From a virus: a stretch of DNA of 61,618 bases. A program made the position numbers and the translations under genes. A model generated the notes under the pieces. The model was not told the origin of the DNA, did no database searches, and saw only the letters and a program-made list of their open reading frames with translations. Where the stretch lies: IMG/VR virus record IMGVR_UViG_3300030331_000798, positions 1 through 61,618 of that record. One strand, written 5' to 3'. Numbering within the stretch: the first letter of the stretch is position 1; the number at the start of each line of letters is the position of its first letter. Positions 1 through 61,618 of this stretch are shown piece by piece.

Positions 1-100
1 TGCATGATCAGCAACAGTAATTGTTGTATTAGCTGTTAAACTAACAACACCATTGTATCCAGCATTAATAAGACCTGCGAGTGATCTAACGGGGCCAGCG
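1..100. repeat. terminal overlap, left copy
   Basis: These 100 bases match 61519-61618 except at position 99 (c here, a at 61617). The reading frame spanning the join is intact. This is what a circularly closed assembly of a circularly permuted or terminally redundant genome looks like. Confidence 0.93.
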
Positions 101-117
101 AAAGTCGTCTGAGCCAT
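1..117 (-). CDS. virion protein, N-terminal part (gene crosses the contig join)
   Basis: The ATG at 117-115 opens a frame that runs off the left edge and continues in frame through the terminal overlap to the stop at 61129, giving one protein of about 168 aa. It begins MAQTTFAGPVRSLAGLINAG and is rich in Thr, Val and Gly, like small phage head or decoration proteins. An AAGGAGG ribosome site sits 8 bases upstream. It is the first gene after the major-capsid terminator, so it probably leads the second structural transcript. I do not recognise a named family; a structural role is inferred from composition and position. Confidence 0.8.
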   Translation of the reverse strand, partial: MAQTTFAGPVRSLAGLINAGYNGVVSLTANTTITVADHA

Positions 118-200
118 CGGTTTTTCCTCCTTACGAAAGGTTTCGCCCTAGAGTCTTCGTAAGCGTCTGCTGGGACAGTCGCTAGGGCTATTATATTCCC
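118..200 (-). promoter_or_regulatory. promoter-like sequence and structured leader before the 168-aa gene
   Basis: On the minus strand a TATAAT hexamer (195-190) follows directly after the capsid terminator and is followed by AGNNNTAGC, as in the promoters near 19018 and 21353. The leader contains two 7-base complementary pairs in the order A (188-182), B (162-156), A' (151-145), B' (137-131), an arrangement that can form either of two stems or an H-type pseudoknot. B' touches the AAGGAGG ribosome site. If transcription starts near 183, most of A would be missing from the RNA, so only the B stem would form; read-through transcripts would contain both. Confidence 0.5.
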
Positions 201-202
201 AG

Positions 203-226
203 AAATAAAGGGGGGCATAGCCCCCC
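203..226 (-). terminator. rho-independent terminator after the major capsid gene
   Basis: A perfect 7-bp stem (210-216 with 220-226, six G:C pairs plus one C:G, loop of three) is followed on the minus strand by TTTATTT. It lies 7 bases past the capsid stop codon and separates the head transcript from the next structural gene. Confidence 0.9.
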
Positions 227-233
227 TGTGGTA

Positions 234-1142
234 TTATGCTCCAGGAGAGCCGAAAATACCTCTCCAATCAGACCAGCCAAAGCTATAACGCTCTCTGGCC
301 TTATAACGAACATTTCCGGTTTCAAAGTCACCTTCCATGTTTGTTGATACAGCCGTACGAACAAAATGCTTAAGTCCGTTAGGAACGTCAGTCTTCAGGA
401 AGAACGCATCAGTATCAGTCAGATAATGATTTACGGTGTAGCCTTCAGGAACCATGCCCATATTGCGAACCGCGTTAATATCATTGTCTGCCGTACCAAC
501 TCTTCCAGGAGATTCAAGAAGCCTATCCGCAACAAACTGCAAAGCAGGTGGGATAATTAGCTTTCTTGCCTGAGCGTTAATTTTAAGACCGCGCTCGTCT
601 TCGAACGCAGCAATATCAATCAACGCTTGCTCCAATGAAGTTTCATTCAAATCAGCTGCAGTAGACAGCTCATTTTTCTGATCTTCATTTCCAACGGTTG
701 GGTGGTCAGTTGCACAAAGCTCTTTTCCATCACCACCAGTATAAGAAGAACTAAACGCATTGTTCAATACGTTAGCTGCTTTAATCTGCTTAGTGGTCAT
801 CATGGAACGTGCTAGTGCGCGTGTGTAACGAGAAGACAGAGTGTCATACAAGTTGTCCTCGATGGCTTCTTCAGTCAAGCTGAAGGCCAAAGCGACCGTG
901 TCGTGTGTATAACGTGCTGTCCATGCTTCCTGTGCAGTGTCGTAGTTCACCGCAGAGCCTTCGCTCTTGACCGGTGCTTCTCCAAAGCCAGTTAGCATGA
1001 CTTCTTCCTCGTAAGCTCTTTCAGAGTTTTCTGTGTCGAAAATCTCTTCGTGCTCATTCGGATAACGATCATACTCTAGTCCAAAGAGAGCATGAAGGCC
1101 AGGAACAAGCTCTTTAACGAGTTGTGCTCTATTAATAGCCAT
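234..1142 (-). CDS. major capsid protein, Mu gpT-like
   Basis: This 302-aa protein is the best candidate for the shell subunit. It resembles the Mu-like major head subunit family (gpT): a short N-terminal part with an FDTENSERAYEEEV stretch at about residues 35-48, a central TDHPT loop near residue 144, and a C-terminal region ending RYSFGWSDWRGIFG. It lies downstream of the scaffold and decoration genes and just before a strong terminator, the usual place for the most highly expressed head gene. AGGAGAGT precedes the start. The family call is by recognition of residue patterns, not by search. Confidence 0.88.
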   Translation of the reverse strand: MAINRAQLVKELVPGLHALFGLEYDRYPNEHEEIFDTENSERAYEEEVMLTGFGEAPVKSEGSAVNYDTAQEAWTARYTHDTVALAFSLTEEAIEDNLYDTLSSRYTRALARSMMTTKQIKAANVLNNAFSSSYTGGDGKELCATDHPTVGNEDQKNELSTAADLNETSLEQALIDIAAFEDERGLKINAQARKLIIPPALQFVADRLLESPGRVGTADNDINAVRNMGMVPEGYTVNHYLTDTDAFFLKTDVPNGLKHFVRTAVSTNMEGDFETGNVRYKARERYSFGWSDWRGIFGSPGA

Positions 1143-1154
1143 TAATTACTCTCC

Positions 1155-1694
1155 TTAAACTGCGAAGGTGTTAGTTGGGAATGTAAAGTACGCCCGAGCA
1201 TAAGCACCGATGCTATTGCTAGGAGAATCTACAAAACCGACACATAAAGCAACACCACTAGAAGTAGTGGCTGTTACACCCTCTTTTGAACGTCCGTTAG
1301 TAGAACTACCGGCAGTTGTACTTAAAGTGTACTTATTACCGATAAAACTTACTGCAGGAGTTCCTGCTGTGAACTGTGCTTCAAACACAATACCAGGATC
1401 AGCATACACATATGCTTCCGCATCTGCGCTACCGAGTGTGGCTGTGCTTGCAGCCCACGATTTAGAAAACGTAGGAGTCCCATCCGTAGCCGTGTAATAC
1501 ACACCGTAAAACACGCCAACAGGAGTTGAGGTTGCTCCCGCTTGGTTGATATAGCCCGAAGAAAGCGTGACTACGTCGCCGCTATAAATAGCAGTTCCGT
1601 ATGCACTTGCAATACGCATTTTCTTGGGTCTAATTGTTCCCCCGTATAGGGAGAAAGCGGGGGTGAACCCATTAGGTGCATCCGTATTCGCCAT
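1155..1694 (-). CDS. probable capsid decoration or head structural protein
   Basis: This 179-aa protein is rich in Thr, Ser, Gly and Ala with few charged residues, and begins MANTDAPNGFTPAFSLYGGT. Proteins of this look lying between scaffold and capsid genes in marine podoviruses are generally annotated as structural. It is separated from the capsid gene by 12 bases and presumably co-transcribed with it. A decoration role is inferred from composition and place; no catalytic motif is visible. Confidence 0.6.
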   Translation of the reverse strand: MANTDAPNGFTPAFSLYGGTIRPKKMRIASAYGTAIYSGDVVTLSSGYINQAGATSTPVGVFYGVYYTATDGTPTFSKSWAASTATLGSADAEAYVYADPGIVFEAQFTAGTPAVSFIGNKYTLSTTAGSSTNGRSKEGVTATTSSGVALCVGFVDSPSNSIGAYARAYFTFPTNTFAV

Positions 1695-1721
1695 TGTTAA
1701 ACCCTCATATTAGAGTGATAG

Positions 1722-2189
1722 TTAATCAGAACTTACGTCCCGACTGCCAAATTCAACTTTAGAGTTCCTTTGAATGTCTCGTTTGCTAATAGGCATTCTA
1801 GGATCACTATCCCGCAAAAGGTCGTTGTCTACTCCCTGAAGCTGTTCCTGACTTCTTCGTGAAAAGTAATCAGTTCTTTCTTCTACAGTTTCTTCTGGAA
1901 CTTTTGCAAGAACTAAGCCACCTACTCCAATTGTACCCGCGTGCTTACCGTCGTCTATTGTAGGAGAGTCAAACTCTGGATAGTCTTCCGCTCTTACTGG
2001 TTCGAATCCTTCACGAATGCGTTTAGACATATTCGCTTTGTCATCGTGACCTCGGACTTCTGCACGTAACCACCTGTGTTTATATCCAGGAGGTGCTTCT
2101 GGGGCATCCAACATTGAAGGGGGTTGCCATGTTTTTCTGCGAGCCTTCTTTGCTCGTGTATCAGCAGACCTAGGAGTTCGATCTGTCAT
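1722..2189 (-). CDS. conserved head-module protein of unknown function
   Basis: A 155-aa charged protein. The N-terminal third is basic (TRAKKARRKTWQPP) and is followed by a PPGYKHRWLRAEVRG segment at about residues 32-48, which recurs in my memory of scaffold-adjacent proteins in marine phages. The rest is acidic and looks disordered. It lies between the scaffold gene (12 bases upstream) and the decoration gene. An assembly or minor head role is likely but unproven. Confidence 0.5.
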   Translation of the reverse strand: MTDRTPRSADTRAKKARRKTWQPPSMLDAPEAPPGYKHRWLRAEVRGHDDKANMSKRIREGFEPVRAEDYPEFDSPTIDDGKHAGTIGVGGLVLAKVPEETVEERTDYFSRRSQEQLQGVDNDLLRDSDPRMPISKRDIQRNSKVEFGSRDVSSD

Positions 2190-2201
2190 TCTTTATCTCC
2201 T

Positions 2202-3089
2202 CTATACATATTTTGCGTACTCTTCTAACGGCACTCCGATCCTTTTCGCAATTGCTATTTGCGAAGGAGAGAGTGAAACTTTGCGTGCTCCGCGATTAGG
2301 AGACCCAACACCACGGCTAGGCCCAGCAACAGCGGATTGTTGCACGGGTTTTGCTTGATCAAATTTTTGCGGGAAATATTCCTGCATTCTTTTGTCAACC
2401 TCTTTATAATAATCCGGAGACTGAGGGTTCCAAATTACTTGACCTCTTTGGTTATTCTCGGAGATTAAATCTTCGTGAATATCCATAGCAGCCTGAGTCA
2501 TCACCCGATCCTGCCCGAACCATTTATTTCGTTCTGCCCATTCTTCCGTGATAGGATCTATCGAGGGAGGTGGGGGCTGTGGGGCTTGTTGCTGCGGAGC
2601 AGCAGGCGGCCTTTCAGCTCTTACCTTTTGTTGTCTTTGTAAACGCTGAACATTCTGCGCTTCTAATGAAGTTTTAGCAACTGCTTCCGTGGCTAATGCT
2701 ATAGCTTCTGCATCGCCTAATTCCTGTGCTTCTTTAAGAGCTTTTCTAGCTCTTTCCGCATCAGACTTAACGCGAGCGTCATATTCATTAACTAAGGTTG
2801 TATCTGAAGAAGTTAACTTACTTTGCAGCGTTTGGTTTTCAGCTTGAACATTTTGAGCGAATTTAATTGCTTCTTGTTCTCGCCTTTCTGCCTCACGCAT
2901 ACGATAAGTTAGTTTATCGATGCGTTTTTTAACACCGGCACTATACTCATCTACCTCTTCGGTATGTTGAGTTTCTTCGATCGTTTGGTCACTTGTGTCC
3001 ACGTCAGGAGTGCTATCTTGAATCACATCCGCTTCGTGAATATCAACTTCCTCTTCAGGAAGTTCTAGTTCTATATTTTGTTCAGCCAC
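2202..3089 (-). CDS. scaffolding protein
   Basis: A 295-aa, very acidic N-terminus (MAEQNIELELPEEEVDIHEA) leads into a long predicted coiled coil at about residues 50-160 (heptad-rich, with Lys, Glu, Ala and Gln), then a Pro/Gln-rich linker at about 160-180 and a small basic C-terminal domain. This order matches phage scaffolding proteins, in which the C-terminal basic helices contact the coat. It sits between the portal/terminase side and the capsid gene, where scaffold genes normally lie. Confidence 0.75.
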   Translation of the reverse strand: MAEQNIELELPEEEVDIHEADVIQDSTPDVDTSDQTIEETQHTEEVDEYSAGVKKRIDKLTYRMREAERREQEAIKFAQNVQAENQTLQSKLTSSDTTLVNEYDARVKSDAERARKALKEAQELGDAEAIALATEAVAKTSLEAQNVQRLQRQQKVRAERPPAAPQQQAPQPPPPSIDPITEEWAERNKWFGQDRVMTQAAMDIHEDLISENNQRGQVIWNPQSPDYYKEVDKRMQEYFPQKFDQAKPVQQSAVAGPSRGVGSPNRGARKVSLSPSQIAIAKRIGVPLEEYAKYV

Positions 3090-3104
3090 AGCTATAACTC
3101 CATA

Positions 3105-3527
3105 TTATTGCAGAATGTCTTCTGGGTCGTTTATTACAGCAAGTACTTCATCATCGTTCAAAAGCCGCATGCTGCCGCCTTCGATATTGAACCTAGCCCC
3201 TGCGTAGCGTCCAAAAATAATAAAGTCACCCTCTTTACACCAAGGCCCATCTGGAAACTTTTCCTTGTCTGCATATGCGCTTGGTCCAACAGAAACGACT
3301 AAACCTACAATCGCAGCTATTCGTTCCTTTTCGAGAGTTTGCTTTGCAAGCATAATTCCACCTTTAGTAGTGGCTTTAGGCTCGTGAGGCAGGATTAAAA
3401 TCCTGTATCCCGTAGGTACGGGAAGTCTGTCTGCGTGTGCTTCTACGTTTTCAGGTGTGATCTGAGAATCTTCTTTCTCAGTGTCAGACCCAAAATTTAG
3501 GACACGATCCGGTACTGTTTCAGTCAT
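3105..3527 (-). CDS. GroES-like co-chaperonin
   Basis: A 140-aa protein with a Cpn10-like body: PTGYRILILPHEP (about residues 37-49) corresponds to the N-terminal strand; a Thr/Gly-rich mobile-loop-like segment TTKGGIML follows; then VVSVGPSAY, GDFIIFGRYAG and NDDEVLAVI match the later strands of GroES. The first 35 residues are an acidic extension absent from host GroES. Phage co-chaperonins such as T4 gp31 replace GroES so that the host GroEL can fold the capsid protein. Its position beside the scaffold and capsid genes fits that job. It overlaps the upstream gene by 8 bases. Confidence 0.82.
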   Translation of the reverse strand: MTETVPDRVLNFGSDTEKEDSQITPENVEAHADRLPVPTGYRILILPHEPKATTKGGIMLAKQTLEKERIAAIVGLVVSVGPSAYADKEKFPDGPWCKEGDFIIFGRYAGARFNIEGGSMRLLNDDEVLAVINDPEDILQ

Positions 3528-3717
3528 CTATATCTTCCATTTTAGAGTGCAGGTTCACGATTTCTTGTTCAGCGAAATTTAAACCTGATATTTCGCCTAC
3601 TACTCTCACATAGTGGGAATAGTCCTGTGCGTTGCCCGAAGCCAACATTTGCGAGAGCTCTTGTTGCCGCTCTCGTACTTTGCGGAGCAAATGCTCCGAA
3701 AACTTTATATAGTCCAT
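3520..3717 (-). CDS. small conserved head-module protein
   Basis: A 65-aa, mostly helical protein beginning MDYIKFSEHLLRKVRERQQE, with a second helix containing EISGLNFAEQEI. No catalytic motif is seen. It overlaps its upstream neighbour by one base (stop and start share position 3717) and the co-chaperonin gene by 8 bases, so translation is probably coupled. Function unknown. Confidence 0.6.
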   Translation of the reverse strand: MDYIKFSEHLLRKVRERQQELSQMLASGNAQDYSHYVRVVGEISGLNFAEQEIVNLHSKMEDIDD

Positions 3718-3920
3718 TAATCGCTAATGTACCTATAGAAATTCAAACCTTTAGTGGCTGCGCCACCACCCTTTATTTTGGTTTCTTTACCATCAATAAC
3801 TTTTCCAGCCGATACTTCTTTGGCTTGGGCAAAACCTTCCGCAGATGCGCTCATAGGTTCTACTTTTACGCCAGCAGGCTGGGAACTGGGCTTAGGGTAA
3901 TCCCGATTACGTGTTTTCAT
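3717..3920 (-). CDS. small conserved hypothetical protein with Gly-rich C-terminus
   Basis: 67 aa. The N-terminal half looks disordered (RNRDYPKPSSQPAG) and the C-terminal half ends KIKGGGAATKGLNFYRYISD. A GGGAATKG motif near the C-terminus also occurs in other tailed-phage proteins I recall near portal genes. Its start overlaps the stop of the 31-codon gene upstream as ATGA. Function unknown. Confidence 0.6.
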   Translation of the reverse strand: MKTRNRDYPKPSSQPAGVKVEPMSASAEGFAQAKEVSAGKVIDGKETKIKGGGAATKGLNFYRYISD

Positions 3921-4012
3921 TTTTTGCCTTTACTTTTTGTTGAGCCGCCTCGCTTCATTTTGCGAGCACCAGCTTTTTTCATCATCTTAGGCATTTTCTT
4001 TCTACCTTTCAT
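3917..4012 (-). CDS. tiny basic peptide (31 aa)
   Basis: The product begins MKGRKKMPKMMKKAGARKMK and ends RGGSTKSKGKK: about half of its residues are Lys or Arg. An AAGGAG site lies 6 bases before the ATG. The gene overlaps the upstream frame by 11 bases and the downstream start by 4 (ATGA), so it fits the coupled gene row exactly. The charge suggests binding to nucleic acid or to an acidic partner, for example inside the head; that is inference. Confidence 0.7.
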   Translation of the reverse strand: MKGRKKMPKMMKKAGARKMKRGGSTKSKGKK

Positions 4013-4691
4013 TCTCGTCTCCTTTTGAATATAAATTATTGAAAGTTATTTTTGGATCCATGTAGCTGTCATGAATCTCTGCGCTGTGTAAGTGTTGACT
4101 AGGATAAAAATCAGGTGCGCCTGATCCTGTCTCCCAAAGTGCTGGGTTAGTCGCTCTTACACGGTTGTTAGGAAGTGCAACGATATTACCTGTCCACTTA
4201 CCAGCGTCCGTTAATTCTAACACGTGACTTTGTTTATGTTGTGCAGGATCATCTGCAATATCATTACCTGTGTAATCGACAGTAAATAAGTATCGCCCCG
4301 TGTGAAATTCATTATCTATTTTACAAAGCCAAGGACTAGAAGAAACACGATCCATTTTAATAACAGCGTGCTCATAAGAACTACAATCCCACGGCTGAGC
4401 TAAATGCGTAGGCATAGCTTCAGGCATCTCCTCTAAAACAGAGTCTGCAACAAGCGCAGTTATAGGCATCCTAGCCCACATCGCGCCACCGTGTATGTTT
4501 TCTGCATCTTCTTCTGCATCAAGCTCAAATCCTGTAAAGACTACTTGAAAAGACAAGCACCTATCTGGAATGGTGTTTACCGCAAAAACAACCGCGTGTA
4601 AATACTCTCCATGGTAGTCTAAATGATTGTGTGTAAATTCTTTTCGGATCCATGCGTTAAAATGAGGTATGTTGCTTAATAAATAAGCCAC
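4002..4691 (-). CDS. conserved hypothetical protein between portal and scaffold
   Basis: 229 aa, well folded in appearance, with many aromatic residues and His (SNIPHFNAWIRKEF at residues 6-19, DYHGEYLHAVVFAVN at about 25-39). It has no signal peptide, membrane segment or recognisable catalytic motif. It starts one base after the portal stop. I recall similar proteins next to the portal gene in marine podoviruses but know of no assigned function; a head-assembly role is possible. Confidence 0.55.
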   Translation of the reverse strand: MAYLLSNIPHFNAWIRKEFTHNHLDYHGEYLHAVVFAVNTIPDRCLSFQVVFTGFELDAEEDAENIHGGAMWARMPITALVADSVLEEMPEAMPTHLAQPWDCSSYEHAVIKMDRVSSSPWLCKIDNEFHTGRYLFTVDYTGNDIADDPAQHKQSHVLELTDAGKWTGNIVALPNNRVRATNPALWETGSGAPDFYPSQHLHSAEIHDSYMDPKITFNNLYSKGDENER

Positions 4692-7070
4692 CTATTCCTG
4701 TTCTCTAGATTCGCGAACAACCTTCGCGATCTCAGTTAGGTTTGAATCAATATCTCTTTCATTTTGCATTTCAGCTTCTTGCAGATCTGCAGCAACCTTA
4801 ATATCTGTCTGTCGTTCTTGAGAGTCTAGTTTCTCTAGTTCGAGGTCAGTCTTACGCTGCGAGTCTCTGTCTTTCTGAGACAGTTTTTCGTATTCCAGAT
4901 TCATCTGCTCTTGGAACATTTCGCGTTGAGGGTCTTGCTGCTGTGCAGCCATTGCTTGCGCTAACGCTTGCTCCTGACCTGTTATTTGTTGTGTAGCTTG
5001 TGCCGCAGCCATTGCAATCTGACTTTCCATCTCTGGAGGTAGTTGCGGCATTTGACCGTCCGGTCCAGGTTGTGGTAACTGAATACCTTGCTGCGCCAGA
5101 ATCTGTTCCATTTGCACTCTGTACTTCAATGCAATGTGTTCTTGAATATGTGCTTGCAATGCTGACATTGCTTGTGGGTTCTGCTGTATCTGTGGGCTTT
5201 GCATAAACGCCATATGCGCTTGGATATGTGCGTCGTGATTCTGTTGAATAAATGCTTTTAACGGTACATTCATTAAAGCATCCATATTTTCCTGAACAGG
5301 ATCTTTAGGTGTTGGCTCAAATTCAGGAAGTAATAAATCGTCAATATCTCGTATGTTCAACGCCAAATACATTTTACGAAACGCTTCCCGCATATTATGT
5401 AGTTGCGGTGCGCTTTGTGCCATCTGAAGCTGTGTCTGGGCTAAGATGATTCGCTGTGTGGTGCTAAAGATGTTAGGATCAGAAACAGGTATAACATCTA
5501 CGTTGTCGCTAAAGTCTTCACGGAAAACACTTTGCTGTGCGCCTTGTACTTGGTAAGGATATTCCTGTGGAAGCACCTCTCCGAATATACGCTTGAGTAT
5601 TTTGAATTCATTGCGCTGTGCATAGTGCAGTCGCTTATGAATTGCAGAAATAACCTTCTGGCCTTTTTCTAACATGGCAACTGTAGTACCTACTGGAGCA
5701 TTTTGATTACCATCTCCAGCTCCTTGGTCCATTACTGCTGCGAACTTCTGACCAGACTCAACTAAAAGACCTAATAGCTGCGCTAATGTGCCGCTTGGTT
5801 CTTTATAAGGTAGCGGCAAGAAGGAATCGCGAATAACACCTCCAGGAGTGTCAACATCACGCCACTCTCCTGGTTGTATAGGGTCATCAGACCGTTGAAT
5901 ATTTAATCCACGAGATTTAAAACCAGCAGGTAAGTTTGAAAGCGTTCCTGCGTCAATTAATTGCCGTAATATTGCAGTAGCGGATTTAGTTACACCGCCA
6001 ATCATATGAATTAGACCAAATCCGTAAAATCCCAATCCAGGAAGGAATTTATAATGCGTAAAGTATTCAACTTTTTTACGCATAGGGTCTGTCGGATCAT
6101 AATTTTGCCGTATTGATAAAACTTCGTTAGTATCTAGGCAGATAGTGATAATATACGGTAACGCCAAGCCGGTAGGCTCACCGTTTTCATCTTTGTCTTC
6201 AAAACCGTCTAAATCAAACTCGCCGTGTACTTCTAATAGCGTATATTCGTCATCACCGCCGGTACGGTCTACACCTTCAAGCTCATCTATCTTATCTTGT
6301 AGATCATTTTGCTTAATATACGAAGGAGACCCCATAGAAACGTCACGATAAAACCCAGACAGCTGTAATTTCTTCAAATCATTCTCTGTCATCCTAATGA
6401 CGTGAGTAATTCGTGAAGCAGTTACTAAATCATTAGTTGTATACGGGACAACTAAGTCTTCTGCCTTAACAAAACGAGAAACCGCTCTACCTACAGAGGG
6501 ATCGTAGTAACTTTTCTTAAAAGCAGATCCTGCCAAGGGGAGGTAAAACAACATTTGATCCATTTCAGGATCATATTCTTCCATCTTATAAGTAAGTTGG
6601 TAGTTCATGAAGTTTTTAACACGATTTGCTTGTTCAAGTTTTGGATCTGAGGTGACGCCCATTACTTGCGTGTCTACTGGTCCCCCTGCAGGCAGCAACT
6701 CGCGGTAAGTTTGTGCCTGAAAGTGCGTAACCGCTTCAGCTAGTAGCGGATGATACACGCCGCTTGCACCTTCGAAGGGTTCGCTGCGTGTATTTGTTTT
6801 AATTCCTAGTAAATCTAGTCCGTCTCTGAAAGTTTCATACCAGTCTTGACGAGAATCTAAGTCGTCATGGTAATAAGACGTAATTTTTGAAGCAAGTTCG
6901 CCTCTTGTGGACTCGTCTAATATTTCAGCAATGTTTTCGCCAAACGATATTGCATAATCTTCGTCAAATTCATCACCGAAACTAGCGACGCCTTCGTCGT
7001 CTATAAAAACTTCGACGACTTCGTCTTCTAAAGGCTCCTCTTCTACTTCAATTTCAAATTGTTCAGCCAT
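4692..7070 (-). CDS. portal protein, P22 gp1-like family
   Basis: At 792 aa this is within the usual range of P22/SU10-type portals. After an acidic N-terminal tail (to about residue 75), PFEGASGVYHPLLAEAV and QTYRELLPAGGPV mark the conserved portal core, followed by YFTHYKFLPGLGFYGFGLIH in the middle. The last 200 residues are a Gln/Ala/Met-rich helical barrel-like region (about 620-792). It would form the dodecameric ring through which DNA enters. It lies next to TerL, the classical arrangement. Confidence 0.9.
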   Translation of the reverse strand: MAEQFEIEVEEEPLEDEVVEVFIDDEGVASFGDEFDEDYAISFGENIAEILDESTRGELASKITSYYHDDLDSRQDWYETFRDGLDLLGIKTNTRSEPFEGASGVYHPLLAEAVTHFQAQTYRELLPAGGPVDTQVMGVTSDPKLEQANRVKNFMNYQLTYKMEEYDPEMDQMLFYLPLAGSAFKKSYYDPSVGRAVSRFVKAEDLVVPYTTNDLVTASRITHVIRMTENDLKKLQLSGFYRDVSMGSPSYIKQNDLQDKIDELEGVDRTGGDDEYTLLEVHGEFDLDGFEDKDENGEPTGLALPYIITICLDTNEVLSIRQNYDPTDPMRKKVEYFTHYKFLPGLGFYGFGLIHMIGGVTKSATAILRQLIDAGTLSNLPAGFKSRGLNIQRSDDPIQPGEWRDVDTPGGVIRDSFLPLPYKEPSGTLAQLLGLLVESGQKFAAVMDQGAGDGNQNAPVGTTVAMLEKGQKVISAIHKRLHYAQRNEFKILKRIFGEVLPQEYPYQVQGAQQSVFREDFSDNVDVIPVSDPNIFSTTQRIILAQTQLQMAQSAPQLHNMREAFRKMYLALNIRDIDDLLLPEFEPTPKDPVQENMDALMNVPLKAFIQQNHDAHIQAHMAFMQSPQIQQNPQAMSALQAHIQEHIALKYRVQMEQILAQQGIQLPQPGPDGQMPQLPPEMESQIAMAAAQATQQITGQEQALAQAMAAQQQDPQREMFQEQMNLEYEKLSQKDRDSQRKTDLELEKLDSQERQTDIKVAADLQEAEMQNERDIDSNLTEIAKVVRESREQE

Positions 7071-7107
7071 AGCGCGGAACGATACCTCGTTTTAATTCAA
7101 TAATAAA

Positions 7108-8625
7108 TCAGTAATATGCACGGACTTTGGGGTAATATTCCTCTTCGTCGTCGTAATCTGAGTCTAGTCTCAAAAATCCACCATTTCTAAAGCGTATTAA
7201 CGCTAATGTTGTGGAGTCCACCAAATCATCATGCTCTCCGTTAGGAAAGTCCGTAACTTCTTCCATTAATTCTTCAGCCCAGCGGTTTTCTGGCACCCAA
7301 ACCTTACCTTCTTGGAACATAGGGCTGACTGAATTCAACCTTGCAATCTTATCTTGGCCTTTGTTGGGTGAATACGTGTTAATCGGTATACCGAGTCTGC
7401 GTAATTCTTGCGTTAGCGGGATACCTGTTGCTTTCGTTTCAATAATTACAGAATCAGGATCCCAATATTCGTACAAACGTATCGCTTCTCGCTTTAGCTC
7501 AGGAAAATCTAGTCGCTCTTTTACACAATCAATCAAGATAATGTGCGCCTGACCTCCTGGATACATCTCATCGTTGATTTTTCCTTCCGGATAGAACACA
7601 CCCCACGTGGTTATTGCTGTAAAGTCAGCACGTTCAGACTTTAGAAACGCCGTATCGTAACTTTGAATTAAATATTCACAAGCTGGAGGCGCGTCGTTAG
7701 GCCAAATCTTGAACCATTCTTTCGGAATAATAGAAATACCTTCGCCGGTTGGCCGCTGCATGTACTGAGCCGCCCATTTCGAAGGAGGAACCGAAGCCTT
7801 AATCGACTCAAGTTCTTCTAATTTCCAAAATTCAGGCCATAACGATTTACCCGATGGCAAGATTGCAGGAAACTCAATCAGTTCCCATTGGTCTGCGTTC
7901 TTGTCTTGCATCATTTTCTTGATTAATTTACCCGTTAAATCTTTTTTAGACCAACGAGTCATCACGATAACGATAGCACCTCCTGGTTGGAGACGCTGTC
8001 GGGGGCCAGTCATAAACCAATCGTAGGCTTCGTCTAGTGATTTATCGGAAAACGCATCTTGTTCGGAGTGAGGATCGTCGATAATAAACAAATCAGCACC
8101 ACGACCTGCAAGTGCACCGCCTATACCTGACGCATAATACTCACCGCGTTGCGAAGTTAACCATTTACCCGCGCTTCTTGAGTCAGCTTTTAGTTCTGTC
8201 TTAGGAAATATCTCACGATATTCTTCAGTGTCAATTAAGTCACGCACCTTACGGCCAAAGTTTATAGCTAGGTCAGCCGTGTGCGTTGCTTCAATAATTT
8301 TTAACTTAGGATTTTTTCCTAACAAGTAAGCAGGAAACAGGTGTGACGCAAATTCAGACTTCGTATGTCTGGGCGGCATGTTGATAATTAACCGCTTTAG
8401 CTCACCGCTTGCTATTTTATCAAACGCCTGTGCCATTTTACGGTGGTGATCACCGTTAATAAATTCAGGCCAGATGATTTTTACAAAGTCAATAAAGCTA
8501 GAAGCAGAAGTTTCTCTGCGTTCGCGCTTTTCAAGTTCTTCAAGGAGAAGTGTAAACTCTTTTGCTTCACTCTTAGATAAGAATGACAGGTCTACGTTTT
8601 TTAGATCCTTGAGGATATCACTCAT
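7108..8625 (-). CDS. terL: terminase large subunit (packaging ATPase and nuclease)
   Basis: 505 aa. The ATPase has a Walker A variant PPRHTKSE (residues 84-91) and a Walker B FIIDDP (180-185). The C-terminal RNase H-like nuclease shows the expected acidic residues: D324 in QSYDTAF, E396 in VIIETKATG and the EHDDLVD cluster (464-470). All key residues are present. It drives DNA into the head through the portal encoded just downstream and cuts the concatemer. Its partner TerS is unusually far away (15478-16011). It overlaps the upstream gene by 4 bases. Confidence 0.96.
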   Translation of the reverse strand: MSDILKDLKNVDLSFLSKSEAKEFTLLLEELEKRERRETSASSFIDFVKIIWPEFINGDHHRKMAQAFDKIASGELKRLIINMPPRHTKSEFASHLFPAYLLGKNPKLKIIEATHTADLAINFGRKVRDLIDTEEYREIFPKTELKADSRSAGKWLTSQRGEYYASGIGGALAGRGADLFIIDDPHSEQDAFSDKSLDEAYDWFMTGPRQRLQPGGAIVIVMTRWSKKDLTGKLIKKMMQDKNADQWELIEFPAILPSGKSLWPEFWKLEELESIKASVPPSKWAAQYMQRPTGEGISIIPKEWFKIWPNDAPPACEYLIQSYDTAFLKSERADFTAITTWGVFYPEGKINDEMYPGGQAHIILIDCVKERLDFPELKREAIRLYEYWDPDSVIIETKATGIPLTQELRRLGIPINTYSPNKGQDKIARLNSVSPMFQEGKVWVPENRWAEELMEEVTDFPNGEHDDLVDSTTLALIRFRNGGFLRLDSDYDDEEEYYPKVRAYY

Positions 8626-11012
8626 TTACGAAATGTCGCGTCTAGCAGTTCAATAACTCTATCCCCTACTGGTCCTCCATCAGCTAAACCTTTAGGTGGG
8701 CCATATAACGCTCTTTTTGTCTTACTTCGACTAGCGGGGGCGTCACTATCAAAGCCTCTGTTGTATATAAATTCGCTTGGCTCTACGTCTAAGGAAGACT
8801 CTGGATACATAAACCGACGATCAGCTTCAAACTGTTCAGGAGTTTGTGGTAAAATATCGCGTCTTCTCGGAGTAATCATAAGATTAGCAGCATCTTCAGC
8901 ATCTGGACCCGTTGCAAAATCAGGGGTATCTGTTTCAGAAAACAGACTATTTATAAAGTCTTCTGTACTTTGCTTCGGAACTGGTTTTCTTTGAGGGATT
9001 TTAGGGGTTACTGAGTATTTAACATCAGAAGGCACCCCTTCAAATAAAGATTGCACCAACCGTGCTTCCGCTTCTCCAGGAATGCGGTTATATAGTTCGT
9101 ACCCCATGTCTTGAATATTAATAATCTTATTAAGTTTCTTTCCTGCATTTGCTCTGTCTTTTAATACCGCATCGTCTATGTCTATTAAAAAACCAGACAG
9201 ATCATCATATACTTTTGCCCAATCATCTAGCCCGAATTGAAGGTCTCTAAATTCATAGTCATTTAGAGCGTCGCTCATAGGTGTGCCGTCACTTCGGATA
9301 CGAAAACTAAGAAGGTCATTTAACTTAGCTGCTCCTACATCACTTGAGCGGGTTATAGAAGCATTTAGAAGAGCCTTATCTTCAACCGTTAAATTAGGCC
9401 ATTCTTCCCGAAGGACTTCCATAAATAAAATAGCTCCGTCATCTTTTGCATGTGCGTTAGCGTCTGCTTCAACTTTTCTAGTGATGTTTTTAAATTTATG
9501 AACAGCGTTTGCTAGTTCTCTGTTTGCTATTTCAGAAAGACTAAGACCTCCTCGTCTTTGGAAATCAGAATTTCGGAATTGATTTTTTGTATAATCTCCA
9601 ATTGTTTTATCTATATCAGCAATAAGACTTTCATATTCATTATATTTTCCTAAAAGAGAAACGTCTTTAGGATCTAAAAATTTTTCTAAGTTCCCCCCGC
9701 CTTCAAGTCTCTCATAGGCTTGGACAGCATGTTGTACTTCATGTAAAATTGGAGAAAGAATTTGTTCATCGATAGTCTTTTTTATGCTTTGATCAAGCAC
9801 CGATGCTAATGCCTCGTCATCAGCGACTTCTCTTTTATTTTTTTCTAATTCTTTAATTCTATTTAAAGCCTGTTGAATTTTATTTCCAAGAAGTATCTCT
9901 CCACTTTCTGGGTCATTAAAGAAGCGTTGGAAAGCTGCGACCGTATTTGAGTCCATAGCTTCGTCATAAGAAATAGGCATGTTTCGTAAGTGCGGGTACT
10001 CTTTGAACAGTTCGGGGAAGTCAAGTATCTGGTCTAAACTAACTCTGAAATTTACTTCATCGGTAGCAAAACCTTTAAGCATGCTTTCAAGTTGAAAGGC
10101 GTTATCGTAATTTTTTATTTTAACATTAGACGTATCAATTTCAATACGAGGTTGGTCGTCAATTACAGACCGATATACTCTAAGAGTCTCTCCTCTGTCA
10201 AGTTGATCTCCCCAAAGCTCAGCATAAAATGGACGAAAATCTTCCCCACGTTTGCGACCTTCAGCTACCGCTTGTTCTTCAAATTTTCTTAATTCTGCTA
10301 TTTTATCAGGACCGGATTTCATACGCGCCCCACCCATAATCCCTAACACCTGTCCATCGTCGCCAGCTGTTCGGGCTATAGATCTAGCGGTTCCTGCTCC
10401 AATACCTGCAAGTGTTGACCCCATGTTGTATAAAAACTCGGTAGGTCTAGTGATCTGACCGGTGTCTTCGTCCTTGGTAGTAATACCTCCTGCTTCAATA
10501 TTTTGAGCACTTTTAATTGTGCCTTTCATTAAATCAGGAAGTATTTGAGGAAGTCCTTTTATAAATTCTTGTGTTTGTTTTTTCACCTCGGCTTTTTCTT
10601 CAGGTGTGCCAAATAAGGCTCGGTCGCCGAATTTTAACAAGTCACTGATACCGGTGATTATCGGAGGCTCGCCTGTTTTATAGTCGTACTCTCCTGGTTT
10701 GTAACTTATGAGAGGACGTTCTGTGGTAACTGCGTCTCCGTCAAAACCTCCGGTGAATCTGTAAAATTGTTCGCCGTAAGTGGACTCAGGGGCTTTTGTC
10801 TGTTTTGCTTTTAACGGGGCGAAAGGAGAAAGGAGAGGAGCTATTACTCCTTCTTCTGCTTCGGGAATACCACTGATATCATAATCCTCGTCTTCTTTCG
10901 GAGGAAGCTGAGTGTATCGATCTATTATTCCACCAATAACTTCACGGTCAGCATCTTGCTGTGCTAACTTCTCAGCTAAAAGTTCTTGGACTCTTTCGCT
11001 AGATCTAGCCAT
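8622..11012 (-). CDS. large virion-associated protein with zincin-like HExxH motif
   Basis: 796 aa, unknown as a whole. It contains LHEVQHAVQAYE with H424-E425-V426-Q427-H428, a metallopeptidase-type HExxH preceded by hydrophobic residues and followed by LEGGG. This is the pattern I know from polyvalent phage proteins carrying a zincin-like large-polyvalent-protein domain (LPD23 type). The first 250 residues are Pro/Gly rich, with a small hydrophobic Gly/Ala segment near 200-215, and the C-terminus carries GLADGGPVG. Being next to TerL it may be packaged and ejected. Proteolytic activity is inference. Confidence 0.55.
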   Translation of the reverse strand: MARSSERVQELLAEKLAQQDADREVIGGIIDRYTQLPPKEDEDYDISGIPEAEEGVIAPLLSPFAPLKAKQTKAPESTYGEQFYRFTGGFDGDAVTTERPLISYKPGEYDYKTGEPPIITGISDLLKFGDRALFGTPEEKAEVKKQTQEFIKGLPQILPDLMKGTIKSAQNIEAGGITTKDEDTGQITRPTEFLYNMGSTLAGIGAGTARSIARTAGDDGQVLGIMGGARMKSGPDKIAELRKFEEQAVAEGRKRGEDFRPFYAELWGDQLDRGETLRVYRSVIDDQPRIEIDTSNVKIKNYDNAFQLESMLKGFATDEVNFRVSLDQILDFPELFKEYPHLRNMPISYDEAMDSNTVAAFQRFFNDPESGEILLGNKIQQALNRIKELEKNKREVADDEALASVLDQSIKKTIDEQILSPILHEVQHAVQAYERLEGGGNLEKFLDPKDVSLLGKYNEYESLIADIDKTIGDYTKNQFRNSDFQRRGGLSLSEIANRELANAVHKFKNITRKVEADANAHAKDDGAILFMEVLREEWPNLTVEDKALLNASITRSSDVGAAKLNDLLSFRIRSDGTPMSDALNDYEFRDLQFGLDDWAKVYDDLSGFLIDIDDAVLKDRANAGKKLNKIINIQDMGYELYNRIPGEAEARLVQSLFEGVPSDVKYSVTPKIPQRKPVPKQSTEDFINSLFSETDTPDFATGPDAEDAANLMITPRRRDILPQTPEQFEADRRFMYPESSLDVEPSEFIYNRGFDSDAPASRSKTKRALYGPPKGLADGGPVGDRVIELLDATFRK

Positions 11013-11019
11013 CGTTTAC

Positions 11020-11850
11020 TTATCTTGGGCCAAGGACAGGGGCTTCTTCTCGTCGGTTAGCTCTTCTTTCTCTAATACGCGAACCTATTTTCCTTAACCC
11101 CCCAAGTCCCATCTCAGCTAACCCCATTCCAGGAATTAACTGTCGCGCAAGTCTACGCTTTTCTGCTGGGTCGTCGGTCATTTCGATAGCTCTTAAAATT
11201 TTAGCTTGTGAAACTCCAGGAATCTGGTTCGTAACTGTATCTACAATTGCTTCTTGAACTACCCCGCCATCATCGTACCGTGGAGGTTGTACTGGTCCAC
11301 CCGCAGCCATCTGATCAATATCCGCTGCTGACGCACTGACCATACCCATTCCAGGATTTGCTTCCATCTGTGCCATCATCGCATTGCCGACATTCCTGAC
11401 TCCAAGATCTACGTCCATCTGCATCTGGCTAATCTTCGGAGCTGAAAAGTGGTATACGTCTTGAGGTAACCCAACCGGTCCACCGCTGCGAGCAAATTGT
11501 ACGTTAGTGGGTTCCATACCTGTGCTTTGTTGTTGCATTAACAACGCTTCAAGTTCAGGGGGTATCTGCTGCTGCTGACCACTTTGAAAATCTTGTGTGT
11601 CATACATGCCGCCGCCGTAAGTACCTTCCAACGCTTCTCGGAAATCTGGGGCGGTTGCCCCTAGTTCATCAGCTTCGCCTATCGTTTCAATCACCAACTC
11701 GTTAGCTACAGGAATAGACGGAGCCGCTCCTTCTATATACGCCGCTTCTTGGGCCGCTTCTTTTTGCGCTCTTGCCGTTTTCTTTCCTGCTGTAATACTT
11801 GCTGCTGTACTTACTACACCTACAGCTAAAGCGGTCCATGCTACACTCAT
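11020..11850 (-). CDS. hypothetical virion-associated protein with N-terminal hydrophobic segment
   Basis: 276 aa. Residues 3-22 (WTALAVGVVSTAASITAG) form one hydrophobic segment. The middle is Gln/Met/Gly rich with repeated GGPV or GGVV motifs (SGGPVGLPQ, MAAGGPVQPP, YDDGGVVQE), and the C-terminus is basic (RIRERRANRREE). The same GG-x-V motif appears in several other uncharacterised proteins here, which suggests a shared virion role. Function unknown. Confidence 0.5.
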   Translation of the reverse strand: MSVAWTALAVGVVSTAASITAGKKTARAQKEAAQEAAYIEGAAPSIPVANELVIETIGEADELGATAPDFREALEGTYGGGMYDTQDFQSGQQQQIPPELEALLMQQQSTGMEPTNVQFARSGGPVGLPQDVYHFSAPKISQMQMDVDLGVRNVGNAMMAQMEANPGMGMVSASAADIDQMAAGGPVQPPRYDDGGVVQEAIVDTVTNQIPGVSQAKILRAIEMTDDPAEKRRLARQLIPGMGLAEMGLGGLRKIGSRIRERRANRREEAPVLGPR

Positions 11851-12299
11851 GCTACATTCTCCTCGAACGAATCAATCGCAATCCGCGCTTCTAATTCTTC
11901 AATATCTCGTGAATCATCCGGATTCGGATGAATCGTTAATATTATGGTGTCTTCTAAAAAGTAGCCTACCCGTTTTGTATTAGCAGGGGTAGTGCAGATT
12001 GCGAAGTCTTTGAACACGTCTACCTGTTCTTTTTTCTGTGCTGTTGAAACAATCTTTACATGACCTTTGACTAAAATGAACATGTTCGGTTCTTTATGAA
12101 CCTTGCTCATAACAATCGAATCCTTCGGCCCTAAAAATTCTCTAATATATATTTGTGGCGCAAAGTGATGATTAACCATGGGTTTTATTTCTGCTTCCGG
12201 ATGTTTTACTAACACATCCATCATCACCTTTTGTAGCGTATTAAGTTTATCTCTTCGAGCTAACTCGAACTTAGAAACCTCCGCTAGTTCAGAACTCAT
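11847..12299 (-). CDS. cupin-like (double-stranded beta-helix) protein
   Basis: 150 aa. Two adjacent beta-rich blocks, HHFAPQIYIREFLGPKDSIV (about residues 44-63) and NMFILVKGHVKIVS (about 71-84), followed by ANTKRVGYFLEDTIILTIHP, fit a small single-domain cupin. The KVHKEPN segment supplies a His where many cupins bind metal. Phage cupin-like proteins of this type are common but mostly without known function. It overlaps its neighbours by 4 bases on each side, so it is embedded in the head operon. Confidence 0.6.
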   Translation of the reverse strand: MSSELAEVSKFELARRDKLNTLQKVMMDVLVKHPEAEIKPMVNHHFAPQIYIREFLGPKDSIVMSKVHKEPNMFILVKGHVKIVSTAQKKEQVDVFKDFAICTTPANTKRVGYFLEDTIILTIHPNPDDSRDIEELEARIAIDSFEENVA

Positions 12300-13774
12300 T
12301 TGTAGCTCTTACCGTAATATCCTTTTTGGAAAACCTGACCACCAGTCTTATAACTTGCTGGCACCATCATTCTTTTGCGACGTCGCGTTCCTGGACGACC
12401 GCCCATGTTCTTCTTTTCAGTCTTCGCAGCTTGCCTAAAGTTCTCAGCTGTCGGTGCACCTTTCTCACCTTTCCTTCGCATCCGCTCACCAGAGCCTGCT
12501 GCTATACGTTTACGCTTCGCGTGTATATTTGCATATAATCCTGGACGACCGCCCTTGGCCATTAGGTCAGGATCTACATCACTGTCTCTTAGTAATCTTT
12601 CTAATTCTCTCGTATATCTTCTCACAGTTTCAGGCTCCAGATTTTCTCGGTTCAACTGTGCTCGAAGAGAATCTATCATCGACGCATTTTTTCCACGCGG
12701 TATTGGGTCAAACTCACTACTACCCTTGGGCATTGTTCCTGATCTACGTGCCGCATCTAAATCTTTATTTAACCCTCTTAGTGCCGCATCTAATCCTGCT
12801 TCCGAAGATCTAGGGTTCATCGAACCTTCTAACATATCAAAAAGAGAAGGTAAGCCGCTTTCAGACTCTCGATTAAAATCTAGTTCCATTTGGTCGTCTG
12901 CAAGCCCTCTGTTTCGACGCGTAAACGCAGTGTCTCGAGGAGGTAAACCTTGTGCTATTCTCGCCTCATCTTCCTTATGCTGCTTTAGTAATGCTGTGCG
13001 ATGTCTTTGTGTTTGTGACGCACGTCTCTCAGGTTGTTTAATCGGATCAAGAAAATCAGGGTTTGTTTCGTCCGAAGGGAATGTTGGGTTTTTATACTCT
13101 TCATAATACCTAGAACGTGGACGAGTAGGGATTGCACTTTGCCGTATTTCTTGTATAAGGTCGTCAATATTGACCCCTCTTTTTGCTGCCATAGCGTACA
13201 GTTTTTGAAAAGCCTCTGTAGGTAACTCATCCGTTAACCCTAAATCATAGGCTTCTAAATCTTTTGCTAAAAACTCCGTTCTTCCCTCGACTATGTTTCT
13301 CGGCGAATAATACGACCCACTAGGTCTCATCCTCCTCAGCTCACTAGGGGTTGCGCCCTGTTCTCTTAATAAATCTATTTCGGACTTATCTGGGTTCTTT
13401 TCTTTACTTAGTAGTCTTTCTACAATTGCTTCAAGCCCTTCGCGCATACTCTTAAAGCGGCCACCAGGACTCATCGCTCCCATTACAGTAGCAGCAAGTC
13501 CCGCCTCTTCTACTGGTAAATCTGTTACCGAATTAATTAACTCTTCAACTGATGCAAACTCACCAATGCCTTCTAATAGTTCTGATAACCGTCCGTCGCT
13601 TATCGCTTCTGTAAGTGCGTATGCAGGAATCCCACTAGTAGCTACTTCAATACTTTCCGTATCGGTGGGGAGTCCTACTGCTTCCGTTACATACCTTAAA
13701 CCGCCTAGTGCAACATCTGACTTGCTTAACTCATCTTCGAAATCTTCTTGCATTTCATAGGAGTCTCTAGCCAT
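12296..13774 (-). CDS. hypothetical head-module protein, basic C-terminus
   Basis: 492 aa from the second of two nearby ATGs, which overlaps the upstream stop as TAATG and has AAGGTG at proper spacing. The N-terminal 150 residues are helical and acidic. The middle is Arg/Asp rich and looks disordered. The last 100 residues are very basic with MAKGGRPGLYANIHAKRKR and NMGGRPGTRRRKRMM, a tandem GGRPG motif, then a final GGQVFQKGYYGKSYK. The basic tail suggests DNA contact, which is inference. No known family recognised. Confidence 0.5.
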   Translation of the reverse strand: MARDSYEMQEDFEDELSKSDVALGGLRYVTEAVGLPTDTESIEVATSGIPAYALTEAISDGRLSELLEGIGEFASVEELINSVTDLPVEEAGLAATVMGAMSPGGRFKSMREGLEAIVERLLSKEKNPDKSEIDLLREQGATPSELRRMRPSGSYYSPRNIVEGRTEFLAKDLEAYDLGLTDELPTEAFQKLYAMAAKRGVNIDDLIQEIRQSAIPTRPRSRYYEEYKNPTFPSDETNPDFLDPIKQPERRASQTQRHRTALLKQHKEDEARIAQGLPPRDTAFTRRNRGLADDQMELDFNRESESGLPSLFDMLEGSMNPRSSEAGLDAALRGLNKDLDAARRSGTMPKGSSEFDPIPRGKNASMIDSLRAQLNRENLEPETVRRYTRELERLLRDSDVDPDLMAKGGRPGLYANIHAKRKRIAAGSGERMRRKGEKGAPTAENFRQAAKTEKKNMGGRPGTRRRKRMMVPASYKTGGQVFQKGYYGKSYK

Positions 13775-14070
13775 TACCATTTCACCTTATCGGCCCAATA
13801 AGCCGCTGACATTTTTCCTTTAGCAATGTTCTTTCCATGGCGAGCTTTGAAGCTCTTGCGCCTCGCCTTCTGCTTATCTGACTCACCCTTCTTAGGCTTG
13901 CCTGCAGTCTTCACGCCTTGCTGCCCGAAACGAATGAGTTTTAACTTGTGTCCTTCTTGCGCTAATACCATATGCGACTTCTTCGGATGGCTGGGTGTGC
14001 GCTTCGGTTTGTTCACACCCTTCAAGTTGTGCTTCTTGATTAAGTTCGCTCTACGAGTTTCATGTGCCAT
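13774..14070 (-). CDS. conserved small basic phage protein
   Basis: 98 aa from the ATG at 14070, which begins MAHETRRANLIKKHNLKGVN. The segment KPKRTPSHPKKSHMVLAQEG and the C-terminal KSFKARHGKNIAKGKMSAAY are patterns that I recognise as strongly conserved in many tailed-phage genomes, without a known function. A longer frame upstream to 14223 is open but its residues do not look coding and it lacks a ribosome site. It is the first gene of the head/packaging transcript. Confidence 0.75.
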   Translation of the reverse strand: MAHETRRANLIKKHNLKGVNKPKRTPSHPKKSHMVLAQEGHKLKLIRFGQQGVKTAGKPKKGESDKQKARRKSFKARHGKNIAKGKMSAAYWADKVKW

Positions 14071-14256
14071 GTGCGAATCGTAACTCTTTATATACGTCAC
14101 GCGCAACGCTCTAAAAAAATGTCGCGAAAAATTTTTGAGGTAGGAGTCCCACGGAAATCTGCGAAAAATTTGTGGTCTGGGGACCCGTAGCAAAAGTACA
14201 GAGAAAAAAGAGGCTGGAACCAAGAAAGGTGAGTGGGTGGGTGGGTAAGGGGGGCC

Positions 14257-14280
14257 CTCAGGGGGGTATACCCCCCTGAG
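14257..14280. repeat. 24-bp perfect palindrome
   Basis: CTCAGGGGGGTA is followed immediately by its exact reverse complement. It is preceded by further G and C tracts (14249-14257). No T tract follows on either strand, so it is not an ordinary terminator. It could be a protein-binding dyad, part of an origin or a transcription block. Confidence 0.85.
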
Positions 14281-14370
14281 CTAACAAGCCAACACACACA
14301 ACTAACTAACAAGCCAACACACACAAGGTTAGCACCTGGGCGGCAACTAACTAACAAGCCAACACACACA
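14281..14370. repeat. three copies of a 20-nt repeat
   Basis: CTAACAAGCCAACACACACA occurs at 14281-14300, 14306-14325 and 14351-14370. A diverged fourth copy (TAACAAGTCAACACACACA) lies beyond the next gene at 15227-15245. Confidence 0.9.
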
Positions 14371-14373
14371 CTA

Positions 14374-14447
14374 GTGTAGAGATTGCCTAGCGCATAGGTG
14401 TAGAGACTACCTAGCGCATTGCCATAAGTATTGCCTAGCGCATAGGT
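14374..14447. repeat. iteron-like array with 24-nt period
   Basis: CCTAGCGCAT starts at 14386, 14410 and 14434, exactly 24 nt apart, inside longer similar units containing GTGTAGAGAYTRCCTAGC. The exact spacing suggests binding sites for an initiator or regulator. Confidence 0.8.
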
Positions 14448-14564
14448 TTAGGTTTATACTTAGGTTGTTAATCGCGCTCGTAGGTGCGGGAATGGGGTCG
14501 CGGGGCGGCATACAAAGTTCCCACTAGCCATGCGAGATTATTAACCGTTGGGCAGCTTGTGTAC

Positions 14565-14594
14565 TTGACGGCTGGAGTGTGCCTGTAATATACG
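14565..14594 (+). promoter_or_regulatory. sigma70-like promoter for the 157-aa gene
   Basis: TTGACG (14565-14570) and TATACG (14589-14594) are separated by 18 bases. Two identical GTTAGCGTTA boxes follow at 14607-14616 and 14625-14634, 18 nt apart, in the place of an operator. Confidence 0.6.
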
Positions 14595-14669
14595 TCATGC
14601 ATAACAGTTAGCGTTAGCAATCCTGTTAGCGTTAACTTACTTGTTAATCTTTAAAAAGGAATTTTTATT

Positions 14670-15143
14670 ATGGCTAATTCAAATACAGCTAACAATCAAG
14701 TCAACGCGGAAGTCAGTGTTAAACAAGCGATTGCAAACATTGATAAGAAGAAAGTTGACTTAGGCCAGTTACCTGATTTAACTGAATCTACAAAGGGTGG
14801 TGGTTCTAAAGGTAACGCTACCAATGTGTTTGATCATAACAAGGCATCAAACATTAAATGGCCAGCTATACCGGCTTGTGCCTATTGGGGTTATCAACAT
14901 CTTTGTATTGAGAATGGTTTAACCTCCGGCAAAGATGGCTTTACTGACTCAGAGATTGAAAAGGTAATCATCATTAAACAAGAGGCTGAACGTAACTCTA
15001 AAGGTGATGAGACAGGCCGGACTTTTTACACTTATAAAAACCTTAAAACAGGTAAAACTTATAAGTCAGTTCAAAGGCTTAACAAACACCTAACCGCTAG
15101 CGGTTACGCAAAGCGTATGAACGAAGTATTAACTAGGAGCTAA
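14670..15143 (+). CDS. unknown protein, isolated plus-strand gene
   Basis: 157 aa, preceded by AAAAAGGAAT and its own promoter, followed by a terminator, so it is a stand-alone unit between two minus-strand blocks. The first 55 residues are Asn/Thr/Gly rich and probably disordered; the rest (from about FDHNKASNIKWPAIPACAYW) is compact and mixed, ending in a Lys-rich helix with TYKSVQRLNKHLTASGY. I see no DNA-binding motif that I trust. Its position between repeat arrays suggests an early or regulatory role, or a moron; both are inference. Confidence 0.7.
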   Translation: MANSNTANNQVNAEVSVKQAIANIDKKKVDLGQLPDLTESTKGGGSKGNATNVFDHNKASNIKWPAIPACAYWGYQHLCIENGLTSGKDGFTDSEIEKVIIIKQEAERNSKGDETGRTFYTYKNLKTGKTYKSVQRLNKHLTASGYAKRMNEVLTRS

Positions 15144-15160
15144 TACCTAGCTAACAAACT

Positions 15161-15184
15161 AGCCTACCGTGTGTGGGCTTTTTT
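15161..15184 (+). terminator. rho-independent terminator of the 157-aa gene
   Basis: AGCCTAC (15161-15167) pairs with GTGGGCT (15173-15179) with one G:T wobble and a 5-base loop, followed by six T residues. It lies 18 bases after the stop codon. Confidence 0.8.
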
Positions 15185-15416
15185 GTTACTAGTCACTAAC
15201 AAGTGATTAAACGCTGGACACAAACTTAACAAGTCAACACACACATAACAAATAACAAAACGCTGGACACATAACAAACAAACGCACGTTAACAAACTTG
15301 CACACGTTTGTTATAACAAACCGTTGGACGGCTTGTTAAAAATCGTAATCCGTGGGTCGGTCGGTCACTCAATGAATGAATGGGTGGGTGGGCGGGTGGC
15401 GCACGCGCGATTGATT

Positions 15417-15702
15417 GATCGAGTAGAGTAGAGTAGAGCGAGTAGAGTAGAGTAGAGTGACTGATCGAGTAGAGTGATCAATCGGTGCTGGTGTTAATCA
15501 CTTCGCCCTCGATGGTCCGAGGTGCTCGTTTGCTGATCAAGTCGCTCAGTCGATCGATCAGCTGGTCCTTGCTAAGTCCGTCGATCTTAGCGGTCAAGAC
15601 TTCCCGTCGATCGATGTAGAGTCCCCCTGCCTTCCCTCGGTGGATCTCTGCCGTAATGGCTGCGTTAATCTGTCCTTGGTCCCTCGCCTCCTCCCTCAGA
15701 TC
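15417..15702. promoter_or_regulatory. candidate pac site: GATC cluster in the 3' part of terS
   Basis: Ten GATC sites (starting at 15417, 15463, 15476, 15535, 15552, 15556, 15583, 15609, 15643, 15699) fall in 286 bp, where about one is expected by chance. TGATCA or TGATCG hexamers occur at 15462, 15475 and 15534. In phage P1 the pac site lies inside the small-terminase gene and consists of TGATCA/G hexamers sensitive to Dam methylation; the likeness is suggestive only. Confidence 0.45.
15420..15476. repeat. GAGTA microsatellite
   Basis: Several runs of the pentamer GAGTA, interrupted by CGAGTAG and GATC-containing units, lie immediately beyond the TerS stop codon. They form the left edge of the GATC-rich segment. 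Confidence 0.85.
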
Positions 15703-16011
15703 ATGTAGAGCAGATAGATGGCTCTCCATGGAAATCTTTTCTCTTTCCTCGGCCTCTATCTCCTGCTCAATCAGATAGTTTCGGACTAGTGGGTTGTGAT
15801 TGAGTAACACACTGCCTTGTCGCTTCGCAGCGTTGCGGTTCTTCGTGTAGCCTGCTTTTACAGCGGCATCGGTGGCGTTCTGGCCTTTAACGTACTCCCT
15901 TACAAACTTCTTTTGTTTCGAGTTGAGTTCCTGCCACGTCTTACCATCGGGGTCGACGTAACCGTTACCATCGTCTGTAGGAACCATTGGGGTGTACTTT
16001 AGTTCTTTCAT
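15478..16011 (-). CDS. terS: terminase small subunit
   Basis: 177 aa. LNSKQKKFVREYVKGQNATD (about residues 29-48), AAVKAGYTKNRN and the following helix match the N-terminal helix-turn-helix of the Terminase_2 family: Leu-x-x-Lys-Gln-x-x-Phe-Val then Asn-Ala-Thr-x-Ala-Ala and AGY. The centre is a helical oligomerisation region with EREKISMESHLSALHDLREE. It would recognise the pac sequence and load TerL. It stands alone, 7.4 kb from terL, behind its own long regulatory region and after the early-operon terminator. Confidence 0.85.
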   Translation of the reverse strand: MKELKYTPMVPTDDGNGYVDPDGKTWQELNSKQKKFVREYVKGQNATDAAVKAGYTKNRNAAKRQGSVLLNHNPLVRNYLIEQEIEAEEREKISMESHLSALHDLREEARDQGQINAAITAEIHRGKAGGLYIDRREVLTAKIDGLSKDQLIDRLSDLISKRAPRTIEGEVINTSTD

Positions 16012-16020
16012 CCAGTCTTT

Positions 16021-16290
16021 CCGAGTGTTTCAACTGGGTGAAGTATAGTTTATATATGTAATCTTTTTTATAAAAAGTAAAAGTTTTCTCGTGGCCTTCT
16101 TTTCTTATATTCTCTCTTGAAACTAATAACTAATAGATTTTCTATTACTTTCGTCACTCACCACTATCCACTGTTCTCGAGGCTTTCACCCTCATTCTAT
16201 TACTTCTATTAGTCTATTAGTCGTTTTTGTTAATTTTTTTAAAAAAAGTTAAATCTCTCACAGAACAATATATCTAATATCTAATATCGA
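16021..16290 (-). promoter_or_regulatory. regulatory region before terS, homologous to the one before the SNF2 gene
   Basis: Read on the minus strand this AT-rich region contains CTAATAGA and TAATAGA blocks (16222-16195), CTATTAGTTATTAG (16136-16123) and GGCCACGAGAAAACTTTTA (16096-16078) in the same order as the plus strand at 37148-37278. No gene is seen in it. A promoter probably lies in the TATATA-rich stretch near 16050-16056. Confidence 0.65.
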
Positions 16291-16301
16291 TCGCTGGGCA
16301 T

Positions 16302-16335
16302 AAAAAAGCCCCAGTCCACCTAAATGAACTGGGGC
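16302..16335 (-). terminator. rho-independent terminator of the early operon
   Basis: GCCCCAGT (16308-16315) and ACTGGGGC (16328-16335) form a perfect 8-bp stem with a 12-base loop, followed on the minus strand by six T residues. It ends the long minus-strand early block and shields terS. Confidence 0.92.
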
Positions 16336-16418
16336 AATCCAAGTCTACCTCAAAGTAAAAAGGTTCACCTTGAGTTCTTCGAGGTAGTCACGGCGGCTTG
16401 GTCAACCGTTAACCTTAC

Positions 16419-16988
16419 TCAAGGTGTGTGCTCTTTTTGTGCCACTGATGACCCTGTCGAAACGGTCGGAAACGCAGTGTCCTCGGACAGTGTTGTTTCT
16501 AACACAGACTGTGCCTCGTTAGCCTCTGCTAGTAAAACTCCATCGTTCACAACTAGGAACTCGTTGCGGTGTTTTCCTGGAACGCTTTTGAACTCTTTAA
16601 AAAACTCGGCGAACACCTCGCTGTCATAAGTGCGGTATTTCGGGTTTCTGTTCATCCGGTCTTTAGTGTAGTCTAGTAAATTATTCAACCACACTTGTCG
16701 AGCATTTTTCCAAACGATCGTCTGTACTGGGTCGAAGCCTATGTTGTCCACCCAGCTCTCGGTGATCTTCTCAACGTAGGGGTTCACATAGCTGTATGTA
16801 ATCGCCATGTCGAATACGTTCGGCATAGCCGCTCGCATATCCATCAACACGCCAGTGTCTGAAGTGCATATCAGCTGGTGTGCTTCGTTCATACCGCGTG
16901 CGTAGCGGTCTGAAATGTCATCGGGCCACTTATAGTAATCCCTGAGGAATGGCATGATGATCTGAGAGTGATAGTTTGATCTATCCAT
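16419..16988 (-). CDS. hypothetical early protein
   Basis: 189 aa, last gene of the early operon. It is mostly helical and aromatic-rich in the first 140 residues (MPFLRDYYKWPDDISDRYAR at about 12-31), with a Ser/Thr-rich, probably disordered C-terminus (VLETTLSEDTAFPTVSTGSS). AAAGGAG lies 7 bases before the ATG. It overlaps the end of the small ribbon-helix-helix gene by 8 bases. No family recognised. Confidence 0.65.
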   Translation of the reverse strand: MDRSNYHSQIIMPFLRDYYKWPDDISDRYARGMNEAHQLICTSDTGVLMDMRAAMPNVFDMAITYSYVNPYVEKITESWVDNIGFDPVQTIVWKNARQVWLNNLLDYTKDRMNRNPKYRTYDSEVFAEFFKEFKSVPGKHRNEFLVVNDGVLLAEANEAQSVLETTLSEDTAFPTVSTGSSVAQKEHTP

Positions 16989-17136
16989 TATCGTTCTCCT
17001 TTCTATTGGTTTTAGCTTCGTACTCGTCTACCCATTTATGAATCTGCTGGGCGGGGCTGCGATAGCCTTCCCTGCTGATTCGGTTCAACCGGCGGTAGAT
17101 CTTCTCCGGTAGTTCGATTGTAAGTCTGTTACGCAA
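16981..17136 (-). CDS. ribbon-helix-helix (Arc/CopG-like) DNA-binding protein, TTG start
   Basis: A 51-aa frame starting with TTG, with AAAGGAG 7 bases upstream. The product (M)RNRLTIELPEKIYRRL... has the beta-strand pattern RLTIEL followed by two helices (PEKIYRRLNRIS and SPAQQIHKWVDEYEA) separated by a short turn, the classic ribbon-helix-helix layout. The strand residues facing DNA would be Arg4, Thr6 and Glu8. It is a plausible transcription regulator of the early region. It is preceded by a conserved hairpin leader (17139-17205). Confidence 0.75.
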   Translation of the reverse strand: MRNRLTIELPEKIYRRLNRISREGYRSPAQQIHKWVDEYEAKTNRKENDNG

Positions 17137-17398
17137 ATCAATTCTCCTTTCTGTTAGTTAAGTGTTTCTTGGAGTGGCCTCGTAAAGCCACTCGCAGAAA
17201 AACTCATTAGCACACTCCGCAGTGGCGACCCGCAGAGTGCCGATCCCTCGTGATATTATGTCCCCTTCTGCTCCACTGACTTAAGGATCGGATGGAGGGT
17301 TTTCTCGGGACTAACTCTAGCCCATTGTACTATCTCCCGTCTGGTTAATACTGCGGTATAGCCGGTCGCGACTCGACCTCACCCGCAGCTCTTTTGTC
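17137..17398 (-). other. 262-bp hairpin-rich spacer, possible structured RNA
   Basis: No credible gene. On the minus strand there are at least three stems: GGTCG/CGACC near 17370-17356, an 8-bp CACTCTGC/GCGGAGTG with one wobble (17242-17211), and the leader hairpin AGTGGC/GCCACT (17192-17173). The part at 17139-17205 is repeated at 18501-18565 with a compensatory base change in the stem, which points to selection on RNA structure. Confidence 0.5.
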
Positions 17399-17680
17399 CT
17401 AGTTCTCAAGGTTCTCTTGTCCAAAGTGTGGTTCTATTTGGTTATCGAGAGCCTTGTTAATCATCGCTTGTTCGTCTTCGGTAAACTTATCCCAGTGCTC
17501 ATCTATAAGCGTTCCGTTAGCGCAGTTCATTTCGTACTGGCTTCCGAAGTCGCCGTAGTCAGTGTGCGTTCTTTTCGGCATCATGTCCCACAATTTCTTG
17601 TAGAGTTCTTTGCTCAACCCGTCGTAACACTCGGCCAACTGGTCGAGTGAAACAAACTCTGCGTCTTCATGCATCTGCAT
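17399..17680 (-). CDS. hypothetical early protein
   Basis: 93 aa starting at the ATG at 17680, chosen because AAGGAGG lies 9 bases upstream and it limits the overlap with the preceding gene to 14 bases. Acidic and Gln/Asn rich, with LAECYDGLSKELYKKLWDMM and a second helix with FTEDEQAMINKAL. No known family. Confidence 0.6.
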   Translation of the reverse strand: MQMHEDAEFVSLDQLAECYDGLSKELYKKLWDMMPKRTHTDYGDFGSQYEMNCANGTLIDEHWDKFTEDEQAMINKALDNQIEPHFGQENLEN

Positions 17681-17861
17681 TTTCTCTTTCCTCCTTGATC
17701 TCTTCGAGCAGTTCTTCAAGATCGTGTATCCAATCTTGAATGATGTCTATTTGTATAACCGAGTGCATCGTAATAAATTCTCGATGTAACTCAACCTCAC
17801 CCTCGCTCGTGCCTACGTTGTACTTTAGCACTCCCTCGTCGTTAATAATTCTAGCTGTCAT
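17667..17861 (-). CDS. small hypothetical early protein
   Basis: 64 aa with a beta-rich first half (ARIINDEGVLKYNVGTSEGE) and an acidic amphipathic C-terminal helix (WIHDLEELLEEIKEERENAD). It starts one base past the upstream stop and overlaps the next gene by 14 bases. No known family. Confidence 0.6.
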   Translation of the reverse strand: MTARIINDEGVLKYNVGTSEGEVELHREFITMHSVIQIDIIQDWIHDLEELLEEIKEERENADA

Positions 17862-17862
17862 G

Positions 17863-18072
17863 TTACGCTGCCCTCTGGTTAGCTATTTCCTCTGCGATCT
17901 GGCAAAACTTGCATATTGCCTGTGCGTCAGACCAGTGTATAACGCGCTGGAAGTTATCCGCGCAGTATTCGATGCAGGCCATCGCCGCATCGTCAATATC
18001 TCTGGTCAAGAGATAGTGGTGTGCGGTCGCTAGAACTAACTCTTCTAGCTGAGTCGGTAGTAAATTTTTCAT
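17863..18072 (-). CDS. small hypothetical early protein
   Basis: 69 aa, helical, beginning MKNLLPTQLEELVLATAHHY, with four Cys (in AMACIEYCAD and AICKFCQ) whose CxxC and CxxxC spacing could bind a metal. It overlaps the upstream gene by 4 bases. Function unknown. Confidence 0.6.
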   Translation of the reverse strand: MKNLLPTQLEELVLATAHHYLLTRDIDDAAMACIEYCADNFQRVIHWSDAQAICKFCQIAEEIANQRAA

Positions 18073-18305
18073 GCTTTTCGTTCCTCATTCCATAGTTTCG
18101 TTGCTTTCGGAAAGTAAGCATCCTTTAGCTTTTGGATTGCTGCTTTGCGAATGTTTTTGGAAAGCTGGCATTCTTCATGCTCCCACCTCCCTTCTTCAAG
18201 CTCATCTTCGATGTAAACCGAGTCGCTCATCAATTTGCAAATTTCCCATGCCGTGAGTTCGACCGTGTAGATCTCCTCACCTTCGTTGTCTGTTATTCGG
18301 CTCAT
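18069..18305 (-). CDS. small hypothetical early protein
   Basis: 78 aa from the ATG at 18305, which overlaps the upstream stop as TAATG. It has an acidic middle (VYIEDELEEGRWEHEECQ) and a basic helical C-terminus (RKAAIQKLKDAYFPKATKLW). No known family. Confidence 0.6.
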   Translation of the reverse strand: MSRITDNEGEEIYTVELTAWEICKLMSDSVYIEDELEEGRWEHEECQLSKNIRKAAIQKLKDAYFPKATKLWNEERKA

Positions 18306-18499
18306 TATATTTCTCCCCATCCCGCAGATCGTAGCCATGCATTATCTGCTTCGGCTAACGACTCGCGGTGCTCTCGTTGCGACTCGCATTTCTCGCACAG
18401 GATCATCTGGCCGTATACTCCGGTCGATCCACAACGGTACTCAACGATCTTGTAGTCCCAGCCTTTCGGTACTGAGACTTCTATTCTGTTATCGCACAT
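18305..18499 (-). CDS. small zinc-ribbon-like protein
   Basis: 64 aa. Four Cys occur as one Cys after the ATG, YRCGSTG, and LCEKCES, so a metal site formed by C23, C35 and C38 plus a further ligand is plausible. AAAGGAG lies 7 bases before the ATG, behind a conserved leader hairpin (18535-18554). Function unknown. Confidence 0.6.
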   Translation of the reverse strand: MCDNRIEVSVPKGWDYKIVEYRCGSTGVYGQMILCEKCESQREHRESLAEADNAWLRSAGWGEI

Positions 18500-18500
18500 A

Positions 18501-18565
18501 CAATTCTCCTTTCTATTGATTAAGTGTTTCTTAAAGCGGCCTCGTAAGGCCGCTCGGAGAACTAC
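18501..18565 (-). promoter_or_regulatory. leader hairpin, second copy
   Basis: The 7-bp stem AGCGGCC/GGCCGCT (18535-18541 with 18548-18554) and downstream AAGAAACACTTAA and AGAAAGGAGAATT blocks match 17139-17205. One T:A pair in the other copy is C:G here, so the pairing is kept. Confidence 0.7.
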
Positions 18566-18961
18566 TCAGATAATCTTTGTTAAATATGGGTGACAATGGC
18601 TGTCGTAAACTAATCCTACCATTCGAGTACTGCGTGTAACAGGATCGCTCCATGATAGAATAATCCACTCTCCAGGGTCTGTGTCGTCTGTCTCAAGCCA
18701 CTCTGTAACGGTGATCGTTTCGGTAGGCTTTTTCCACAAAACCTCACCTTTGCTTTCGAACCCCACTCCGTAGTGGTCTATGTAGTAGCCGTCTACTCTC
18801 TCGTCAAGATCCAGTAGCTCTGTGGACATGTCGTCAAATCCAGAACCTTGTTCGGGTAATACGTCGGCTTTACTCAACACGTCAACCAACTCCCTACTGA
18901 ACTCGGAAGTTCTACAAGGTCTTTCGGAAAACATTCCAATAGTTATATCTTTTAGATCCAT
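18566..18961 (-). CDS. hypothetical early protein
   Basis: 131 aa, first gene after a promoter of the repeated class. It is acidic, with MDLKDITIGMFSERPCRTSE at the N-terminus and ITVTEWLETDDTDPGEWIIL in the second half, and looks like a compact alpha/beta domain. AAAGGAG precedes the start. No known family. Confidence 0.65.
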   Translation of the reverse strand: MDLKDITIGMFSERPCRTSEFSRELVDVLSKADVLPEQGSGFDDMSTELLDLDERVDGYYIDHYGVGFESKGEVLWKKPTETITVTEWLETDDTDPGEWIILSWSDPVTRSTRMVGLVYDSHCHPYLTKII

Positions 18962-18964
18962 TCT

Positions 18965-19053
18965 TTCTCCTTTCTATCGGTCGTTACAAAATCCCGCGCG
19001 TACGCGGGGCTACCCCTATTTTAACGCGGCGATTACCGCGAAAAAAGTACCAG
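18965..19053 (-). promoter_or_regulatory. early promoter (GGTACTTTTTT class) with 5' hairpin
   Basis: On the minus strand AACTGGTACTTTTTT (19055-19041) is followed after 17 bases by TAAAAT (19023-19018), then AGGGGTAGC, a CCCGCG/CGCGGG hairpin and AAAGGAG. The block is nearly identical to 25821-25835 with the same spacing to its -10 box. Confidence 0.7.
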
Positions 19054-19188
19054 TTATAACGAATTACCGTTCTCTTCTTTCGGTCTGAAAACCACAACAA
19101 ATATCCCGTTCAACTCCTGAATCACTTCAGGAGTGTGAGTCGGGCATTGTTCTAACCAAGCCTTCAGCTCTGCGTTAGTAAGATCCAA
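19054..19188 (-). CDS. small hypothetical early protein, probable TTG start
   Basis: 44 aa from a TTG at 19188, preceded by GGAGG at 6-7 bases; this gives a 14-base overlap with the upstream gene, matching other junctions here. A longer frame from 19257 would overlap by 83 bases and has no ribosome site. The product has LTNAELKAWLEQCPTHTPEV and a hydrophobic strand (IFVVVF). Function unknown. Confidence 0.5.
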   Translation of the reverse strand: MDLTNAELKAWLEQCPTHTPEVIQELNGIFVVVFRPKEENGNSL

Positions 19189-19462
19189 ATCTTGCCTCCA
19201 GTTCTCTAACCAAGTCTCTCGGTAGATAGTCGTGCGGGTTGTCGTACCCCTTATCAACCTCTTTAGTGTAGATCGACTCGTCTTTTAGTTTGATGTCGAA
19301 GATCATATAATTATGGATTCCCCAGTAATCACGTTCGACTCCGTATCCGAGGCTCTCGATAAAGTCGGCTACGATATCGGTTCCGTTCCAACCGTCACCG
19401 TCCCCGAATCCAAACTTATCGAACGCCTCCTCCCATTCCCACTCGATTATTTCTTCAGGCAT
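19175..19462 (-). CDS. hypothetical early protein
   Basis: 95 aa from the ATG at 19462, preceded by GGGAGG at 7 bases. Acidic and aromatic: EEIIEWEWEEAFDKFGFGDG near the start, then LGYGVERDYWGIHNYMIFDI. It overlaps both neighbours by 8-14 bases. No known family. Confidence 0.6.
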   Translation of the reverse strand: MPEEIIEWEWEEAFDKFGFGDGDGWNGTDIVADFIESLGYGVERDYWGIHNYMIFDIKLKDESIYTKEVDKGYDNPHDYLPRDLVRELEARFGSY

Positions 19463-19646
19463 TGATCGACCTCCCAAGTCTAGCGGGTATCACAACCGAG
19501 TAATTGCAGCTCGTACAGCATCGTCCCTCGACCACTGGCATAGCGTTGTGGCCTTCAGTCCAAAACACCACTCCCTCGGGCGTCTTCTGTACGTCGATCG
19601 GGTCTTTACAAATCGCACACATTTTCATCACATCAACTCGTTTCAT
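19455..19646 (-). CDS. conserved zinc-finger protein
   Basis: 63 aa. CAIC (residues 10-13) and CCTSCN (43-48) flank a GHNAMPVVEGR segment. The C-x2-C, GHNA, GRCCxxCN, VIPARL pattern is one I recognise as a widespread small phage protein of unknown role; a structural zinc is likely. Confidence 0.75.
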   Translation of the reverse strand: MKRVDVMKMCAICKDPIDVQKTPEGVVFWTEGHNAMPVVEGRCCTSCNYSVVIPARLGRSINA

Positions 19647-19661
19647 CAGTTTATCTCCTTG

Positions 19662-20186
19662 TTAATCTAATATTGCTTCTAAGTCGCAAATCCCTGCGTG
19701 AACTGTTAGGTAATTCAAACCTAAACGGTGAGACAGAAAATCTAAGCCGTGACCAATACCCTCCCAATCTTCAAACTCGGTCGAGTGAACAAATCCAGAA
19801 TTACTTAAATAATATTCATGGTCTAGTGGCACATATATTGTTTTCTTCGCAGTTTTTCTCCACTTTTCATGATACTCAAGGTCTTCACCCCTTATGACAT
19901 CAACTACTTCTGGACTTAGTCTTTCACGGTGTTCAGGGGATATTTCTAATACTAAACTCGCACCAGTCTCTTCACCCCATCCGGCAAGAACTGCAGGTAA
20001 ATCACCGTCGAAATGTTCAGGAAGGCATTTAGTAACACTTTTTTGAAACTCTATTACACCTCCTTCGGCGAACAAATCTTCAGGATCTAGGTTAAAGTAT
20101 TGAAGGCGGTAAAATTCATTGTGGTGTTCCTCTATCGCTTGCACTACTGGCTGTACATACCAGACGTATTTTTGTAAATTATTCAT
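19662..20186 (-). CDS. hypothetical early protein
   Basis: 174 aa from the ATG at 20186 (GGAG 9 bases upstream); a TTG 15 bases earlier is the alternative. Acidic, with LQKYVWYVQPVVQAIEEHHN, LPAVLAGWGEETGASLVLEI and a C-terminal GLDFLSHRLGLNYLTVHAGI. It looks globular, alpha/beta. No known family. Confidence 0.6.
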   Translation of the reverse strand: MNNLQKYVWYVQPVVQAIEEHHNEFYRLQYFNLDPEDLFAEGGVIEFQKSVTKCLPEHFDGDLPAVLAGWGEETGASLVLEISPEHRERLSPEVVDVIRGEDLEYHEKWRKTAKKTIYVPLDHEYYLSNSGFVHSTEFEDWEGIGHGLDFLSHRLGLNYLTVHAGICDLEAILD

Positions 20187-20388
20187 TGTTAAATTCTCCA
20201 AAGTCTTTGCGGTCAGTTGTTTCGTAGTAGCCTAAAAGATATTCAGCTTTTTGTTCGTCGCTCATATCTTTCTTGTCGACTCGATCCGACGAGTAGCTGG
20301 CTTTCTTGTAGTAGTGAGGGTCTTTTGGCCGATGGTAATACGCATCGGCCGAACCTCGGTCATACGGTGACCCGTGTCTTTTATCCAC
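20179..20388 (-). CDS. conserved small phage protein (RGSADAYYHR type), probable GTG start
   Basis: 69 aa from a GTG at 20388, just after the upstream stop. DKRHGSPYDRGSADAYYHRP followed by PHYYKK is a pattern I recall from many phage and some bacterial proteins of unknown function. The frame is open upstream to 20493 but that part overlaps the preceding gene and is not conserved in character. Confidence 0.65.
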   Translation of the reverse strand: MDKRHGSPYDRGSADAYYHRPKDPHYYKKASYSSDRVDKKDMSDEQKAEYLLGYYETTDRKDFGEFNNE

Positions 20389-20395
20389 TCTACAC

Positions 20396-20617
20396 CTACT
20401 GCTGTTGGTTAGAGTGTAGAGCCTCACGTCGAACCCACTCAGGGTGTAGCTCGTCGTCGTACTCTTCGACGTAGTGGAACGGCTGTCCACCACCGTGGCT
20501 AATTACTGGTAGAAGCTGTAATGCATCCTCTACCAGAGTAATTGCTTTTTCGACGTTGTAGTCGCCATTGACTTCTACGTTGTCTATTACAATTCGTAAC
20601 GCTTCTTTTATATCCAT
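20396..20617 (-). CDS. small hypothetical early protein
   Basis: 73 aa beginning MDIKEALRIVIDNVEVNGDY, with helices in the first half and a GGGQPFHYVEEYDDELHPEW segment after it. AAGGAGG precedes the start. Function unknown. Confidence 0.6.
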   Translation of the reverse strand: MDIKEALRIVIDNVEVNGDYNVEKAITLVEDALQLLPVISHGGGQPFHYVEEYDDELHPEWVRREALHSNQQQ

Positions 20618-20627
20618 CGTAACCTCC

Positions 20628-21050
20628 TTATTGGTTTTTCTTTCTGACGTCGCCGCCAGGGCTAGTTTTCAAACGCTCGCGTCCTTCGTCTGATATGTTC
20701 AGCGAACCGTATGTATCGGTATCTGCGTGACATAGTAGACAAAGTGGCTCGAGATTTTTTAATTCGTTATTGGTATTGTCACCATCTTTGTGATGTACTT
20801 CTAAGTGGTGGGCTTTATAATCCCAGCCGCATGCAGAGCATTTCAGGCCGTGTATTCGTAACACTAATGGCCGCAGACCTCGCGATCTGTATTTAGTGTC
20901 TTTCTTAGTTCGTTTTTTCACCGTGTGTTCGCCGGTGCACTGTCTTGAACAAAAGATTCCTCTCTTTTGTGAGTATCGGTATTGGAACGTAGTGCCGCAG
21001 TTCTTGCAGTCTGACGTTCCCCAGTACTCTGGATTTTTCGCTGTTTGCAT
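20628..21050 (-). CDS. HNH endonuclease with two zinc sites
   Basis: 140 aa. An N-terminal treble-clef-like zinc site (C15, C18, C34, C38) is followed by a classic HNH domain: CSACG (71-75), LEVHHKDGDNTN with H86-H87, an Asn-rich turn, then LEPLCLLCHA (C104, C107, H108). The ββα-metal fold cuts DNA. It sits inside the early operon as a free-standing gene, which suggests a homing-type or host-DNA-degrading enzyme; which of these cannot be told from sequence. Confidence 0.85.
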   Translation of the reverse strand: MQTAKNPEYWGTSDCKNCGTTFQYRYSQKRGIFCSRQCTGEHTVKKRTKKDTKYRSRGLRPLVLRIHGLKCSACGWDYKAHHLEVHHKDGDNTNNELKNLEPLCLLCHADTDTYGSLNISDEGRERLKTSPGGDVRKKNQ

Positions 21051-21051
21051 A

Positions 21052-21297
21052 TTATTTTCCTATGTGTTTAATATCTGACTCGGGAATAACTTGGTAAGCA
21101 CCTTTGTTATACGCGGGTGCTACGGTAACTCCTGGAATCTTCTTGGCTGTACGTTTTTGCGTACAATCGACAGTCGGCACACGAGATGGATACTCGGGCC
21201 GGATCGTATGTGGTAACGGCTCGGGCCGTCTAAGAGGCCGGTCAGGTACAGGTCTAGCAACCTTACGGGTGCTATGCATCTTGTAGCGTCTTGGCAT
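21052..21297 (-). CDS. small basic hypothetical protein
   Basis: 81 aa, rich in Pro and Arg (KVARPVPDRPLRRPEPLPHT), little predicted structure apart from the last 25 residues. It is the first gene after a promoter of the repeated class and one base before the HNH gene. The composition suggests binding to nucleic acid or to host RNA polymerase; this is inference only. Confidence 0.6.
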   Translation of the reverse strand: MPRRYKMHSTRKVARPVPDRPLRRPEPLPHTIRPEYPSRVPTVDCTQKRTAKKIPGVTVAPAYNKGAYQVIPESDIKHIGK

Positions 21298-21299
21298 AT

Positions 21300-21400
21300 C
21301 TTTCTCCTTTCTAATCGGTCTAATCGCTCCCGCAAGTAGCGGGGCTACCCCTATTATAACCCCGCGATTAAAGGGATAAAACTACGAATTAAAACGAACT
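21300..21400 (-). promoter_or_regulatory. early promoter with 5' hairpin
   Basis: On the minus strand TATAAT (21358-21353) is followed by AGGGGTAGC and a CCCGC/GCGGG hairpin, then AGAAAGGAGAAAGA before the ATG. The upstream block (21398-21376) is a diverged form of the GGTACTTTTTT element seen near 19041 and 25821. Confidence 0.65.
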
Positions 21401-21517
21401 TTAAGGAGCGGGGCACTTTCGGCAGATTCGCAGATAAACTGGCCACTCTCCCTCCTTCTCGGTTGTGTGAAACCTCCGCATCTCAGTCCACTCCTTGCAA
21501 ACAATGCATTTTCTCAT
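21401..21517 (-). CDS. tiny zinc-ribbon protein (38 aa)
   Basis: The product starts MRKCIVCKEWTEMRRF and ends with CRKCPAP, giving two CxxC knuckles 28 residues apart. The start overlaps the region just after the previous stop, with GAGG 2-3 bases before the ATG, a short spacing. It forms a pair with the next gene upstream. Confidence 0.6.
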   Translation of the reverse strand: MRKCIVCKEWTEMRRFHTTEKEGEWPVYLRICRKCPAP

Positions 21518-21521
21518 TACC

Positions 21522-21653
21522 TCAACTGTCTGTGAAGAAGTCATCCGGTCTGTATCTTTTATCGCAATCAGGACAGTAGAGCATCTCCTGCGTGCATGTT
21601 TCTTGATAGATTAGTTCAGTGTCGCAGTCTGCGCATTGCTCAGTGTTTTCCAT
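21522..21653 (-). CDS. tiny zinc-ribbon protein (43 aa)
   Basis: The product contains CADC (residues 7-10) and CPDC (27-30), with acidic residues around them. AGGAAGA precedes the ATG at 21653, and the gene overlaps the upstream stop by 14 bases. Two-knuckle zinc ribbons of this size are frequent in phage early regions and usually have no assigned role. Confidence 0.65.
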   Translation of the reverse strand: MENTEQCADCDTELIYQETCTQEMLYCPDCDKRYRPDDFFTDS

Positions 21654-21825
21654 TTTCTTCCTCTTGTTTCTCTATCCAGTTCTCAACTAACTTGCATCCG
21701 TCTAGCCAGTGTCTGGTCATAAACACCTCTTTCGCTTTCTGGCTTTCCGGTGTGAAGATCTTTATCGTCCATAAACCGTTCCGTCTGATCGCTAAAACAT
21801 CTACAGCTTGTTCTTCGTCGAGCAT
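21640..21825 (-). CDS. small hypothetical early protein
   Basis: 61 aa, beginning MLDEEQAVDVLAIRRNGLWT, alpha/beta, with an amphipathic C-terminal helix (LVENWIEKQEEENG). It starts directly after its upstream neighbour. Function unknown. Confidence 0.6.
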   Translation of the reverse strand: MLDEEQAVDVLAIRRNGLWTIKIFTPESQKAKEVFMTRHWLDGCKLVENWIEKQEEENGKH

Positions 21826-21826
21826 C

Positions 21827-22138
21827 TCACTTCTCCTCTGGCTTGTGGTAGAATCTGCCGTAGCCTACGCTTTCCACATCCGTCTGTAAAAACTGTGCTA
21901 TCTTGTTGATAGCCGACTCGAGCTCATCCTCGTTTCCCGTTTCGTTGAGGTGCGTCCAGAGTTCATTCAACCCCTCGACCGCTGTATCGCGTCTAGGTGA
22001 TTGAAGATCCCAGATGTTAAGCGTTATCATCAGATTGCCTGTGACATTGTCCCGTAGTACATCGTAGCTCCACGCGTCGTCTTGCTCTCTTCGTAGAAAG
22101 TCATCGAGTCGAGCCATAAAATCGCCTGCTGTATTCAT
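21827..22138 (-). CDS. hypothetical early protein
   Basis: 103 aa. Amphipathic N-terminal helix (ARLDDFLRREQDDAW), a beta strand (NLMITLNIWDL) and two further helices. No recognised family. It lies 1-2 bases from both neighbours. Confidence 0.6.
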   Translation of the reverse strand: MNTAGDFMARLDDFLRREQDDAWSYDVLRDNVTGNLMITLNIWDLQSPRRDTAVEGLNELWTHLNETGNEDELESAINKIAQFLQTDVESVGYGRFYHKPEEK

Positions 22139-22140
22139 AA

Positions 22141-22323
22141 TTAATCCTTTGGTGTTAAAATCAATCGTTCTTTGTCGAATCCTGGTCGTCTGCTAGACAA
22201 CCCGAACAGTTTTTTCTTTTCACTCAGCGGTCTTTCTGCGCTGACTCCCGCAGGAACCTGTTCGATAGAGCCTCCTTTCTTGAGGAACTCCTCGATCTGT
22301 TTGTCTAAATCTTTACTATCCAT
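22141..22323 (-). CDS. small protein with FLKKGGSIEQVPAG motif
   Basis: 60 aa from the ATG at 22323, preceded by GAGGG. The stretch IEEFLKKGGSIEQVPAGVSA resembles the conserved C-terminal part of the RNA-polymerase-binding protein SutA (EEFLxRGGxVxEV). That match is short, so a polymerase-binding role is only a suggestion. The rest is charged and flexible. Confidence 0.55.
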   Translation of the reverse strand: MDSKDLDKQIEEFLKKGGSIEQVPAGVSAERPLSEKKKLFGLSSRRPGFDKERLILTPKD

Positions 22324-22549
22324 ATTTCCCTCTCTAGTTGTTAAAGGTGTAGTAGTCGGAGCGATTGTCGTCAAATTCAAGAGTGGATAACAAATGAGAA
22401 AACCACTCCCCGATGCAAACGAGCTTCATCGCTCCTTTTTTATCCCGACCAACATACTTCGATGGTAGGGTGGTTGAACGGCTGTGTTAGGCCGCAGGAA
22501 TCCCTCACCGACGCTACTACCCGCCGGATCATATGACGCATCGGACACT
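22324..22549 (-). other. 226-bp structured spacer without a convincing gene
   Basis: On the minus strand it contains GCGATG/CATCG (22433-22411) and AGTGG/CCACT (22407-22382) hairpins and an AAAGGAG whose ATG opens only a 31-codon frame with too short a spacing. No promoter of the repeated class is visible. It may be a leader or small RNA. Confidence 0.4.
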
Positions 22550-22915
22550 TTATATATCCTTATTATCTCTTACCAATCTCCTGTGTAGATGCGGTGGTAT
22601 TTCTGGTAACTTTTTCGATAACACCATGTACCATCCACAGGTGTCACAGTGTATCGCATTATATTTCGACTCGTCTGGTTTATCGAAACTAAACCACTCC
22701 GCACAGTGAAGGCATACTGTTGCATCGCCTTCCATTAATTCGTAGAGTATGTCTAGCTCGTCACTTTCCTCGTCGTAAAAATCATTAAAGACACTGTTCA
22801 AAAACTCTTCGTCCGAATCGTAAGAGTATCTGATTTGAGTGTCGTATCGTCGCACTTTACCGTTGTACCGAACAACGGTGTCGAGCGTTCCATCGTCAAC
22901 TATTTCTGCTTTCAT
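22550..22915 (-). CDS. zinc-ribbon early protein
   Basis: 121 aa. The N-terminal 65 residues are acidic (SDEEFLNSVFNDFYDEESDE); then CLHC (about 68-71) and CDTCGW (90-95) form a zinc-ribbon pair separated by 18 residues. AAAGGAG lies 6 bases before the start. Function unknown. Confidence 0.65.
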   Translation of the reverse strand: MKAEIVDDGTLDTVVRYNGKVRRYDTQIRYSYDSDEEFLNSVFNDFYDEESDELDILYELMEGDATVCLHCAEWFSFDKPDESKYNAIHCDTCGWYMVLSKKLPEIPPHLHRRLVRDNKDI

Positions 22916-22959
22916 GCAGACTCCTTTCTTCTTTCTAAATTGATTCGCTTCAGATAAAA

Positions 22960-23094
22960 CTAATAATTCTTCACTATAATCTGTTTTGTATTCTCCCAGA
23001 ATCTCTTCATTCTAGGGTCTTTTGCTCGTTCTTGAGCTTCGCTAACTGCTTGAATCCATTGGGCTTTTTGCGTCCCGATATAAATTACGCTCAT
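22960..23094 (-). CDS. small hypothetical protein (44 aa)
   Basis: The ATG overlaps the upstream stop as ATGA, with GGAG 6 bases before it. The product MSVIYIGTQKAQWIQAVSEA... is a strand followed by two basic amphipathic helices. Both overlap and ribosome site support it as a real gene. Function unknown. Confidence 0.65.
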   Translation of the reverse strand: MSVIYIGTQKAQWIQAVSEAQERAKDPRMKRFWENTKQIIVKNY

Positions 23095-23396
23095 TGAATT
23101 CTCCATGCGCCTATATACATCTGACCATTATCTTGATCTTTTCTTAGCCGAGTGGCTATTTTTATGTGGCTGACGTCTTCTTTACTGTCGCGCTTGTGGT
23201 GTACCAAACATCGGATAATTTTTACCCTCATTTTTTCCGCAACCTTACTGCTGGTATACGGTCCCAATTCAAACGAGTCACCAACCTCTAACCGTTCGAC
23301 AGCGACTCGTAATTTAGACTTTTTGCGTCCTGCATGAACCGTTCCTGTTGCACGTGAGTCTGGAAGCGGCACATTCTTTCTAATTTCTATATCCAT
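23091..23396 (-). CDS. conserved small phage protein (VGDSF type)
   Basis: 101 aa. It starts DIEIRKNVPLPDSR, has ERLEVGDSFEL near residue 35-45, and ends with MYIGAWRIQ. The same order (short N-terminal PLP/PIP element, VGDSxxF, Arg-containing strand, xWR at the end) recurs in the gene at 24126, so the two are probably distant paralogues. I recall this pattern from many phages; the function is unknown. Confidence 0.65.
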   Translation of the reverse strand: MDIEIRKNVPLPDSRATGTVHAGRKKSKLRVAVERLEVGDSFELGPYTSSKVAEKMRVKIIRCLVHHKRDSKEDVSHIKIATRLRKDQDNGQMYIGAWRIQ

Positions 23397-23403
23397 GTTT
23401 TCC

Positions 23404-23440
23404 CTCTACAAGTGGTCTAGGGGCTTTCGCCCCCTTTCCA
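23404..23440 (-). promoter_or_regulatory. GNRA-capped hairpin in the leader of the VGDSF gene
   Basis: On the minus strand GGGGGC-GAAA-GCCCC forms a tight stem, nested inside a weaker GTGG/CCAC pair. No T tract follows, so it is a leader or intercistronic structure rather than a terminator. Confidence 0.55.
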
Positions 23441-23449
23441 CGTGTTTTG

Positions 23450-23839
23450 TTACCCAATCCGCTTAATGAAACCTTCTTCGATCCAACGCTGCTTGTAACA
23501 AGCAATAATGCGTTTTTTCTGGTTCTCAGGTTTCTTAGTGTTAGGCATTGACAAAATATTTTCGTCAACACATAAGTCTAAGCAGGATTGCAACGTAAAG
23601 TCCTTGGAGTTAAACTCTTTAGACTCTATATCCCCCGACATACCGTGTATCACCGCAACGAATTGTGGTGCCTTGGTTTTCGCGTCAGCCGCTAACTTAC
23701 CAGTGTAAGCGAAACGCTGTAGTGCCCGACCAGTCTTTGAGACTGTAGGGGCAGGTATGCCATTCTTATTTGCGACAGGTTTAGCTGGCGCGGTTTTTGC
23801 CTTCGTTGCCGAGGACTTTTTTGCAGTTGATGCTGCCAT
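23450..23839 (-). CDS. basic hypothetical protein with Lys/Ala-rich tail
   Basis: 129 aa. Residues 1-40 are a disordered Ala/Lys/Thr tail (AASTAKKSSATKAKTAPAKP), followed by a compact domain with FVAVIHGMSGDIESKEFNSK and a C-terminal winged-helix-like stretch KRIIACYKQRWIEEGFIKRI. The tail suggests DNA binding. It is first after a promoter-like region. No family recognised. Confidence 0.6.
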   Translation of the reverse strand: MAASTAKKSSATKAKTAPAKPVANKNGIPAPTVSKTGRALQRFAYTGKLAADAKTKAPQFVAVIHGMSGDIESKEFNSKDFTLQSCLDLCVDENILSMPNTKKPENQKKRIIACYKQRWIEEGFIKRIG

Positions 23840-23844
23840 GGTAT

Positions 23845-23928
23845 TTCTCCATTCTACTTTCTATTTAAAGCTGCTATAAATAACAGCCGGTCTTTTACCT
23901 TACTAGTCCTGTACTAAAAAGTAAAGGA
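23845..23928 (-). promoter_or_regulatory. promoter-like region with TTTACTTTT element and hairpin
   Basis: On the minus strand CCTTTACTTTTTAGTAC (23925-23909) is followed by TAAGGT 17 bases after TTTACT and then a GCTGTTAT/ATAGCAGC hairpin. TTTACT with similar spacing also precedes the genes at 31755 and 36548. Confidence 0.45.
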
Positions 23929-24126
23929 CTACTTTTTGAGGTCTGGGTCTTGGTTGACATATGCACCCGTTGGCCCAAAATCCTCATCTGGGTAAAGCAT
24001 TACGTTGAGTTCGTCTAACGCTTCTGCTAAAAGCGAAACATCAGTTCTGAGAGTGTCCATCAACACATTGACGTCGTCTAACATCTTCGTGACATTTTCA
24101 ATAGCTTCCTCAACTTCCTTATCCAT
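23929..24126 (-). CDS. small coiled-coil protein
   Basis: 65 aa from the ATG at 24126, which overlaps the upstream stop as TAATG. It is almost entirely one acidic amphipathic helix (EAIENVTKMLDDVNVLMDTL and following heptads), likely a coiled coil. Function unknown. Confidence 0.6.
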   Translation of the reverse strand: MDKEVEEAIENVTKMLDDVNVLMDTLRTDVSLLAEALDELNVMLYPDEDFGPTGAYVNQDPDLKK

Positions 24127-24428
24127 TACGCCTTTCTCCATACTCGAACACCGCTGCGTTCTTTTTTGGTTTTAGGGTCTGGCTCTACAACCATGCGAGA
24201 AACAAATTGCCATTCAGGATCTTGTTTCTTGCTGTGAGTACGCCAAGACTGGTCTAATCGGTTTTTTAACCGTTTAGGCAAATCGTCGTTGTCATCTGGG
24301 ACAAAAAACAAAGAGTCTCCTACTTTGAATATTGGCCAAGGATATCGACTTCCTCGGTTTCCTCGCACATCTGTTGGTATCGGGATATCAGAGTCTAACT
24401 CGACACCTTCCCATTCGTTATCCATCAT
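24126..24428 (-). CDS. conserved small phage protein, second VGDSxxF copy
   Basis: 100 aa. SDIPIPTDVRG, then YPWPIFKVGDSLFFVPD, then a basic region, FVSRM and a C-terminal GVRVWRKA. It shares its layout with the gene at 23091. The start lies within the end of the upstream gene (11-base overlap). Function unknown. Confidence 0.65.
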   Translation of the reverse strand: MMDNEWEGVELDSDIPIPTDVRGNRGSRYPWPIFKVGDSLFFVPDDNDDLPKRLKNRLDQSWRTHSKKQDPEWQFVSRMVVEPDPKTKKERSGVRVWRKA

Positions 24429-24699
24429 ATTGTTCCCCTTGTGGTACTGGTATCATGCGCTCCCGTATAGGAGACGCCCATTCGTCTAGTAAGTCGTCGT
24501 GTACTGCAAACTCGTCGGATAAACCGCAATTTTGGTCGTACATCCTAAGCGGAATAACCTCTGCTAGTTCCTCAGCAATCTCACGCATGGCGGGGGCTGT
24601 ACCCCCGTCCTTGCGTAAGAAGTTCGCAACCGCCCAGACTCTACTAATCAGTTCTTGGTCTAGCACAACATGGTTGTGAAGTTTTACTACACTTCCCAT
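24418..24699 (-). CDS. hypothetical early protein
   Basis: 93 aa from the ATG at 24699, directly after the DUF932 stop, with AAGG upstream. VVLDQELISRVWAVANFLRK and TAPAMREIAEELAEVIPLRM are helices that could form a small HTH-like bundle. No family assigned. Confidence 0.55.
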   Translation of the reverse strand: MGSVVKLHNHVVLDQELISRVWAVANFLRKDGGTAPAMREIAEELAEVIPLRMYDQNCGLSDEFAVHDDLLDEWASPIRERMIPVPQGEQYDG

Positions 24700-24700
24700 A

Positions 24701-25726
24701 TTACGCCGCCTTCGCGTAGTCGACCGCAAGCTCAAGAGCTTGTGTCTTACGCTTCGAGCTGTCACCGAACAAAGCGTTGTACACTCTATTTTCGCCAGTA
24801 CGCATGTGGTCTTCGACGTAGGTCACAGCGTTTACTGCTCCCCACCAAGTACCCTTTGCAGAGTTTAGGTCGGCTCCTGGAGATTGTTCCAAGGCGTCTA
24901 CAACCAAGTTCGAAAACTTGCTAAACTCGTCTCGTAAAGGCGTAAGCTCACCAACTTTCTTGCCGTCTGCCTTGAGGCGTCGGCTTTCTTCGTACTCTTC
25001 GTACACAGTAGGTTGGTAAATACGAGCAATGTACTCTAGCACGTTAGAGTGCTGTGCTTTCTTCTTAGCTAAGAACTCAGCGGTTTGTTGGAATTCAGCT
25101 GTTGTCTCTTTCATAAGGCCAACTGCTATAGCTGCTTCCTTAGCCATGTCGTCGTTAAAGTCATGTATGTGACTCATACGAAACTCGCCTTTCGCTTCCT
25201 TACCGAGTGCGAACTGCAACGTGTTGTTACACACAACTCGTATCTCAGTGTCACGAACTAGTAACTTATGTCCTGGTTCGTGGGGCTGTCGAAACAACAA
25301 GTAATCGTTTATTTCGTCGCCTCCTGGAAGTTCAAAGCCACCGTTCAATTTAGCGAGTGCCCAGATGTCTTTACCGTTGCGTAAGCTACCGGCAGTTTCC
25401 ATCGTGACGTTCGTCTCTTTAGCAAACTTCTGAAAGAAGTCGAAGATACGCTCGTTTTGTACGGGTATATAGTTGTTGCCGCAATGACCGAGGATGGAGT
25501 TGTCGCTATCTCTAACAATAAAGTTACTGCTAGGGGTTTGCATCAACCCTGAATCGTCCCCGTATGTTGGGGTGTCGATTGTGTATCCTGGACGTTTGCT
25601 AACAGACCAATCAAGTCCTGCTGCAACCATCATCTCACGTGGGGTCAGGTTCGGGTCGACTTTTACGCCTTCCCCGTGCCAAGGCACGTCTCCTGTCCAC
25701 GCCATGGTTTCTACTGCTGCTACCAT
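24701..25726 (-). CDS. DUF932 / TIGR03299 phage-plasmid-like protein
   Basis: 341 aa, full length for the family. PWHGEG near residue 15, PREMMVAAGLDWSVSKRP, YIPVQNERIFDFFQ and AKLNGGFELPGGDEINDYLL, then RVVCNNTLQFAL and GTWWGAVNAVTYVEDHM, match the DUF932 family in order. Such proteins are common on phages and plasmids; the function is unknown, but they often accompany replication or recombination genes. It is first after a promoter of the repeated class. Confidence 0.9.
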   Translation of the reverse strand: MVAAVETMAWTGDVPWHGEGVKVDPNLTPREMMVAAGLDWSVSKRPGYTIDTPTYGDDSGLMQTPSSNFIVRDSDNSILGHCGNNYIPVQNERIFDFFQKFAKETNVTMETAGSLRNGKDIWALAKLNGGFELPGGDEINDYLLFRQPHEPGHKLLVRDTEIRVVCNNTLQFALGKEAKGEFRMSHIHDFNDDMAKEAAIAVGLMKETTAEFQQTAEFLAKKKAQHSNVLEYIARIYQPTVYEEYEESRRLKADGKKVGELTPLRDEFSKFSNLVVDALEQSPGADLNSAKGTWWGAVNAVTYVEDHMRTGENRVYNALFGDSSKRKTQALELAVDYAKAA

Positions 25727-25744
25727 ATTGTGCTCCTATTCTAC

Positions 25745-25835
25745 TTTCTATTCCCTTTCGGGGTCTTTGGTAGGCGGCATGCCGCGCTACCTTTTATAGT
25801 ATAACTTGCCGATTTTTAGGAAAAAAGTACCAGTT
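25745..25835 (-). promoter_or_regulatory. early promoter (GGTACTTTTTT class) before the DUF932 gene
   Basis: On the minus strand AACTGGTACTTTTTT (25835-25821), 17 bases, then TATACT (25803-25798), GGTAGC and the perfect hairpin GCGGCATGCCGC (25785-25774) inside GGTAG/CTACC. The upstream block equals 19041-19062 at 21 of 22 positions. Confidence 0.7.
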
Positions 25836-26219
25836 TTAACGATTTTTAAAGACTTTAAGGAGAAGCCCCCATTCGTACGGAGATTTTAAATGTAGAATTG
25901 GCTCGCTTTTCCATGTCAAAGTCTTTAACTGCGCTAGGTCTATTACCCGAAATAATTTTATTTCTTTCTGTTTTTGAACTAACACGTAGCAAGTCCCTCC
26001 AAATTTAGCTCTGGTCGCCATCCAAGCAATCTGCATGGGGCTCAGAGTCAGCTGGTTTCCTTTGATCGATTTCAATTCGATCCAAAACTCTATTCCTTCG
26101 TAGCAACAGTTCACGTCAGGAACTCCTGAGGCAGTGATTCCTGTCTCAATCCTTTGCAGGTGAAGCTGGTTCTTTAGGTTCGTCTTTAACGAATTCCAGA
26201 GTCGAGCTTCTTTAGGCAT
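25836..26219 (-). CDS. VRR-NUC / Holliday-junction-resolvase-like nuclease
   Basis: 127 aa. GVPDVNCCYEG (residues about 33-43) and FWIELKSIKG (about 46-55) give the PD-(D/E)xK core: Asp in PDV, then Glu-x-Lys in ELK. LSPMQIAWM and CYVLVQK follow as in small VRR-NUC proteins. It would cleave branched or double-stranded DNA during replication or recombination. It is one base apart from the HTH gene upstream and lies directly after polA. Confidence 0.8.
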   Translation of the reverse strand: MPKEARLWNSLKTNLKNQLHLQRIETGITASGVPDVNCCYEGIEFWIELKSIKGNQLTLSPMQIAWMATRAKFGGTCYVLVQKQKEIKLFRVIDLAQLKTLTWKSEPILHLKSPYEWGLLLKVFKNR

Positions 26220-26410
26220 CAGTCTTTGTAAAAATAATCACCGTCTCCTAGGCTCGAGCGACTCACGATCTGCCATATTCTCTGCTTCGTCAATCCGTAC
26301 TTCTGCCCGAGTAGAGCTAGAGTGGTGTCACCCTTGTTATACTCTTCGTAGATTGATCGGTAGAGCTGTCTATTTTCTTCTTTCTTTTCGTCACTAATTC
26401 CTTTGCTCAT
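26219..26410 (-). CDS. small helix-turn-helix protein, sigma70 region 4-like
   Basis: 63 aa from the ATG at 26410, which overlaps the polymerase stop as ATGA. YEEYNKGDTTLALLGQKYGL followed by TKQRIWQIVSRS is a helix-turn-helix of the sigma region 4/TrpR-like kind (TLALLGQKYGLTKQRIWQIV). It is probably a DNA-binding regulator. A longer frame upstream lies in polA and is discounted. Confidence 0.7.
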   Translation of the reverse strand: MSKGISDEKKEENRQLYRSIYEEYNKGDTTLALLGQKYGLTKQRIWQIVSRSSLGDGDYFYKD

Positions 26411-28266
26411 TCTGCAGAGTCTCCCCAAGTTTCTCCATACTCTGCGTCCACAACTAATGGCACGGATAAGTCTACGCATTTCGCCATTTTCTCCATGATA
26501 AATTCACCTTCCTCCTTTGATCCGACTGAATAGTCTAGTTCGTCATGAATCTGTAAGTGAGGGACATACCCCTCTTTCCAAAGATCTAGCATCGCTATCT
26601 TCGTCATATCTGCCGCTGACCCTTGAATCAATCTGTTTAGTGCCTTGTAGGTGTAAGAGCGTCTTATGTTTCCGTAGGTCTCTTTTGCCTCTTCTTCTAC
26701 TAGCGGTAGACCGTCCCCATGAACAGGCTCCCAAAAGTCGAAGCGGCACTTTCTTCCTCCGAGTGTTTTTATATGCCCTCGTTCTAGTGCTACTCTAGCG
26801 CACTGGTCCTGTAAGGCTCTGATAAACGGTACTCTCTGGTGGTACTGCTCGAGTAGAGTGCGAGCCTCATCTTCCTCTACTCCCAGCTCTTTAATCAACT
26901 TGGTGTGTCCCATTCCGTAGGTCAGCCCTAGGTTGATATTCTTGGCTTGTTTCCTAGGAATATTAGCCATATCCGCTACGATCTGGTGGAAATCAGCTCC
27001 TTCTTCCGAGTAGGCTTTAACCGCGTCCTCTGAGCCTCGTAGATTCATCTTATAGGCGTAATGCACGGTTAATCTAGGCTCCTGTTGCGAGTAGTCGAAC
27101 GCGCCCCAGATCGCGTCCTGTTCCGGTATAAATAATGAGCGTATTAGCTTTCCTAGTTCTGGGTCTCGAGCGGGAACCTGCTGTAAATTCGGGTTGGTGT
27201 AGCTAAATCTACCGCTGACTGTCCCTCCCGAGTCGTTTCTTAGAGGGTGGGCTTCTGCATGTATTCTTCCGTCAACTTGATGACCAAGAATCATTTTCTC
27301 AACAAAAGTAGTGCGTGCTTTATTCCACTTCCGAGCTTGTACGATCATCTTAGGTAGAGGATGCTCATGAACCTCTAGCCACGGGGCTTGGAAACTCGCC
27401 ATGCCTTTCTCAGTCCGAGGATACCAGATATCGTTAGCGTCGAACGCCTTCTGTATCGAAGCGTTCGCCCAGATCTCTACGCTGGTTCCAAACTTTCTCT
27501 TAAACTCGACCAGCAGCTGCTGTTCTTTTTTCGACAGAGCCTCGGCTACCTGCTCTGCTCGATCTAAATCAACTCTTACTCCTTTCCATCGCATCTCAAT
27601 CAACAACGGAATCAAGTCGCACTCTAACTTGAAAATCTTTTCTAATCCTTCCTCCTGGATTCTAGGGTAGAGCTGATTCCATAGCTGTAGAGTAAGCACT
27701 GCATCTTGCTCAGCGTATGGCCCAACGTATTTAGCCGGTAGAGCATACATACCAGATTTGGCATTTACTCCCCACGCTTTAGCAGCCTCCTCTAGCAGTG
27801 ATTCATCCTTCTCTTCAGCACAGTAATCCTTCCCCAAAACATTAAGAGAGTATGAGCGACGGTGCTCGTCAAGGAGAGGAGCAGCAAACATCGTGTCGTA
27901 GATTTGACACGTCAAGTCTATTCCTTCTCGCTTTAACCAGCCCACATCGTAGAGTGCATTATGAAAGACTAAAGAACCTTTATGGTTGGAGAGAGTTTTC
28001 TTTAGCCAACGAAGCACTATTTCTTCTTCTAAGTTTCCACCACCCTCATGGCGAATGGGGAGATAGCCACTCCATGAGTTAGATGAAACGGCGATACCTA
28101 CGATGTGACCTTCCCCCGTCGCCCATCCTGGCCCCCTTTCACGGAGAGCTGGATCATATGTTTCTAGGTCTACTGCTAGTAGTTCATGCTCGTCGAAACG
28201 AGGGAGAACACTAGGTGCTGACCAACTACTTTCTGGTGTTATTAGTGGTATCTGTCTCTGCTGCAT
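26407..28266 (-). CDS. DNA polymerase I-type (family A) with 3'-5' exonuclease
   Basis: 619 aa. The exonuclease has D33/E35 (AVDLETYDP), D107 (HNALYDVGW) and Y184/D188 (YAEQD), so proofreading should be active. The polymerase has motif A with D391 (FDYSQQEPR), motif B RKQAKNINLGLTYG and motif C with D575 (IHDELDY). There is no 5' nuclease domain. The residue equivalent to E. coli Phe762 is Leu446. It is the replicative polymerase of this phage, in one operon with primase, helicases and SSB. Confidence 0.96.
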   Translation of the reverse strand: MQQRQIPLITPESSWSAPSVLPRFDEHELLAVDLETYDPALRERGPGWATGEGHIVGIAVSSNSWSGYLPIRHEGGGNLEEEIVLRWLKKTLSNHKGSLVFHNALYDVGWLKREGIDLTCQIYDTMFAAPLLDEHRRSYSLNVLGKDYCAEEKDESLLEEAAKAWGVNAKSGMYALPAKYVGPYAEQDAVLTLQLWNQLYPRIQEEGLEKIFKLECDLIPLLIEMRWKGVRVDLDRAEQVAEALSKKEQQLLVEFKRKFGTSVEIWANASIQKAFDANDIWYPRTEKGMASFQAPWLEVHEHPLPKMIVQARKWNKARTTFVEKMILGHQVDGRIHAEAHPLRNDSGGTVSGRFSYTNPNLQQVPARDPELGKLIRSLFIPEQDAIWGAFDYSQQEPRLTVHYAYKMNLRGSEDAVKAYSEEGADFHQIVADMANIPRKQAKNINLGLTYGMGHTKLIKELGVEEDEARTLLEQYHQRVPFIRALQDQCARVALERGHIKTLGGRKCRFDFWEPVHGDGLPLVEEEAKETYGNIRRSYTYKALNRLIQGSAADMTKIAMLDLWKEGYVPHLQIHDELDYSVGSKEEGEFIMEKMAKCVDLSVPLVVDAEYGETWGDSAE

Positions 28267-28399
28267 CTTCTTTCTTAGAGTGTATTTCTGGATCGTATTT
28301 GTCTAACTTGATTTTGGAATCTCTATTCCATTTGCTTTTAAAGTAGAGTACCAATACCTTCAGTCTAAACCAGTAGTTTATTCTTCTTCCGATTCCCAA
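28226..28399 (-). CDS. small basic protein upstream of polA, TTG start
   Basis: 57 aa. A TTG at 28399 has AAGGAGG 8 bases upstream. The product has RRINYWFRLKVLVLYFKSKW, then a charged tail with KLDKYDPEIHSKKED. It fills the gap between two genes, overlapping the upstream gene by 22 bases and polA by 41. The N-terminal part is amphipathic and basic. Function unknown. Confidence 0.6.
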   Translation of the reverse strand: MGIGRRINYWFRLKVLVLYFKSKWNRDSKIKLDKYDPEIHSKKEDAAETDTTNNTRK

Positions 28400-28713
28400 T
28401 GTTCTAGCCTCCTTATGTCTGTGTTGTTCGCTCTGATCTCGCTCTCTACTAGAAGCAGATACCGTCTCAGATCTCCTATGTCATCAAGTAAACCGTCCTC
28501 TCCGATATACTTGCCCCCTGCTTCGAACACATCGTAATTACAGTCTTTACTCTGTTGTTCGATACGGTCGAACTTACGGGCTAACATCATAAAAGCCCCA
28601 GTTCCTCCCCTACGTTTCCAAGAGTCCCCGTAAGACTTCTCAGATTCGATCAAGCTATTTATATCGTGCTGTGCGATATCTTTTATACTCTGCCACTTAG
28701 GATCCAGTGCCAT
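28378..28713 (-). CDS. MazG/DUF1599-like protein, possible nucleotide pyrophosphohydrolase
   Basis: 111 aa from the ATG at 28713 (GGGAGG 6 bases upstream). SEKSYGDSWKRRGGTGAFMM, LARKFDRIEQ and LLDDIGDLRRYLLLVESE match a common all-helical phage family related in pattern to DUF1599/MazG. The acidic helix residues (E, D in FDRIEQ and LDDIGDL) would hold metal. Directly after the ThyA-family gene, a role in dNTP hygiene (removing an unwanted nucleotide) is plausible but unproven. Confidence 0.6.
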   Translation of the reverse strand: MALDPKWQSIKDIAQHDINSLIESEKSYGDSWKRRGGTGAFMMLARKFDRIEQQSKDCNYDVFEAGGKYIGEDGLLDDIGDLRRYLLLVESEIRANNTDIRRLEHWESEEE

Positions 28714-29749
28714 GTTTTGCCTCCCAGTTGAGTTGTCTTTTCTTAATCCATGCAAAAGCGGCTTCTTGCCAATCTTCTGCTTGAATTCTTTCAATCTCTC
28801 TATAACTTTCAACGTAGTCTCTCTTCTTGTGTTGTGTAAATGCTTTAATCATCGGTTCAATGACAAACGGGAAAATGTTATTTTTAAAACTGTCCCAGCT
28901 GATCGAGTTACAGTCTGCAATACTTAGCTCTAAGTCTTTATTCACAGGTAGACAGTTCAGGAAATACTTACACTCATATAGAAATGTTTGAGGGTGGTTA
29001 ACTATCGGCACTTGTTTTTTGGGATAGTACATAGGTAGCTGTTGATAGAACCCGTCGAAATCTATTAAGCGAATCTTTTCCCACTGTTCGGTTTCGTAGA
29101 CATGAAAGCTGTCGCTAATTTGATAGTACTTACCCATCGGTAAATCGAGTCTCGCCGCTATGTATTCTTGAAGAACTGACATATGAACTACGTTCGCTCC
29201 GTAGGCTCCCCAGATCATATCGTTCGACCTGTTACAGACTGTCATCTGTAGCTCGCCTTCTCGAATCTTAAAATAGATATTGGTGTTGCAAGGGATATCT
29301 ATGCTAGAGCTGTTTAGATCTTTTATAGCGTTCCACATCTGAATAACACAACGCCTTGAGTCTGGGTCTTTCTTTAACATCGAAACCACAGTTTCTATTT
29401 GGTTCAGCTTAAAAGTGTTTAACCACCTATGGCCATATGCCCCGTTTAGTGTTTTACCGTCATCGGAGAACCGCTTCATCCCGTCGTTAAAATGAGTAAG
29501 CTGTCTTAAATTCTCGGAACCTGCCATCATCCAGATAGCTTCTACTAGGTGGAAAAACGGGTTAGCGTCTCGAGTTTTCTCTAATAAAACTCGCTCCCAA
29601 GGTTTTTCATAGACTGTCGTAACTGGATGGATACACTCTAGCGTTGTTCCGTTACGGCTTTCTTGTCTCCTAAAATTTACATCGCTTCTAAATAAATCAA
29701 CGCCTTTTCTAAAAGCATCGTTAACATTGTTAGCACTAATCACCTTCAT
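28697..29749 (-). CDS. ThyA-family pyrimidine methylase or hydroxymethylase
   Basis: 350 aa from the ATG at 29749 (GGAG 7 bases upstream, 14-base overlap with the preceding gene). Catalytic Cys154 lies in DIPCNT, the phosphate-binding Arg pair is R132-R133 (DSRRC), and RSND (174-177) and GAYGANVV (181-188, with Asn186) form the dUMP site; H216/Y218 follow in SFHVY. Asn186 suggests a uracil substrate rather than cytosine. This is the divergent phage branch that includes dUMP hydroxymethylases, so it may make dTMP or 5-hydroxymethyl-dUMP. Its neighbours favour the latter. Confidence 0.85.
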   Translation of the reverse strand: MKVISANNVNDAFRKGVDLFRSDVNFRRQESRNGTTLECIHPVTTVYEKPWERVLLEKTRDANPFFHLVEAIWMMAGSENLRQLTHFNDGMKRFSDDGKTLNGAYGHRWLNTFKLNQIETVVSMLKKDPDSRRCVIQMWNAIKDLNSSSIDIPCNTNIYFKIREGELQMTVCNRSNDMIWGAYGANVVHMSVLQEYIAARLDLPMGKYYQISDSFHVYETEQWEKIRLIDFDGFYQQLPMYYPKKQVPIVNHPQTFLYECKYFLNCLPVNKDLELSIADCNSISWDSFKNNIFPFVIEPMIKAFTQHKKRDYVESYREIERIQAEDWQEAAFAWIKKRQLNWEAKHGTGS

Positions 29750-29978
29750 ATAGGCTCTCCGTGTTGTCAATCATAATTTGTTCGATTTGAAGTAAAGAAA
29801 CCCAACCAGTTCCTCCGATGTTTTTCTGCTGCTCGTGAATCCATGCAACAGCATCTGACCAAGTGTTGGGCATGCTGTGGTCTTTCATACACATTTGCAG
29901 AAACTCATGGTATTTAGTCATAACCCAAGTAACTTTAAGACTGCTCATGTCCATCAGGTGCTGCTTTAATTTGCCCAT
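29736..29978 (-). CDS. small hypothetical protein in the modification cluster
   Basis: 80 aa beginning MGKLKQHLMDMSSLKVTWVM, helical, with a WSDAVAWIHEQQKNIGGTGW segment. It overlaps the hypermodification gene by 13 bases and the ThyA-family gene by 14, so it is clearly part of the same translated unit. No family recognised. Confidence 0.6.
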   Translation of the reverse strand: MGKLKQHLMDMSSLKVTWVMTKYHEFLQMCMKDHSMPNTWSDAVAWIHEQQKNIGGTGWVSLLQIEQIMIDNTESLYEGD

Positions 29979-30895
29979 TTACTTTCTCCCTCATGCAAAT
30001 CTTCGATTATCGGTCGGTCTCTTTTGGAGTAGTCGTAGACGCTACGAGTCCGTCCTTCCCCCTTCAAGATCCTAGAGTATTTATCAAACTCACATAGACC
30101 TCCTTCCACTTCCCGCATCTCAAACGGCATTCGATACTTAATCCGCAACTCCTCTTGGCAGATAGCGTAGAGTTCTTGCATCTCTTTATTCCAATCGTGT
30201 GAGCGTTTACAGAACCCGAGGGGTCTGCCTGTAAGCCTGTTTAGTCCTCTCATGGCTCCTGGACCTGCGTTAGCCCAGCTACAGGTGTCAGTAGCTTCGT
30301 CTAATATGTAGGTGTGGCGTAGGTCAGTCACGATCTCGTAAGCAACAAACGGCCCGATGTACGGGTACTGTAGTAAAAACTCCCACGCTTCTTGTAACGT
30401 AGTCATCTTTTCTAAAGAGGAGACCAGTCTCTCTCGCTCAACCCATATATGTGTAACGCACTCAGCAACTCCCTTAACTTTGTTCATGCGGTTAGGGGTC
30501 TTGACTATGTAAGCCCCCGTTACCCATTTAGGCTGCTTGCTGACCTCTTCTATCGCTTTTTCTCTGTCCCAGTCGAGGTGTAGGTTATGTTCGAGTAGCG
30601 TTCTACCCGTTTCGATCAAGTTAAAAAACCTGAAGATAATCGTAGCCATAACCACTTCAGGCTCTGCCGACAACGGTCTGCGTATGTGTGCTGCAAACCA
30701 GCGGGTCGTTCTGTCATCTTCTCGATAGACTTGGCAAAACTTAAACGTCTTAAAGATCTCGTCTTCAGTCCAAGGAGGGTCAGCGTCAGCGTCCTCTTTT
30801 TTACGTCGAATACTTTCCCGCTCCTCTATCCAATAGAGATAGCGGTCAACCTCTTCGTTTATAAAAGTCTTGCCTTTTTTCTCAATCAGACTCAT
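29966..30895 (-). CDS. putative DNA base hypermodification protein (aGPT-PPlase / amino acid:DNA transferase-like)
   Basis: 309 aa. PPWTEDEIFKTFKFCQVYRE (residues 40-59) and DDRTTRWF, then IIFRFFNLIETGR, PYIGPFVAYEIVTDLRHT, ANAGPGAMRGLNR and a C-terminal MREVEGGLCEFDKYSR with GEGRTRS. This order matches the helical family first described as alpha-glutamyl/putrescinyl-thymine pyrophosphorylases, now amino acid:DNA transferases, and the related 5-hmdU-kinase helical domain. These act on modified thymines in phage DNA. The start is the ATG that overlaps the methyltransferase stop (ATGA). Confidence 0.78.
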   Translation of the reverse strand: MSLIEKKGKTFINEEVDRYLYWIEERESIRRKKEDADADPPWTEDEIFKTFKFCQVYREDDRTTRWFAAHIRRPLSAEPEVVMATIIFRFFNLIETGRTLLEHNLHLDWDREKAIEEVSKQPKWVTGAYIVKTPNRMNKVKGVAECVTHIWVERERLVSSLEKMTTLQEAWEFLLQYPYIGPFVAYEIVTDLRHTYILDEATDTCSWANAGPGAMRGLNRLTGRPLGFCKRSHDWNKEMQELYAICQEELRIKYRMPFEMREVEGGLCEFDKYSRILKGEGRTRSVYDYSKRDRPIIEDLHEGESKWAN

Positions 30896-31755
30896 ATTCT
30901 TTTTCTCAAGACCCATGCGCAGTTGTTAGATACTTCTGGGTAAAACGTCGCGGAAACTACTCTAAGAAACTGTTTACCGTAGCGTTCTTCTAAAAGTTCA
31001 AACTGATCGGGCCATAGCCGCCATTCGGCATCCTCCCCGTCTTTATGCATAGCTGCTTTTAGTTTAGGCATCTGAATAAACGTGCCAACTACAGACTGTA
31101 GAAACCAGCCTCGAGAGTGTCGGGTTAATTCTTTCTTAAGTTCTTCAAACCCCCACTCGTATACATGGTCTTCAGGTAGTTTGTCGTTAGACCCGTCATG
31201 GTTAGGAGTAGAGACATAAATCAGACCTCCTGGTCGTAACACACGATTAGCGTCGTCAAGCCACGCTTGTATAAACTCACGCCCCATGTGCTCTATTACT
31301 TCTGTGGTCCAGAAGAAATCAATAGAGTTGTCTGGTACATCAAACACAGGGTTAACGGTGAGATCCTGAATGTCAATTTGTCCGTTAAAGTTCTTAAACC
31401 AAGTAGAGTCTTGAACCAGTCCTGTGGGGCTGGAGTACCCTTGCTTCTCGTTGAGGCAAGCAGGGTCTATATCGACTCCTCGATAAGATGCAATCACGTC
31501 AGACTTCTTAACGGTGTAGGCTTTGTACAGGTTTCGGAGAACCCATATCTCTCCACACCCTGCTTCTAGCACGTTGATAGGTCTGTCAAGGAACTTCGCT
31601 TCCTCAATGCAGAGCGAAGATATTTTATCGTAACGAGTCATGTGTGTGATCTCGTCAGGTCGCCAGTTTCCTAGCATGTTTCCACTAGCAATATCCATGC
31701 GAGTGTTTTTACTGTTGTTGACATTTTTGTCAAGCTTCTTTCTAATAGAGGCCAT
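30892..31755 (-). CDS. class I SAM-dependent methyltransferase
   Basis: 287 aa. Motif I is VLEAGCGEI (62-70, E64 start of AGCG at 65-68), GVDIDPAC follows as motif II, then FFWTTEVIEHMG and VLRPGGLIYVSTPN, as in Methyltransf_11-type enzymes. It has no DNA-methylase DPPY or NPPY motif, so it is not an evident N6A/N4C enzyme; the acceptor may be a small molecule, protein or a modified base. It leads the cluster with the hypermodification and ThyA-family genes. Confidence 0.82.
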   Translation of the reverse strand: MASIRKKLDKNVNNSKNTRMDIASGNMLGNWRPDEITHMTRYDKISSLCIEEAKFLDRPINVLEAGCGEIWVLRNLYKAYTVKKSDVIASYRGVDIDPACLNEKQGYSSPTGLVQDSTWFKNFNGQIDIQDLTVNPVFDVPDNSIDFFWTTEVIEHMGREFIQAWLDDANRVLRPGGLIYVSTPNHDGSNDKLPEDHVYEWGFEELKKELTRHSRGWFLQSVVGTFIQMPKLKAAMHKDGEDAEWRLWPDQFELLEERYGKQFLRVVSATFYPEVSNNCAWVLRKRI

Positions 31756-31812
31756 AGTTCTTTCTCCTTTATATAATTTATTCTACTTTACTTTTTATTT
31801 GAAAGTAAAGGA
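31756..31812 (-). promoter_or_regulatory. promoter-like leader before the methyltransferase
   Basis: On the minus strand TTTACT, 18 bases, TAGAAT; the spacer forms a CTTTACTTT/AAAGTAAAG hairpin. TATAAAGGAGAAAGA then precedes the ATG. The same TTTACT-N18-TAGA pattern precedes the gene at 36548. Confidence 0.5.
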
Positions 31813-31814
31813 GT

Positions 31815-33308
31815 TTATAATGGGTAATATTTCTGGGTTTGTGGTTCAATTAAAAACAGATTCTCCTTCGCCCGAGTTAATCCAACATAAAACACCCGTG
31901 ATTCGTCATCAGGATTTTGTTGATACGATTTAAACACGCGAGAAGAAATATCAGTGAGTAAAATGACGTTAGTTGCTTCTCCCCCCTTAGCCGCATGGAT
32001 AGTCGAAATCCGAATACGCGGCTCTTGTGTAATTTTTTCTCCTCTTCTTAGCATCGCTCGGATGTAACTTCGTTCTTTAACTGAGATTCCTTCGAACACA
32101 TCGTACCAATATCCTTCTTTTAGGTTAGGAACGTGTTTCTTTAGTTCTTTAAGGGAAATTAAAGTATCAAAGTCGATTACCGCGAGAGAAGAAGGTACGC
32201 GGATCTTTAAATAATTTAAGACATTGGTAACTTCCGTCATGGGAACAAGACCCTCTGCGCGGAGCGATTCCCAAGATCGGACTGCTCTAACTTTTTTCTC
32301 CGAGATACTGGCTCTATTTTTGTTTTTAAAGAACCATCCCTCAGATCGACAGTAGTCTTCAACATTCTGTAAGAGATAATTAGTGCGAGCTAAGACTAAC
32401 CAATCACCCTCTGCCATGTCTACGTTGTCGAATGCTGCCTCCCACCTAACCAACCCTTTCTCTTTTCTAGGATTCCATACTTTATGTACTCGTGAACTTA
32501 CTTGTCCGATACAACGCTCGGCAAGGTTATGAATAGATTTAGGGATTCTGTAGGACTGTTTGAGAATCATCGCATCTTTAGAGTTCCGAATCAGGTAATC
32601 GACATCTGCGCCAGCCCAACGGTAGATAGCTTGATCATCGTCTCCTGCAATATAAATACGTTCTGCTGAATCACACAGCTTTCTAACTACCGCCCACTGT
32701 AATGGTGAAAGGTCTTGCGCTTCGTCTACGAACATTACATCTAGTTTCGGAGCAACCCCTCGCTCTAAAAACTGCTGCAACATATCGGTGTAATCTAGCA
32801 GTAGACGATCTTGTTTGAATAACTTGAGTCCTCTAGCAAATCGCTCTAGCTCAAACCAGCCAACTGCGTCATCTACTTCTTGCCACTGATCTTCTAGTGT
32901 GGTCTGACGCATTCGAGCTAAGTTCTCTATAAACAGTAGACGGTCGTCTTTTGAGATACCTGATATATGTCCCTCGTCTGAGGCTCTTGAACCAGATAGT
33001 CTTAGGTTAAGTTTCTCGTTTAGATCATGGAGGTCTGCGCCTCCCAACACACTCTCTTTAGTCAGCCCTAGCTGTAAAAAACATAACGAGTGGAGTGTGC
33101 GAAAATACGGTAATTGATTCTTGTTGATTTCAAACCTGGAGATTGCTCTCGTTTTTCCTTCCTGTACAGCTTGTTTAGTAAACGTAAAAAATCCTATGCG
33201 TTCAGGCTCAGTCCCCCTTTCGAGTTCCTCTTCCAATAATCCTAGTAACGTGCTTGTTTTGCCCGTTCCAGGAGGTCCCAATATGACCTGAGCCTTACTG
33301 CTTAACAC
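31815..33308 (-). CDS. SF1 helicase, UvrD/Rep-like
   Basis: 497 aa with a GTG start at 33308 that shares a base with the upstream stop. Motif I GPPGTGKT (11-18), Ia-like FTFTKQAV, motif II VDEAQD (near 195), motif III GDDDQAIYRWAGA, motif IV-like LKQSYRIP, motif V STIHAAKGGEATNV and motif VI FYVGLTRAKENL are all present. It is shorter than cellular UvrD (about 720 aa). It should unwind DNA 3'-5', and sits next to the primase as part of the replisome. Confidence 0.93.
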   Translation of the reverse strand: MLSSKAQVILGPPGTGKTSTLLGLLEEELERGTEPERIGFFTFTKQAVQEGKTRAISRFEINKNQLPYFRTLHSLCFLQLGLTKESVLGGADLHDLNEKLNLRLSGSRASDEGHISGISKDDRLLFIENLARMRQTTLEDQWQEVDDAVGWFELERFARGLKLFKQDRLLLDYTDMLQQFLERGVAPKLDVMFVDEAQDLSPLQWAVVRKLCDSAERIYIAGDDDQAIYRWAGADVDYLIRNSKDAMILKQSYRIPKSIHNLAERCIGQVSSRVHKVWNPRKEKGLVRWEAAFDNVDMAEGDWLVLARTNYLLQNVEDYCRSEGWFFKNKNRASISEKKVRAVRSWESLRAEGLVPMTEVTNVLNYLKIRVPSSLAVIDFDTLISLKELKKHVPNLKEGYWYDVFEGISVKERSYIRAMLRRGEKITQEPRIRISTIHAAKGGEATNVILLTDISSRVFKSYQQNPDDESRVFYVGLTRAKENLFLIEPQTQKYYPL

Positions 33309-34831
33309 TAGATTATTCTTTCATCGAAGTCGGGTAGGTCGTGTGACTCTGTCTGAGTTTCAAACTCGATTATGTGCCATACGTTCGCGCCCCTTCCTTT
33401 TATATTAAAGAAGTGAGCTTCTCCTCCGAGATCTTTTAATTTAGCAGTCAGTTTGTTTCTAGGGTAATCCCTAAAGTTCTTACGGTGTAAGAAATCCATT
33501 AGGTCTGCGAGTCTAAAATAAGTCCTGCCTTTATCAGACCACGGCTTGCCTAATAGAATCTCGTCTTTCTCCCTAGCCGGTCGCTCCGTACAGAAAGTTT
33601 CTAGCAACTCGTTAAAGTGGCCTTCTGTCGATGCGTCTTTAGGAACTTCAATAATAGTCAGTGTGTCAAGTAACTGCTGAATGATAGACCGCCAGACATT
33701 ATCCCTAACCTTCGGAGGAATGATATTCAAGCTATCCATACACTTTCGCTGAAACTTGGTCTGATTAAGAAGCTCCTCTGTTTCAAGTTCTAACCGCCCA
33801 CCTTCTACATCTAAGAACCAGATAGGCGGGTCACTGTTTTGCTTCGTTAAGTTACTGAAAAGAGGCGTTCCTCCTGAAGCCCCTACTCCAAACTTACGGG
33901 TTCTACACAAAGGACTGTTACAGAACCCTGCGATTGGTTGGTCGTTACACTTATAGAAATAATCCTTCTTTTGTAATTGTTTAGCTACCGACAACACCTC
34001 CTGTGCGCTTAACGGTGGCTGCATGTATTTGTGGTTTATTTCTTCTAGTTGCTTCTCCCAGTCGTCAGGAAACTTCTTTCTTAGAAAGACTCCGACATTA
34101 AACAAACCAGAGTTACGCATACCTTTAGGAAAGCCTTGAGCAATTAGATGCTCTAGGCATGGCGGGGATTGTTCTAGCCACTGAGAATCTTCGAGCACCG
34201 GAGTCACCTCCAGCTTATTCAATTCATCCTCGGTAAGAACTAACCCGTCTGCGTAATCTAAAAACTGTTGAGGAGTGAGTACGTTTCCTGTTGCTCCGAA
34301 CGCATATCCGGTGGAGTCTTCTCCTCCGAAGTACGGCATGTTCAAAGAACTTCCTCTATCTCCCCTTTCTAGTAACAGCTTCGATTGTTTTGGAAATATT
34401 TCTGCTTGCCCGAACCCGATTGCAGAAGCTACTTGCCGAAGTTTTTTCTGCATGGACGAGGCCGGTACGGGATCGAAGACAAACAGAAATAAATGTGCCC
34501 CGCCGCTCTTAGAACGACAGACCACAAGAGGGAGTTTAAACTTTTTGAGTTTCTTAGCTAGACCTTTGAGGTCTAGTGTGAACTCATCTATGTCTATAGC
34601 TCCCCAAACACAAGTATTGTTTTCATCTATCGGCACTAGGCCGAGACCCTTTTCACCTTTTAAATGTTGATTCCAAAGTTCGTGTAACTCTTTCTGAGTT
34701 ATCGTTTTTGAGATCGTTACATAATTACCTTTTGCTTTCCCATCTTCCCGTGTTTCTTTCGTCGGGGTAAAGACACTATGTCCGTGTCTCAACCCCGCGA
34801 AACGGTGGGCAAACTGCTCTTGTAAAGACAT
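33308..34831 (-). CDS. archaeo-eukaryotic-type (AEP) DNA primase
   Basis: 507 aa. WGAIDIDEF carries the metal-binding D80 and D82, and CRSKSGGAHLFLF carries H113, the AEP hallmark triad; AEIFPKQS follows. A Cys cluster further on (YKCNDQPIAGFCNSPLCRTR) may bind zinc. The sequence most recalls the TOTE-conflict-system primase branch of AEP. It therefore probably replaces the DnaG-like primase of other podoviruses. The C-terminal 200 residues are an uncharacterised, partly winged-helix-like region. Confidence 0.82.
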   Translation of the reverse strand: MSLQEQFAHRFAGLRHGHSVFTPTKETREDGKAKGNYVTISKTITQKELHELWNQHLKGEKGLGLVPIDENNTCVWGAIDIDEFTLDLKGLAKKLKKFKLPLVVCRSKSGGAHLFLFVFDPVPASSMQKKLRQVASAIGFGQAEIFPKQSKLLLERGDRGSSLNMPYFGGEDSTGYAFGATGNVLTPQQFLDYADGLVLTEDELNKLEVTPVLEDSQWLEQSPPCLEHLIAQGFPKGMRNSGLFNVGVFLRKKFPDDWEKQLEEINHKYMQPPLSAQEVLSVAKQLQKKDYFYKCNDQPIAGFCNSPLCRTRKFGVGASGGTPLFSNLTKQNSDPPIWFLDVEGGRLELETEELLNQTKFQRKCMDSLNIIPPKVRDNVWRSIIQQLLDTLTIIEVPKDASTEGHFNELLETFCTERPAREKDEILLGKPWSDKGRTYFRLADLMDFLHRKNFRDYPRNKLTAKLKDLGGEAHFFNIKGRGANVWHIIEFETQTESHDLPDFDERII

Positions 34832-34850
34832 CCCTCACCTTTCTACCTTT

Positions 34851-35633
34851 CTAAAATGGAACCTCTTCGTCGCTGGCTACATCGTCAGCGGCCCCTTCTT
34901 GGCGTACTACAACAGTCCCGCCTTTAGCCGCTTTCATAAAGTCGAGAGACAGCCGAGCAAGTTCTATTGGAGTAGGCTTTTCTCTTTCGGCAGTAACTCC
35001 GTACCAAGAGCCTAAGTCGTTAGACTGCTCTACGGTTTTTAGTCGGTAGATATAAGAGAACATTGGTGCGAGGACAGAGTTGCCCTCAGCGTTTTTAACA
35101 CGGGCTGTTCTGAGCATTGAGTTCCAACGCCTAGAAAACCCTAATTGTGATGAGGTAAAACTCAACAGAACCTGTTCAGGCTCAGCCTCATCGTTAACTA
35201 TAAGAGAGAAATACTGGGCGGTTTCTTTGATCTCGTTACCGCTTTCCATGATATACTCTTTCTTATCGTTCCTTGTACACTTCTCGAGTATGGAAGCGTC
35301 GTGGTCTGCACTAACGAATCCTCCTCCCTGTGTTCTAGGAACCCATTCGATCCACTGCTTAGAGTACGAACAAGGTATAACTAAGACTCCCTCTTCTCCG
35401 TCAAACAACTCATTAGTAACGGTGTTATACAACATTCCTTGTTGTGCCCCTTCGATGTACTTACCGTCACTCTTTTTGAGTTGCGGAGACATCGCCTGTA
35501 TGACTCTAAGAAACGGTATCGCATAGTCTGCGCTAGTCGCATCTTCTAAGCCAGTTCCTGCCGACAATAAGTCGGTATCGTAGACAGCTATTTCACCGTC
35601 TTGCTTTTCTGCTACATTTTTAGCCATTGTCAC
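34851..35633 (-). CDS. single-stranded DNA-binding protein-like
   Basis: 260 aa. A beta-rich middle with GVLVIPCSYSKQWIEWVPR and SFTSSQLGFSRRWNSMLR is followed by an acidic C-terminal tip ending DEEVPF, very close to the SSB tail (DDDIPF) that recruits replication partners. No standard OB signature is easy to see, so it may be a divergent or phage-type SSB. It is upstream of the primase in the replication operon. Confidence 0.65.
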   Translation of the reverse strand: MTMAKNVAEKQDGEIAVYDTDLLSAGTGLEDATSADYAIPFLRVIQAMSPQLKKSDGKYIEGAQQGMLYNTVTNELFDGEEGVLVIPCSYSKQWIEWVPRTQGGGFVSADHDASILEKCTRNDKKEYIMESGNEIKETAQYFSLIVNDEAEPEQVLLSFTSSQLGFSRRWNSMLRTARVKNAEGNSVLAPMFSYIYRLKTVEQSNDLGSWYGVTAEREKPTPIELARLSLDFMKAAKGGTVVVRQEGAADDVASDEEVPF

Positions 35634-35635
35634 CT

Positions 35636-36208
35636 CTATTTAATGTTGGCGCGGGATCCCACATATATCCCGAAGATGTCAGAGGGAATATCCTTCCCAC
35701 CTGTTATTTGCTCTTTTATAAATGCATTGAGCGTCTGTGGATGCACACCTTGTTTTACGTCAGGAGAAAGACCTTGCTGCTTCAACTTTTCTACAGTCGC
35801 AGTAGCTTTTTCGTCTTCGTTCTTTCCGAAGTTGAGAATAACTTGATTTTTAATCAAGGCACCATGATCGTTATCAACCAGCCAAGCCATAGCATCTTTT
35901 TGATGTTCTTCCGATATATGACCTTTATAAAAAGGTTTAACGGAAATCTTAGACCCGTTTGTTAATACAATCTCCGCAAGGTTTGCTTCTTGCATCGCTT
36001 CGGGAAGTTCTAGTTCCGACACAGCACGGTGTCTGCTCTTAGTTTCCTTCAGCTGTTCTTCAAGATCCTTAATCTCTTTTTCGAGATCAAGTTGTTCTTG
36101 AGCTTTTGCAGATACTTTAGATAGTTCAGCATCTGTGTTTTCTTGCTGCCATTCATCGACAGAAGAAGTTCCGGTAAGTTCTTCAAAACTTAATTCTTTT
36201 TCAGACAT
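35636..36208 (-). CDS. conserved replication-operon protein with coiled coil
   Basis: 190 aa. Residues about 38-65 form a coiled coil (LEKEIKDLEEQLKETKSRHR), then LPEAMQEANLAEIVLTNGSK, a domain with AMAWLVDNDHGALIKNQV, and a C-terminal LNAFIKEQITGGKDIPSDIF. I recall this layout from phage early operons, next to SSB-like proteins, with unknown function. It overlaps the upstream gene by 8 bases. Confidence 0.6.
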   Translation of the reverse strand: MSEKELSFEELTGTSSVDEWQQENTDAELSKVSAKAQEQLDLEKEIKDLEEQLKETKSRHRAVSELELPEAMQEANLAEIVLTNGSKISVKPFYKGHISEEHQKDAMAWLVDNDHGALIKNQVILNFGKNEDEKATATVEKLKQQGLSPDVKQGVHPQTLNAFIKEQITGGKDIPSDIFGIYVGSRANIK

Positions 36209-36548
36209 GGAGTTCTCCTAGTTGTTCTTTAGTTGGGCTGTGGCCATGGACATCCATACTTACTGGGTAGTACATCGACTCTTGTCGATCCCACTTCAAT
36301 ACTTTAAAACGTCCTTGGTTATAGTGCGAAGCCATAGCACATACTAGTCCTATAGCCGCAGGATCACCCATCAACAATAAATAATCATCGTCGTTAAAGT
36401 TCATAAGAGGCTTCCGTAACTCGCGAACCACGTTCGCAGTACCTAACATGAGATTAGTTCTAGCTTCTAATAGAAGCTGTAACTCCCCGTACTTTAGAGC
36501 TGGTGTTAGGTTTCGTCCAGGAACTTCCTGAACTACAAATACAGTCAT
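36201..36548 (-). CDS. first early-operon protein, unknown
   Basis: 115 aa, beginning MTVFVVQEVPGRNLTPALKY. It contains a RTNLMLGTANVVRELRKPLM helix and a GDPAAIGLVCAMASHYNQGR segment, alpha/beta. Preceded by AAAGGAGAAAGA. As the first gene of the replication block it may be regulatory; no family assigned. Confidence 0.6.
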   Translation of the reverse strand: MTVFVVQEVPGRNLTPALKYGELQLLLEARTNLMLGTANVVRELRKPLMNFNDDDYLLLMGDPAAIGLVCAMASHYNQGRFKVLKWDRQESMYYPVSMDVHGHSPTKEQLGELHV

Positions 36549-36549
36549 T

Positions 36550-36602
36550 CTTCTTTCTCCTTTATACGAACTTTTTTAGTCTAAGTTATTAGCCGCTGAA
36601 AA
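36550..36602 (-). promoter_or_regulatory. promoter of the replication operon
   Basis: On the minus strand TTTACT (36609-36604) is followed after 18 bases by TAGACT, then TATAAAGGAGAAAGA and the ATG at 36548. It resembles the region before the methyltransferase gene. Confidence 0.5.
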
Positions 36603-36622
36603 GTAAAGACGTTTTTATTGTT

Positions 36623-36990
36623 ACGACTAGAATGGAAAATGTTGCTGTAGGATATAAGCATTTCTATTCGTAACGACAGGATACTATAATACTGCTGTAG
36701 GTTTTTTGGAGCAATCATGGCCGCAGAAATTATAGATTTTCCATACGATAAAGACTTAGTAAAAGAAGAAGATAAAGTTGCGCTTGTATGCCCTACCTGC
36801 GAAAGCCCCTATTGGCGAGTGTTTGAAGCACACGTTATGGAGTGTGCGTCGTGTGGGCAACCTTGTTACATGGCTGTAGACGAAGAGAAACCAGACAGCT
36901 CTTGGGATTAATACTACAGGTAATAATAACGTCGCTGTAGGGACTCTCGCTGAACGCAAATACTACAGGCACAAATAACAAGTCGATAGG
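36623..36990 (+). repeat. four imperfect 29-nt dyad repeats flanking the 64-aa gene
   Basis: Units at 36623-36651, 36673-36701, 36913-36941 and 36962-36990 share AC[GT]ACAGG-N5-ATAA-N4-GCTGTAGG, with ends that are inverted repeats of each other (CTACAG/CTGTAG). Within each pair the starts are 50 and 49 nt apart. The second unit contains TATAAT (36685-36690), the only good -10 for the following gene. Confidence 0.75.
36717..36911 (+). CDS. small zinc-ribbon protein, plus strand
   Basis: 64 aa. CPTC (residues 24-27) and CASCGQPC (41-48) form a zinc ribbon; the rest is acidic. TTTGGAG precedes the ATG. It is transcribed away from the replication operon and is bracketed by two pairs of 29-nt dyad repeats, which suggests tight or autogenous control. 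It could be a transcription factor; this is inference. Confidence 0.7.
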   Translation: MAAEIIDFPYDKDLVKEEDKVALVCPTCESPYWRVFEAHVMECASCGQPCYMAVDEEKPDSSWD

Positions 36991-36991
36991 A

Positions 36992-37340
36992 CGGCAGTCG
37001 GTTACAACGCTTTAGTAGCAGATACAACTAAAGGATGACTCATCCTTCGGAGCAAGTCTGGCCCCCTTGTAGTTGGAAACGGGCTTTCTATTAGTTCTAT
37101 AGTCTATCTGTAGAATTTTATTTTTTATAAAAAATTTAACAGAATCGTCTAATAGAGTAATAGATCTAATAGAACTAGAGTTAAGAGTCTGTTCTATAAG
37201 AATTTTCTTACTGGGTGAAAACTAATAGAATTCCTATTAGTTATTAGAAGAATAAAGAGGCCGCGAGAAAACTTTTAATCTCTCATATATATTCTTCTCT
37301 ATATATATTATTCTTCGCGTAGAACTTAGAAAGGATTAGG
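36992..37340 (+). promoter_or_regulatory. 349-bp region before the SNF2 gene, homologous to the terS leader
   Basis: No gene seen. It contains an AAGGATG/CATCCTT hairpin (37033-37049), then CTAATAGAGTAATAGA (37149-37164), CTATTAGTTATTAG (37234-37247) and GGCCGCGAGAAAACTTTTA (37259-37277). The last three blocks match, in order, the minus strand at 16222-16078. A promoter for the helicase is probably in the AT-rich end (37285-37312). Confidence 0.65.
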
Positions 37341-38783
37341 ATGAAATACGAGTTTAAAACTGAACCGTATGCTCATCAAAAAGACGCTCTGCTTAAGGCT
37401 TGGAACAAAGAGCACTATGCGTTCTTTATGGAGATGGGTACGGGGAAGTCAAAAGTTTTAATAGATAACTTTGCGATACTTTACAGTAAAGGCTCAGTAA
37501 CGGGTGTGGTTATTGTGGCTCCCAAAGGAGTTTACCGTAACTGGTCAGAACGAGAGCTACCTACGCATCTACCTGATTACATAGATCACCGGATAGGTGT
37601 CTGGTCTCCCTCGCCTAAGAAAGAAGAGAAACAAAAGCTGATGGATTTGTTCGAGGTAACTAACGAGCTAAAGATTCTAGTGATGAACGTAGAAGCCTTC
37701 AGCACTAAGAAAGGACTGACCTTCGCTGAGAACTTTATACTGGCTCACCAGACACTGTTAGCAATCGATGAGTCAACGACAATTAAAAACCCTAAAGCGG
37801 CTCGTACCAAGGCTCTTATCAAACTTTCTAAAAACGCTAAATACAGAAGGATACTGACAGGCTTTCCTATTACGCAGTCTCCTTTAGATCTGTATTCACA
37901 GACCGAAGTTCTTTCTCCTAGTTTGCTAGGGTTTACTTCGTTCTATTCGTTTCAGAACCACTACGGTCAGGTCGTTAAACGACACTTCGGTGCTAGATCA
38001 TTTAGACAGGTCGTAGGCTATCAGAACCTAGAAGAACTTTCGGAGCGCGTAGATAGGTTTTCCTACCGCGTACTGAAAAAAGAGTGTCTTGACTTACCTG
38101 ACAAGGTTTACCTTCGCAGAGAAGTAGAACTAACCCCTGAACAAAAGAAAGTTTACGGTGAGCTAAAAGAGTATGCGATAGCAGAACTAGGCGAGATGGA
38201 GCAGGTGTCAGTAAACAACGTACTCACGCAAATGCTCAGGCTTCACCAAGTCGTTTGTGGCTATACGAAAACAGACGAGGGAACAGAAATACCTATAGAA
38301 AACAATAGGATAGACGAACTGATCAATGTCATCGGTGAGATGCGAGGCAAGATTATTATATGGGCAAATTACCGACACAACATAAAAGAGATCGTGGAAA
38401 CCATGCAAGAACTAGGTGGGCCTGATTGCGTAGCTAGTTACTACGGCGATACTTCTGACGAAGAAAGAGAAAGCGTTATAGAACGATTTCAAGATCCTGA
38501 TTCAGAACTTCGTTACTTCGTAGGAAATACACAAACAGGAGGATACGGGATTACGCTGACTCAAGCACAAAATGTAATCTACTACTCGAATAATTTTGAT
38601 TTAGAAAAGAGGCTGCAGTCCGAAGACCGCGCACATCGGATAGGTCAGGACAGTAAAGTGACTTATGTTGACCTAGTCGCACCAAAAACCGTTGACGAAA
38701 ATATCGTCAAGGCTCTTAGGAACAAACTAAATCTAGCTCAAGAAGTATTAGGTGATGAAAAATGGAAGTCGTGGCTAACCTAA
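37341..38783 (+). CDS. SNF2-like SF2 helicase/ATPase
   Basis: 480 aa. Motif I MGTGKS (32-37), motif II DEST (143-146), RRILTGFP as motif III, and in the second lobe IIWANYRHN, GGYGITLTQAQNVIYY and EDRAHRIGQ as motifs IV-VI. It lacks accessory domains, so it is a minimal SNF2/DEAD-type translocase as found in many phages. A role in replication fork remodelling or recombination is likely. Its last 9 bases overlap the end of the next, oppositely oriented gene. Confidence 0.94.
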   Translation: MKYEFKTEPYAHQKDALLKAWNKEHYAFFMEMGTGKSKVLIDNFAILYSKGSVTGVVIVAPKGVYRNWSERELPTHLPDYIDHRIGVWSPSPKKEEKQKLMDLFEVTNELKILVMNVEAFSTKKGLTFAENFILAHQTLLAIDESTTIKNPKAARTKALIKLSKNAKYRRILTGFPITQSPLDLYSQTEVLSPSLLGFTSFYSFQNHYGQVVKRHFGARSFRQVVGYQNLEELSERVDRFSYRVLKKECLDLPDKVYLRREVELTPEQKKVYGELKEYAIAELGEMEQVSVNNVLTQMLRLHQVVCGYTKTDEGTEIPIENNRIDELINVIGEMRGKIIIWANYRHNIKEIVETMQELGGPDCVASYYGDTSDEERESVIERFQDPDSELRYFVGNTQTGGYGITLTQAQNVIYYSNNFDLEKRLQSEDRAHRIGQDSKVTYVDLVAPKTVDENIVKALRNKLNLAQEVLGDEKWKSWLT

Positions 38784-39329
38784 CATATTAATTTCATCAG
38801 CCATTGCCATTTCTTCCTCGCCGCCTAGAAGATCCATGATGCCCATGTCTATCTCAGACATTCCCGCTTGAGGTCCCATCATAGCGTCAAACTTAGCAAG
38901 AGCTTTTTCTTTAGCTATGTCGAAAGTAGCTATAATTTCTTCTCTTGAACCAGATACTGCCGCAACACTAGAAGCCATTGCGTTTGGCAACATTTCTTCA
39001 GGAGTTTCACTCTCCTCTATTGTTCCCATCATACCAGCTCTGGTGTCTTCGTCTAATCCTGCAAGCATTTGATCTACCTCAGCCATTCCTCCCTCTTGAG
39101 GAGCAGGCATCGGTGCTTGTGGGGGAGGAGCAGGCATAGGTCTTGCTGGAGGCATAGAGTTTCTCATATTGTCAGCAATACTAGGTAAGCCACCGCCAAC
39201 AGCAGGAACAGGAGGGGGTGGTTGTTGAGGCATAGGAGGCATGGGGGGTGGTTGTCCTCCTCCTTGCATTCTAGGAACCATTCCTAATCTGCTTTTTAGC
39301 GCATTCATCCTATCTCTATCAGACTGCAT
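38775..39329 (-). CDS. Pro/Met-rich hypothetical protein
   Basis: 184 aa. Residues 20-80 are almost all Pro, Met, Gly, Gln and Ala (PPPMPPMPQQPPPPVPAVGG), followed by acidic helices with LAGLDEDTRAGMMGTIEESE. It is the last gene of the second structural transcript and converges with the SNF2 gene without room for a terminator. Function unknown. Confidence 0.55.
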   Translation of the reverse strand: MQSDRDRMNALKSRLGMVPRMQGGGQPPPMPPMPQQPPPPVPAVGGGLPSIADNMRNSMPPARPMPAPPPQAPMPAPQEGGMAEVDQMLAGLDEDTRAGMMGTIEESETPEEMLPNAMASSVAAVSGSREEIIATFDIAKEKALAKFDAMMGPQAGMSEIDMGIMDLLGGEEEMAMADEINMLG

Positions 39330-39331
39330 GT

Positions 39332-40828
39332 CTATCTCCTTTTCACGTTAGGTCTAAAGGCACTCTGAAAAGGATCTACATTAGTTTGGAAGTTTAATGC
39401 GGCTCCAATGCCTTGGTCAACGGAGGGTTGTTCTATACCTCCTCCGTGTTTTAAAAAACTAGGTTGTTGAGGTTGTTGAAAATTAGAAACAGAGCCTCCA
39501 CTAGCCGCGCCCTGTGTAAAAGGGTTCGGGTAATCGAACGCTACTGGTCCCGATCGTTGTCCGTATTCTTCGGCAGACATAGGCTCATTAAAGTCTGAAT
39601 AAGAAGGAGTGAAACTACTGTAGTAATAATCGTATGGATCTTGTCCTGTACCTTCTCGTTGAGATTTTATTAGATTAGCCATTGGGTTAGCAGAACCAGA
39701 GATAAAGCTAGGTTGTTTGCTAAACTGAGAGGTTGCTCCTGTTCTCGGCCCACTGGGTTGTGCGCTTGAGAAAAAACTTTGTAAGTCGCTTTTAGTTTGA
39801 TCTATTTGTGCTTTCGCTGCATCAGCATCGTATTGAGATTGCGAGTCAGCATATTTTTGATTTAAATCATCTAGTCGCGTTGTTAATTCATTAAACGTCG
39901 TGTCATAATCTTGTTGATCAATAATATTTTGTACTTGATCAGCAGTTAAACCAGGAGATTGTTGTGCTAAATACTCATCGAACTCGGCTCGACTCATATA
40001 GCCTTGTTCAGCCATTTGTTCGGGGGTCATATACCCCATGGCTTCTATTTCTTCTTGGGTTAAATAACCCATTTCGCGCAACTGTTCAGGGTCTAAGAGT
40101 TGTTCTATCCTAGTTCCGTCAGTCGTAGTTGTATCTGTAATGCCGCCGGTTGTCGTAGTAGTTGTGTCTGTAGTACCTGCATCTGTAACAACAGTATCAT
40201 CTGTATTTACTTCGGCAACAGGGGCTTGGTAAGAATCAATAAACCCAGTTAAGGCGTTTAGATAATCCTCATCAGAGGCGTAGTCTTGACGACTGTACGG
40301 TAATCCTACGTTATTATTTAAAAACCACTGCTCTGCTTGAAGTATCAGTTCACGGGTAGTGGGGCCGGTGTCTACAGGAGCTGTTTCAGTTTGTGTTTGT
40401 GTTTGGGTTTGTGTTCCGGTATCTGGAACATAAACAGGTCCATCACCGCCCATTAAATATTCTTCAGGAAGTTCGATGGTTCCAGGATCATCCATATACT
40501 TACTATACATTCCAGGATAGGCGTACCCTAGATCTGTTTTTTGTAACAGCTCTCCTTCAAGAAGCTGTTGTTGAGCTTTATTAAACTCTCCTTGGTTAAA
40601 GTTTCCCTGAGTTTGAGGTTGTTCCGTAGTAACTTCTTCAGCTGCGTCTACAAACTGTGGTTGAGGTTTTTTATAATAACCTGTTCCCGCTCCAGGATTG
40701 CTTCCAAAAAAGTCTCCGAAACGAAACTCACCGCCTAAATTACCGCCCATTTGCATTTTGCGCGGTTCAACGTCAGTTCTTAATTGTGGAATATTCGTTA
40801 CAGGAGGCTGAAAAAATTTTATTTGCAT
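39332..40828 (-). CDS. Gln/Thr-rich probable virion protein
   Basis: 498 aa from the ATG at 40828, one base after the upstream stop; a longer frame would overlap that gene by 83 bases. It contains low-complexity TQTQTQTET and Thr/Asp runs, three degenerate repeats of the type MGYLTQEEIEA (about residues 235-270), a coiled-coil-like stretch, and ends KHGGGIEQPSVDQGIGAALN. No family recognised; probably structural. Confidence 0.5.
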   Translation of the reverse strand: MQIKFFQPPVTNIPQLRTDVEPRKMQMGGNLGGEFRFGDFFGSNPGAGTGYYKKPQPQFVDAAEEVTTEQPQTQGNFNQGEFNKAQQQLLEGELLQKTDLGYAYPGMYSKYMDDPGTIELPEEYLMGGDGPVYVPDTGTQTQTQTQTETAPVDTGPTTRELILQAEQWFLNNNVGLPYSRQDYASDEDYLNALTGFIDSYQAPVAEVNTDDTVVTDAGTTDTTTTTTGGITDTTTTDGTRIEQLLDPEQLREMGYLTQEEIEAMGYMTPEQMAEQGYMSRAEFDEYLAQQSPGLTADQVQNIIDQQDYDTTFNELTTRLDDLNQKYADSQSQYDADAAKAQIDQTKSDLQSFFSSAQPSGPRTGATSQFSKQPSFISGSANPMANLIKSQREGTGQDPYDYYYSSFTPSYSDFNEPMSAEEYGQRSGPVAFDYPNPFTQGAASGGSVSNFQQPQQPSFLKHGGGIEQPSVDQGIGAALNFQTNVDPFQSAFRPNVKRR

Positions 40829-40829
40829 A

Positions 40830-43800
40830 TTATCTACCGAATACATTTTCCATAAACACATCATACCGAGGAAGGTTAAATTCGTCTGAAACTTTTCTTC
40901 TAAACTGTTCAACTTCTGTTTCTTCTACGTCCTCAGCTCCTTCTCGGCCAAGTGCGATTTGAACAATCACTCGTTCAACATCGCTAAGAGGTATGCGTTT
41001 GCTGTCGTAAATTTTCATAAACTCATCTAGTTTTTTAGGGTTTGCAAAAATAATAGCTAAATGGTCTGCTACTTTTGGACCAAGCTCATCTAAAATCAAA
41101 TTACTTCTATATCCTGCTCGAGAAAGCTGGCCAAAAAAACCTTTACGAAGACGAGTAATTGTTCCTGCTGCATGGTCCATAATAGTCTGAAGCTTATTAG
41201 GATCTCCTGGTTTTGGTTTTTCTTTTTGAGTTAATATTCTTGCACGTCTAGCAAAATTTCTTAAATGTTTAGCGTATTCTAAGGCGTCTTCTTCTCCAAC
41301 AATAAGACCTAAGTCGTCTGCCAAAGATCTATCGTTTTGATAAGGAACTAAAAACATATTTTGTAATTCAGTTAAATCAAACCCACTTTCGCTTCGAGTA
41401 CTTGCTTTTCTAAACACTTCTCCACGGGTTAGTGCAGTGTCTGCATCTAAGCCCATAAGATTACGCATTCTTCGTTCAAGATCAGTTTTAAATGCAGTTC
41501 TTAAATTAGGTTCTTGGTCAGCTAATTTAGAAAGTTCTTGTAGTTTATAGAATGCATCCGTCCCTCTAAAATCTTGTTTTTGTTTTGGACTCATACGCAT
41601 ATAAAGATCAACAAGCTCTATTGGGCTTCCTATGGCTTCACCTGTTTCTGGGTTGACCATGCCTTCAAGTAAAGCGTTTACTTGACGAAGTATTCCCTCT
41701 TTATTTTGTAAATCTTGTTTTAATTTTGCAAACTCTTTTGGATTAAATTCAATGTCTGGGAATAAAATTTCAAACTGTTCTTTATTTCGATTTGATAATT
41801 TACGAAGCCGCTCAGCTTGTTGTACTCGAGTTGCTCCATCACCACTTACTTCTCGCTCTAGGGCATCGAAAACAAGTTGTCTTACTTGTTGGAGTTTTTC
41901 TAATCCTTCTTGGCTTTGACTAAGAACTTTTGTCAGTCCTTCTAAGTTAGAAGGTTTACTGTTAAGCACATACGCGCCTAATTCACTAGGCTCTTTAGTA
42001 GCGATTTGATAAATATACGCACCGTCAGTTTCATCTTGTGCTTCTTTTATTCGTCTTTTTATGTCTACAATATCGCCGCCGATAGTGTTTAACATTTCTT
42101 CGTATCCTTTCGGATTACCCTTAAGGGTAGGTGCGCTTTTTGCCCCTGTTATTTTTTTATAAAGAATTCTAAAAGCATCTTCTCTAGCTTCGACTAACCC
42201 AGCTATTAATTTTTTGCCTTCTCTTCTTACTACTGGATTTTGATGCGACCTAAAAAGATCTTCTAAACCGTCTATTGTTTGTTGTAACTCTCTTACTGAA
42301 ACTTTTCGTTGTTTTGTAAAAGGCTGAGGAGCAGTTAGTAATTCAATACTAATACCCTCATCGGCACGATTTTGTAAAATCGTCCTCATAATTTCTGCAA
42401 CTTCTGCATCATCAGTTGTGCTAAAGATTCTATCTTCAGGTTTATTAGCTCTGACCATGTCTTGAACTTGTTTGCTAACATATTTAGGCAAGGTAACGAG
42501 CTTTTCTTCATAAGGTTTAAAATCATTACCGTCTATATCAGCTACTACTTTATCGAATACTTCCGTATACTCTTCTCGTATCGGATCAGTATACTGACGA
42601 TACATGGTCATAATTTCAGAGGTATACTCAGGGTAGTCAATCCTTCCACCTTCGACTATTTTCTGAACTGAATCTGTTAAATCAGAAACAGGAGCGTCAG
42701 GACGAGTTCCAGGAATTATTTCTTCTAAATCAAGTTGTTGTTCAATACCGTAAATATCTTCTTCTACGGCTTCTTTTTGTTTTTGTCTTCTTTCAAGTTT
42801 TATTCGATTAACTATTTCATTAAAAGCTTCGCGACCCAGCTCTTGATCTGGTCCTAATCGAATATTAATGGCTTCATAGTAACGGTCTAAAGAATTACCT
42901 TGGTTATTTAAAAGACGATTAAGAGCTATATACCCTTCTGATCCTCTGTCCATAACCTGTAGAAGATTATTTTCAATAGCTTGCAATACTTTGTCTTGAG
43001 TTAAATCTCCTAAAGAAAAAAGTTCTTCGCCGACCTCTCCTCCTGCATCTATCACATACTCATTAAGCAGCGTTTGAGAAATATCGAGATCAGTTTCATC
43101 TTTTAGTCTTGCTTTTTTTCTTCTTAATATTTCACCACTAGCTCGTAACCGCGCAAGGAGTGTTTCAGGAAGCCTTTCCCCAGTAAACATATTTTTTACT
43201 TTACCGAAGGCTTTTATAACAAGTTCTCCTCCAAACTCTCCTGCCGCAGCATATACAGCTGCAAGACCAGATTTTTTAAATATCTGATAATCAGACATTC
43301 TAGGGTTGCGACCTGTTAGTTTTCCTGCATATAATCTTGATGCTTCTGCAACCGCTTCCGCTATACCAGAAACAGCGGCTAGTTTTGCAATCCTTCCTGT
43401 TCTACTAAAAACACCTGAAGTTTCAAGATCTAACTCACCTTTTTCTAAACGGTCTGCATTGCGTTTAGCTTGTTTTTCTATGGATTTTCTAATCCCCTTT
43501 TGAGCTAACGATATAAAACCACCACCAACTATTGCAGAAGGAGCTTCTTGTCCTAATATCGTTTTAGTTTCAGCCCACATTGACTCAGGGTCTTCTGTTG
43601 GTTGAATATTTCCAAAAGGAACAGGTTTTCCCCCTGTTAATAACTCACTTTTTATTACAAACTGACCATCATTCGGATTGTTAAAATCCATGGGAGAAAT
43701 TTGAGCAGTAGGGTCGAAACGGTGGATTAAATCTTCCATCTCTATCACATCTGGTTCTCGAGAACCTAATTGACGACCTCTAATTAGGTCTGTATAAGCG

Positions 43801-44459
43801 TCTAAATCACCAACCTTTAAATCACTATCTTTAACGAGAGAGATATAATTTACATCAGGGTCAGCTCCACGAGCAGCAGCTTGAGCTCTTTGGTCTTCAT
43901 TCATATCGAATAAAGTTTCTTTTCCTTTTTCAAGGGCTATTTGTATTGGTAAAAAAGGAGCGAGCGGTGTTTCTTTTTCTCTCGTTCTTGGAGTGTATTC
44001 TAACCCCTCTAAATCTTTAACACTTTTTAGATATTTTAAAAATTCTTTATGTTGTTCGCGGTTGTAAAGAGATTCTAGTATTTCCCTAGAGTACCCCTCT
44101 TCTGCTAGTTTTTTCCTTGTGTTTTCTATGTCCTCAGTAACAAAGCTGTCATCTAACACATTTTCTAAAAAATCTAGTTGTAAAAATCGTTCTTGTGCAT
44201 CAGGAAAAAATTGTTTAGAGGTGCCATCACCAAGTTCAACCCCGAACGCTATATCAGTTTCATAAGGAGCTGTTCTAATAATATCAAGAACATTATAAGC
44301 CTCATCCGTAACCGGACTTTTTTTAGCAAAAGCCATGTTGTTAAGCTCTCCTATACGGCCCTCTCTATAATCTAGAAAAGAAGGTCTTGTATAGAACAAC
44401 GGATCATCAGAAATTTTTAATGCTGATGCTTGTGATATTGTTTGAGGTGCTTGAGCCAT
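40830..44459 (-). CDS. very large (1209-aa) probable internal or ejection protein
   Basis: The longest gene here. It is mainly charged and helical, with a Gly/Ala-rich possible membrane-active segment around residues 310-330 and 350-385 (VSGIAEAVAEASRLYAGKLT), long coiled-coil stretches and no enzymatic motif I can identify. Large helical proteins with one hydrophobic patch, placed with tail/lysis genes of short-tailed phages, are often ejected with the DNA. That role is inferred from size, composition and place. Confidence 0.5.
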   Translation of the reverse strand: MAQAPQTISQASALKISDDPLFYTRPSFLDYREGRIGELNNMAFAKKSPVTDEAYNVLDIIRTAPYETDIAFGVELGDGTSKQFFPDAQERFLQLDFLENVLDDSFVTEDIENTRKKLAEEGYSREILESLYNREQHKEFLKYLKSVKDLEGLEYTPRTREKETPLAPFLPIQIALEKGKETLFDMNEDQRAQAAARGADPDVNYISLVKDSDLKVGDLDAYTDLIRGRQLGSREPDVIEMEDLIHRFDPTAQISPMDFNNPNDGQFVIKSELLTGGKPVPFGNIQPTEDPESMWAETKTILGQEAPSAIVGGGFISLAQKGIRKSIEKQAKRNADRLEKGELDLETSGVFSRTGRIAKLAAVSGIAEAVAEASRLYAGKLTGRNPRMSDYQIFKKSGLAAVYAAAGEFGGELVIKAFGKVKNMFTGERLPETLLARLRASGEILRRKKARLKDETDLDISQTLLNEYVIDAGGEVGEELFSLGDLTQDKVLQAIENNLLQVMDRGSEGYIALNRLLNNQGNSLDRYYEAINIRLGPDQELGREAFNEIVNRIKLERRQKQKEAVEEDIYGIEQQLDLEEIIPGTRPDAPVSDLTDSVQKIVEGGRIDYPEYTSEIMTMYRQYTDPIREEYTEVFDKVVADIDGNDFKPYEEKLVTLPKYVSKQVQDMVRANKPEDRIFSTTDDAEVAEIMRTILQNRADEGISIELLTAPQPFTKQRKVSVRELQQTIDGLEDLFRSHQNPVVRREGKKLIAGLVEAREDAFRILYKKITGAKSAPTLKGNPKGYEEMLNTIGGDIVDIKRRIKEAQDETDGAYIYQIATKEPSELGAYVLNSKPSNLEGLTKVLSQSQEGLEKLQQVRQLVFDALEREVSGDGATRVQQAERLRKLSNRNKEQFEILFPDIEFNPKEFAKLKQDLQNKEGILRQVNALLEGMVNPETGEAIGSPIELVDLYMRMSPKQKQDFRGTDAFYKLQELSKLADQEPNLRTAFKTDLERRMRNLMGLDADTALTRGEVFRKASTRSESGFDLTELQNMFLVPYQNDRSLADDLGLIVGEEDALEYAKHLRNFARRARILTQKEKPKPGDPNKLQTIMDHAAGTITRLRKGFFGQLSRAGYRSNLILDELGPKVADHLAIIFANPKKLDEFMKIYDSKRIPLSDVERVIVQIALGREGAEDVEETEVEQFRRKVSDEFNLPRYDVFMENVFGR

Positions 44460-44461
44460 GT

Positions 44462-46684
44462 TTAGCGTCTCAGGTCTTTTCCATAACTAGGGGGCTTATC
44501 AGTACCTTGTTGTGTATTTTTTGCTTTATCTTCAGGAGATTCATATAAGAAAGTGTCCTTATTGATATTGAAAGTATCGAAATACCCTCCCCTGTCCATG
44601 TATCTTTTAATTACAGGATCGATAGTAGCTCTTTTCTTAAACTGGTCTTCAAATCCTTGATAAGTCCACCGTCTTGTTTGAGGATTATATGCAAAAAACG
44701 GGTTAGCTCGGGCGTTACTGTTAATGGATATATCTCGTTTAATTTCAGACCTAAGCGCGTCTGCTTCGTCTTCGCTTAAAACAAAATTACCAGTTTCATC
44801 TCTCTCCATTAACCGTTTTAATTTTGAAGGCTCTATTCTAAAGATATTAGAAATTTCTTCATTTAGATTTGTAATGTCTCCTTGCGTTTGAGAGCGAGAA
44901 AGATTTAACAAATTACTAAAAGTTGGACTTGTTGTGTCGAATTGCCTAATTTGACTAGCTATAAACTCTGCGGTTCGTGTGCCTACATCTTTTGGTTCGC
45001 TTGACTCATAACCAACTTGCTGTAAGAAGTTGGCAACGTCTTTATCTGACAAAGTTCTTCCTGTTTGACCAGAAGCTGCAGCAGCCGAATAAGCTAGTCG
45101 TATTTGAGCAGCAATCAAACGGCCTCGGGTCACTACGTTTTGCCTGATGGTGTCTCTATCCCCGAAACTAAAAACATTTCCATCGCGACCAATAATTTCA
45201 CCAGAAGTACCACCTTCTAACCGAGCCAATGCATCTATTAAGTCTTGGTCTGCTCTTTTTTGAGCAGCGTTTAAGGGTCCTGTTCCTGTGTAATTTTGAT
45301 AAGCTGCGGCGTGGTTATTAGCTGCTGCATAAACACCCAATACGTTAGCCGTAGCTAGGTTGTTTGCTTGCGCGTTACGCATTTGGGTGGTAATAATGTC
45401 TTGCGTATTAAGCCCAAAATTCTTAGACACAAAAGAATCAAGAGTAGCTATTTCATTGTTTAGACTATTAAACAATCTGTTAGCTAAGACACCTGTGTTC
45501 GTAAACGCTTCTAACCCAATTTCAGGATTATCTACAGCATCTTTAGCTATGGATAAAACAACATGACCTGAGTCTAATACACCGTTGAGCATCGTGTATG
45601 CAAGATCTCTATCTGCAAACATATCAGCAATTTCTTGCTTTCCTTTCTTTAGAGCTGGTGCACCTTCTATGCCACGTTGATCAAGTATCCAATTTTTCTT
45701 GAGAGCTCTCCATTCGTCTATAGTCCTAGGTGGGCCACCATCCGGATCTTGGATTATAGTTAATGCCCCGCGAGTTCCATCGGGTTTTGTTGCTTCAGGG
45801 TAAAATACACCATACGCACGCTCAGTCGGGTCTTCTTCGTTTATAAAGTTTACTTGCTGTGCACTAGGAAGATCTTGATCGTCGAACGCGAAACGGTTGT
45901 TGCTATATGCTTGTCCTCTAGGAACAGTCATTTTCTTATTTGTGTTTGAATCGTAGTAAAAGTCAACATTAGGATCGCCTTGGCTCACCACCCACTGTAC
46001 TAAACCGTCTGAACTTTTGATTGTGTCCCTAGTTACTGGTACAGCTCTGTTTGTTTCTACGTCTAAATAAGCCGAGTATTTTGTTTCTCTGTCTAAATCT
46101 ATGTCTTCGCCTAAAACTTTACCTCGCTCCTCTAACCTAGAAAGAGCGGCCTGTAAAACACTGTCGTCGTAATCACCTAGTCGTTTAGTTCCTGCCTGTA
46201 CTCCTTTTATATAAGGGTCTGCCGCATCTTCATCTAAGAAAAACGCAGGAGCAACGGAACCAATTCCTTCTATAAGCTGGCCGAGGGCCGTGGGTCTCGT
46301 AGGGGTTTTATATTTAGGTAAAAACTGTTCTACTCTTTGTTTTCTTTTAAGATATTCGTACCGTTCCGGAGCAGACATTTGAGCTAGTTGTTGTTGCTCT
46401 AAGGCTTCTTCTTGAGCAATACGTTCATCTTCTTTTTCTAACTTTAACCAATCAGGCGCGTCTTCACCTAATAATGCACCAAGTCCTTTTACTCCCAGTC
46501 TACCTAAAGAGGGAGCAACCATTCCTAATAGGGCACCCGTAAGCTGATCTTTAGTATCAGGTTCTTCTTTAGCTCTGATTGGCGTACCGGTTTGCAGTTT
46601 AGGAGCTGCTTGTAATTTAGGTACTTGAATCGAAGGGAGACCTTTCCCTCCTGCTGGCCCTATTGGTTGAAACTGGTATGCCAT
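44462..46684 (-). CDS. large probable virion or ejection protein (740 aa)
   Basis: The first 120 residues are Pro/Gln/Leu rich, with a Gly/Leu hydrophobic segment (QLTGALLGMVAPSLGRLGVK at 47-66). The middle is globular and the C-terminal third is helical with SAAAASGQTGRTLSDKDVAN. It ends in a flexible Lys/Gly-rich tail. It is one of a row of five uncharacterised proteins (38775-48524) that probably form the internal or distal virion parts. Confidence 0.5.
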   Translation of the reverse strand: MAYQFQPIGPAGGKGLPSIQVPKLQAAPKLQTGTPIRAKEEPDTKDQLTGALLGMVAPSLGRLGVKGLGALLGEDAPDWLKLEKEDERIAQEEALEQQQLAQMSAPERYEYLKRKQRVEQFLPKYKTPTRPTALGQLIEGIGSVAPAFFLDEDAADPYIKGVQAGTKRLGDYDDSVLQAALSRLEERGKVLGEDIDLDRETKYSAYLDVETNRAVPVTRDTIKSSDGLVQWVVSQGDPNVDFYYDSNTNKKMTVPRGQAYSNNRFAFDDQDLPSAQQVNFINEEDPTERAYGVFYPEATKPDGTRGALTIIQDPDGGPPRTIDEWRALKKNWILDQRGIEGAPALKKGKQEIADMFADRDLAYTMLNGVLDSGHVVLSIAKDAVDNPEIGLEAFTNTGVLANRLFNSLNNEIATLDSFVSKNFGLNTQDIITTQMRNAQANNLATANVLGVYAAANNHAAAYQNYTGTGPLNAAQKRADQDLIDALARLEGGTSGEIIGRDGNVFSFGDRDTIRQNVVTRGRLIAAQIRLAYSAAAASGQTGRTLSDKDVANFLQQVGYESSEPKDVGTRTAEFIASQIRQFDTTSPTFSNLLNLSRSQTQGDITNLNEEISNIFRIEPSKLKRLMERDETGNFVLSEDEADALRSEIKRDISINSNARANPFFAYNPQTRRWTYQGFEDQFKKRATIDPVIKRYMDRGGYFDTFNINKDTFLYESPEDKAKNTQQGTDKPPSYGKDLRR

Positions 46685-47898
46685 TATCCGGGTCCACCAA
46701 AGTTATAGTAATTGTACGGATTAGCTCCAAACGCTGCGGTAGTCCCACCAGTCTGGGCTGTTGGACCAGAGTATCCTGTACCCCCTAGTAGCGGCCCTGC
46801 ACCTGTTAAGAAGTTTCCGTAACCTTGGAACAACTGAGCTGGTAAGTTGTACTGGCCTACGAAATTCTGGTAGTTAAGATCCATTAGAGCTTGGTTTCTA
46901 GCTCGGTTCATACCACCGATACCTAGTTGAGACTGTACATCGCCTGCTATTAGTCCTGGCATCGCCGCGCCGTAACCTTGATACTGTCCTGCCGCACCTG
47001 TTTGTGCTCCTCCTAACTGGCCAGCGATAGCTTGTAATCCTTGTCCTGTACCTAAACCCATACCATACATAGATTGGCCGCCTTCACCAATACCTTGTCC
47101 TGTAGCCGACGCCATTCCGAATCTTTGTTGTCCTAACCCAGCTAGTCCTGTAGCGGCATCTTGTCGAGCCTGTTGCCGTCTAGCAAACTCGCTCATACCT
47201 TGTTCTTGAGCACGTTGATAACCTTGAGAACGAATACCGGACACTGCTTCCATTAGACCACGGTCTCTTGCTCGTTCAGACTCAGCTTGTGTTAACCTAG
47301 AACGAGAACCTCCGAAGCCCCCTGAGCCAATCTCACCGGCTCGTCGACCGATATCGCCTTGGGCAGCAGATTCACGAATATCTTTCATTGCTTGTTGGAC
47401 TACTTCATCCTCGTAAGGATCCATATAGCTTTTATAGGCTGTCGACGGATCATATTCAGCCGCCGCCGTATCTCTTAATCTTCTAGCCGACTCTCCCGTT
47501 AGCCTATCTCCGCGCCTATAGCCCTCTTTAAGCGTATCTAAGCCTAAGCGGGTATAGTCCTCCCCCATACCCTGTGCGCGGCGTAGCGCGGCTGCTGCTT
47601 CGGAAGCTCCTGCTCCTTGCGTAGCGAGAGCATCTTCGGTTAATCCAGCAGCACGTTGGAAATAAGGTTGGTACGCACCTACGCCCTGATCTGCAAGCTG
47701 CATTGCATATTGTTCTCTAGGAGAGAATCCTGCAATACGATCACCTGTATAAGTAAACGGGCTTGTATCTGGTCCACCTAAGTTTTCAAATTGACTTTTA
47801 TAGTAATCAGAAACTCCTGGAAGGAGACCCCCTGTACCGGCTAACAGGTTGTAAAGATAAGTATCCGGTCTCTGATAACTATATGCTGGATCTGCCAT
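46684..47898 (-). CDS. Gly/Ala/Gln-rich probable virion protein (404 aa)
   Basis: It begins MADPAYSYQRPDTYLYNLLA. Residues 60-250 contain many Ala/Arg helices (EAAAALRRAQGMGEDYTRLG), and residues 250-404 are extremely rich in Gly (GLGQQRFGMASATGQGIGEG, GAAMPGLIAGDVQSQLGIGG). The composition resembles P22-type ejection proteins and tail assembly proteins. No exact family is known to me. Confidence 0.5.
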   Translation of the reverse strand: MADPAYSYQRPDTYLYNLLAGTGGLLPGVSDYYKSQFENLGGPDTSPFTYTGDRIAGFSPREQYAMQLADQGVGAYQPYFQRAAGLTEDALATQGAGASEAAAALRRAQGMGEDYTRLGLDTLKEGYRRGDRLTGESARRLRDTAAAEYDPSTAYKSYMDPYEDEVVQQAMKDIRESAAQGDIGRRAGEIGSGGFGGSRSRLTQAESERARDRGLMEAVSGIRSQGYQRAQEQGMSEFARRQQARQDAATGLAGLGQQRFGMASATGQGIGEGGQSMYGMGLGTGQGLQAIAGQLGGAQTGAAGQYQGYGAAMPGLIAGDVQSQLGIGGMNRARNQALMDLNYQNFVGQYNLPAQLFQGYGNFLTGAGPLLGGTGYSGPTAQTGGTTAAFGANPYNYYNFGGPG

Positions 47899-48524
47899 TA
47901 GACAAGCCTTCCGTCGTTATTTATTTCATCAAGGGCTGCAATCCCACGTGCGTGGTTGCCCCCTCCCATTCGCCGTACTCCGTTAGCGGATACAACGTAT
48001 TCTTTATCACTGGCCCATATCGGTACTAAGTCATCTCGTTCACCACCGATCCCGTCTACTTCACCCCCGCCAAGAAACAGCTTACGGTTAAGGACGGTGC
48101 CTCCATCATTCATACCTATGCCACCAACTCCTTCTATTTCTGTAGGTTTAGGTGCTCTATAGCGCGGGGCTTTAGCAGGGGCTTCTATGTCGTCTCCTGC
48201 TGTAAACAGTTTATACAAATTACCTAACAAACTTACAACATCCATCGACGTCAAATCAGGTTTTTCAGGAGCGATAAATTCTTTTAATTTTTGTCCAAAA
48301 GTTAGCTGAGGGGTTGGAGTAACGCTGGCAGCTCCGCTACCGTTTCGCATATAAAGAGGTGCATCTACTGCATCGCGATACTGTTCTACGGTTAGCGAAC
48401 CAAGACCTTTACTACGAGGGTTTTCTCCGAAGCGTTCTATGATAGACGCAGAGACTTTAGGGTTTTTACTAGAGAAATCCGCAAGAATCTTCTCTTTCAT
48501 TTCATCACTGTATATAGAAGCCAT
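47898..48524 (-). CDS. virion protein with GGEVDG...EYVVSA motif
   Basis: 208 aa. The C-terminal part has MNDGGTVLNRKLFLGGGEVD, then DLVPIWASDKEYVVSANGVR and a Gly-rich HARGIAALDEIN end. This is a variant of the GG-x-V, D-x-I-P-A-x-L-S-x-G-E-F-V motif that is common in marine-phage virion proteins. Similar, weaker GG-x-V motifs occur in the genes at 8622, 11020 and 12296. Function unknown. Confidence 0.55.
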   Translation of the reverse strand: MASIYSDEMKEKILADFSSKNPKVSASIIERFGENPRSKGLGSLTVEQYRDAVDAPLYMRNGSGAASVTPTPQLTFGQKLKEFIAPEKPDLTSMDVVSLLGNLYKLFTAGDDIEAPAKAPRYRAPKPTEIEGVGGIGMNDGGTVLNRKLFLGGGEVDGIGGERDDLVPIWASDKEYVVSANGVRRMGGGNHARGIAALDEINNDGRLV

Positions 48525-48913
48525 TACTCTGTTTCCTGCTCCTCTTGCTGTTCCTCGTCAAACTCACGGTAATATTTTACTATTGAAAGCATCTGACGGA
48601 TATAGCGTTTTATATCCGCAATGTTACCTGATAAGTTCTCATAACCCTTAGAAGTAAGAGAGTGCCAAGCGTTTGCAGGAGCGTTCCCTTCTTCTAAATC
48701 TTCTAAATACTCCTCCATCGTTTCAGGAGTTAATATCTTCCATTCTACCGGAAGAAAAGTTACTGCGTTTGGTAACGGAGGATGATACATAGGAGCATCT
48801 TTTACAACCGTTACAACCTCTACTGGTTGGACTTCAGGTATCGAGGGTTTTGAATCCCCGAACCATGAACAACCACTAATTAGGAGCAATACTAATACTA
48901 TTAGAGCTTTCAT
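48524..48913 (-). CDS. outer-membrane lipoprotein spanin (o-spanin-like)
   Basis: 129 aa from the ATG at 48913. MKALIVLVLLLISGC is a typical lipoprotein signal with the lipobox LLISGC, so the mature protein starts at Cys and would anchor in the outer membrane. The rest (VEWKILTPETMEEY, then GYENLSGNIADIKRYIRQ) matches the o-spanin-like proteins I know from marine podoviruses. It overlaps the end of the i-spanin gene by 38 bases in another frame, as Rz1 does with Rz. Confidence 0.8.
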   Translation of the reverse strand: MKALIVLVLLLISGCSWFGDSKPSIPEVQPVEVVTVVKDAPMYHPPLPNAVTFLPVEWKILTPETMEEYLEDLEEGNAPANAWHSLTSKGYENLSGNIADIKRYIRQMLSIVKYYREFDEEQQEEQETE

Positions 48914-49322
48914 TAAACTGGTACGGGTTAGTAAGTTTTTCAAATTCCGCTCCGACGGCTCGCGTGCCTCGGTTCACTATATTCTCGATTAATCCAGGTT
49001 TTCTCAAAGAAAGCACATTGAGATCGTGCTTCGCGAACTTTTTTCTAATGGTTTCAACCTCAGCTTGTGCTTGCTGGTTTTCATCGGTTAGCTTTTCTAT
49101 TTGAGCAACCATAAGTTCTTGGTTTCTAATGGTTTCTTTAAGGTTTTCGTTTTGAGTTTCTATAGTGCGTTCTAGGGTTTTTTGGTTCTGGATTGATTGT
49201 TCTAACCTTATATGAAACGCATTAATCTCAGCCTGAGACTTGTCGTAATAGAGTTTAAACGCGCCTGCTGTAATCGCTAAAGCCAACCCTAGTCCCGCAC
49301 TTAATTTCCAGCCCATAATCAT
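48876..49322 (-). CDS. inner-membrane spanin (Rz-like)
   Basis: 148 aa. One N-terminal membrane segment (LSAGLGLALAITAGAFKLYY, residues 7-26) is followed by a long coiled coil (about 30-95) and a C-terminal region with FAKHDLNVLSLRKPGLIENI and NRGT, typical of Rz-like i-spanins in marine phages. With the lipoprotein encoded in the overlapping frame it would span the periplasm and fuse the two membranes at lysis. Confidence 0.82.
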   Translation of the reverse strand: MIMGWKLSAGLGLALAITAGAFKLYYDKSQAEINAFHIRLEQSIQNQKTLERTIETQNENLKETIRNQELMVAQIEKLTDENQQAQAEVETIRKKFAKHDLNVLSLRKPGLIENIVNRGTRAVGAEFEKLTNPYQFNESSNSISIAPN

Positions 49323-49531
49323 ATTAAAAAATTAATGTTATTTGGCCTAGTTCTGCCGTCTTCGATCTGAACTTTACCGCTTTTCGCTATATAGAGCATC
49401 AATTCAGCGTTACCGGAAACTCGACGCCTATTTTCTCTTTGAGTTGACTCCATTAACTTCTCATACCGTTCTTCAGCCGCTTGTCTCCAAGAGGCTTGAG
49501 CTGGTTGTGTTGTTGGTCTTATCTCCATCAT
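49319..49531 (-). CDS. small hypothetical protein in the lysis region
   Basis: 70 aa, charged, with a helix WRQAAEERYEKLMESTQREN and a beta-like end (LMLYIAKSGKVQIEDGRTRP). ATGA overlap with the i-spanin gene. Function unknown. Confidence 0.55.
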   Translation of the reverse strand: MMEIRPTTQPAQASWRQAAEERYEKLMESTQRENRRRVSGNAELMLYIAKSGKVQIEDGRTRPNNINFLI

Positions 49532-49992
49532 CTAAAGATTACTATAACCCCTCCAATTAAAATAAATGCGCAAAGTAAGCCTATAGCGGTCACCCCCATT
49601 ATAATCCAAATCTGCCTAATCATCTTCTTTCTAGCAGCAGCCCTAGCTTTGATAGCTTCCATCTGTCGTTTGTGGTTAGCCTTCTGCCTAGCTTTAGCGT
49701 CTTCCCAGCGTTGAAGTAAAGCTGGATCATGAATAACCAACATATCATGGAGCGACTTTTCCCACTGATCGCGTCTATGTTTTATTGATTCCAATTTCAA
49801 AAGCTCCTGTGAGCTAAGGTTATTAATAACCGAGTCTTTCTTTTCGCGCTCAAACGAGTCTAGCGCATCAGAAAACCCTTGCATCAATTCAACTGCTTTC
49901 GCAGCCCCATCACCGACCTCGTTCAATTTATTTATGGCCGTTGAGATGGTCGATAGTATCGCACCGGCAGCGGCGACTGATTCTATAATCAT
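49528..49992 (-). CDS. membrane protein with C-terminal transmembrane segment
   Basis: 154 aa. A hydrophobic N-terminus (VAAAGAILSTISTAINKLN) leads into a long basic coiled-coil region (SFEREKKDSVINN to KARAAARKKMIRQ), and the last 20 residues (IMGVTAIGLLCAFILIGGVI) are a clear membrane helix. It belongs to the lysis region and could be a holin accessory or regulator. I recall similar proteins in pelagic phages but know no function. Confidence 0.6.
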   Translation of the reverse strand: MIIESVAAAGAILSTISTAINKLNEVGDGAAKAVELMQGFSDALDSFEREKKDSVINNLSSQELLKLESIKHRRDQWEKSLHDMLVIHDPALLQRWEDAKARQKANHKRQMEAIKARAAARKKMIRQIWIIMGVTAIGLLCAFILIGGVIVIFR

Positions 49993-50001
49993 CGGCTTGC
50001 C

Positions 50002-50322
50002 TTATGGCTTACGTGACATATAGGCTGTTGCGCCGAAATACAAACCTATAATAGAAGCTTGTGAAAGAAAGAGCATATCCGAAAGAGAAGAAAGAGTACT
50101 AAGTCGTTCTTCTGGAACAAACGGTAACAACGGTAATAATGAATATAAAACCATGGAAGCCATAGCTACCCACGCTATTCTGCGTTGAGAGTCTTGTTTC
50201 TCTTCTCTTAAGTCTAACTCAATCATCTGTGTCGCTCGTTCCAGCTCTTCATCTGAAACTGTTCCGTCTTGGTCTATGTCGTATTTAGCCCAAACAGAAT
50301 TTTCTTGTAACTTTTTAACCAT
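50002..50322 (-). CDS. EF-hand plus two-transmembrane protein, holin candidate
   Basis: 106 aa from the ATG at 50322. A perfect 12-residue EF-hand loop (DIDQDGTVSDEE, residues 15-26) is followed by a charged helix and two membrane helices (VAMASMVLYSLLPLLPFV and LFLSQASIIGLYFGATAY). It sits beside the endolysin and spanin genes, so a calcium-responsive holin or lysis regulator is possible. A stray TTG frame extends 4 codons upstream but the ATG has a better ribosome site. Confidence 0.65.
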   Translation of the reverse strand: MVKKLQENSVWAKYDIDQDGTVSDEELERATQMIELDLREEKQDSQRRIAWVAMASMVLYSLLPLLPFVPEERLSTLSSLSDMLFLSQASIIGLYFGATAYMSRKP

Positions 50323-50324
50323 AG

Positions 50325-50552
50325 TCAATCCCAAAATTTTTGGTTGGCTGCTGTCATCACTGGCTTGCAGTAAGCGGTTATATTATGCTGTTTAATACCA
50401 CCTCTACAACGGGCATCTCTGCAATTGTGTTCTATCCAATATGCGAACTGCTGGCATCTATGGATATCTCTAAACAACATTTGATCTGAACCTTGCGCTA
50501 CGTTTCCCTCAATAACGGTAATTAACATAAAGGCTAGTATTGTGCCTTTCAT
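50325..50552 (-). CDS. small secreted Cys-rich protein
   Basis: 75 aa with a probable signal peptide (ILAFMLITVIEGNVAQG) and four Cys (C33, C44, C49, C62) that could form two disulfides in the periplasm. It overlaps the endolysin stop as ATGA. A role in lysis control is suggested only by location. Confidence 0.6.
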   Translation of the reverse strand: MKGTILAFMLITVIEGNVAQGSDQMLFRDIHRCQQFAYWIEHNCRDARCRGGIKQHNITAYCKPVMTAANQKFWD

Positions 50553-51004
50553 TCAAATGGCGTGTATTGCTTGCCATGATAAACCAGAGCTTGGTTTCTA
50601 TTTTCTCCAGCAGACACATAAGAAACATGAATCCAACCACTGTTAGGGTCTACTCCATCATAAAACTCAAGGATTAACTGGTCATAGTCCAAATTATCTA
50701 TTATCCATCGAGCTACTTTATCGTTATGTATTCCTGGAATTTCGAAATCTATTGCTTGTCCTTTACAATGCTGACTGTTAGAACTTGAACCTATTGCAGC
50801 GTTTAATTCTTGACATCGATACCCGCTATTAAGAGTAAACGGTATTCCGTAATGTATTCTAACTGGTTCTATTACATTCTCCAGAACACGTTTTAAATTT
50901 TCTAGCTCCTCACCAGTAGCGGTATTATCTATACCATGCCGCTGTGCTGTTTCACTTCTACAACACTCATTTAGTGTAAAATGCTCGCTTAACTTCTCAC
51001 TCAT
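50549..51004 (-). CDS. endolysin, peptidase M15 family
   Basis: 151 aa. SQHCKGQAIDF has the zinc ligands H79 and D86 and WIHVSY has H126, the SxHxxGxAxD...H pattern of M15 (D-Ala-D-Ala carboxypeptidase/L-alanyl-D-glutamate endopeptidase). RVLENVIEPVRIHYGIPFTL and NSGYRC precede it as in other phage M15 endolysins. There is no signal peptide, so a holin must let it out. It lies in a lysis cassette with spanins and membrane proteins. Confidence 0.92.
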   Translation of the reverse strand: MSEKLSEHFTLNECCRSETAQRHGIDNTATGEELENLKRVLENVIEPVRIHYGIPFTLNSGYRCQELNAAIGSSSNSQHCKGQAIDFEIPGIHNDKVARWIIDNLDYDQLILEFYDGVDPNSGWIHVSYVSAGENRNQALVYHGKQYTPFE

Positions 51005-51342
51005 TAGCTAATCTCCACCGTTATATCACCGCTTGCAACTACTTGTATAGTTCCCAATGTAGCGGTTGCGCTTAACCCTGAAGTTTCTGGTGTAGAAAGA
51101 TATTCCCAACGAGTACCTAACCAAACCTGAAGAACTTCCTCTGTTAAGTTCCAGATTACTTCTCCTGTTGGAAACTGTAACTCATCTATTTCTTCGGCGG
51201 TGTATTGAGGTGTTGCGTCAAAATCAATCGCATCTAAACTAAGTTCTAATATACGAACAAATCTATTGAACGTATTTACATCAACAAACTGATTCGTGTA
51301 CGGAGAAACTAGGGGCAAACGCCCTTGTAATATCTTGCTCAT
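51004..51342 (-). CDS. tail-module hypothetical protein
   Basis: 112 aa with a small alpha/beta N-terminal part (LPLVSPYTNQFVDVNTFNRF) and a Thr/Ala-rich C-terminal strand region (ATATLGTIQVVASGDITVEI). It overlaps the 629-aa tail gene by 4 bases. It may be a tail-tip or fibre connector; function unknown. Confidence 0.5.
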   Translation of the reverse strand: MSKILQGRLPLVSPYTNQFVDVNTFNRFVRILELSLDAIDFDATPQYTAEEIDELQFPTGEVIWNLTEEVLQVWLGTRWEYLSTPETSGLSATATLGTIQVVASGDITVEIS

Positions 51343-53228
51343 CTTCTACCGTTAGGACGAAGATCTAAACGAGTACCACCGACTCTAAAGCCTACTCCTA
51401 GTTGCACACCTTCAGCAGCATCGTCATCAGATTCAAAACGAACTACGGCTTGCCTTGCACGCGCTCGCATATCTATTTTCGTAGTAGTTGCTGTAAATGC
51501 GCTTGTACTATCTGTTGCTAAAGAATCACCAGGATAATTACGGGTCTTTAACACTGTGTTTATTTGTTGTCCAGAACCACCAGCCCCTGTAAATTTAACG
51601 TCTGGTATCATACGGCGTATAAACTGAAACTCTTCTCCTTCTCCTATATCGAAGTCTCCTGACTCAATATATACGTTAGTCATCGGAGAACCGTCTGCAT
51701 CGTTACCAGTTTCATGGTCGTAAATATAGTAGTTGCTGTTTGCTTCACCGGCGGCTCTAGGGTTGTTTTCTATTCCTTCATCGATCCATGCTGTTCTATC
51801 TAATTGTCCTATAGACCAAACATTATCCACGTAGTTAAACACAGCATAACGGTTAGGTAAGTTAGAATCACTAGAGCTGTAAAACCAGCCTACTTCATTA
51901 AATTGACGGTTTAAAAATCCAAAAAACTGGAAGTTCTGCTCTTCGTTAATATCGTCAAACACATAACTTTGTACTGAACAAGGTATGTTTTGCACAGAAC
52001 CGTTATATATATAAAAACCTTTACGATCCATCCAAAAAATACCAGCAGGAGAATTAACAGCTGCGTTAGGCCCGATCAACCCCACACCTTCGTTAATTAG
52101 GTTTAGTCCAAAAGTCAGCGGAGGGCCAATGAATTGTAAACTATATAACGAAGTGTCTGTCCAAATAAGCACTTCTTGACGTGCTCTTATGCCGCCTATG
52201 ATTTGAGATCCTGAAGAAAGTCTTAAAGACCCTGCGGTATTAGTACTTTTAGGTTCCCATTCCAATATATTTTCTTGATCACAAAAAGCAATAAGTAACG
52301 GGTCTATAACGCTCGTGCGTGCAGTCCCGTCAGTATTAATAGGATCTGCTCCTAAAACAATGGCGTGGCGGTCTATATCTGACACAAGTACTTGAAGCCC
52401 TACGGTCGGCGGTAAATTAGCCCCAGAAAGATCTTCTAATGCTTTAGCTCTAACTGAAACGGTATCTGTATTATCCCAAAAGAAAATATTCCCCGCTCTT
52501 GCGCAAGAAAGCATATCCTCGCCAAAATTATCAATCGACCACAATCTCAGCTGATTAGAAGCACTTAGTGCGCTAACAGAACCAAACGTACCCTCGCCCC
52601 AAGTACCAGAACCCCAACCAGAACCTTGAACATAAGTATCAAGCCCAATATTAATTTGATATGCACCAACTACACTACTTCCACCGTTACCGCTATCGCT
52701 GGCATTCGCAGTTACAGTGGTTCCTGAAGTATCTTTGGCCGTAAAAGTATATGTGTTAGCAGTGGGAACAGTAGCTATTTCGTATTCTTGATTAAGGACA
52801 GCAGCAGTCACATTACCGCCTAAACTTGAAGCTCCGCTAAACGTAACGAAATCGCCTGCCATTGCTCCATGGCTTGTGTCTGTCGCTGTAATAGTAGAAG
52901 AACCGTTAGTCGCTGAAAAAGTAACATCCCCTGCGCTCGTAGTTAAACGAAGAGGTGTTATGTCATAAAACGCATCACCTTCTTGAATGTATAGCTTTAC
53001 ACGGGTTCCGATACCTAAGAATTTTGTGCCTTGAAGATTAACCCAAGCGTGAAGTTTACGTCCTGTTCCTTTATAAGCATTAAGAGAATTTTTAGCCCAC
53101 CCGCCTATCTTTTCTGGTAATCCTTTACGAAATCGAACTAAATTACCGTCAAACCAGCCTCCCTCAGCTGTATAGGCAGTTCCTTCTTTGTTGATTCCTG
53201 GATTGAATAAAAACTTTTGTAAAGGCAT
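51339..53228 (-). CDS. tail hub protein, P22 gp10-like
   Basis: 629 aa. PGINKEGTAYTAEGGWFDGN and LVRFRKGLPEKIGGW (residues 9-43), then many beta strands with LKLYIQEGDAFYDITPL, a Thr/Ser/Gly-rich insertion (about 100-190), and LWTDTSLYSLQF and WSIGQLDRTAW later, match the P22 gp10/packaged-DNA stabilisation pattern. It would close the portal channel under gp4-like adaptors. The insertion may be an added receptor-binding or decoration domain. Confidence 0.7.
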   Translation of the reverse strand: MPLQKFLFNPGINKEGTAYTAEGGWFDGNLVRFRKGLPEKIGGWAKNSLNAYKGTGRKLHAWVNLQGTKFLGIGTRVKLYIQEGDAFYDITPLRLTTSAGDVTFSATNGSSTITATDTSHGAMAGDFVTFSGASSLGGNVTAAVLNQEYEIATVPTANTYTFTAKDTSGTTVTANASDSGNGGSSVVGAYQINIGLDTYVQGSGWGSGTWGEGTFGSVSALSASNQLRLWSIDNFGEDMLSCARAGNIFFWDNTDTVSVRAKALEDLSGANLPPTVGLQVLVSDIDRHAIVLGADPINTDGTARTSVIDPLLIAFCDQENILEWEPKSTNTAGSLRLSSGSQIIGGIRARQEVLIWTDTSLYSLQFIGPPLTFGLNLINEGVGLIGPNAAVNSPAGIFWMDRKGFYIYNGSVQNIPCSVQSYVFDDINEEQNFQFFGFLNRQFNEVGWFYSSSDSNLPNRYAVFNYVDNVWSIGQLDRTAWIDEGIENNPRAAGEANSNYYIYDHETGNDADGSPMTNVYIESGDFDIGEGEEFQFIRRMIPDVKFTGAGGSGQQINTVLKTRNYPGDSLATDSTSAFTATTTKIDMRARARQAVVRFESDDDAAEGVQLGVGFRVGGTRLDLRPNGRR

Positions 53229-53237
53229 AGCTCACAA

Positions 53238-53453
53238 CTATAGAAACTTAGCTACAACTATAGTCGCAACCATAAACGGATACACTCCCCAAATCATCAT
53301 TTCTAGTTTTTTAAATTTTTCTGAGCCTTCTTCTAAGCGTTCTTCAATGCGTTCGTATCGCAAAGCACATTCTCTTTGATGAGTTTTTAACTCATTTAAA
53401 GTTTGTTGTGACGCTGGTTCTTTGGTTTTAACTTGAGATTTTTTTGAAGCCAT
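53238..53453 (-). CDS. small coiled-coil membrane protein, XhlA/holin-like
   Basis: 71 aa. Residues 20-48 form a coiled coil (RYERIEERLEEGSEKFKKLE) and the last 20 (MMIWGVYPFMVATIVVAKFL) a membrane helix, the layout of XhlA-type holin components. It is next to another small membrane protein. Holin function is inference. Confidence 0.6.
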   Translation of the reverse strand: MASKKSQVKTKEPASQQTLNELKTHQRECALRYERIEERLEEGSEKFKKLEMMIWGVYPFMVATIVVAKFL

Positions 53454-53656
53454 TAATCAGACCTTTTGACAAACTTAATAGGATTAGTTGTAGCCCCTTC
53501 TTTTGCCTTACCAATGTTTAACGCTGCGATCTCAACGATCTTATATAGACGTCCAATCAACGCATCATCTTTAGGCGTAGGAGTAAGGCTGCATATGATC
53601 GATGCCGCACACACAATACCCGTTACTACAGATATTATATTAAGAACAAAATCCAT
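53453..53656 (-). CDS. small membrane protein, holin candidate
   Basis: 67 aa. One membrane helix (VLNIISVVTGIVCAASIICS, residues 4-23) and then LTPTPKDDALIGRLYKIVEI and ALNIGKAKEG, a pattern I recognise as conserved in pelagic phages and commonly near lysis or tail genes. Its start shares a base with the upstream stop. A holin role is plausible but unproven. Confidence 0.6.
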   Translation of the reverse strand: MDFVLNIISVVTGIVCAASIICSLTPTPKDDALIGRLYKIVEIAALNIGKAKEGATTNPIKFVKRSD

Positions 53657-53880
53657 TATTCTTGCTCCGGAGTAACCGCTTCTAGTTGTTGCGCATACCA
53701 GTTAAACGCTGCCATGTGTGTATCGAGTTGTTTTTGATTAGAGTTAATAATCTGGGTTATTTGAGCAATTTGTTCTCTAAGCTCATCCATCCTAGTATTT
53801 AACATCTCAGGATTAGGAGGAAGCTCAACGACCTCAGTTTCCTCTGTAACTTCCGTTTGAATGTCTTGTTCCGTCATCAT
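53656..53880 (-). CDS. small hypothetical acidic protein
   Basis: 74 aa, acidic N-terminus (TEETEVVELPPNPEM) and a single helical segment (RMDELREQIAQITQIINSNQ). It overlaps the oxygenase gene by 47 bases, a long overlap, so a later start (53877) is possible. Function unknown. Confidence 0.55.
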   Translation of the reverse strand: MMTEQDIQTEVTEETEVVELPPNPEMLNTRMDELREQIAQITQIINSNQKQLDTHMAAFNWYAQQLEAVTPEQE

Positions 53881-54562
53881 CTACCTTCCAAACATTTAAA
53901 TTTGCAGCGACTGTGCGCCGTTCTCCATCACCCTCAAAGGGGTAAACCATGTGTGTCAACCAGCTAGGAAACATCAACATTTTTCCAACTTCTGGCTTAA
54001 TTACAAAACTTTGTGGGGGAGCTAAACGCTCTACATCTAACAAGCTATTACGACCATAACTAAACGCAAGGCAACCATCTGAGTTACCGCTTGAATTGTA
54101 TAAACTGTACTCTGGGCTTCCTGCCGTAGGTTGATCTAAGATTTGTTGTGGTACTCTTGTCCATGTTGTGCAGGAGACTCCCATAATAGTTTTAGTACCA
54201 TGATCGTGTATGGGATTATAATCGCCAGCGTAAGAATGAACAGACCAAAGCTCATCAGTAAGTACCTCTCTTTTACCTTTTAGTGGGTTTCCAGAATGAG
54301 CGCAGAACTGCTTGACGTAATCCATTGCCAAGCCCTGAATTGTCCAATTAAAGTCCTTTAGCTCTTCACATTCGTGATCCATCGTAAGCTGTTGGCCGTG
54401 GGATATCTGCCCTACTAATGTACCCGCATGACTTTTGCGTTCCTGATCTACTATTAACTTATCAAGGTAATCATTAAGCGTACCTACCATATTTTCAGAT
54501 AGCTGCGCCTCCAGCATAAACACCGCTGGCAACGAATGAAACGTATAATGTTGCTGTTCCAT
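53834..54562 (-). CDS. 2OG-Fe(II) oxygenase-like protein
   Basis: 242 aa. SYAGDYNPIHDHGTKTIMG (H119, D120, H121), LMFPSWLTHMVYPFEGDGER (H204) and RRTVAANLNVW (R215/R216) form the HxD/H...H...R arrangement of the DSBH dioxygenase fold, as in phage 2OG-Fe(II) oxygenases. The first His pair is HDH rather than the usual HxD. Targets are unknown: a virion or host protein, or a base. It sits among fibre genes, so a fibre-modifying hydroxylase is possible. Confidence 0.75.
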   Translation of the reverse strand: MEQQHYTFHSLPAVFMLEAQLSENMVGTLNDYLDKLIVDQERKSHAGTLVGQISHGQQLTMDHECEELKDFNWTIQGLAMDYVKQFCAHSGNPLKGKREVLTDELWSVHSYAGDYNPIHDHGTKTIMGVSCTTWTRVPQQILDQPTAGSPEYSLYNSSGNSDGCLAFSYGRNSLLDVERLAPPQSFVIKPEVGKMLMFPSWLTHMVYPFEGDGERRTVAANLNVWKVDDDGTRHSNGSYRGN

Positions 54563-54900
54563 TAGCTAGGAATTACAAAGTCGTTATTAGGGACAGGCTC
54601 TTTAACAGGGTTAGTAATCACAGAGTCATATTGACTTGCAAATACTTCATCCCACTTAGCAGTTGGGCAAAGATCTTCAAGCTCTTTTTTAGTCCAATCA
54701 CCTTCAGCTTTTGGGGTGAAATTATTAATAGTTTCATCACCTTTCTTTTCAACAGCATCAAGCCCTATTCTTCTTTCATTAGTGTAATAGTCAGCTTGTC
54801 CTTCTGTTCCTTGCTCGTATTTCATAACAAGATTCCATCGGGTTACTTTACCGTCTTCCGAAGAGGGTGTTGCCTCAATTAAAGTTCTTTTAATTGCCAT
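54562..54900 (-). CDS. fibre-module hypothetical protein, chaperone candidate
   Basis: 112 aa starting MAIKRTLIEATPSSEDGKVT, with VMKYEQGTEGQADYYTNERR and a C-terminal LEDLCPTAKWDEVFASQYDS. It lies directly downstream of the large fibre gene, a usual place for tail-fibre assembly proteins. I recall such short neighbours of fibres in pelagic phages. Function unknown. Confidence 0.5.
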   Translation of the reverse strand: MAIKRTLIEATPSSEDGKVTRWNLVMKYEQGTEGQADYYTNERRIGLDAVEKKGDETINNFTPKAEGDWTKKELEDLCPTAKWDEVFASQYDSVITNPVKEPVPNNDFVIPS

Positions 54901-54901
54901 T

Positions 54902-57541
54902 TTATGCTCCTTTGAGTTTTTCGACTTCAGCCGAAAGTTCTTGAATTGCTTTTACCAATATTGGAATTAATGCTGTTTCTCCAATACGCTGTCTTCCATC
55001 CTCACCGTCTTCAGTCCACATATCGAAACCTTCTTTAAAATCATATCGATCAATCACTTCTTTTACCTCTTGAGCAATAAACCCATGATTATATTTCCCG
55101 TTCATTACACGTTTTTCTGAATCAGGATTATGCGCTTTCATTTCTGAAGGAACGTCTTTGGCTTTTTTCCATTGAAAGGTAACGGGTCTAAGTTCATTAA
55201 CAAACTCTAAACCAATTTCTTCATCTTTAATGTCTTCTTTAAGGCGTATATCAGAAGGAGCAGTCCAAGTAGTCGCGCCATGCACACAGGTGGTGTCACT
55301 AGCATTATTACCAAACGTAAAGTTTTCATTTCCCGCACAACCCACATCATATCCAATCGAGATACAATAAGTGCTATCAGAGGCAGAAGTGTTTGCATAA
55401 GACCCTATCAGTATGTTATTTGCACCTGTAGTTGTATTAACATCGTTTTGGCCCGCAGCGTAACCGATCATTACATTGTTACTTCCAGTGGTCAAAGTTC
55501 CACCTGCGCCAGAACCTATCAAATGATTTTGTGCGCCATTAGTTAAAGCATCTCCAGCAGCATATCCAACTATAGTATTTGAGTTGCCTGTTGTTGCATT
55601 AGAATGAGCAAAGTTTCCGATAGCTACGGTTTCTGTGCAACCTTGTGCCTCATATGAAGCGTTAACACCAACCGCAACATTATTGTTAGCTGTGCAGTCA
55701 TAAAGAGCTTGAATTCCTACAGCAACATTTTGAGTAATACTGCCGCTTACATTTCTAAGCGCGTAATAACCCAGCGCAGTATTGCTATTTCCAGTGGTAA
55801 TATTTTCTCCGGTTTTATAACCCATAAAAACATTGCTGCTTGCAGTAGTTATGCCGATTCCCGCAGAAGCACCTACGGCAACATTTAAAGCACCATCAGT
55901 TACTTCTGCTAACGCTTTAAAACCAACGCCAGTGTTTTCCGTCCCAGTGGTGCATTGAGCTAAAGAATCTTTTCCGATAGCAACATGGTTCCCGCCAGTA
56001 GTTAAAGAGCCACCAGCATCATTACCCACTAATACATTGTTTGACGATGTAGTTACAGCATCCCCAGCACCTTGCCCCACTGCGGTGTTACTGTTTCCAG
56101 TGCTAGATACTTTTAGTGCATTGTGTCCAACAGCAGTGTTGTAACCAGCACCTGTATTAGCTTGAAGCGAGTGGGAGCCTACAGACGTGTTTCCCTCGCC
56201 CGTCTGATTGGCAGAAAGAGCATCGTAGCCAATGGCGGTGTTGTTTGATGCAGTGGTTATAGCATCTCCAGCCGTTGTTCCTACTGCGGTGTTTTCTGTT
56301 CCCGTGGTGTTGGCCCCCAACGCTAGATCGCCCACCGCCACATTGTTAGCCGCTGTAGTGTTGGCTTGTAAAGATCGCGCACCCACCGCAGTATTGTTTG
56401 TTCCAGTGGTGTTCGCTAACATTGAATCTTTACCGATAGCTACATTCGTGTCACCAGTGGTATTTGCCGCTAGAGTATTAGTTCCGACAGCCGTGTTGTT
56501 TGCAGCGGTGGTGTTGGCTTCTAACGCAGAAGTACCTATTGCAACATTTAACGCCCCCGTGGTGTTAGCTGTTAGTGCAAATGCACCTACTCCAATATTG
56601 TAATTTGCTGTTGTATTAGCTTTTAAAGCATCCTTACCAACCGCAACAAGACCAAGCCCAGTGGTGTTGGCCGTTAAAGCGGCATATCCAACCCCTGTGT
56701 TGTTTGAGGCGGTGGTATTGGCTTTTAAAGCGTCCCTACCGACTGCCGTGTTGTTAGCTGCTGTGGTGTTTGCCATTAAAGCCCTAGAACCTACCGCAAC
56801 ATTGTAATTACCAGTAGTGTTGGCTTGTAACGCATAATACCCAAAAGCTTCATTTGCTGCGCCAGTAGTGTTGGTTGAAAGGGCATTGTCACCAACAGCC
56901 GTATTAAAACTTGCGGTGGTGTTAGCATCTAAGGCTTCCGACCCAATGGCTACGTTATTTCCACCAGTTGTTGTCGCACCCCCCGCATTGTCACCAACAA
57001 ACGTGTTGTCAGAGCCACTTGTGAGCGCATCACCAGCATTCTCGCCTATGGCTACATTATCTGTGCCTGTAGTCAGCCCTGTGCCAAACGCACCGCTACC
57101 AAGCCCTACATTGCCTGTGCCGCCTAATACATCAAGTACATCAGTAACTGCTGCACCTGAACCGGCACCATCTGTGGCGATCATGCGAATGCCGCCATTT
57201 GGTATGACGACATTCGCGCCTGTACCTTGTGAAATCGTTACGGTATTGCCAGCAGAGTTTTGAACTACCCATACGTTACTGATAGTGTTAGGAGCAAACG
57301 TCACGGTGCAAGCTTGTGATAAAGAACCCGTAAGTGTTAGTGCTGTAGAACGAAAAGCGTCTGAAGCCCCGTCAGCCATCGTTATGGTGGCGGTAGAGGC
57401 ATCAGATAAAGCTTCCGATCCCGTCCCAAATTTTTCTGCGATCATCTCCAGGTTTAAATTCGTAGTGGTTCCCCACGTTCCTGAGCCGTCTCCTGTCGCC
57501 ATCTCATTTAGGCGAAGATCGTTTACATATGTACTAGCCAT
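54902..57541 (-). CDS. tail fibre with tandem repeats and endosialidase-type chaperone domain
   Basis: 879 aa. After an N-terminal adapter (about 1-130), over 20 degenerate repeats of about 23 residues (ANTTGxxNTAVGxxAL type) run to about residue 760; they probably form a beta-solenoid or trimeric shaft. The C-terminus has SDIRLKEDIKDEEIGLEFVN and a long coiled coil (LIPILVKAIQELSAEVEKLK), the Chaperone-of-endosialidase domain, which folds the trimer and then cuts itself off. It is the main receptor-fibre candidate. Confidence 0.85.
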   Translation of the reverse strand: MASTYVNDLRLNEMATGDGSGTWGTTTNLNLEMIAEKFGTGSEALSDASTATITMADGASDAFRSTALTLTGSLSQACTVTFAPNTISNVWVVQNSAGNTVTISQGTGANVVIPNGGIRMIATDGAGSGAAVTDVLDVLGGTGNVGLGSGAFGTGLTTGTDNVAIGENAGDALTSGSDNTFVGDNAGGATTTGGNNVAIGSEALDANTTASFNTAVGDNALSTNTTGAANEAFGYYALQANTTGNYNVAVGSRALMANTTAANNTAVGRDALKANTTASNNTGVGYAALTANTTGLGLVAVGKDALKANTTANYNIGVGAFALTANTTGALNVAIGTSALEANTTAANNTAVGTNTLAANTTGDTNVAIGKDSMLANTTGTNNTAVGARSLQANTTAANNVAVGDLALGANTTGTENTAVGTTAGDAITTASNNTAIGYDALSANQTGEGNTSVGSHSLQANTGAGYNTAVGHNALKVSSTGNSNTAVGQGAGDAVTTSSNNVLVGNDAGGSLTTGGNHVAIGKDSLAQCTTGTENTGVGFKALAEVTDGALNVAVGASAGIGITTASSNVFMGYKTGENITTGNSNTALGYYALRNVSGSITQNVAVGIQALYDCTANNNVAVGVNASYEAQGCTETVAIGNFAHSNATTGNSNTIVGYAAGDALTNGAQNHLIGSGAGGTLTTGSNNVMIGYAAGQNDVNTTTGANNILIGSYANTSASDSTYCISIGYDVGCAGNENFTFGNNASDTTCVHGATTWTAPSDIRLKEDIKDEEIGLEFVNELRPVTFQWKKAKDVPSEMKAHNPDSEKRVMNGKYNHGFIAQEVKEVIDRYDFKEGFDMWTEDGEDGRQRIGETALIPILVKAIQELSAEVEKLKGA

Positions 57542-58243
57542 TTATGCTACCTCTTTCCAATCTGGTGTTTGACTATCGTCAATAGTTGACCAATTCGGCG
57601 TCTGGCTGTCATCAATTCCTGACCAATTCGCTGTTTGGCTATCATCGATAAGCCCCCAAACATTAACGCCACTCGTTGTACAGGCCGCTTCCACACCTGT
57701 AACCGAAACATTCGCATCTCCATCAAACGTAACCGTTCCAACAGACCCAGCCATTTCTGGTGAAGAAACTTCAATCGTGTTACTTGTGATCGTGGTGACG
57801 CTTCCAAGCCCTGTTGTTCCTGCCACGCCTGTGACAGAGACTGTCGCCGTGCCTGTAACCGTAAGTGATCCCAGCGAGCCTGTGCCTGATACGCCAGTGA
57901 CCGAAGTGCTTGCGTCAGCCGAGACCGTAACTGACCCAAGTGTTCCCGTGCCTGCAACTCCCGTAGGACTAACAATTGCCGCAGCCGTAACCGTAAGTGA
58001 ACCAAGAGTACCAGTGCCTGATACACCAGATACACTAACACCCGCATCAGCGGATACAGAAACCGACCCGAGATTCCCCGTTCCCGCAACGCCTGTAACT
58101 GAGACATTAGCATCTGCCGTAACCGAGACTGTACCAAGAGTCCCTGTTGCTCCAGGAACTGCTTCGCCATTACCCCACGTTCCTTCGCCCCATCCATGAG
58201 AGGAAGAATTCCATCCATCAAAGGCAACCTTGACATCAGCCAC
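57542..58243 (-). CDS. repetitive fibre or virion protein, GTG start
   Basis: 233 aa from a GTG at 58243. It is built of about 8 degenerate repeats of the type GVSGTGTLGSVTVSADASVS, almost free of charge, and ends with three DDSQTxxW repeats. These look like an extended beta structure. The antisense frame at 57777-58199 is long because of the repeats and is not a gene. Role: probably part of the tail fibre complex. Confidence 0.6.
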   Translation of the reverse strand: MADVKVAFDGWNSSSHGWGEGTWGNGEAVPGATGTLGTVSVTADANVSVTGVAGTGNLGSVSVSADAGVSVSGVSGTGTLGSLTVTAAAIVSPTGVAGTGTLGSVTVSADASTSVTGVSGTGSLGSLTVTGTATVSVTGVAGTTGLGSVTTITSNTIEVSSPEMAGSVGTVTFDGDANVSVTGVEAACTTSGVNVWGLIDDSQTANWSGIDDSQTPNWSTIDDSQTPDWKEVA

Positions 58244-58253
58244 ACACTATATC

Positions 58254-58730
58254 CTATGCGATTCTTATAATCGCGTTAGAAGCGTCTGCTGCTGGAAACT
58301 GAATAGTAAAGTCCCCACTTGTAGATGTCTTATCCGCTCCGAAATCTAATATCGCTACTGCTCTATTAGCTGTTCCTGCGGTAGTTGAGGAGTTATAAAT
58401 TAAACATCCTCTCGCAGTGATCGAGCTACTAGACCAAGTAGTGTCAGCGAAATCAGTCAATGCAGTAGTTCCTGATGTGGTCGGGTCTACATTCGTTAAT
58501 GTATTACCGCCAGCGGTATACCCTGTGCCTGTAGCAGAGACTTCGTTAGTCGTTGCATAAGCCGTAGTAGATGCTGACATAGTTGCACTACTGGTATACA
58601 AAGCAATCTTAAACGTATTGCCCGTACCTGTAGTGGTAGTCGTTCCTCCACCAGAACCGTTATGGAAATTATGTATTCCCTGTAAAAGCTCTGATTTAAA
58701 CGAGGTTGCCATAGCTGTGGTGATAGCCAT
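58254..58730 (-). CDS. virion structural protein
   Basis: 158 aa, Thr/Ser/Gly-rich with no Lys-rich tail (SELLQGIHNFHNGSGGGTTT, IALYTSSATMSASTTAYATT). I recall a matching family (small protein before the fibre) from several marine phages. Possibly a fibre adapter or decoration. Function not assigned. Confidence 0.6.
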   Translation of the reverse strand: MAITTAMATSFKSELLQGIHNFHNGSGGGTTTTTGTGNTFKIALYTSSATMSASTTAYATTNEVSATGTGYTAGGNTLTNVDPTTSGTTALTDFADTTWSSSSITARGCLIYNSSTTAGTANRAVAILDFGADKTSTSGDFTIQFPAADASNAIIRIA

Positions 58731-59020
58731 TATAGTCTCCTTAAAATATCAGCAGTGTCTGACTGACCCTGTTGAATAAACTCATTAATAAGCGTTGTCC
58801 TGTCGCTTTTGATTGCTTGTTTGATTATACCTAATACTACATGATAAATGCGGTTTCTAAACGCTTCTGCCTGTTGTCGCACAACAGGGTCTACAGAAGA
58901 AGAAACACTAACTATTTGTTCCACCGCTCGTTCAGCTAGTTCTTCAGGAGACAATCCTCTGCGTTCTGTTGTTTTAACAACAACGTCTCCTAGGTTTGAT
59001 TCAACAGACATCTTAAACAT
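58730..59020 (-). CDS. small conserved virion-module protein (RRGLSPEELAE type)
   Basis: 96 aa. RRGLSPEELAERAVEQIVSV (residues 20-39) and VVRQQAEAFRNRIYHVVLGI are conserved features that I recognise from short-tailed and other marine phages. Helical and charged. It lies between the adaptor and the fibre genes; role unknown. Confidence 0.65.
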   Translation of the reverse strand: MFKMSVESNLGDVVVKTTERRGLSPEELAERAVEQIVSVSSSVDPVVRQQAEAFRNRIYHVVLGIIKQAIKSDRTTLINEFIQQGQSDTADILRRL

Positions 59021-59022
59021 AA

Positions 59023-59661
59023 CTAACCCATCCTAGATATATCATAACGATGTTCGTCCCGAATTCCATAACCTTCCCCAAGTTTCTTTAATCCTGCAAT
59101 CGCTTCTTGAAACCTTTGGTCATAATACGGGGTTTCTTCTGGGGTTTTTATAAATGTCGACGCTTCTACTAATGAACCGTATAATAATGCATTTGGAGCG
59201 TTTTCAGAAAGCCATGTTGTTCCGCTATCTGAGCCAGCTGTTAACGACGCCGGTCTGTACTTGTAATGAAGCTCAAAAGTATAATTAGCGTCAGGTGTAG
59301 GAGCCAAAATAAAAGTTGAGCTATCAAATAATCCATAATAGATTGGCGTTCCTGTGGTCGATGCGTTTGGCGTATAGTCTCTAATAAACGAAACGTGCTT
59401 CAAATACAAGTATGTATACACGCTACTAGAGATAACCGCTAAACTCAACGGGGCCAGGAAATCGGTAGGCATAGATAAATAAGTGCTACCTGAAGTAGCC
59501 GTACCTGTTACGTTTTTTCTAAAATCAGGAATCTCAACAGCTTTTAGAATCCTTTCTTCTGCTTCCTGAATAAAAACCGATAAGTTATTATTAAACGTAG
59601 TTTCGCTCGTTTCACAATAATCTTGAATAGCTGTCTTTAGCGTTGCGTAAGTAAAGCTCAT
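59023..59661 (-). CDS. head-tail adaptor protein, SU10/phiEco32-like
   Basis: 212 aa. TFNNNLSVFIQEAEERILKA (residues 21-40) is followed by FRKNVTGTATSGSTYLSMPT and YYDQRFQEAIAGLKKL, consistent with the SU10-type phage adaptor family. It would link the portal ring to the nozzle. It lies between gp4-like and fibre genes. The family call is by pattern recognition. Confidence 0.7.
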   Translation of the reverse strand: MSFTYATLKTAIQDYCETSETTFNNNLSVFIQEAEERILKAVEIPDFRKNVTGTATSGSTYLSMPTDFLAPLSLAVISSSVYTYLYLKHVSFIRDYTPNASTTGTPIYYGLFDSSTFILAPTPDANYTFELHYKYRPASLTAGSDSGTTWLSENAPNALLYGSLVEASTFIKTPEETPYYDQRFQEAIAGLKKLGEGYGIRDEHRYDISRMG

Positions 59662-60026
59662 GTAGTCACCACTGTTACTGTGCCAATACTACCCGTAGCC
59701 CCATCTGCTGAAAAGTCTGAGCCAATAGGGTCTACTGTAGTTGCTGGAAGAGCACCTACATTGACTCCAGCAGAAGTAGTAAACGTAGGACTTGTTGTTA
59801 TAATCGCCCCTAACTGAGACTGAGGCAAAGAAACTTCTGGTCTTGGTTGATGTAGGGACTCTGGATCCGTAGGTAGTACTGGGGGATCTAGTTGAGGGTT
59901 CTTTGGTTCATAACACTCTGGACAAACCTTAAAACCAGTCCATTCCATACGAAGCTGTAAGTACTTATAAGCCCAACCGCAACGGTCGCAAATCCCGAGT
60001 GCGTGTTTACCTTGTGCGTAAGCCAT
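59658..60026 (-). CDS. zinc-ribbon virion protein
   Basis: 122 aa. CDRCGWAYKYLQLRMEWTGF and VCPECYEPKNPQL give a four-Cys zinc ribbon in the first 45 residues; the second half is Thr/Ser/Gly-rich. I know similar proteins between head-completion genes in marine podoviruses. Probably a small head-tail or tail component; function unknown. Confidence 0.65.
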   Translation of the reverse strand: MAYAQGKHALGICDRCGWAYKYLQLRMEWTGFKVCPECYEPKNPQLDPPVLPTDPESLHQPRPEVSLPQSQLGAIITTSPTFTTSAGVNVGALPATTVDPIGSDFSADGATGSIGTVTVVTT

Positions 60027-60703
60027 TAAGTAAAGACGGAACTTACTGAGGGGATTAAATGGACAGACGTTCTATCTTCATCGAACCTTAATGCGTTTTG
60101 AAGAGCTTGCTCATACATAGGTTGTAATAAAGCAACTTTGTCTGGGTTCTTTTTAACCGCTAAATAAAAAGCTAATCCCATGGTTAAACAGGGTAGGAAT
60201 CGACTAGGTACGTCGAGATCATTAACAGAAGCTGAAGCATCTTGAATACGCTGCCATCTATAGGAAATAAACTGATCTGTGGAGTTTTCAGGAGCAGGCC
60301 ATAAATATACTTTAGGCGTAACCGTTCGCTCTACATAAAACTGAGTAGGTCTAGCCTTCGTTGTTTTATTAGGAATATTAAAATATTCGTTACGGTCAAT
60401 TCTAGAAATCTGAAAATCAGTTTGAATACCATTAACAGTTCTTCGAATTATTGCGTCTAGTATATCAATGTCGTAAGCATTCAGGTCGTAAGAAGAATCT
60501 CCCTCAGTTAAAGTCTGAGAGACTTCTACAACTTCCCAAAGCTGAACACCTCTGTTAGACCAATCTGCAAACATTAGGTTTAGAGAACGCCTAGCAGTGA
60601 CTGCATCGTAGCCTGTACGAAGTTCGAGTCCTGCTAGTTCGTATGCGTCCTCTATAGCTAACGCTACGTCTAAACTAAAAGTTCTAGTACCTGAAGTAGC
60701 CAT
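60026..60703 (-). CDS. P22 gp4-like head-completion (tail accessory) protein
   Basis: 225 aa. VALAIEDAYELAGLELRTGY, ARRSLNLMFADWSNRGVQLW (residues 31-50) and the QTDFQISRIDRNEYFNIPNK, PTQFYVERTVTPKVYLWPAP pattern match P22 gp4 family proteins, which bind beneath the portal. No lysozyme motif is evident, so the enzymatic part of P22 gp4 is not supported here. Located upstream of the second adaptor. Confidence 0.75.
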   Translation of the reverse strand: MATSGTRTFSLDVALAIEDAYELAGLELRTGYDAVTARRSLNLMFADWSNRGVQLWEVVEVSQTLTEGDSSYDLNAYDIDILDAIIRRTVNGIQTDFQISRIDRNEYFNIPNKTTKARPTQFYVERTVTPKVYLWPAPENSTDQFISYRWQRIQDASASVNDLDVPSRFLPCLTMGLAFYLAVKKNPDKVALLQPMYEQALQNALRFDEDRTSVHLIPSVSSVFT

Positions 60704-61111
60704 CTATCCGTAATGCTTTAACAAATCAAGAACGATAACATAAGTATCGTTAGCGGCAGCTCCTATAGTAGTTAGAGCAATATCTCCTGTCTTTCCAGTA
60801 CCAGAAGTATTCTGTAATCCACCAAAACCGCTAAAGTCCATATGTCCATTACTTGACTCTGCCAATGCTAATGCGATCGTATTCGTGTCTGCATCCCAAA
60901 GTAATTGCACTTGGGTGAAGCCAGTTATAGAGTGGTGTACTTTATCAATAGTAACACCACTACACGCAGTTCCATCGGCTCTAGCATTCAACGCGCTAAC
61001 ATCAACCTTTGTGACAGCACTTTCACCAGTACTGTCGCTAAGGTTAGTTATCTGGATGACTGCTCTATGCGTACCATCAATAATAGTTGTACTGGTAACT
61101 GCATCTGCCAT
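60704..61111 (-). CDS. virion structural protein
   Basis: 135 aa, beta-rich and Thr/Ala-rich (SSTTIIDGTHRAVIQITNLS-like start, VDVSALNARADGTACSGVTI in the middle). It lies between the capsid-proximal 168-aa gene and the gp4-like protein. I recall it as a conserved structural gene of marine podoviruses. No catalytic motif. Confidence 0.6.
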   Translation of the reverse strand: MADAVTSTTIIDGTHRAVIQITNLSDSTGESAVTKVDVSALNARADGTACSGVTIDKVHHSITGFTQVQLLWDADTNTIALALAESSNGHMDFSGFGGLQNTSGTGKTGDIALTTIGAAANDTYVIVLDLLKHYG

Positions 61112-61128
61112 ATCAATTTACTCCCGTA

Positions 61129-61618
61129 TTAAGCGTCTGCAAACGGAGTAACAAGTGTGCCTGAGCCAAGAGTTATACCCTCTACTGCGTATTTTGCACT
61201 TGCTATAGCGGTTACTCTTATGATGCTTCCTGCAAGACCGCCTTTAGTGCTGCCATTTAGAGTAATCACATCGTTAGAAGCACCTGAGATGAAAGTCTTA
61301 CCTGTGGCGTCATCTACGCCTGTGTAAACTCCACCAACAAATTTGTCAGTACCGTCCGTTACGATGTCCATGTCAGTAGCAGCTGTTACAACTATAAATG
61401 TAAACTGTGCACCTAAATTGGCTGTTTGACTTGGAGAACCTTTATCAGTAGGTTCTGTAACAACAATACTAGGTAGTGTAAAAACACCGTCTGCATCGTT
61501 ACAAAGAAGTGGTCGTCCTGCATGATCAGCAACAGTAATTGTTGTATTAGCTGTTAAACTAACAACACCATTGTATCCAGCATTAATAAGACCTGCGAGT
61601 GATCTAACGGGGCCAGAG
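61129..61618 (-). CDS. virion protein, C-terminal part (continues at 117-1)
   Basis: This is the downstream part of the gene that starts at 117. Joined through the 100-base overlap it gives about 168 aa, ending ...GTLVTPFADA. An internal ATG at 61371 is not the start. The C-terminal half is beta-rich, with VGGVYTGVDDATGKTFISGA. It lies 17 bases upstream of the next structural gene. Confidence 0.8.
   Translation of the reverse strand, partial: SGPVRSLAGLINAGYNGVVSLTANTTITVADHAGRPLLCNDADGVFTLPSIVVTEPTDKGSPSQTANLGAQFTFIVVTAATDMDIVTDGTDKFVGGVYTGVDDATGKTFISGASNDVITLNGSTKGGLAGSIIRVTAIASAKYAVEGITLGSGTLVTPFADA
61519..61618. repeat. terminal overlap, right copy
   Basis: Identical to 1-100 except for position 61617 (a, versus c at 99). 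The true genome is thus about 61,518 bp. The mismatch lies two bases from the edge and is most simply a read-end error. Confidence 0.93.

Follow-up and report, generated by a model that had tools for sequence, protein, structure and literature searches.

Does the dense run of GATC sites at the small-terminase gene of this virus mark the place where packaging of its DNA begins (pac), and, if so, is it read under Dam control, as in phage P1? The locus lies in IMG/VR record IMGVR_UViG_3300030331_000798, the whole of which (61,618 nucleotides, hereafter the window) was analysed. The original prediction was that of a P1-like, Dam-sensitive pac inside terS, with ten GATC in 286 bp where about one would occur by chance. 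The features of the locus, together with the large-terminase gene, are:

15478–16011, minus strand: terS, small terminase of 177 aa, Terminase_2 family (PF03592, 1.6e-14; phrog_51, 6.7e-21)
7108–8625, minus strand: terL, large terminase (phrog_38, PF17289, TIGR01630)
15417–15660, no strand: GATC array with nine of the ten sites; it begins around codon 118 of terS, crosses the stop codon and extends into the repeats beyond the gene; candidate element for the initiation of packaging
15699–15702, no strand: the remaining GATC, on the 5' side of the boundary at about codon 118
15420–15475, no strand: CTCTA-type tandem repeat interleaved with GATC, downstream of terS
15381–15399, no strand: CCCA-type tandem repeat, further downstream of terS
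16100–16335, minus strand: hairpin of a terminator, and an AT-rich leader bearing ACTAATAGA-type repeats; both upstream of terS

The excess itself was confirmed. Positions 15417–15702 hold 10 GATC against a chance expectation of 1.04, other non-overlapping places in the window hold 5 at most, and order-3 Markov simulations gave a maximum of 8, reached in 3 of 300. The sites (at 15417, 15463, 15476, 15535, 15552, 15556, 15583, 15609, 15643 and 15699) form a continuous array. They are not all inside terS, as had been thought: seven lie within its codons, the one at 15476 overlaps the stop codon, and those at 15417 and 15463 are downstream of the gene. At the codon junction of the 15699 site, the clade shows no preference for GATC (4 of 27, with 9.1 expected). 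Several other 4-mers also peak at 14.2–15.7 kb of the window.

How much of this is required by the protein? With the codon usage of the genome, 3.7 GATC are expected in terS and the 7 observed were reached in 11 of 400 resamplings; when its own synonymous codons were shuffled, 5.9 were expected and at least 7 appeared in 129 of 400. Much of the coding part is thus explained, in this genome, by the amino acids of terS and its G/C-rich codons, and the window taken singly barely exceeds codon constraint. This result, like the GC3 of 0.44–0.72 in terS versus 0.26–0.40 in terL, favours an explanation without function, in which the GATCs would stem from slippage in repeats and from the atypical codon make-up of terS.

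The relatives, unlike the window alone, show GATC beyond what the protein needs. A scan of viral contigs supplied terS relatives (the best 80 of 94 were used), which with the window made 81 genes; 77 of these had a stop codon and no N, 66 were distinct, and they formed 27 clusters at 95% nucleotide identity. Expectations were calculated for each codon junction permitting GATC from pooled terS codon usage, the sequences being related to each other. Across the 27 clusters (drawn from the best 80 of 94 relatives), 23 GATC were found before codon 118 against 84.3 expected, and 217 after it against 92.7 expected. The boundary near codon 118 was noticed before testing; the permutation test lets the boundary vary. 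With site order permuted 5000 times, no permutation (0 of 5000) equalled the change point. The corresponding values were 0.0004 for the 16 clusters of subclade B and p = 0.045 for the 11 of subclade A (the window included). Subclade A was chosen by eye from the tails; in a tree of the 5' codons with midpoint rooting it afterwards proved monophyletic. When 4-mers were ranked at this fixed boundary, GATC was the most polarised of the 132 testable ones (of 256; t 4.5, next 2.5), and in the first 95 codons it was the most depleted (21 vs 64.0). Relative to base composition (28 loci), the observed/expected ratio was 0.19 at gene bases 120–240 and 12.75 between codon 119 and the stop; over the 60 bp that follow terS it was 8.0, yet any GATC occurs there in only 8 of 26 loci.

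Individual sites are less stable than the array. On the tree built from 5' codons only, most 3' GATC sites change more than once, and synonymous codon identity in the 3' part (0.54–0.66) is not clearly higher than in the 5' part (0.46–0.67), which suggests that single GATC sites turn over while their density persists. If the middle segment, itself under the influence of GATC, is the sole source of codon usage, the excess there drops to 153 vs 123.8, and GACT and ACGC deviate more than GATC in this segment.

The explanation without function draws further on the surroundings of the array. Of the 29 tandem-repeat rows of the 61.6-kb window, 12 (some overlapping) start at 14228–16270, in a 2-kb zone (14228–16288), and the DNA downstream of terS changes fast, its tandem repeats differing between near-identical strains. 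Among 35 non-redundant regions, CTCTA repeats were found in 11, CCCA/CACC repeats in 29 and GAYN runs in 18, and protein tails of the DRSIDRS type resemble expanded GATC repeats. However, depletion before and excess after codon 118 persist in codon models derived from terS itself, no other testable 4-mer is comparably polarised, and the excess is found at most junctions of codons 121–157, which are protein-conserved and free of repeats. An origin of the cluster in slippage and codon composition is regarded as unlikely.

At the genome scale, the array is the densest GATC window in the three array-bearing full contigs (G006, G008 and G012, with 10, 17 and 17 GATC; elsewhere at most 7), while three outgroup contigs (60,000 bases each) contain no window with more than 5; in the GATC-poor outgroup G011 the top window nevertheless falls at the terS 3' end. 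The densest window lies over the array in 23 of 26 cluster loci and further downstream in L015, L016 and L046. Among seven intermediate relatives, the array is present at 79% terS identity and missing from 6/6 loci at 62–71%. Bacterial genome records supplied 16 terS genes at a greater distance, none of them with an array (lowest Poisson P 0.06). On the sequences compared, the array is a clade-specific trait: the expectation that related genomes keep GATC beyond codon constraint holds in the close clade and fails in the next relatives.

Eleven ORFs of the window were array-only in a comparison of the three array contigs with 60,000 bases each of three non-array contigs, six contigs being too few to conclude from. 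The best conserved full-size one (13774–14223; 73–76% in 3/3 array contigs, absent from 60,000 bases each of 3/3 non-array contigs) encodes a basic protein of phrog_7595 with a weak match to phrog_220, "minor head protein and DNA pilot". A plus-strand ORF of 157 aa at 14670–15143, convergent with terS, had no PHROGs or Pfam match and was not found in the six compared contigs.

What could be read within the array was approached through the flanks of the sites. Downstream of terS these are symmetric (19 vs 16, p 0.74), and a directional recognition motif was rejected on this ground; the lack of direction suggests that GATC itself is what is read. An RNA element was also rejected, the mean fold z-score of the region being -0.78 (28 loci), with no Rfam match in the window.

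Physical ends were considered as well. The first and last 100 bases of the window agree at 99 positions, so that it represents a circular assembly, as had been stated; the accompanying idea that headful packaging accounts for this is weaker, because a 100-bp circular overlap is compatible with headful packaging but not specific to it, and circularity alone cannot tell it from other strategies. Contig ends are unusually frequent, compared with nearby positions, in the 200 bp that follow the terS match (11 of 80 loci, L001–L080, the best 80 of 94). These are possible physical ends, although assembly breaks driven by the repeats explain them equally well. A 61-kb contig of a Gammaproteobacteria bin (NYWC01000010.1) carries two related terL matches (L181 and L182), one near each end, and is possibly an over-long circular phage assembly.

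The region on the other side of terS offers a rival place for pac or for an origin. A replication origin or sequestration site, in which SeqA-type or initiator proteins would read the GATC cluster and the AT-rich, iteron-like leader, has in its favour that this conserved leader with its ACTAATAGA-type repeats lies directly upstream of terS, and that GATC clusters occur at Dam-controlled origins such as oriC. On the other hand, parts of the leader are recognisable in relatives down to 62% terS identity, including ones that lack the array, exact TTATNCACA boxes occur in the window only at 904 and 28938, and no skew switch is confined to the array locus; an origin appears improbable. The TCTATTAG/ACTAATAGA repeats cluster twice in the window, upstream of terS (16121–16222) and at 37087–37242, upstream of an SNF2-type helicase gene at 37341. 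Are these shared operators or origin iterons?

The terminase proteins themselves are informative. In the PDB, TerS matches the small terminases of Pam5 (3e-6) and SF6 (2e-4 to 4e-4), and Pam5 is described as placed among "P22-like headful" phages by its TerL (PMC9382816). By this likeness to Pam5 and SF6, TerS is assigned to a headful-type family. TerL passes TIGR01630 (psiM2 ORF9), has a weak match, below cut-off, to the T7-type TerL model NF033889, and gave no match to solved structures. A near-DNA search of a phage collection with 14–19 kb of the window returned no match, and no tRNA genes were found in the window. In genome collections, matches to the TerL alignment (the best 80 of 99) reached at most 61% identity and came mostly from metagenome bins; no host was called from them.

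The genes bearing on DNA modification are:

28697–29770, minus strand: thymidylate-synthase-like protein, likely for thymine hypermodification (PF00303, 9.6e-24)
29966–30916, minus strand: 5-hmdU DNA kinase (PF18723, 2.5e-43)
30892–31755, minus strand: SAM methyltransferase beside the kinase, target not assigned, without a [DNS]PP[YFW] motif

The kinase gene was found in 15 of the 17 phage contigs; the two without it are shorter (36.6 and 42.8 kb). Taken together, the thymidylate-synthase-like protein and the kinase make it likely that the DNA of these phages is thymine-hypermodified; with the SAM methyltransferase they probably make up one hypermodification set (28697–31755). Both strands of GATC include a TC step. 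In the accounts given of phages M6, ViI and phi W-14, TC and TG appear to be the preferred steps for thymine hypermodification, and the hypermodified M6 DNA was methylated by Dam only in part (PMC6449724).

A narrower form of the pac reading is that of a P1-like, Dam-gated site, at which GATC methylation, by a Dam from the host or the phage, would control terminase binding and cutting. It gains from GATC itself being the enriched word with non-directional flanks, and from the partial methylation of M6 DNA by Dam. The hexamers give a divided picture. TGATCA/G, predicted at 15462, 15475 and 15534, is present at all three, as well as at 15416, and CGATCA, the complement of TGATCG, stands at 15555, so that five of the ten array sites, and not three, are P1-type (p 0.03 against the window rate; 43 of 224 GATC sites genome-wide); in the clade, though, such hexamers are at background (51 of 259 sites). 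Against Dam gating, no Dam-family methylase was found above cut-off in the searched phage contigs, some of which are fragments (PF05869 0/17, PF02086 0/14; two PF01555 matches in 14 contigs were below cut-off), and the phage's own methyltransferase lacks [DNS]PP[YFW], the motif of the usual adenine-N6 methylases. That this enzyme (30892–31755) is a hidden Dam is also unlikely from its best structural-sequence matches, which are weak and to small-molecule-type methyltransferases; its relatives occur in non-array contigs too, and a PADLOC match to mad2 (4.9e-10) does not tell its target. Dam gating is held to be doubtful.

In our estimation, with a probability of about one half, the GATC cluster is a selected cis-acting element, most likely a pac region to which TerS would bind and at which TerL would cut. 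The GATC excess sets in sharply near codon 118 of terS and continues past the stop codon as far as the repeats beyond the gene. The predicted headful-type HTH small terminase would bind the GATC-dense DNA beside its own gene and recruit TerL, leading to the first cut, and the thing read could be adenine-methylated GATC, the bare sequence or a modified thymine. Counting against the pac reading are (i) the weak codon excess in the window alone, the p of 0.045 in subclade A and the middle-segment value of 153 vs 123.8, (ii) the synonymous identity, the presence of downstream GATC in only 8/26 loci and the three loci (L015, L016, L046) that are densest elsewhere, and (iii) the position of SPP1 pac, described at the start of terS (PMC4737164), taken with the conserved AT-rich leader upstream of terS here, and the weak NF033889 match.

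An extension of the pac reading, which we put forward tentatively and regard as doubtful too, is a GATC-gated packaging switch that would have evolved convergently in a thymine-hypermodified clade. The array would license DNA in the right modification state, namely adenine-methylated GATC or hypermodified T in TC on both strands, and GATC would have been removed from the 5' part of terS, leaving a single place where the signal can be read. If these proposals are right, GATC-dependent packaging, which has been described in P1, evolved again with a terminase of unrelated origin; the packaging site could be mapped in uncultivated phages by sequence alone, and how DNA modification is linked to packaging could be tested directly. 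Should Dam play no part, a codon-level signal with so sharp a boundary within terS would still help to locate pac in phages known from metagenomes.

In searches of the open-licence literature, no listed title or abstract opening describes a GATC array at the terS end in this phage group. Among known phages, HTVC023P-type pelagiphages, 023Pt_psg01 and DSL-LC04 resemble the window in having a TerL 51–60% identical and a terS several kb from terL; unlike the window, the terS 3' ends of HTVC027P, 023Pt_psg01 and DSL-LC04 all lack the array. SPP1 and SF6 are similar in that TerS matches the SF6 small terminase and that SPP1 pac lies at terS and holds repeats. SPP1 pac is described as spanning promoters and the start of its small-terminase gene (PMC4737164), whereas the array here is located at the terS end and made of GATC.

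The likeness to P1 consists in a GATC cluster in or beside the small-terminase gene. P1 pac is given as a 161-bp region with seven hexamers under Dam control (PMC10028697). The P1 record has eight GATC in the first third of pacA, at bases 194–375 (about 180 bp). Every one is a TGATC[AG]; the cut is annotated near base 276, with four of the sites to its left and four to its right, and an IHF site is present as well. Here, by contrast, the hexamer is at clade background, with 5/10 in the window, and the array is continuous and 3'-terminal, with no exact match to the IHF consensus within 15417–15702. BLASTP of PacA against TerS and PacB against TerL gave no significant similarity (E 0.11 and 0.13), and the terminases of P1 thus appear unrelated to those encoded here. 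Judged by hexamer, by the two groups with an IHF site and by the PacA/PacB-type terminase, the array would not be classed as a P1-type pac. What stands of the proposed P1 likeness is an array in and just after the gene of a small terminase similar to those of Pam5 and SF6, and, by analogy, this array may work like P1 pac.

Follow-up and report, generated by a model that had tools for sequence, protein, structure and literature searches.

A thymine hypermodification-type viral locus with a methyltransferase in the position of the 5-hydroxymethyl-dU kinase

Thymine hypermodification in phage DNA reportedly begins, in the scheme of Iyer et al. in 2013 and of Lee, Weigele and colleagues, with 5-hydroxymethyl-dU (5-hmdU), which a P-loop 5-hmdU kinase phosphorylates in DNA before an amino acid or amine is added. 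The known pathways go via 5-phosphomethyl-dU. In Pseudomonas phages M6/YuA and PaMx11, a ThyA-family enzyme of uracil type and a protein of family PF18723 (5-hmdU DNA kinase, helical domain) lie in one row near the gene for DNA polymerase A (PolA). The window analysed here, the whole 61,618-nucleotide stretch of IMG/VR virus record IMGVR_UViG_3300030331_000798, shares this arrangement. In YuA and PaMx11, however, the kinase directly precedes PF18723, whereas a methyltransferase (MTase) occupies that position in the window, and the amino acid:DNA transferase (ADDT, PF18724) of M6/YuA and PaMx11 is missing. Thus, of the features of the M6/ViI kinase-type pathway, the ThyA-family enzyme and PF18723 are present and the kinase and PF18724 are absent.

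Layout and genomic setting of the cassette

The cassette (28378–31755) and its flanking genes are as follows.

31815–33308, minus strand: UvrD-like helicase (PF00580, E=1.4e-28); upstream flank, outside the cassette
30892–31755, minus strand: SAM-dependent MTase of Methyltransf_23 type, 287 aa
29966–30916, minus strand: PF18723 (HMUDK_hel) protein, 316 aa (309 aa if the start is 30895)
29736–29978, minus strand: 80-aa ORF overlapping both neighbours
28697–29749, minus strand: ThyA-family enzyme, predicted dUMP 5-hydroxymethylase
28378–28713, minus strand: small MazG/DUF1599-like ORF, 111 aa from the ATG at 28713
26407–28266, minus strand: PolA (PF00476, E=8.9e-60); downstream flank, outside the cassette

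An earlier note, made from the letters alone, had described an overlapping five-gene row here, and all five overlapping ORFs are indeed present and unbroken on the minus strand, with the UvrD helicase on one side and PolA on the other. The PF18723 gene has an alternative ATG at 30895; from there, it and the stop of the MTase gene share the four nucleotides ATGA. Bases 1–98 are repeated at 61519–61616, so that the genome can be regarded as effectively complete.

HTVC023P-type pelagiphages have related replication genes, and carry a TS and aG/PT-PPlase1 near PolA, which have been read as thymidine hypermodification (mSystems 2022, PMC9599517); the text of that paper mentions neither a methyltransferase nor an absent 5-hmdU kinase. 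HTVC023P and 023Pt_psg01 nevertheless differ from the window at this site, where they and a third relative, DSL-LC04, lack the whole cassette. The PolA proteins of these three relatives are 48–52% identical to that of the window, and in DSL-LC04 the UvrD-like helicase is the PolA-side neighbour.

The product of 28697–29749 had been called a ThyA-family enzyme with a uracil-type Asn, and this was borne out: it matches PF00303 with E=9.2e-24, and with E=5.5e-105 it matches phrog_5131, to which PaMx11 gp51 belongs by match as well. Both the catalytic Cys and the uracil-type Asn at the pyrimidine-selecting position are present. Family, Asn and neighbours together predict a dUMP 5-hydroxymethylase. 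The 80-aa ORF has no Pfam or PHROG match, and its relatives are confined to the nearer part of the clade. The small ORF is real, and its frame is open up to 28812, although relatives suggest that the shorter form (28378–28713) is probably the correct one. Its MazG/DUF1599 label, proposed in the earlier note, reflects nothing more than similar motifs, since searches of Pfam, PHROG and NCBIfam gave no significant hit. It is kept in most MTase-type loci, all FkbM-type loci and some kinase- and TAGT-type loci, and a short motif from it also occurs in the C-terminal part of the ThyA protein of Brevibacterium phage LuckyBarnes (hhalign P=2.7e-4, probability 42%). A role as a nucleotide-pool enzyme is possible.

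PF18723 and its partner enzymes

The region 29966–30895 had been taken for an aGPT-PPlase/amino acid:DNA transferase-like protein; it is instead the kinase's helical partner. In Pfam, 29966–30916 matches only PF18723 significantly (E=2.5e-43), and the protein is 42% identical to PaMx11 gp50. Identity as a PF18724 transferase was rejected: neither the window nor any of 17 relatives has a PF18724 match with E<=10, nor was any profile relationship found between PF18723 proteins and ADDT. A different activation step before amino acid addition, one of two guesses offered for the end of the pathway, therefore loses its basis, and the evidence favours the other, a methylated end product. Since PF18723 is itself a hypermodification family, the profile searches place 29966–30895 within such families, where the opposite result had been named as grounds for abandoning the reading. 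The MTase matches PF13489 in Pfam (E=3.5e-12). A thymine-hypermodification-type locus with a methyltransferase is upheld.

The reported lack of a recognisable kinase was likewise confirmed. PF18748 (5-hmdU kinase) has no match in the window, and neither has a 17-row kinase alignment, which found positive-control records at 1e-63 to 1e-78. Strict Walker A matches ([AG]x4GK[ST]) are limited to the UvrD helicase and to AILPSGKS in 7108–8625, a chance-looking match. A hidden kinase was rejected on these three negative results. The Pfam scan covered about 30 window ORFs, the remaining ORFs being covered by the Walker A scan and whole-genome family searches. Whole-record searches of the window and its relatives, in which positive controls were detected, found neither a 5-hmdU kinase nor an amino acid:DNA transferase. 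A glycosyltransferase was also considered for the window genome and rejected, PF20691 (TAGT glycosyltransferase) being negative.

Elsewhere, PF18723 is partnered by kinases, by TAGT glycosyltransferases, or by an FkbM methyltransferase with a GT-B glycosyltransferase, and these partner classes are mutually exclusive. LuckyBarnes and similar contigs resemble the window in encoding a ThyA-family enzyme and PF18723 with no recognisable 5-hmdU kinase; their partners, however, are TAGT glycosyltransferases rather than a methyltransferase. Certain PF18723 residues are common to all partner classes. The structure model of the window protein (pLDDT 92) most resembles HhH DNA glycosylases, with weak E-values (best E=0.07), and sequence searches found no solved relatives of either this protein or the MTase. 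It is proposed, on this weakly matched glycosylase-like fold, that PF18723 is a 5-hmdU-presenting subunit serving exchangeable transferases. No fusion of PF18723 to a kinase or MTase was found among the fetched loci; a Klebsiella phage Magnus gene checked for such a fusion encodes 409 aa and is annotated as hypothetical only.

The methyltransferase, a proposed route and its alternatives

The best Pfam matches of the MTase are Methyltransf_23/11. A classical DNA base methyltransferase (N6/N4/C5) was rejected, as no N6_N4_Mtase or DNA_methylase (C5) profile scored above its cut-off (N6_N4_Mtase, E=0.11). SAM motifs are retained in 120–121 of 122 loci. Structure comparison indicates a class I SAM fold near the hydroxyl methyltransferases AtmM and RebM, although such matches are shared by class I SAM enzymes at large and include N- and C-methyltransferases. 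The MTase adjoins PF18723 in every window-type locus (82 distinct viral junctions), mostly with overlapping genes. At none of these junctions was the pair found with a kinase, and in the window's clade no MTase was found apart from PF18723. The MTase is a candidate 5-hmdU O-methyltransferase, although conserved neighbours do not in themselves show that 5-hmdU is its substrate.

We consider the chances about even that the cassette takes thymine to a hypermodified base with no phosphorylated intermediate, with PF18723 flipping 5-hmdU and the MTase capping it. The ThyA-family enzyme would convert dUMP to 5-hydroxymethyl-dUMP, as its family, Asn and neighbours suggest, while the small MazG-like ORF might perhaps trim the competing nucleotide pool. 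5-hmdUTP would then be built into DNA at replication. The PF18723 protein would bind and flip 5-hmdU in DNA and hand it to its partner transferase, a step suggested by the fold, the shared residues and partner swapping. Finally, the overlapping MTase would methylate the hydroxymethyl oxygen to give 5-methoxymethyl-2'-deoxyuridine, a cap that may shield the DNA against host nucleases.

It is unlikely, but a serious alternative, that the end product is plain 5-hmdU, as in SPO1, with PF18723 just binding 5-hmdU DNA and the MTase acting on another base, RNA, protein or a metabolite. Phage DNA with 5-hmdU as its only modified base is known, and the MTase fold is generic; against this, the MTase gene occupies precisely the place of the kinase gene and overlaps that for PF18723, and no member of the clade has the one apart from the other. 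Methylation of free 5-hmdUMP or 5-hmdUTP, with later polymerization of the methoxymethyl nucleotide, appears distinctly improbable. The nearest solved folds to the MTase are small-molecule methyltransferases, and in Stenotrophomonas phage AXL3-type loci a distant full-length MTase relative lies near pyrimidine hydroxymethylase and nucleotide kinase genes, with an NTP pyrophosphohydrolase also present and no PF18723. This would nevertheless leave unexplained why the MTase is so closely paired with PF18723, relatives of which stand beside a DNA-acting kinase. The AXL3-type hydroxymethylase has a cytosine-type Asp and, PF18723 being absent, such loci give only indirect support to pairing of the MTase with hydroxymethyl-pyrimidines.

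Phosphorylation of 5-hmdU by a host or unrecognised phage kinase, with the MTase merely tailoring a later adduct, has a slimmer chance still. It would accord with the 5-phosphomethyl-dU of known pathways, and family matches are lacking for several small ORFs; yet neither motif nor profile reveals a kinase, ADDT is lacking in the window and relatives, and a host kinase would not be common to so many phages. Least probable of all is that a normal thymidylate synthase happens to neighbour an unconnected methyltransferase, with no hypermodification, since, common as both are in phages, PF18723 is a dedicated 5-hmdU family and the cassette is conserved as a unit.

Wider occurrence and meaning

On the proposed reading, the 5-hmdU-handling module, PF18723, is separable from the kinase that gave it its name, which predicts several interchangeable chemistries upon one DNA handle. 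Somewhat more tentatively than the route through O-methylation, PF18723 may be a general 5-hmdU-presenting subunit that takes a kinase, glycosyltransferase or methyltransferase, here an O-methyltransferase yielding 5-methoxymethyl-deoxyuridine, with 5-methoxymethylcytosine possible in AXL3-type phages. This names a specific base whose mass can be sought. Neither methoxymethyl-uracil nor methoxymethyl-cytosine was found in the searchable literature, which excluded the key Lee/Weigele and Iyer papers. Described transformations of 5-hydroxymethyl-dU and -dC in DNA comprise glycosylation, amination and carbamoylation (2025; PMC12783734). If the proposal is true, simple O-methylation would join them, as a one-step enzymic capping of 5-hmdU in DNA, and a methyl cap, in place of the phosphate and amino acid of known phages, would disguise a DNA base in a new way.

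Distant MTase relatives also lie near pyrimidine hydroxymethylases in other phages. AXL3 DNA was cut by 2 of 37 restriction enzymes and resisted the other 35 (PMC7504290). Bacterial MTase homologues are limited to five MAG contigs, two of which have a ThyA-family gene nearby.

Gene content of the probable thymine modification locus

Bases 1-98 of the window are repeated at 61519-61616, which indicates that the window is a phage genome, complete or nearly so. The probable thymine modification gene row described in the earlier note stands, better than its details do, as five overlapping minus-strand genes between those for a UvrD helicase and PolA:

26407-28266, minus, PolA (flank)
28378-28713, minus, small (MazG-like) ORF
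28697-29749, minus, ThyA-family enzyme (PF00303, phrog_5131)
29736-29978, minus, 80-aa ORF
29966-30916, minus, PF18723 protein (E=2.5e-43)
30892-31755, minus, SAM methyltransferase (MTase)
31815-33308, minus, UvrD helicase (flank)

This cassette is absent from the equivalent site in DSL-LC04, HTVC023P and 023Pt_psg01; in DSL-LC04, the PolA and helicase genes overlap there by 4 nt. For related phages, TS and aG/PT-PPlase1 have been reported and M6-type hypermodification inferred, in a paper on pelagiphages whose main text mentions no methyltransferase (mSystems 2022, PMC9599517).

PaMx11 gp51 matches the same two families as the ThyA-family protein. The uracil-type Asn claimed for this enzyme is confirmed, and the catalytic Cys is also there; among solved structures the best relative, a CMP 5-hydroxymethylase, carries Asp instead of this Asn.

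The neighbouring gene, 29966-30916, had been read wrongly as an aGPT-PPlase/amino acid:DNA transferase, and encodes a PF18723 protein ('5-hmdU DNA kinase, helical domain'). Identity with PF18724, the amino acid:DNA transferase (ADDT) family, was rejected; YuA (gp10) and PaMx11 (gp46) have PF18724 as a separate gene. In both these phages the PF18723 gene immediately follows a P-loop kinase gene, with a 1-base overlap, whereas in the window the MTase occupies the exact kinase position. In public records, the gene immediately before PF18723 is annotated as 'terminase small subunit' in PaMx11 (gp49), YuA (gp13) and Microbacterium phage Koji (gp53). The first two are P-loop 5-hmdU kinase-type proteins despite this label, and phrog_800 is similarly mislabelled.

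Partners of PF18723

The reported absence of a recognisable 5-hmdU kinase was upheld by three approaches. Searches of the window and 17 relatives with PF18748, the profile for this P-loop kinase, and with PF18724 gave no hit at E<=10. PF18748 is weak on PaMx11-type kinases (E=0.002), and a 17-row kinase alignment was therefore built. This recovered the positive-control records (1e-63 to 1e-78) and had no hit in the window, in 12 MTase-type records, or in the TAGT- and FkbM-type records tried (TAGT, TET-associated glycosyltransferase, PF20691). In a strict motif scan of the window, the only convincing Walker A was that of the UvrD helicase.

A diverse alignment of PF18723 proteins, used as a search query, yielded 80 loci, which were classed alongside LuckyBarnes and a small number of phage records. 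The partner is a kinase in 32, a relative of the window MTase in 26, and an FkbM methyltransferase with a GT-B glycosyltransferase in seven; a TAGT lies within the flanks of 17, an upper bound on true partnership, since some TAGT genes overlap PF18723 and others are kilobases away. A few loci fit none of these classes, and none belongs to two. PF18723 is thus not confined to kinase loci. In the PF18723 tree, the MTase class forms a single, fully supported group adjoining the FkbM class, and kinase and TAGT labels change at least four to five times, as forced by well-supported branches. Core residues are invariant across the partner classes.

A viral-contig scan for the MTase found 118 relatives, and the best 80 of the 118 were fetched. 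Over all scans, PF18723 is present in every window-type MTase locus (122 loci, 82 distinct junctions, 77 distinct MTase proteins), with the two genes overlapping in most; the flanks of none contain a kinase, ADDT, TAGT, FkbM or GT-B gene. The MTase and PF18723 genes are conserved as a pair.

The FkbM-class contigs (L127, L128, L130, L131, L133-L135) carry a ThyA-family gene and a small MazG-like ORF beside PF18723, the FkbM methyltransferase and the GT-B glycosyltransferase. Their gene content suggests glycosylated, perhaps sugar-methylated, 5-hmdU. In L124, L136, L156, L189 and LuckyBarnes (NC_047851.1, 31993-36008; L104), PF18723 adjoins TAGTs, a ThyA-family gene is present and no 5-hmdU kinase is recognisable; here, glycosylated 5-hmdU is suggested.

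Candidate end product

We favour, at about an even chance, a pathway in which 5-hmdU would be made and incorporated, presented by the PF18723 protein, and O-methylated to 5-methoxymethyl-dU. Chief among the alternatives are plain 5-hmdU beside an unrelated MTase, methylation at the nucleotide level, and a pathway using an unseen kinase. Methoxymethyl-uracil or -cytosine was named in no paper of the literature searched, which lacked the field's key papers.

For the presentation step of the O-methylation pathway, the AlphaFold2 model of the PF18723 protein (pLDDT 92) most resembles HhH DNA glycosylases, with the PaMx11 glycinyltransferase gp46 ranking lower; E-values are weak (0.07-0.5) and Foldseek probabilities high. 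A base-flipping role is plausible from this model. The MTase model (pLDDT 82) has a class I SAM fold near small-molecule methyltransferases, including AtmM and RebM, which methylate a sugar hydroxyl; the predicted fold is compatible with hydroxyl methylation.

AXL3, PW916 and two Manatee Spring phages each have a distant end-to-end MTase relative (~26% identity) near a pyrimidine hydroxymethylase; the hydroxymethylases of all four carry the cytosine-type Asp. Of 22 further contigs with such relatives, 21 have a flanking ThyA-family gene, as do two MAG contigs. AXL3 DNA was cut by just two of 37 enzymes, TasI and Tru1I, both with A/T-only sites (PMC7504290). An MTase family capping hydroxymethyl-pyrimidines would agree with this separate context. 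The AXL3-type, cytosine-side cassette, with the MTase near a ThyA-family hydroxymethylase, occurs in L190-L211 and L100-L103; in the annotated phages it also includes NTP pyrophosphohydrolase and kinase genes, and the Asp is typical of dCMP enzymes.

Elsewhere in the window, a 2OG-Fe(II) oxygenase-like gene (53834-54562, minus; PF13759, E=4.3e-13) has structural-looking neighbours. Three genes at 34851-36548 (minus) and 37341-38783 (plus) match phage Pam3 gp32/gp33/gp34-like families, beside a divergent SNF2-type helicase.
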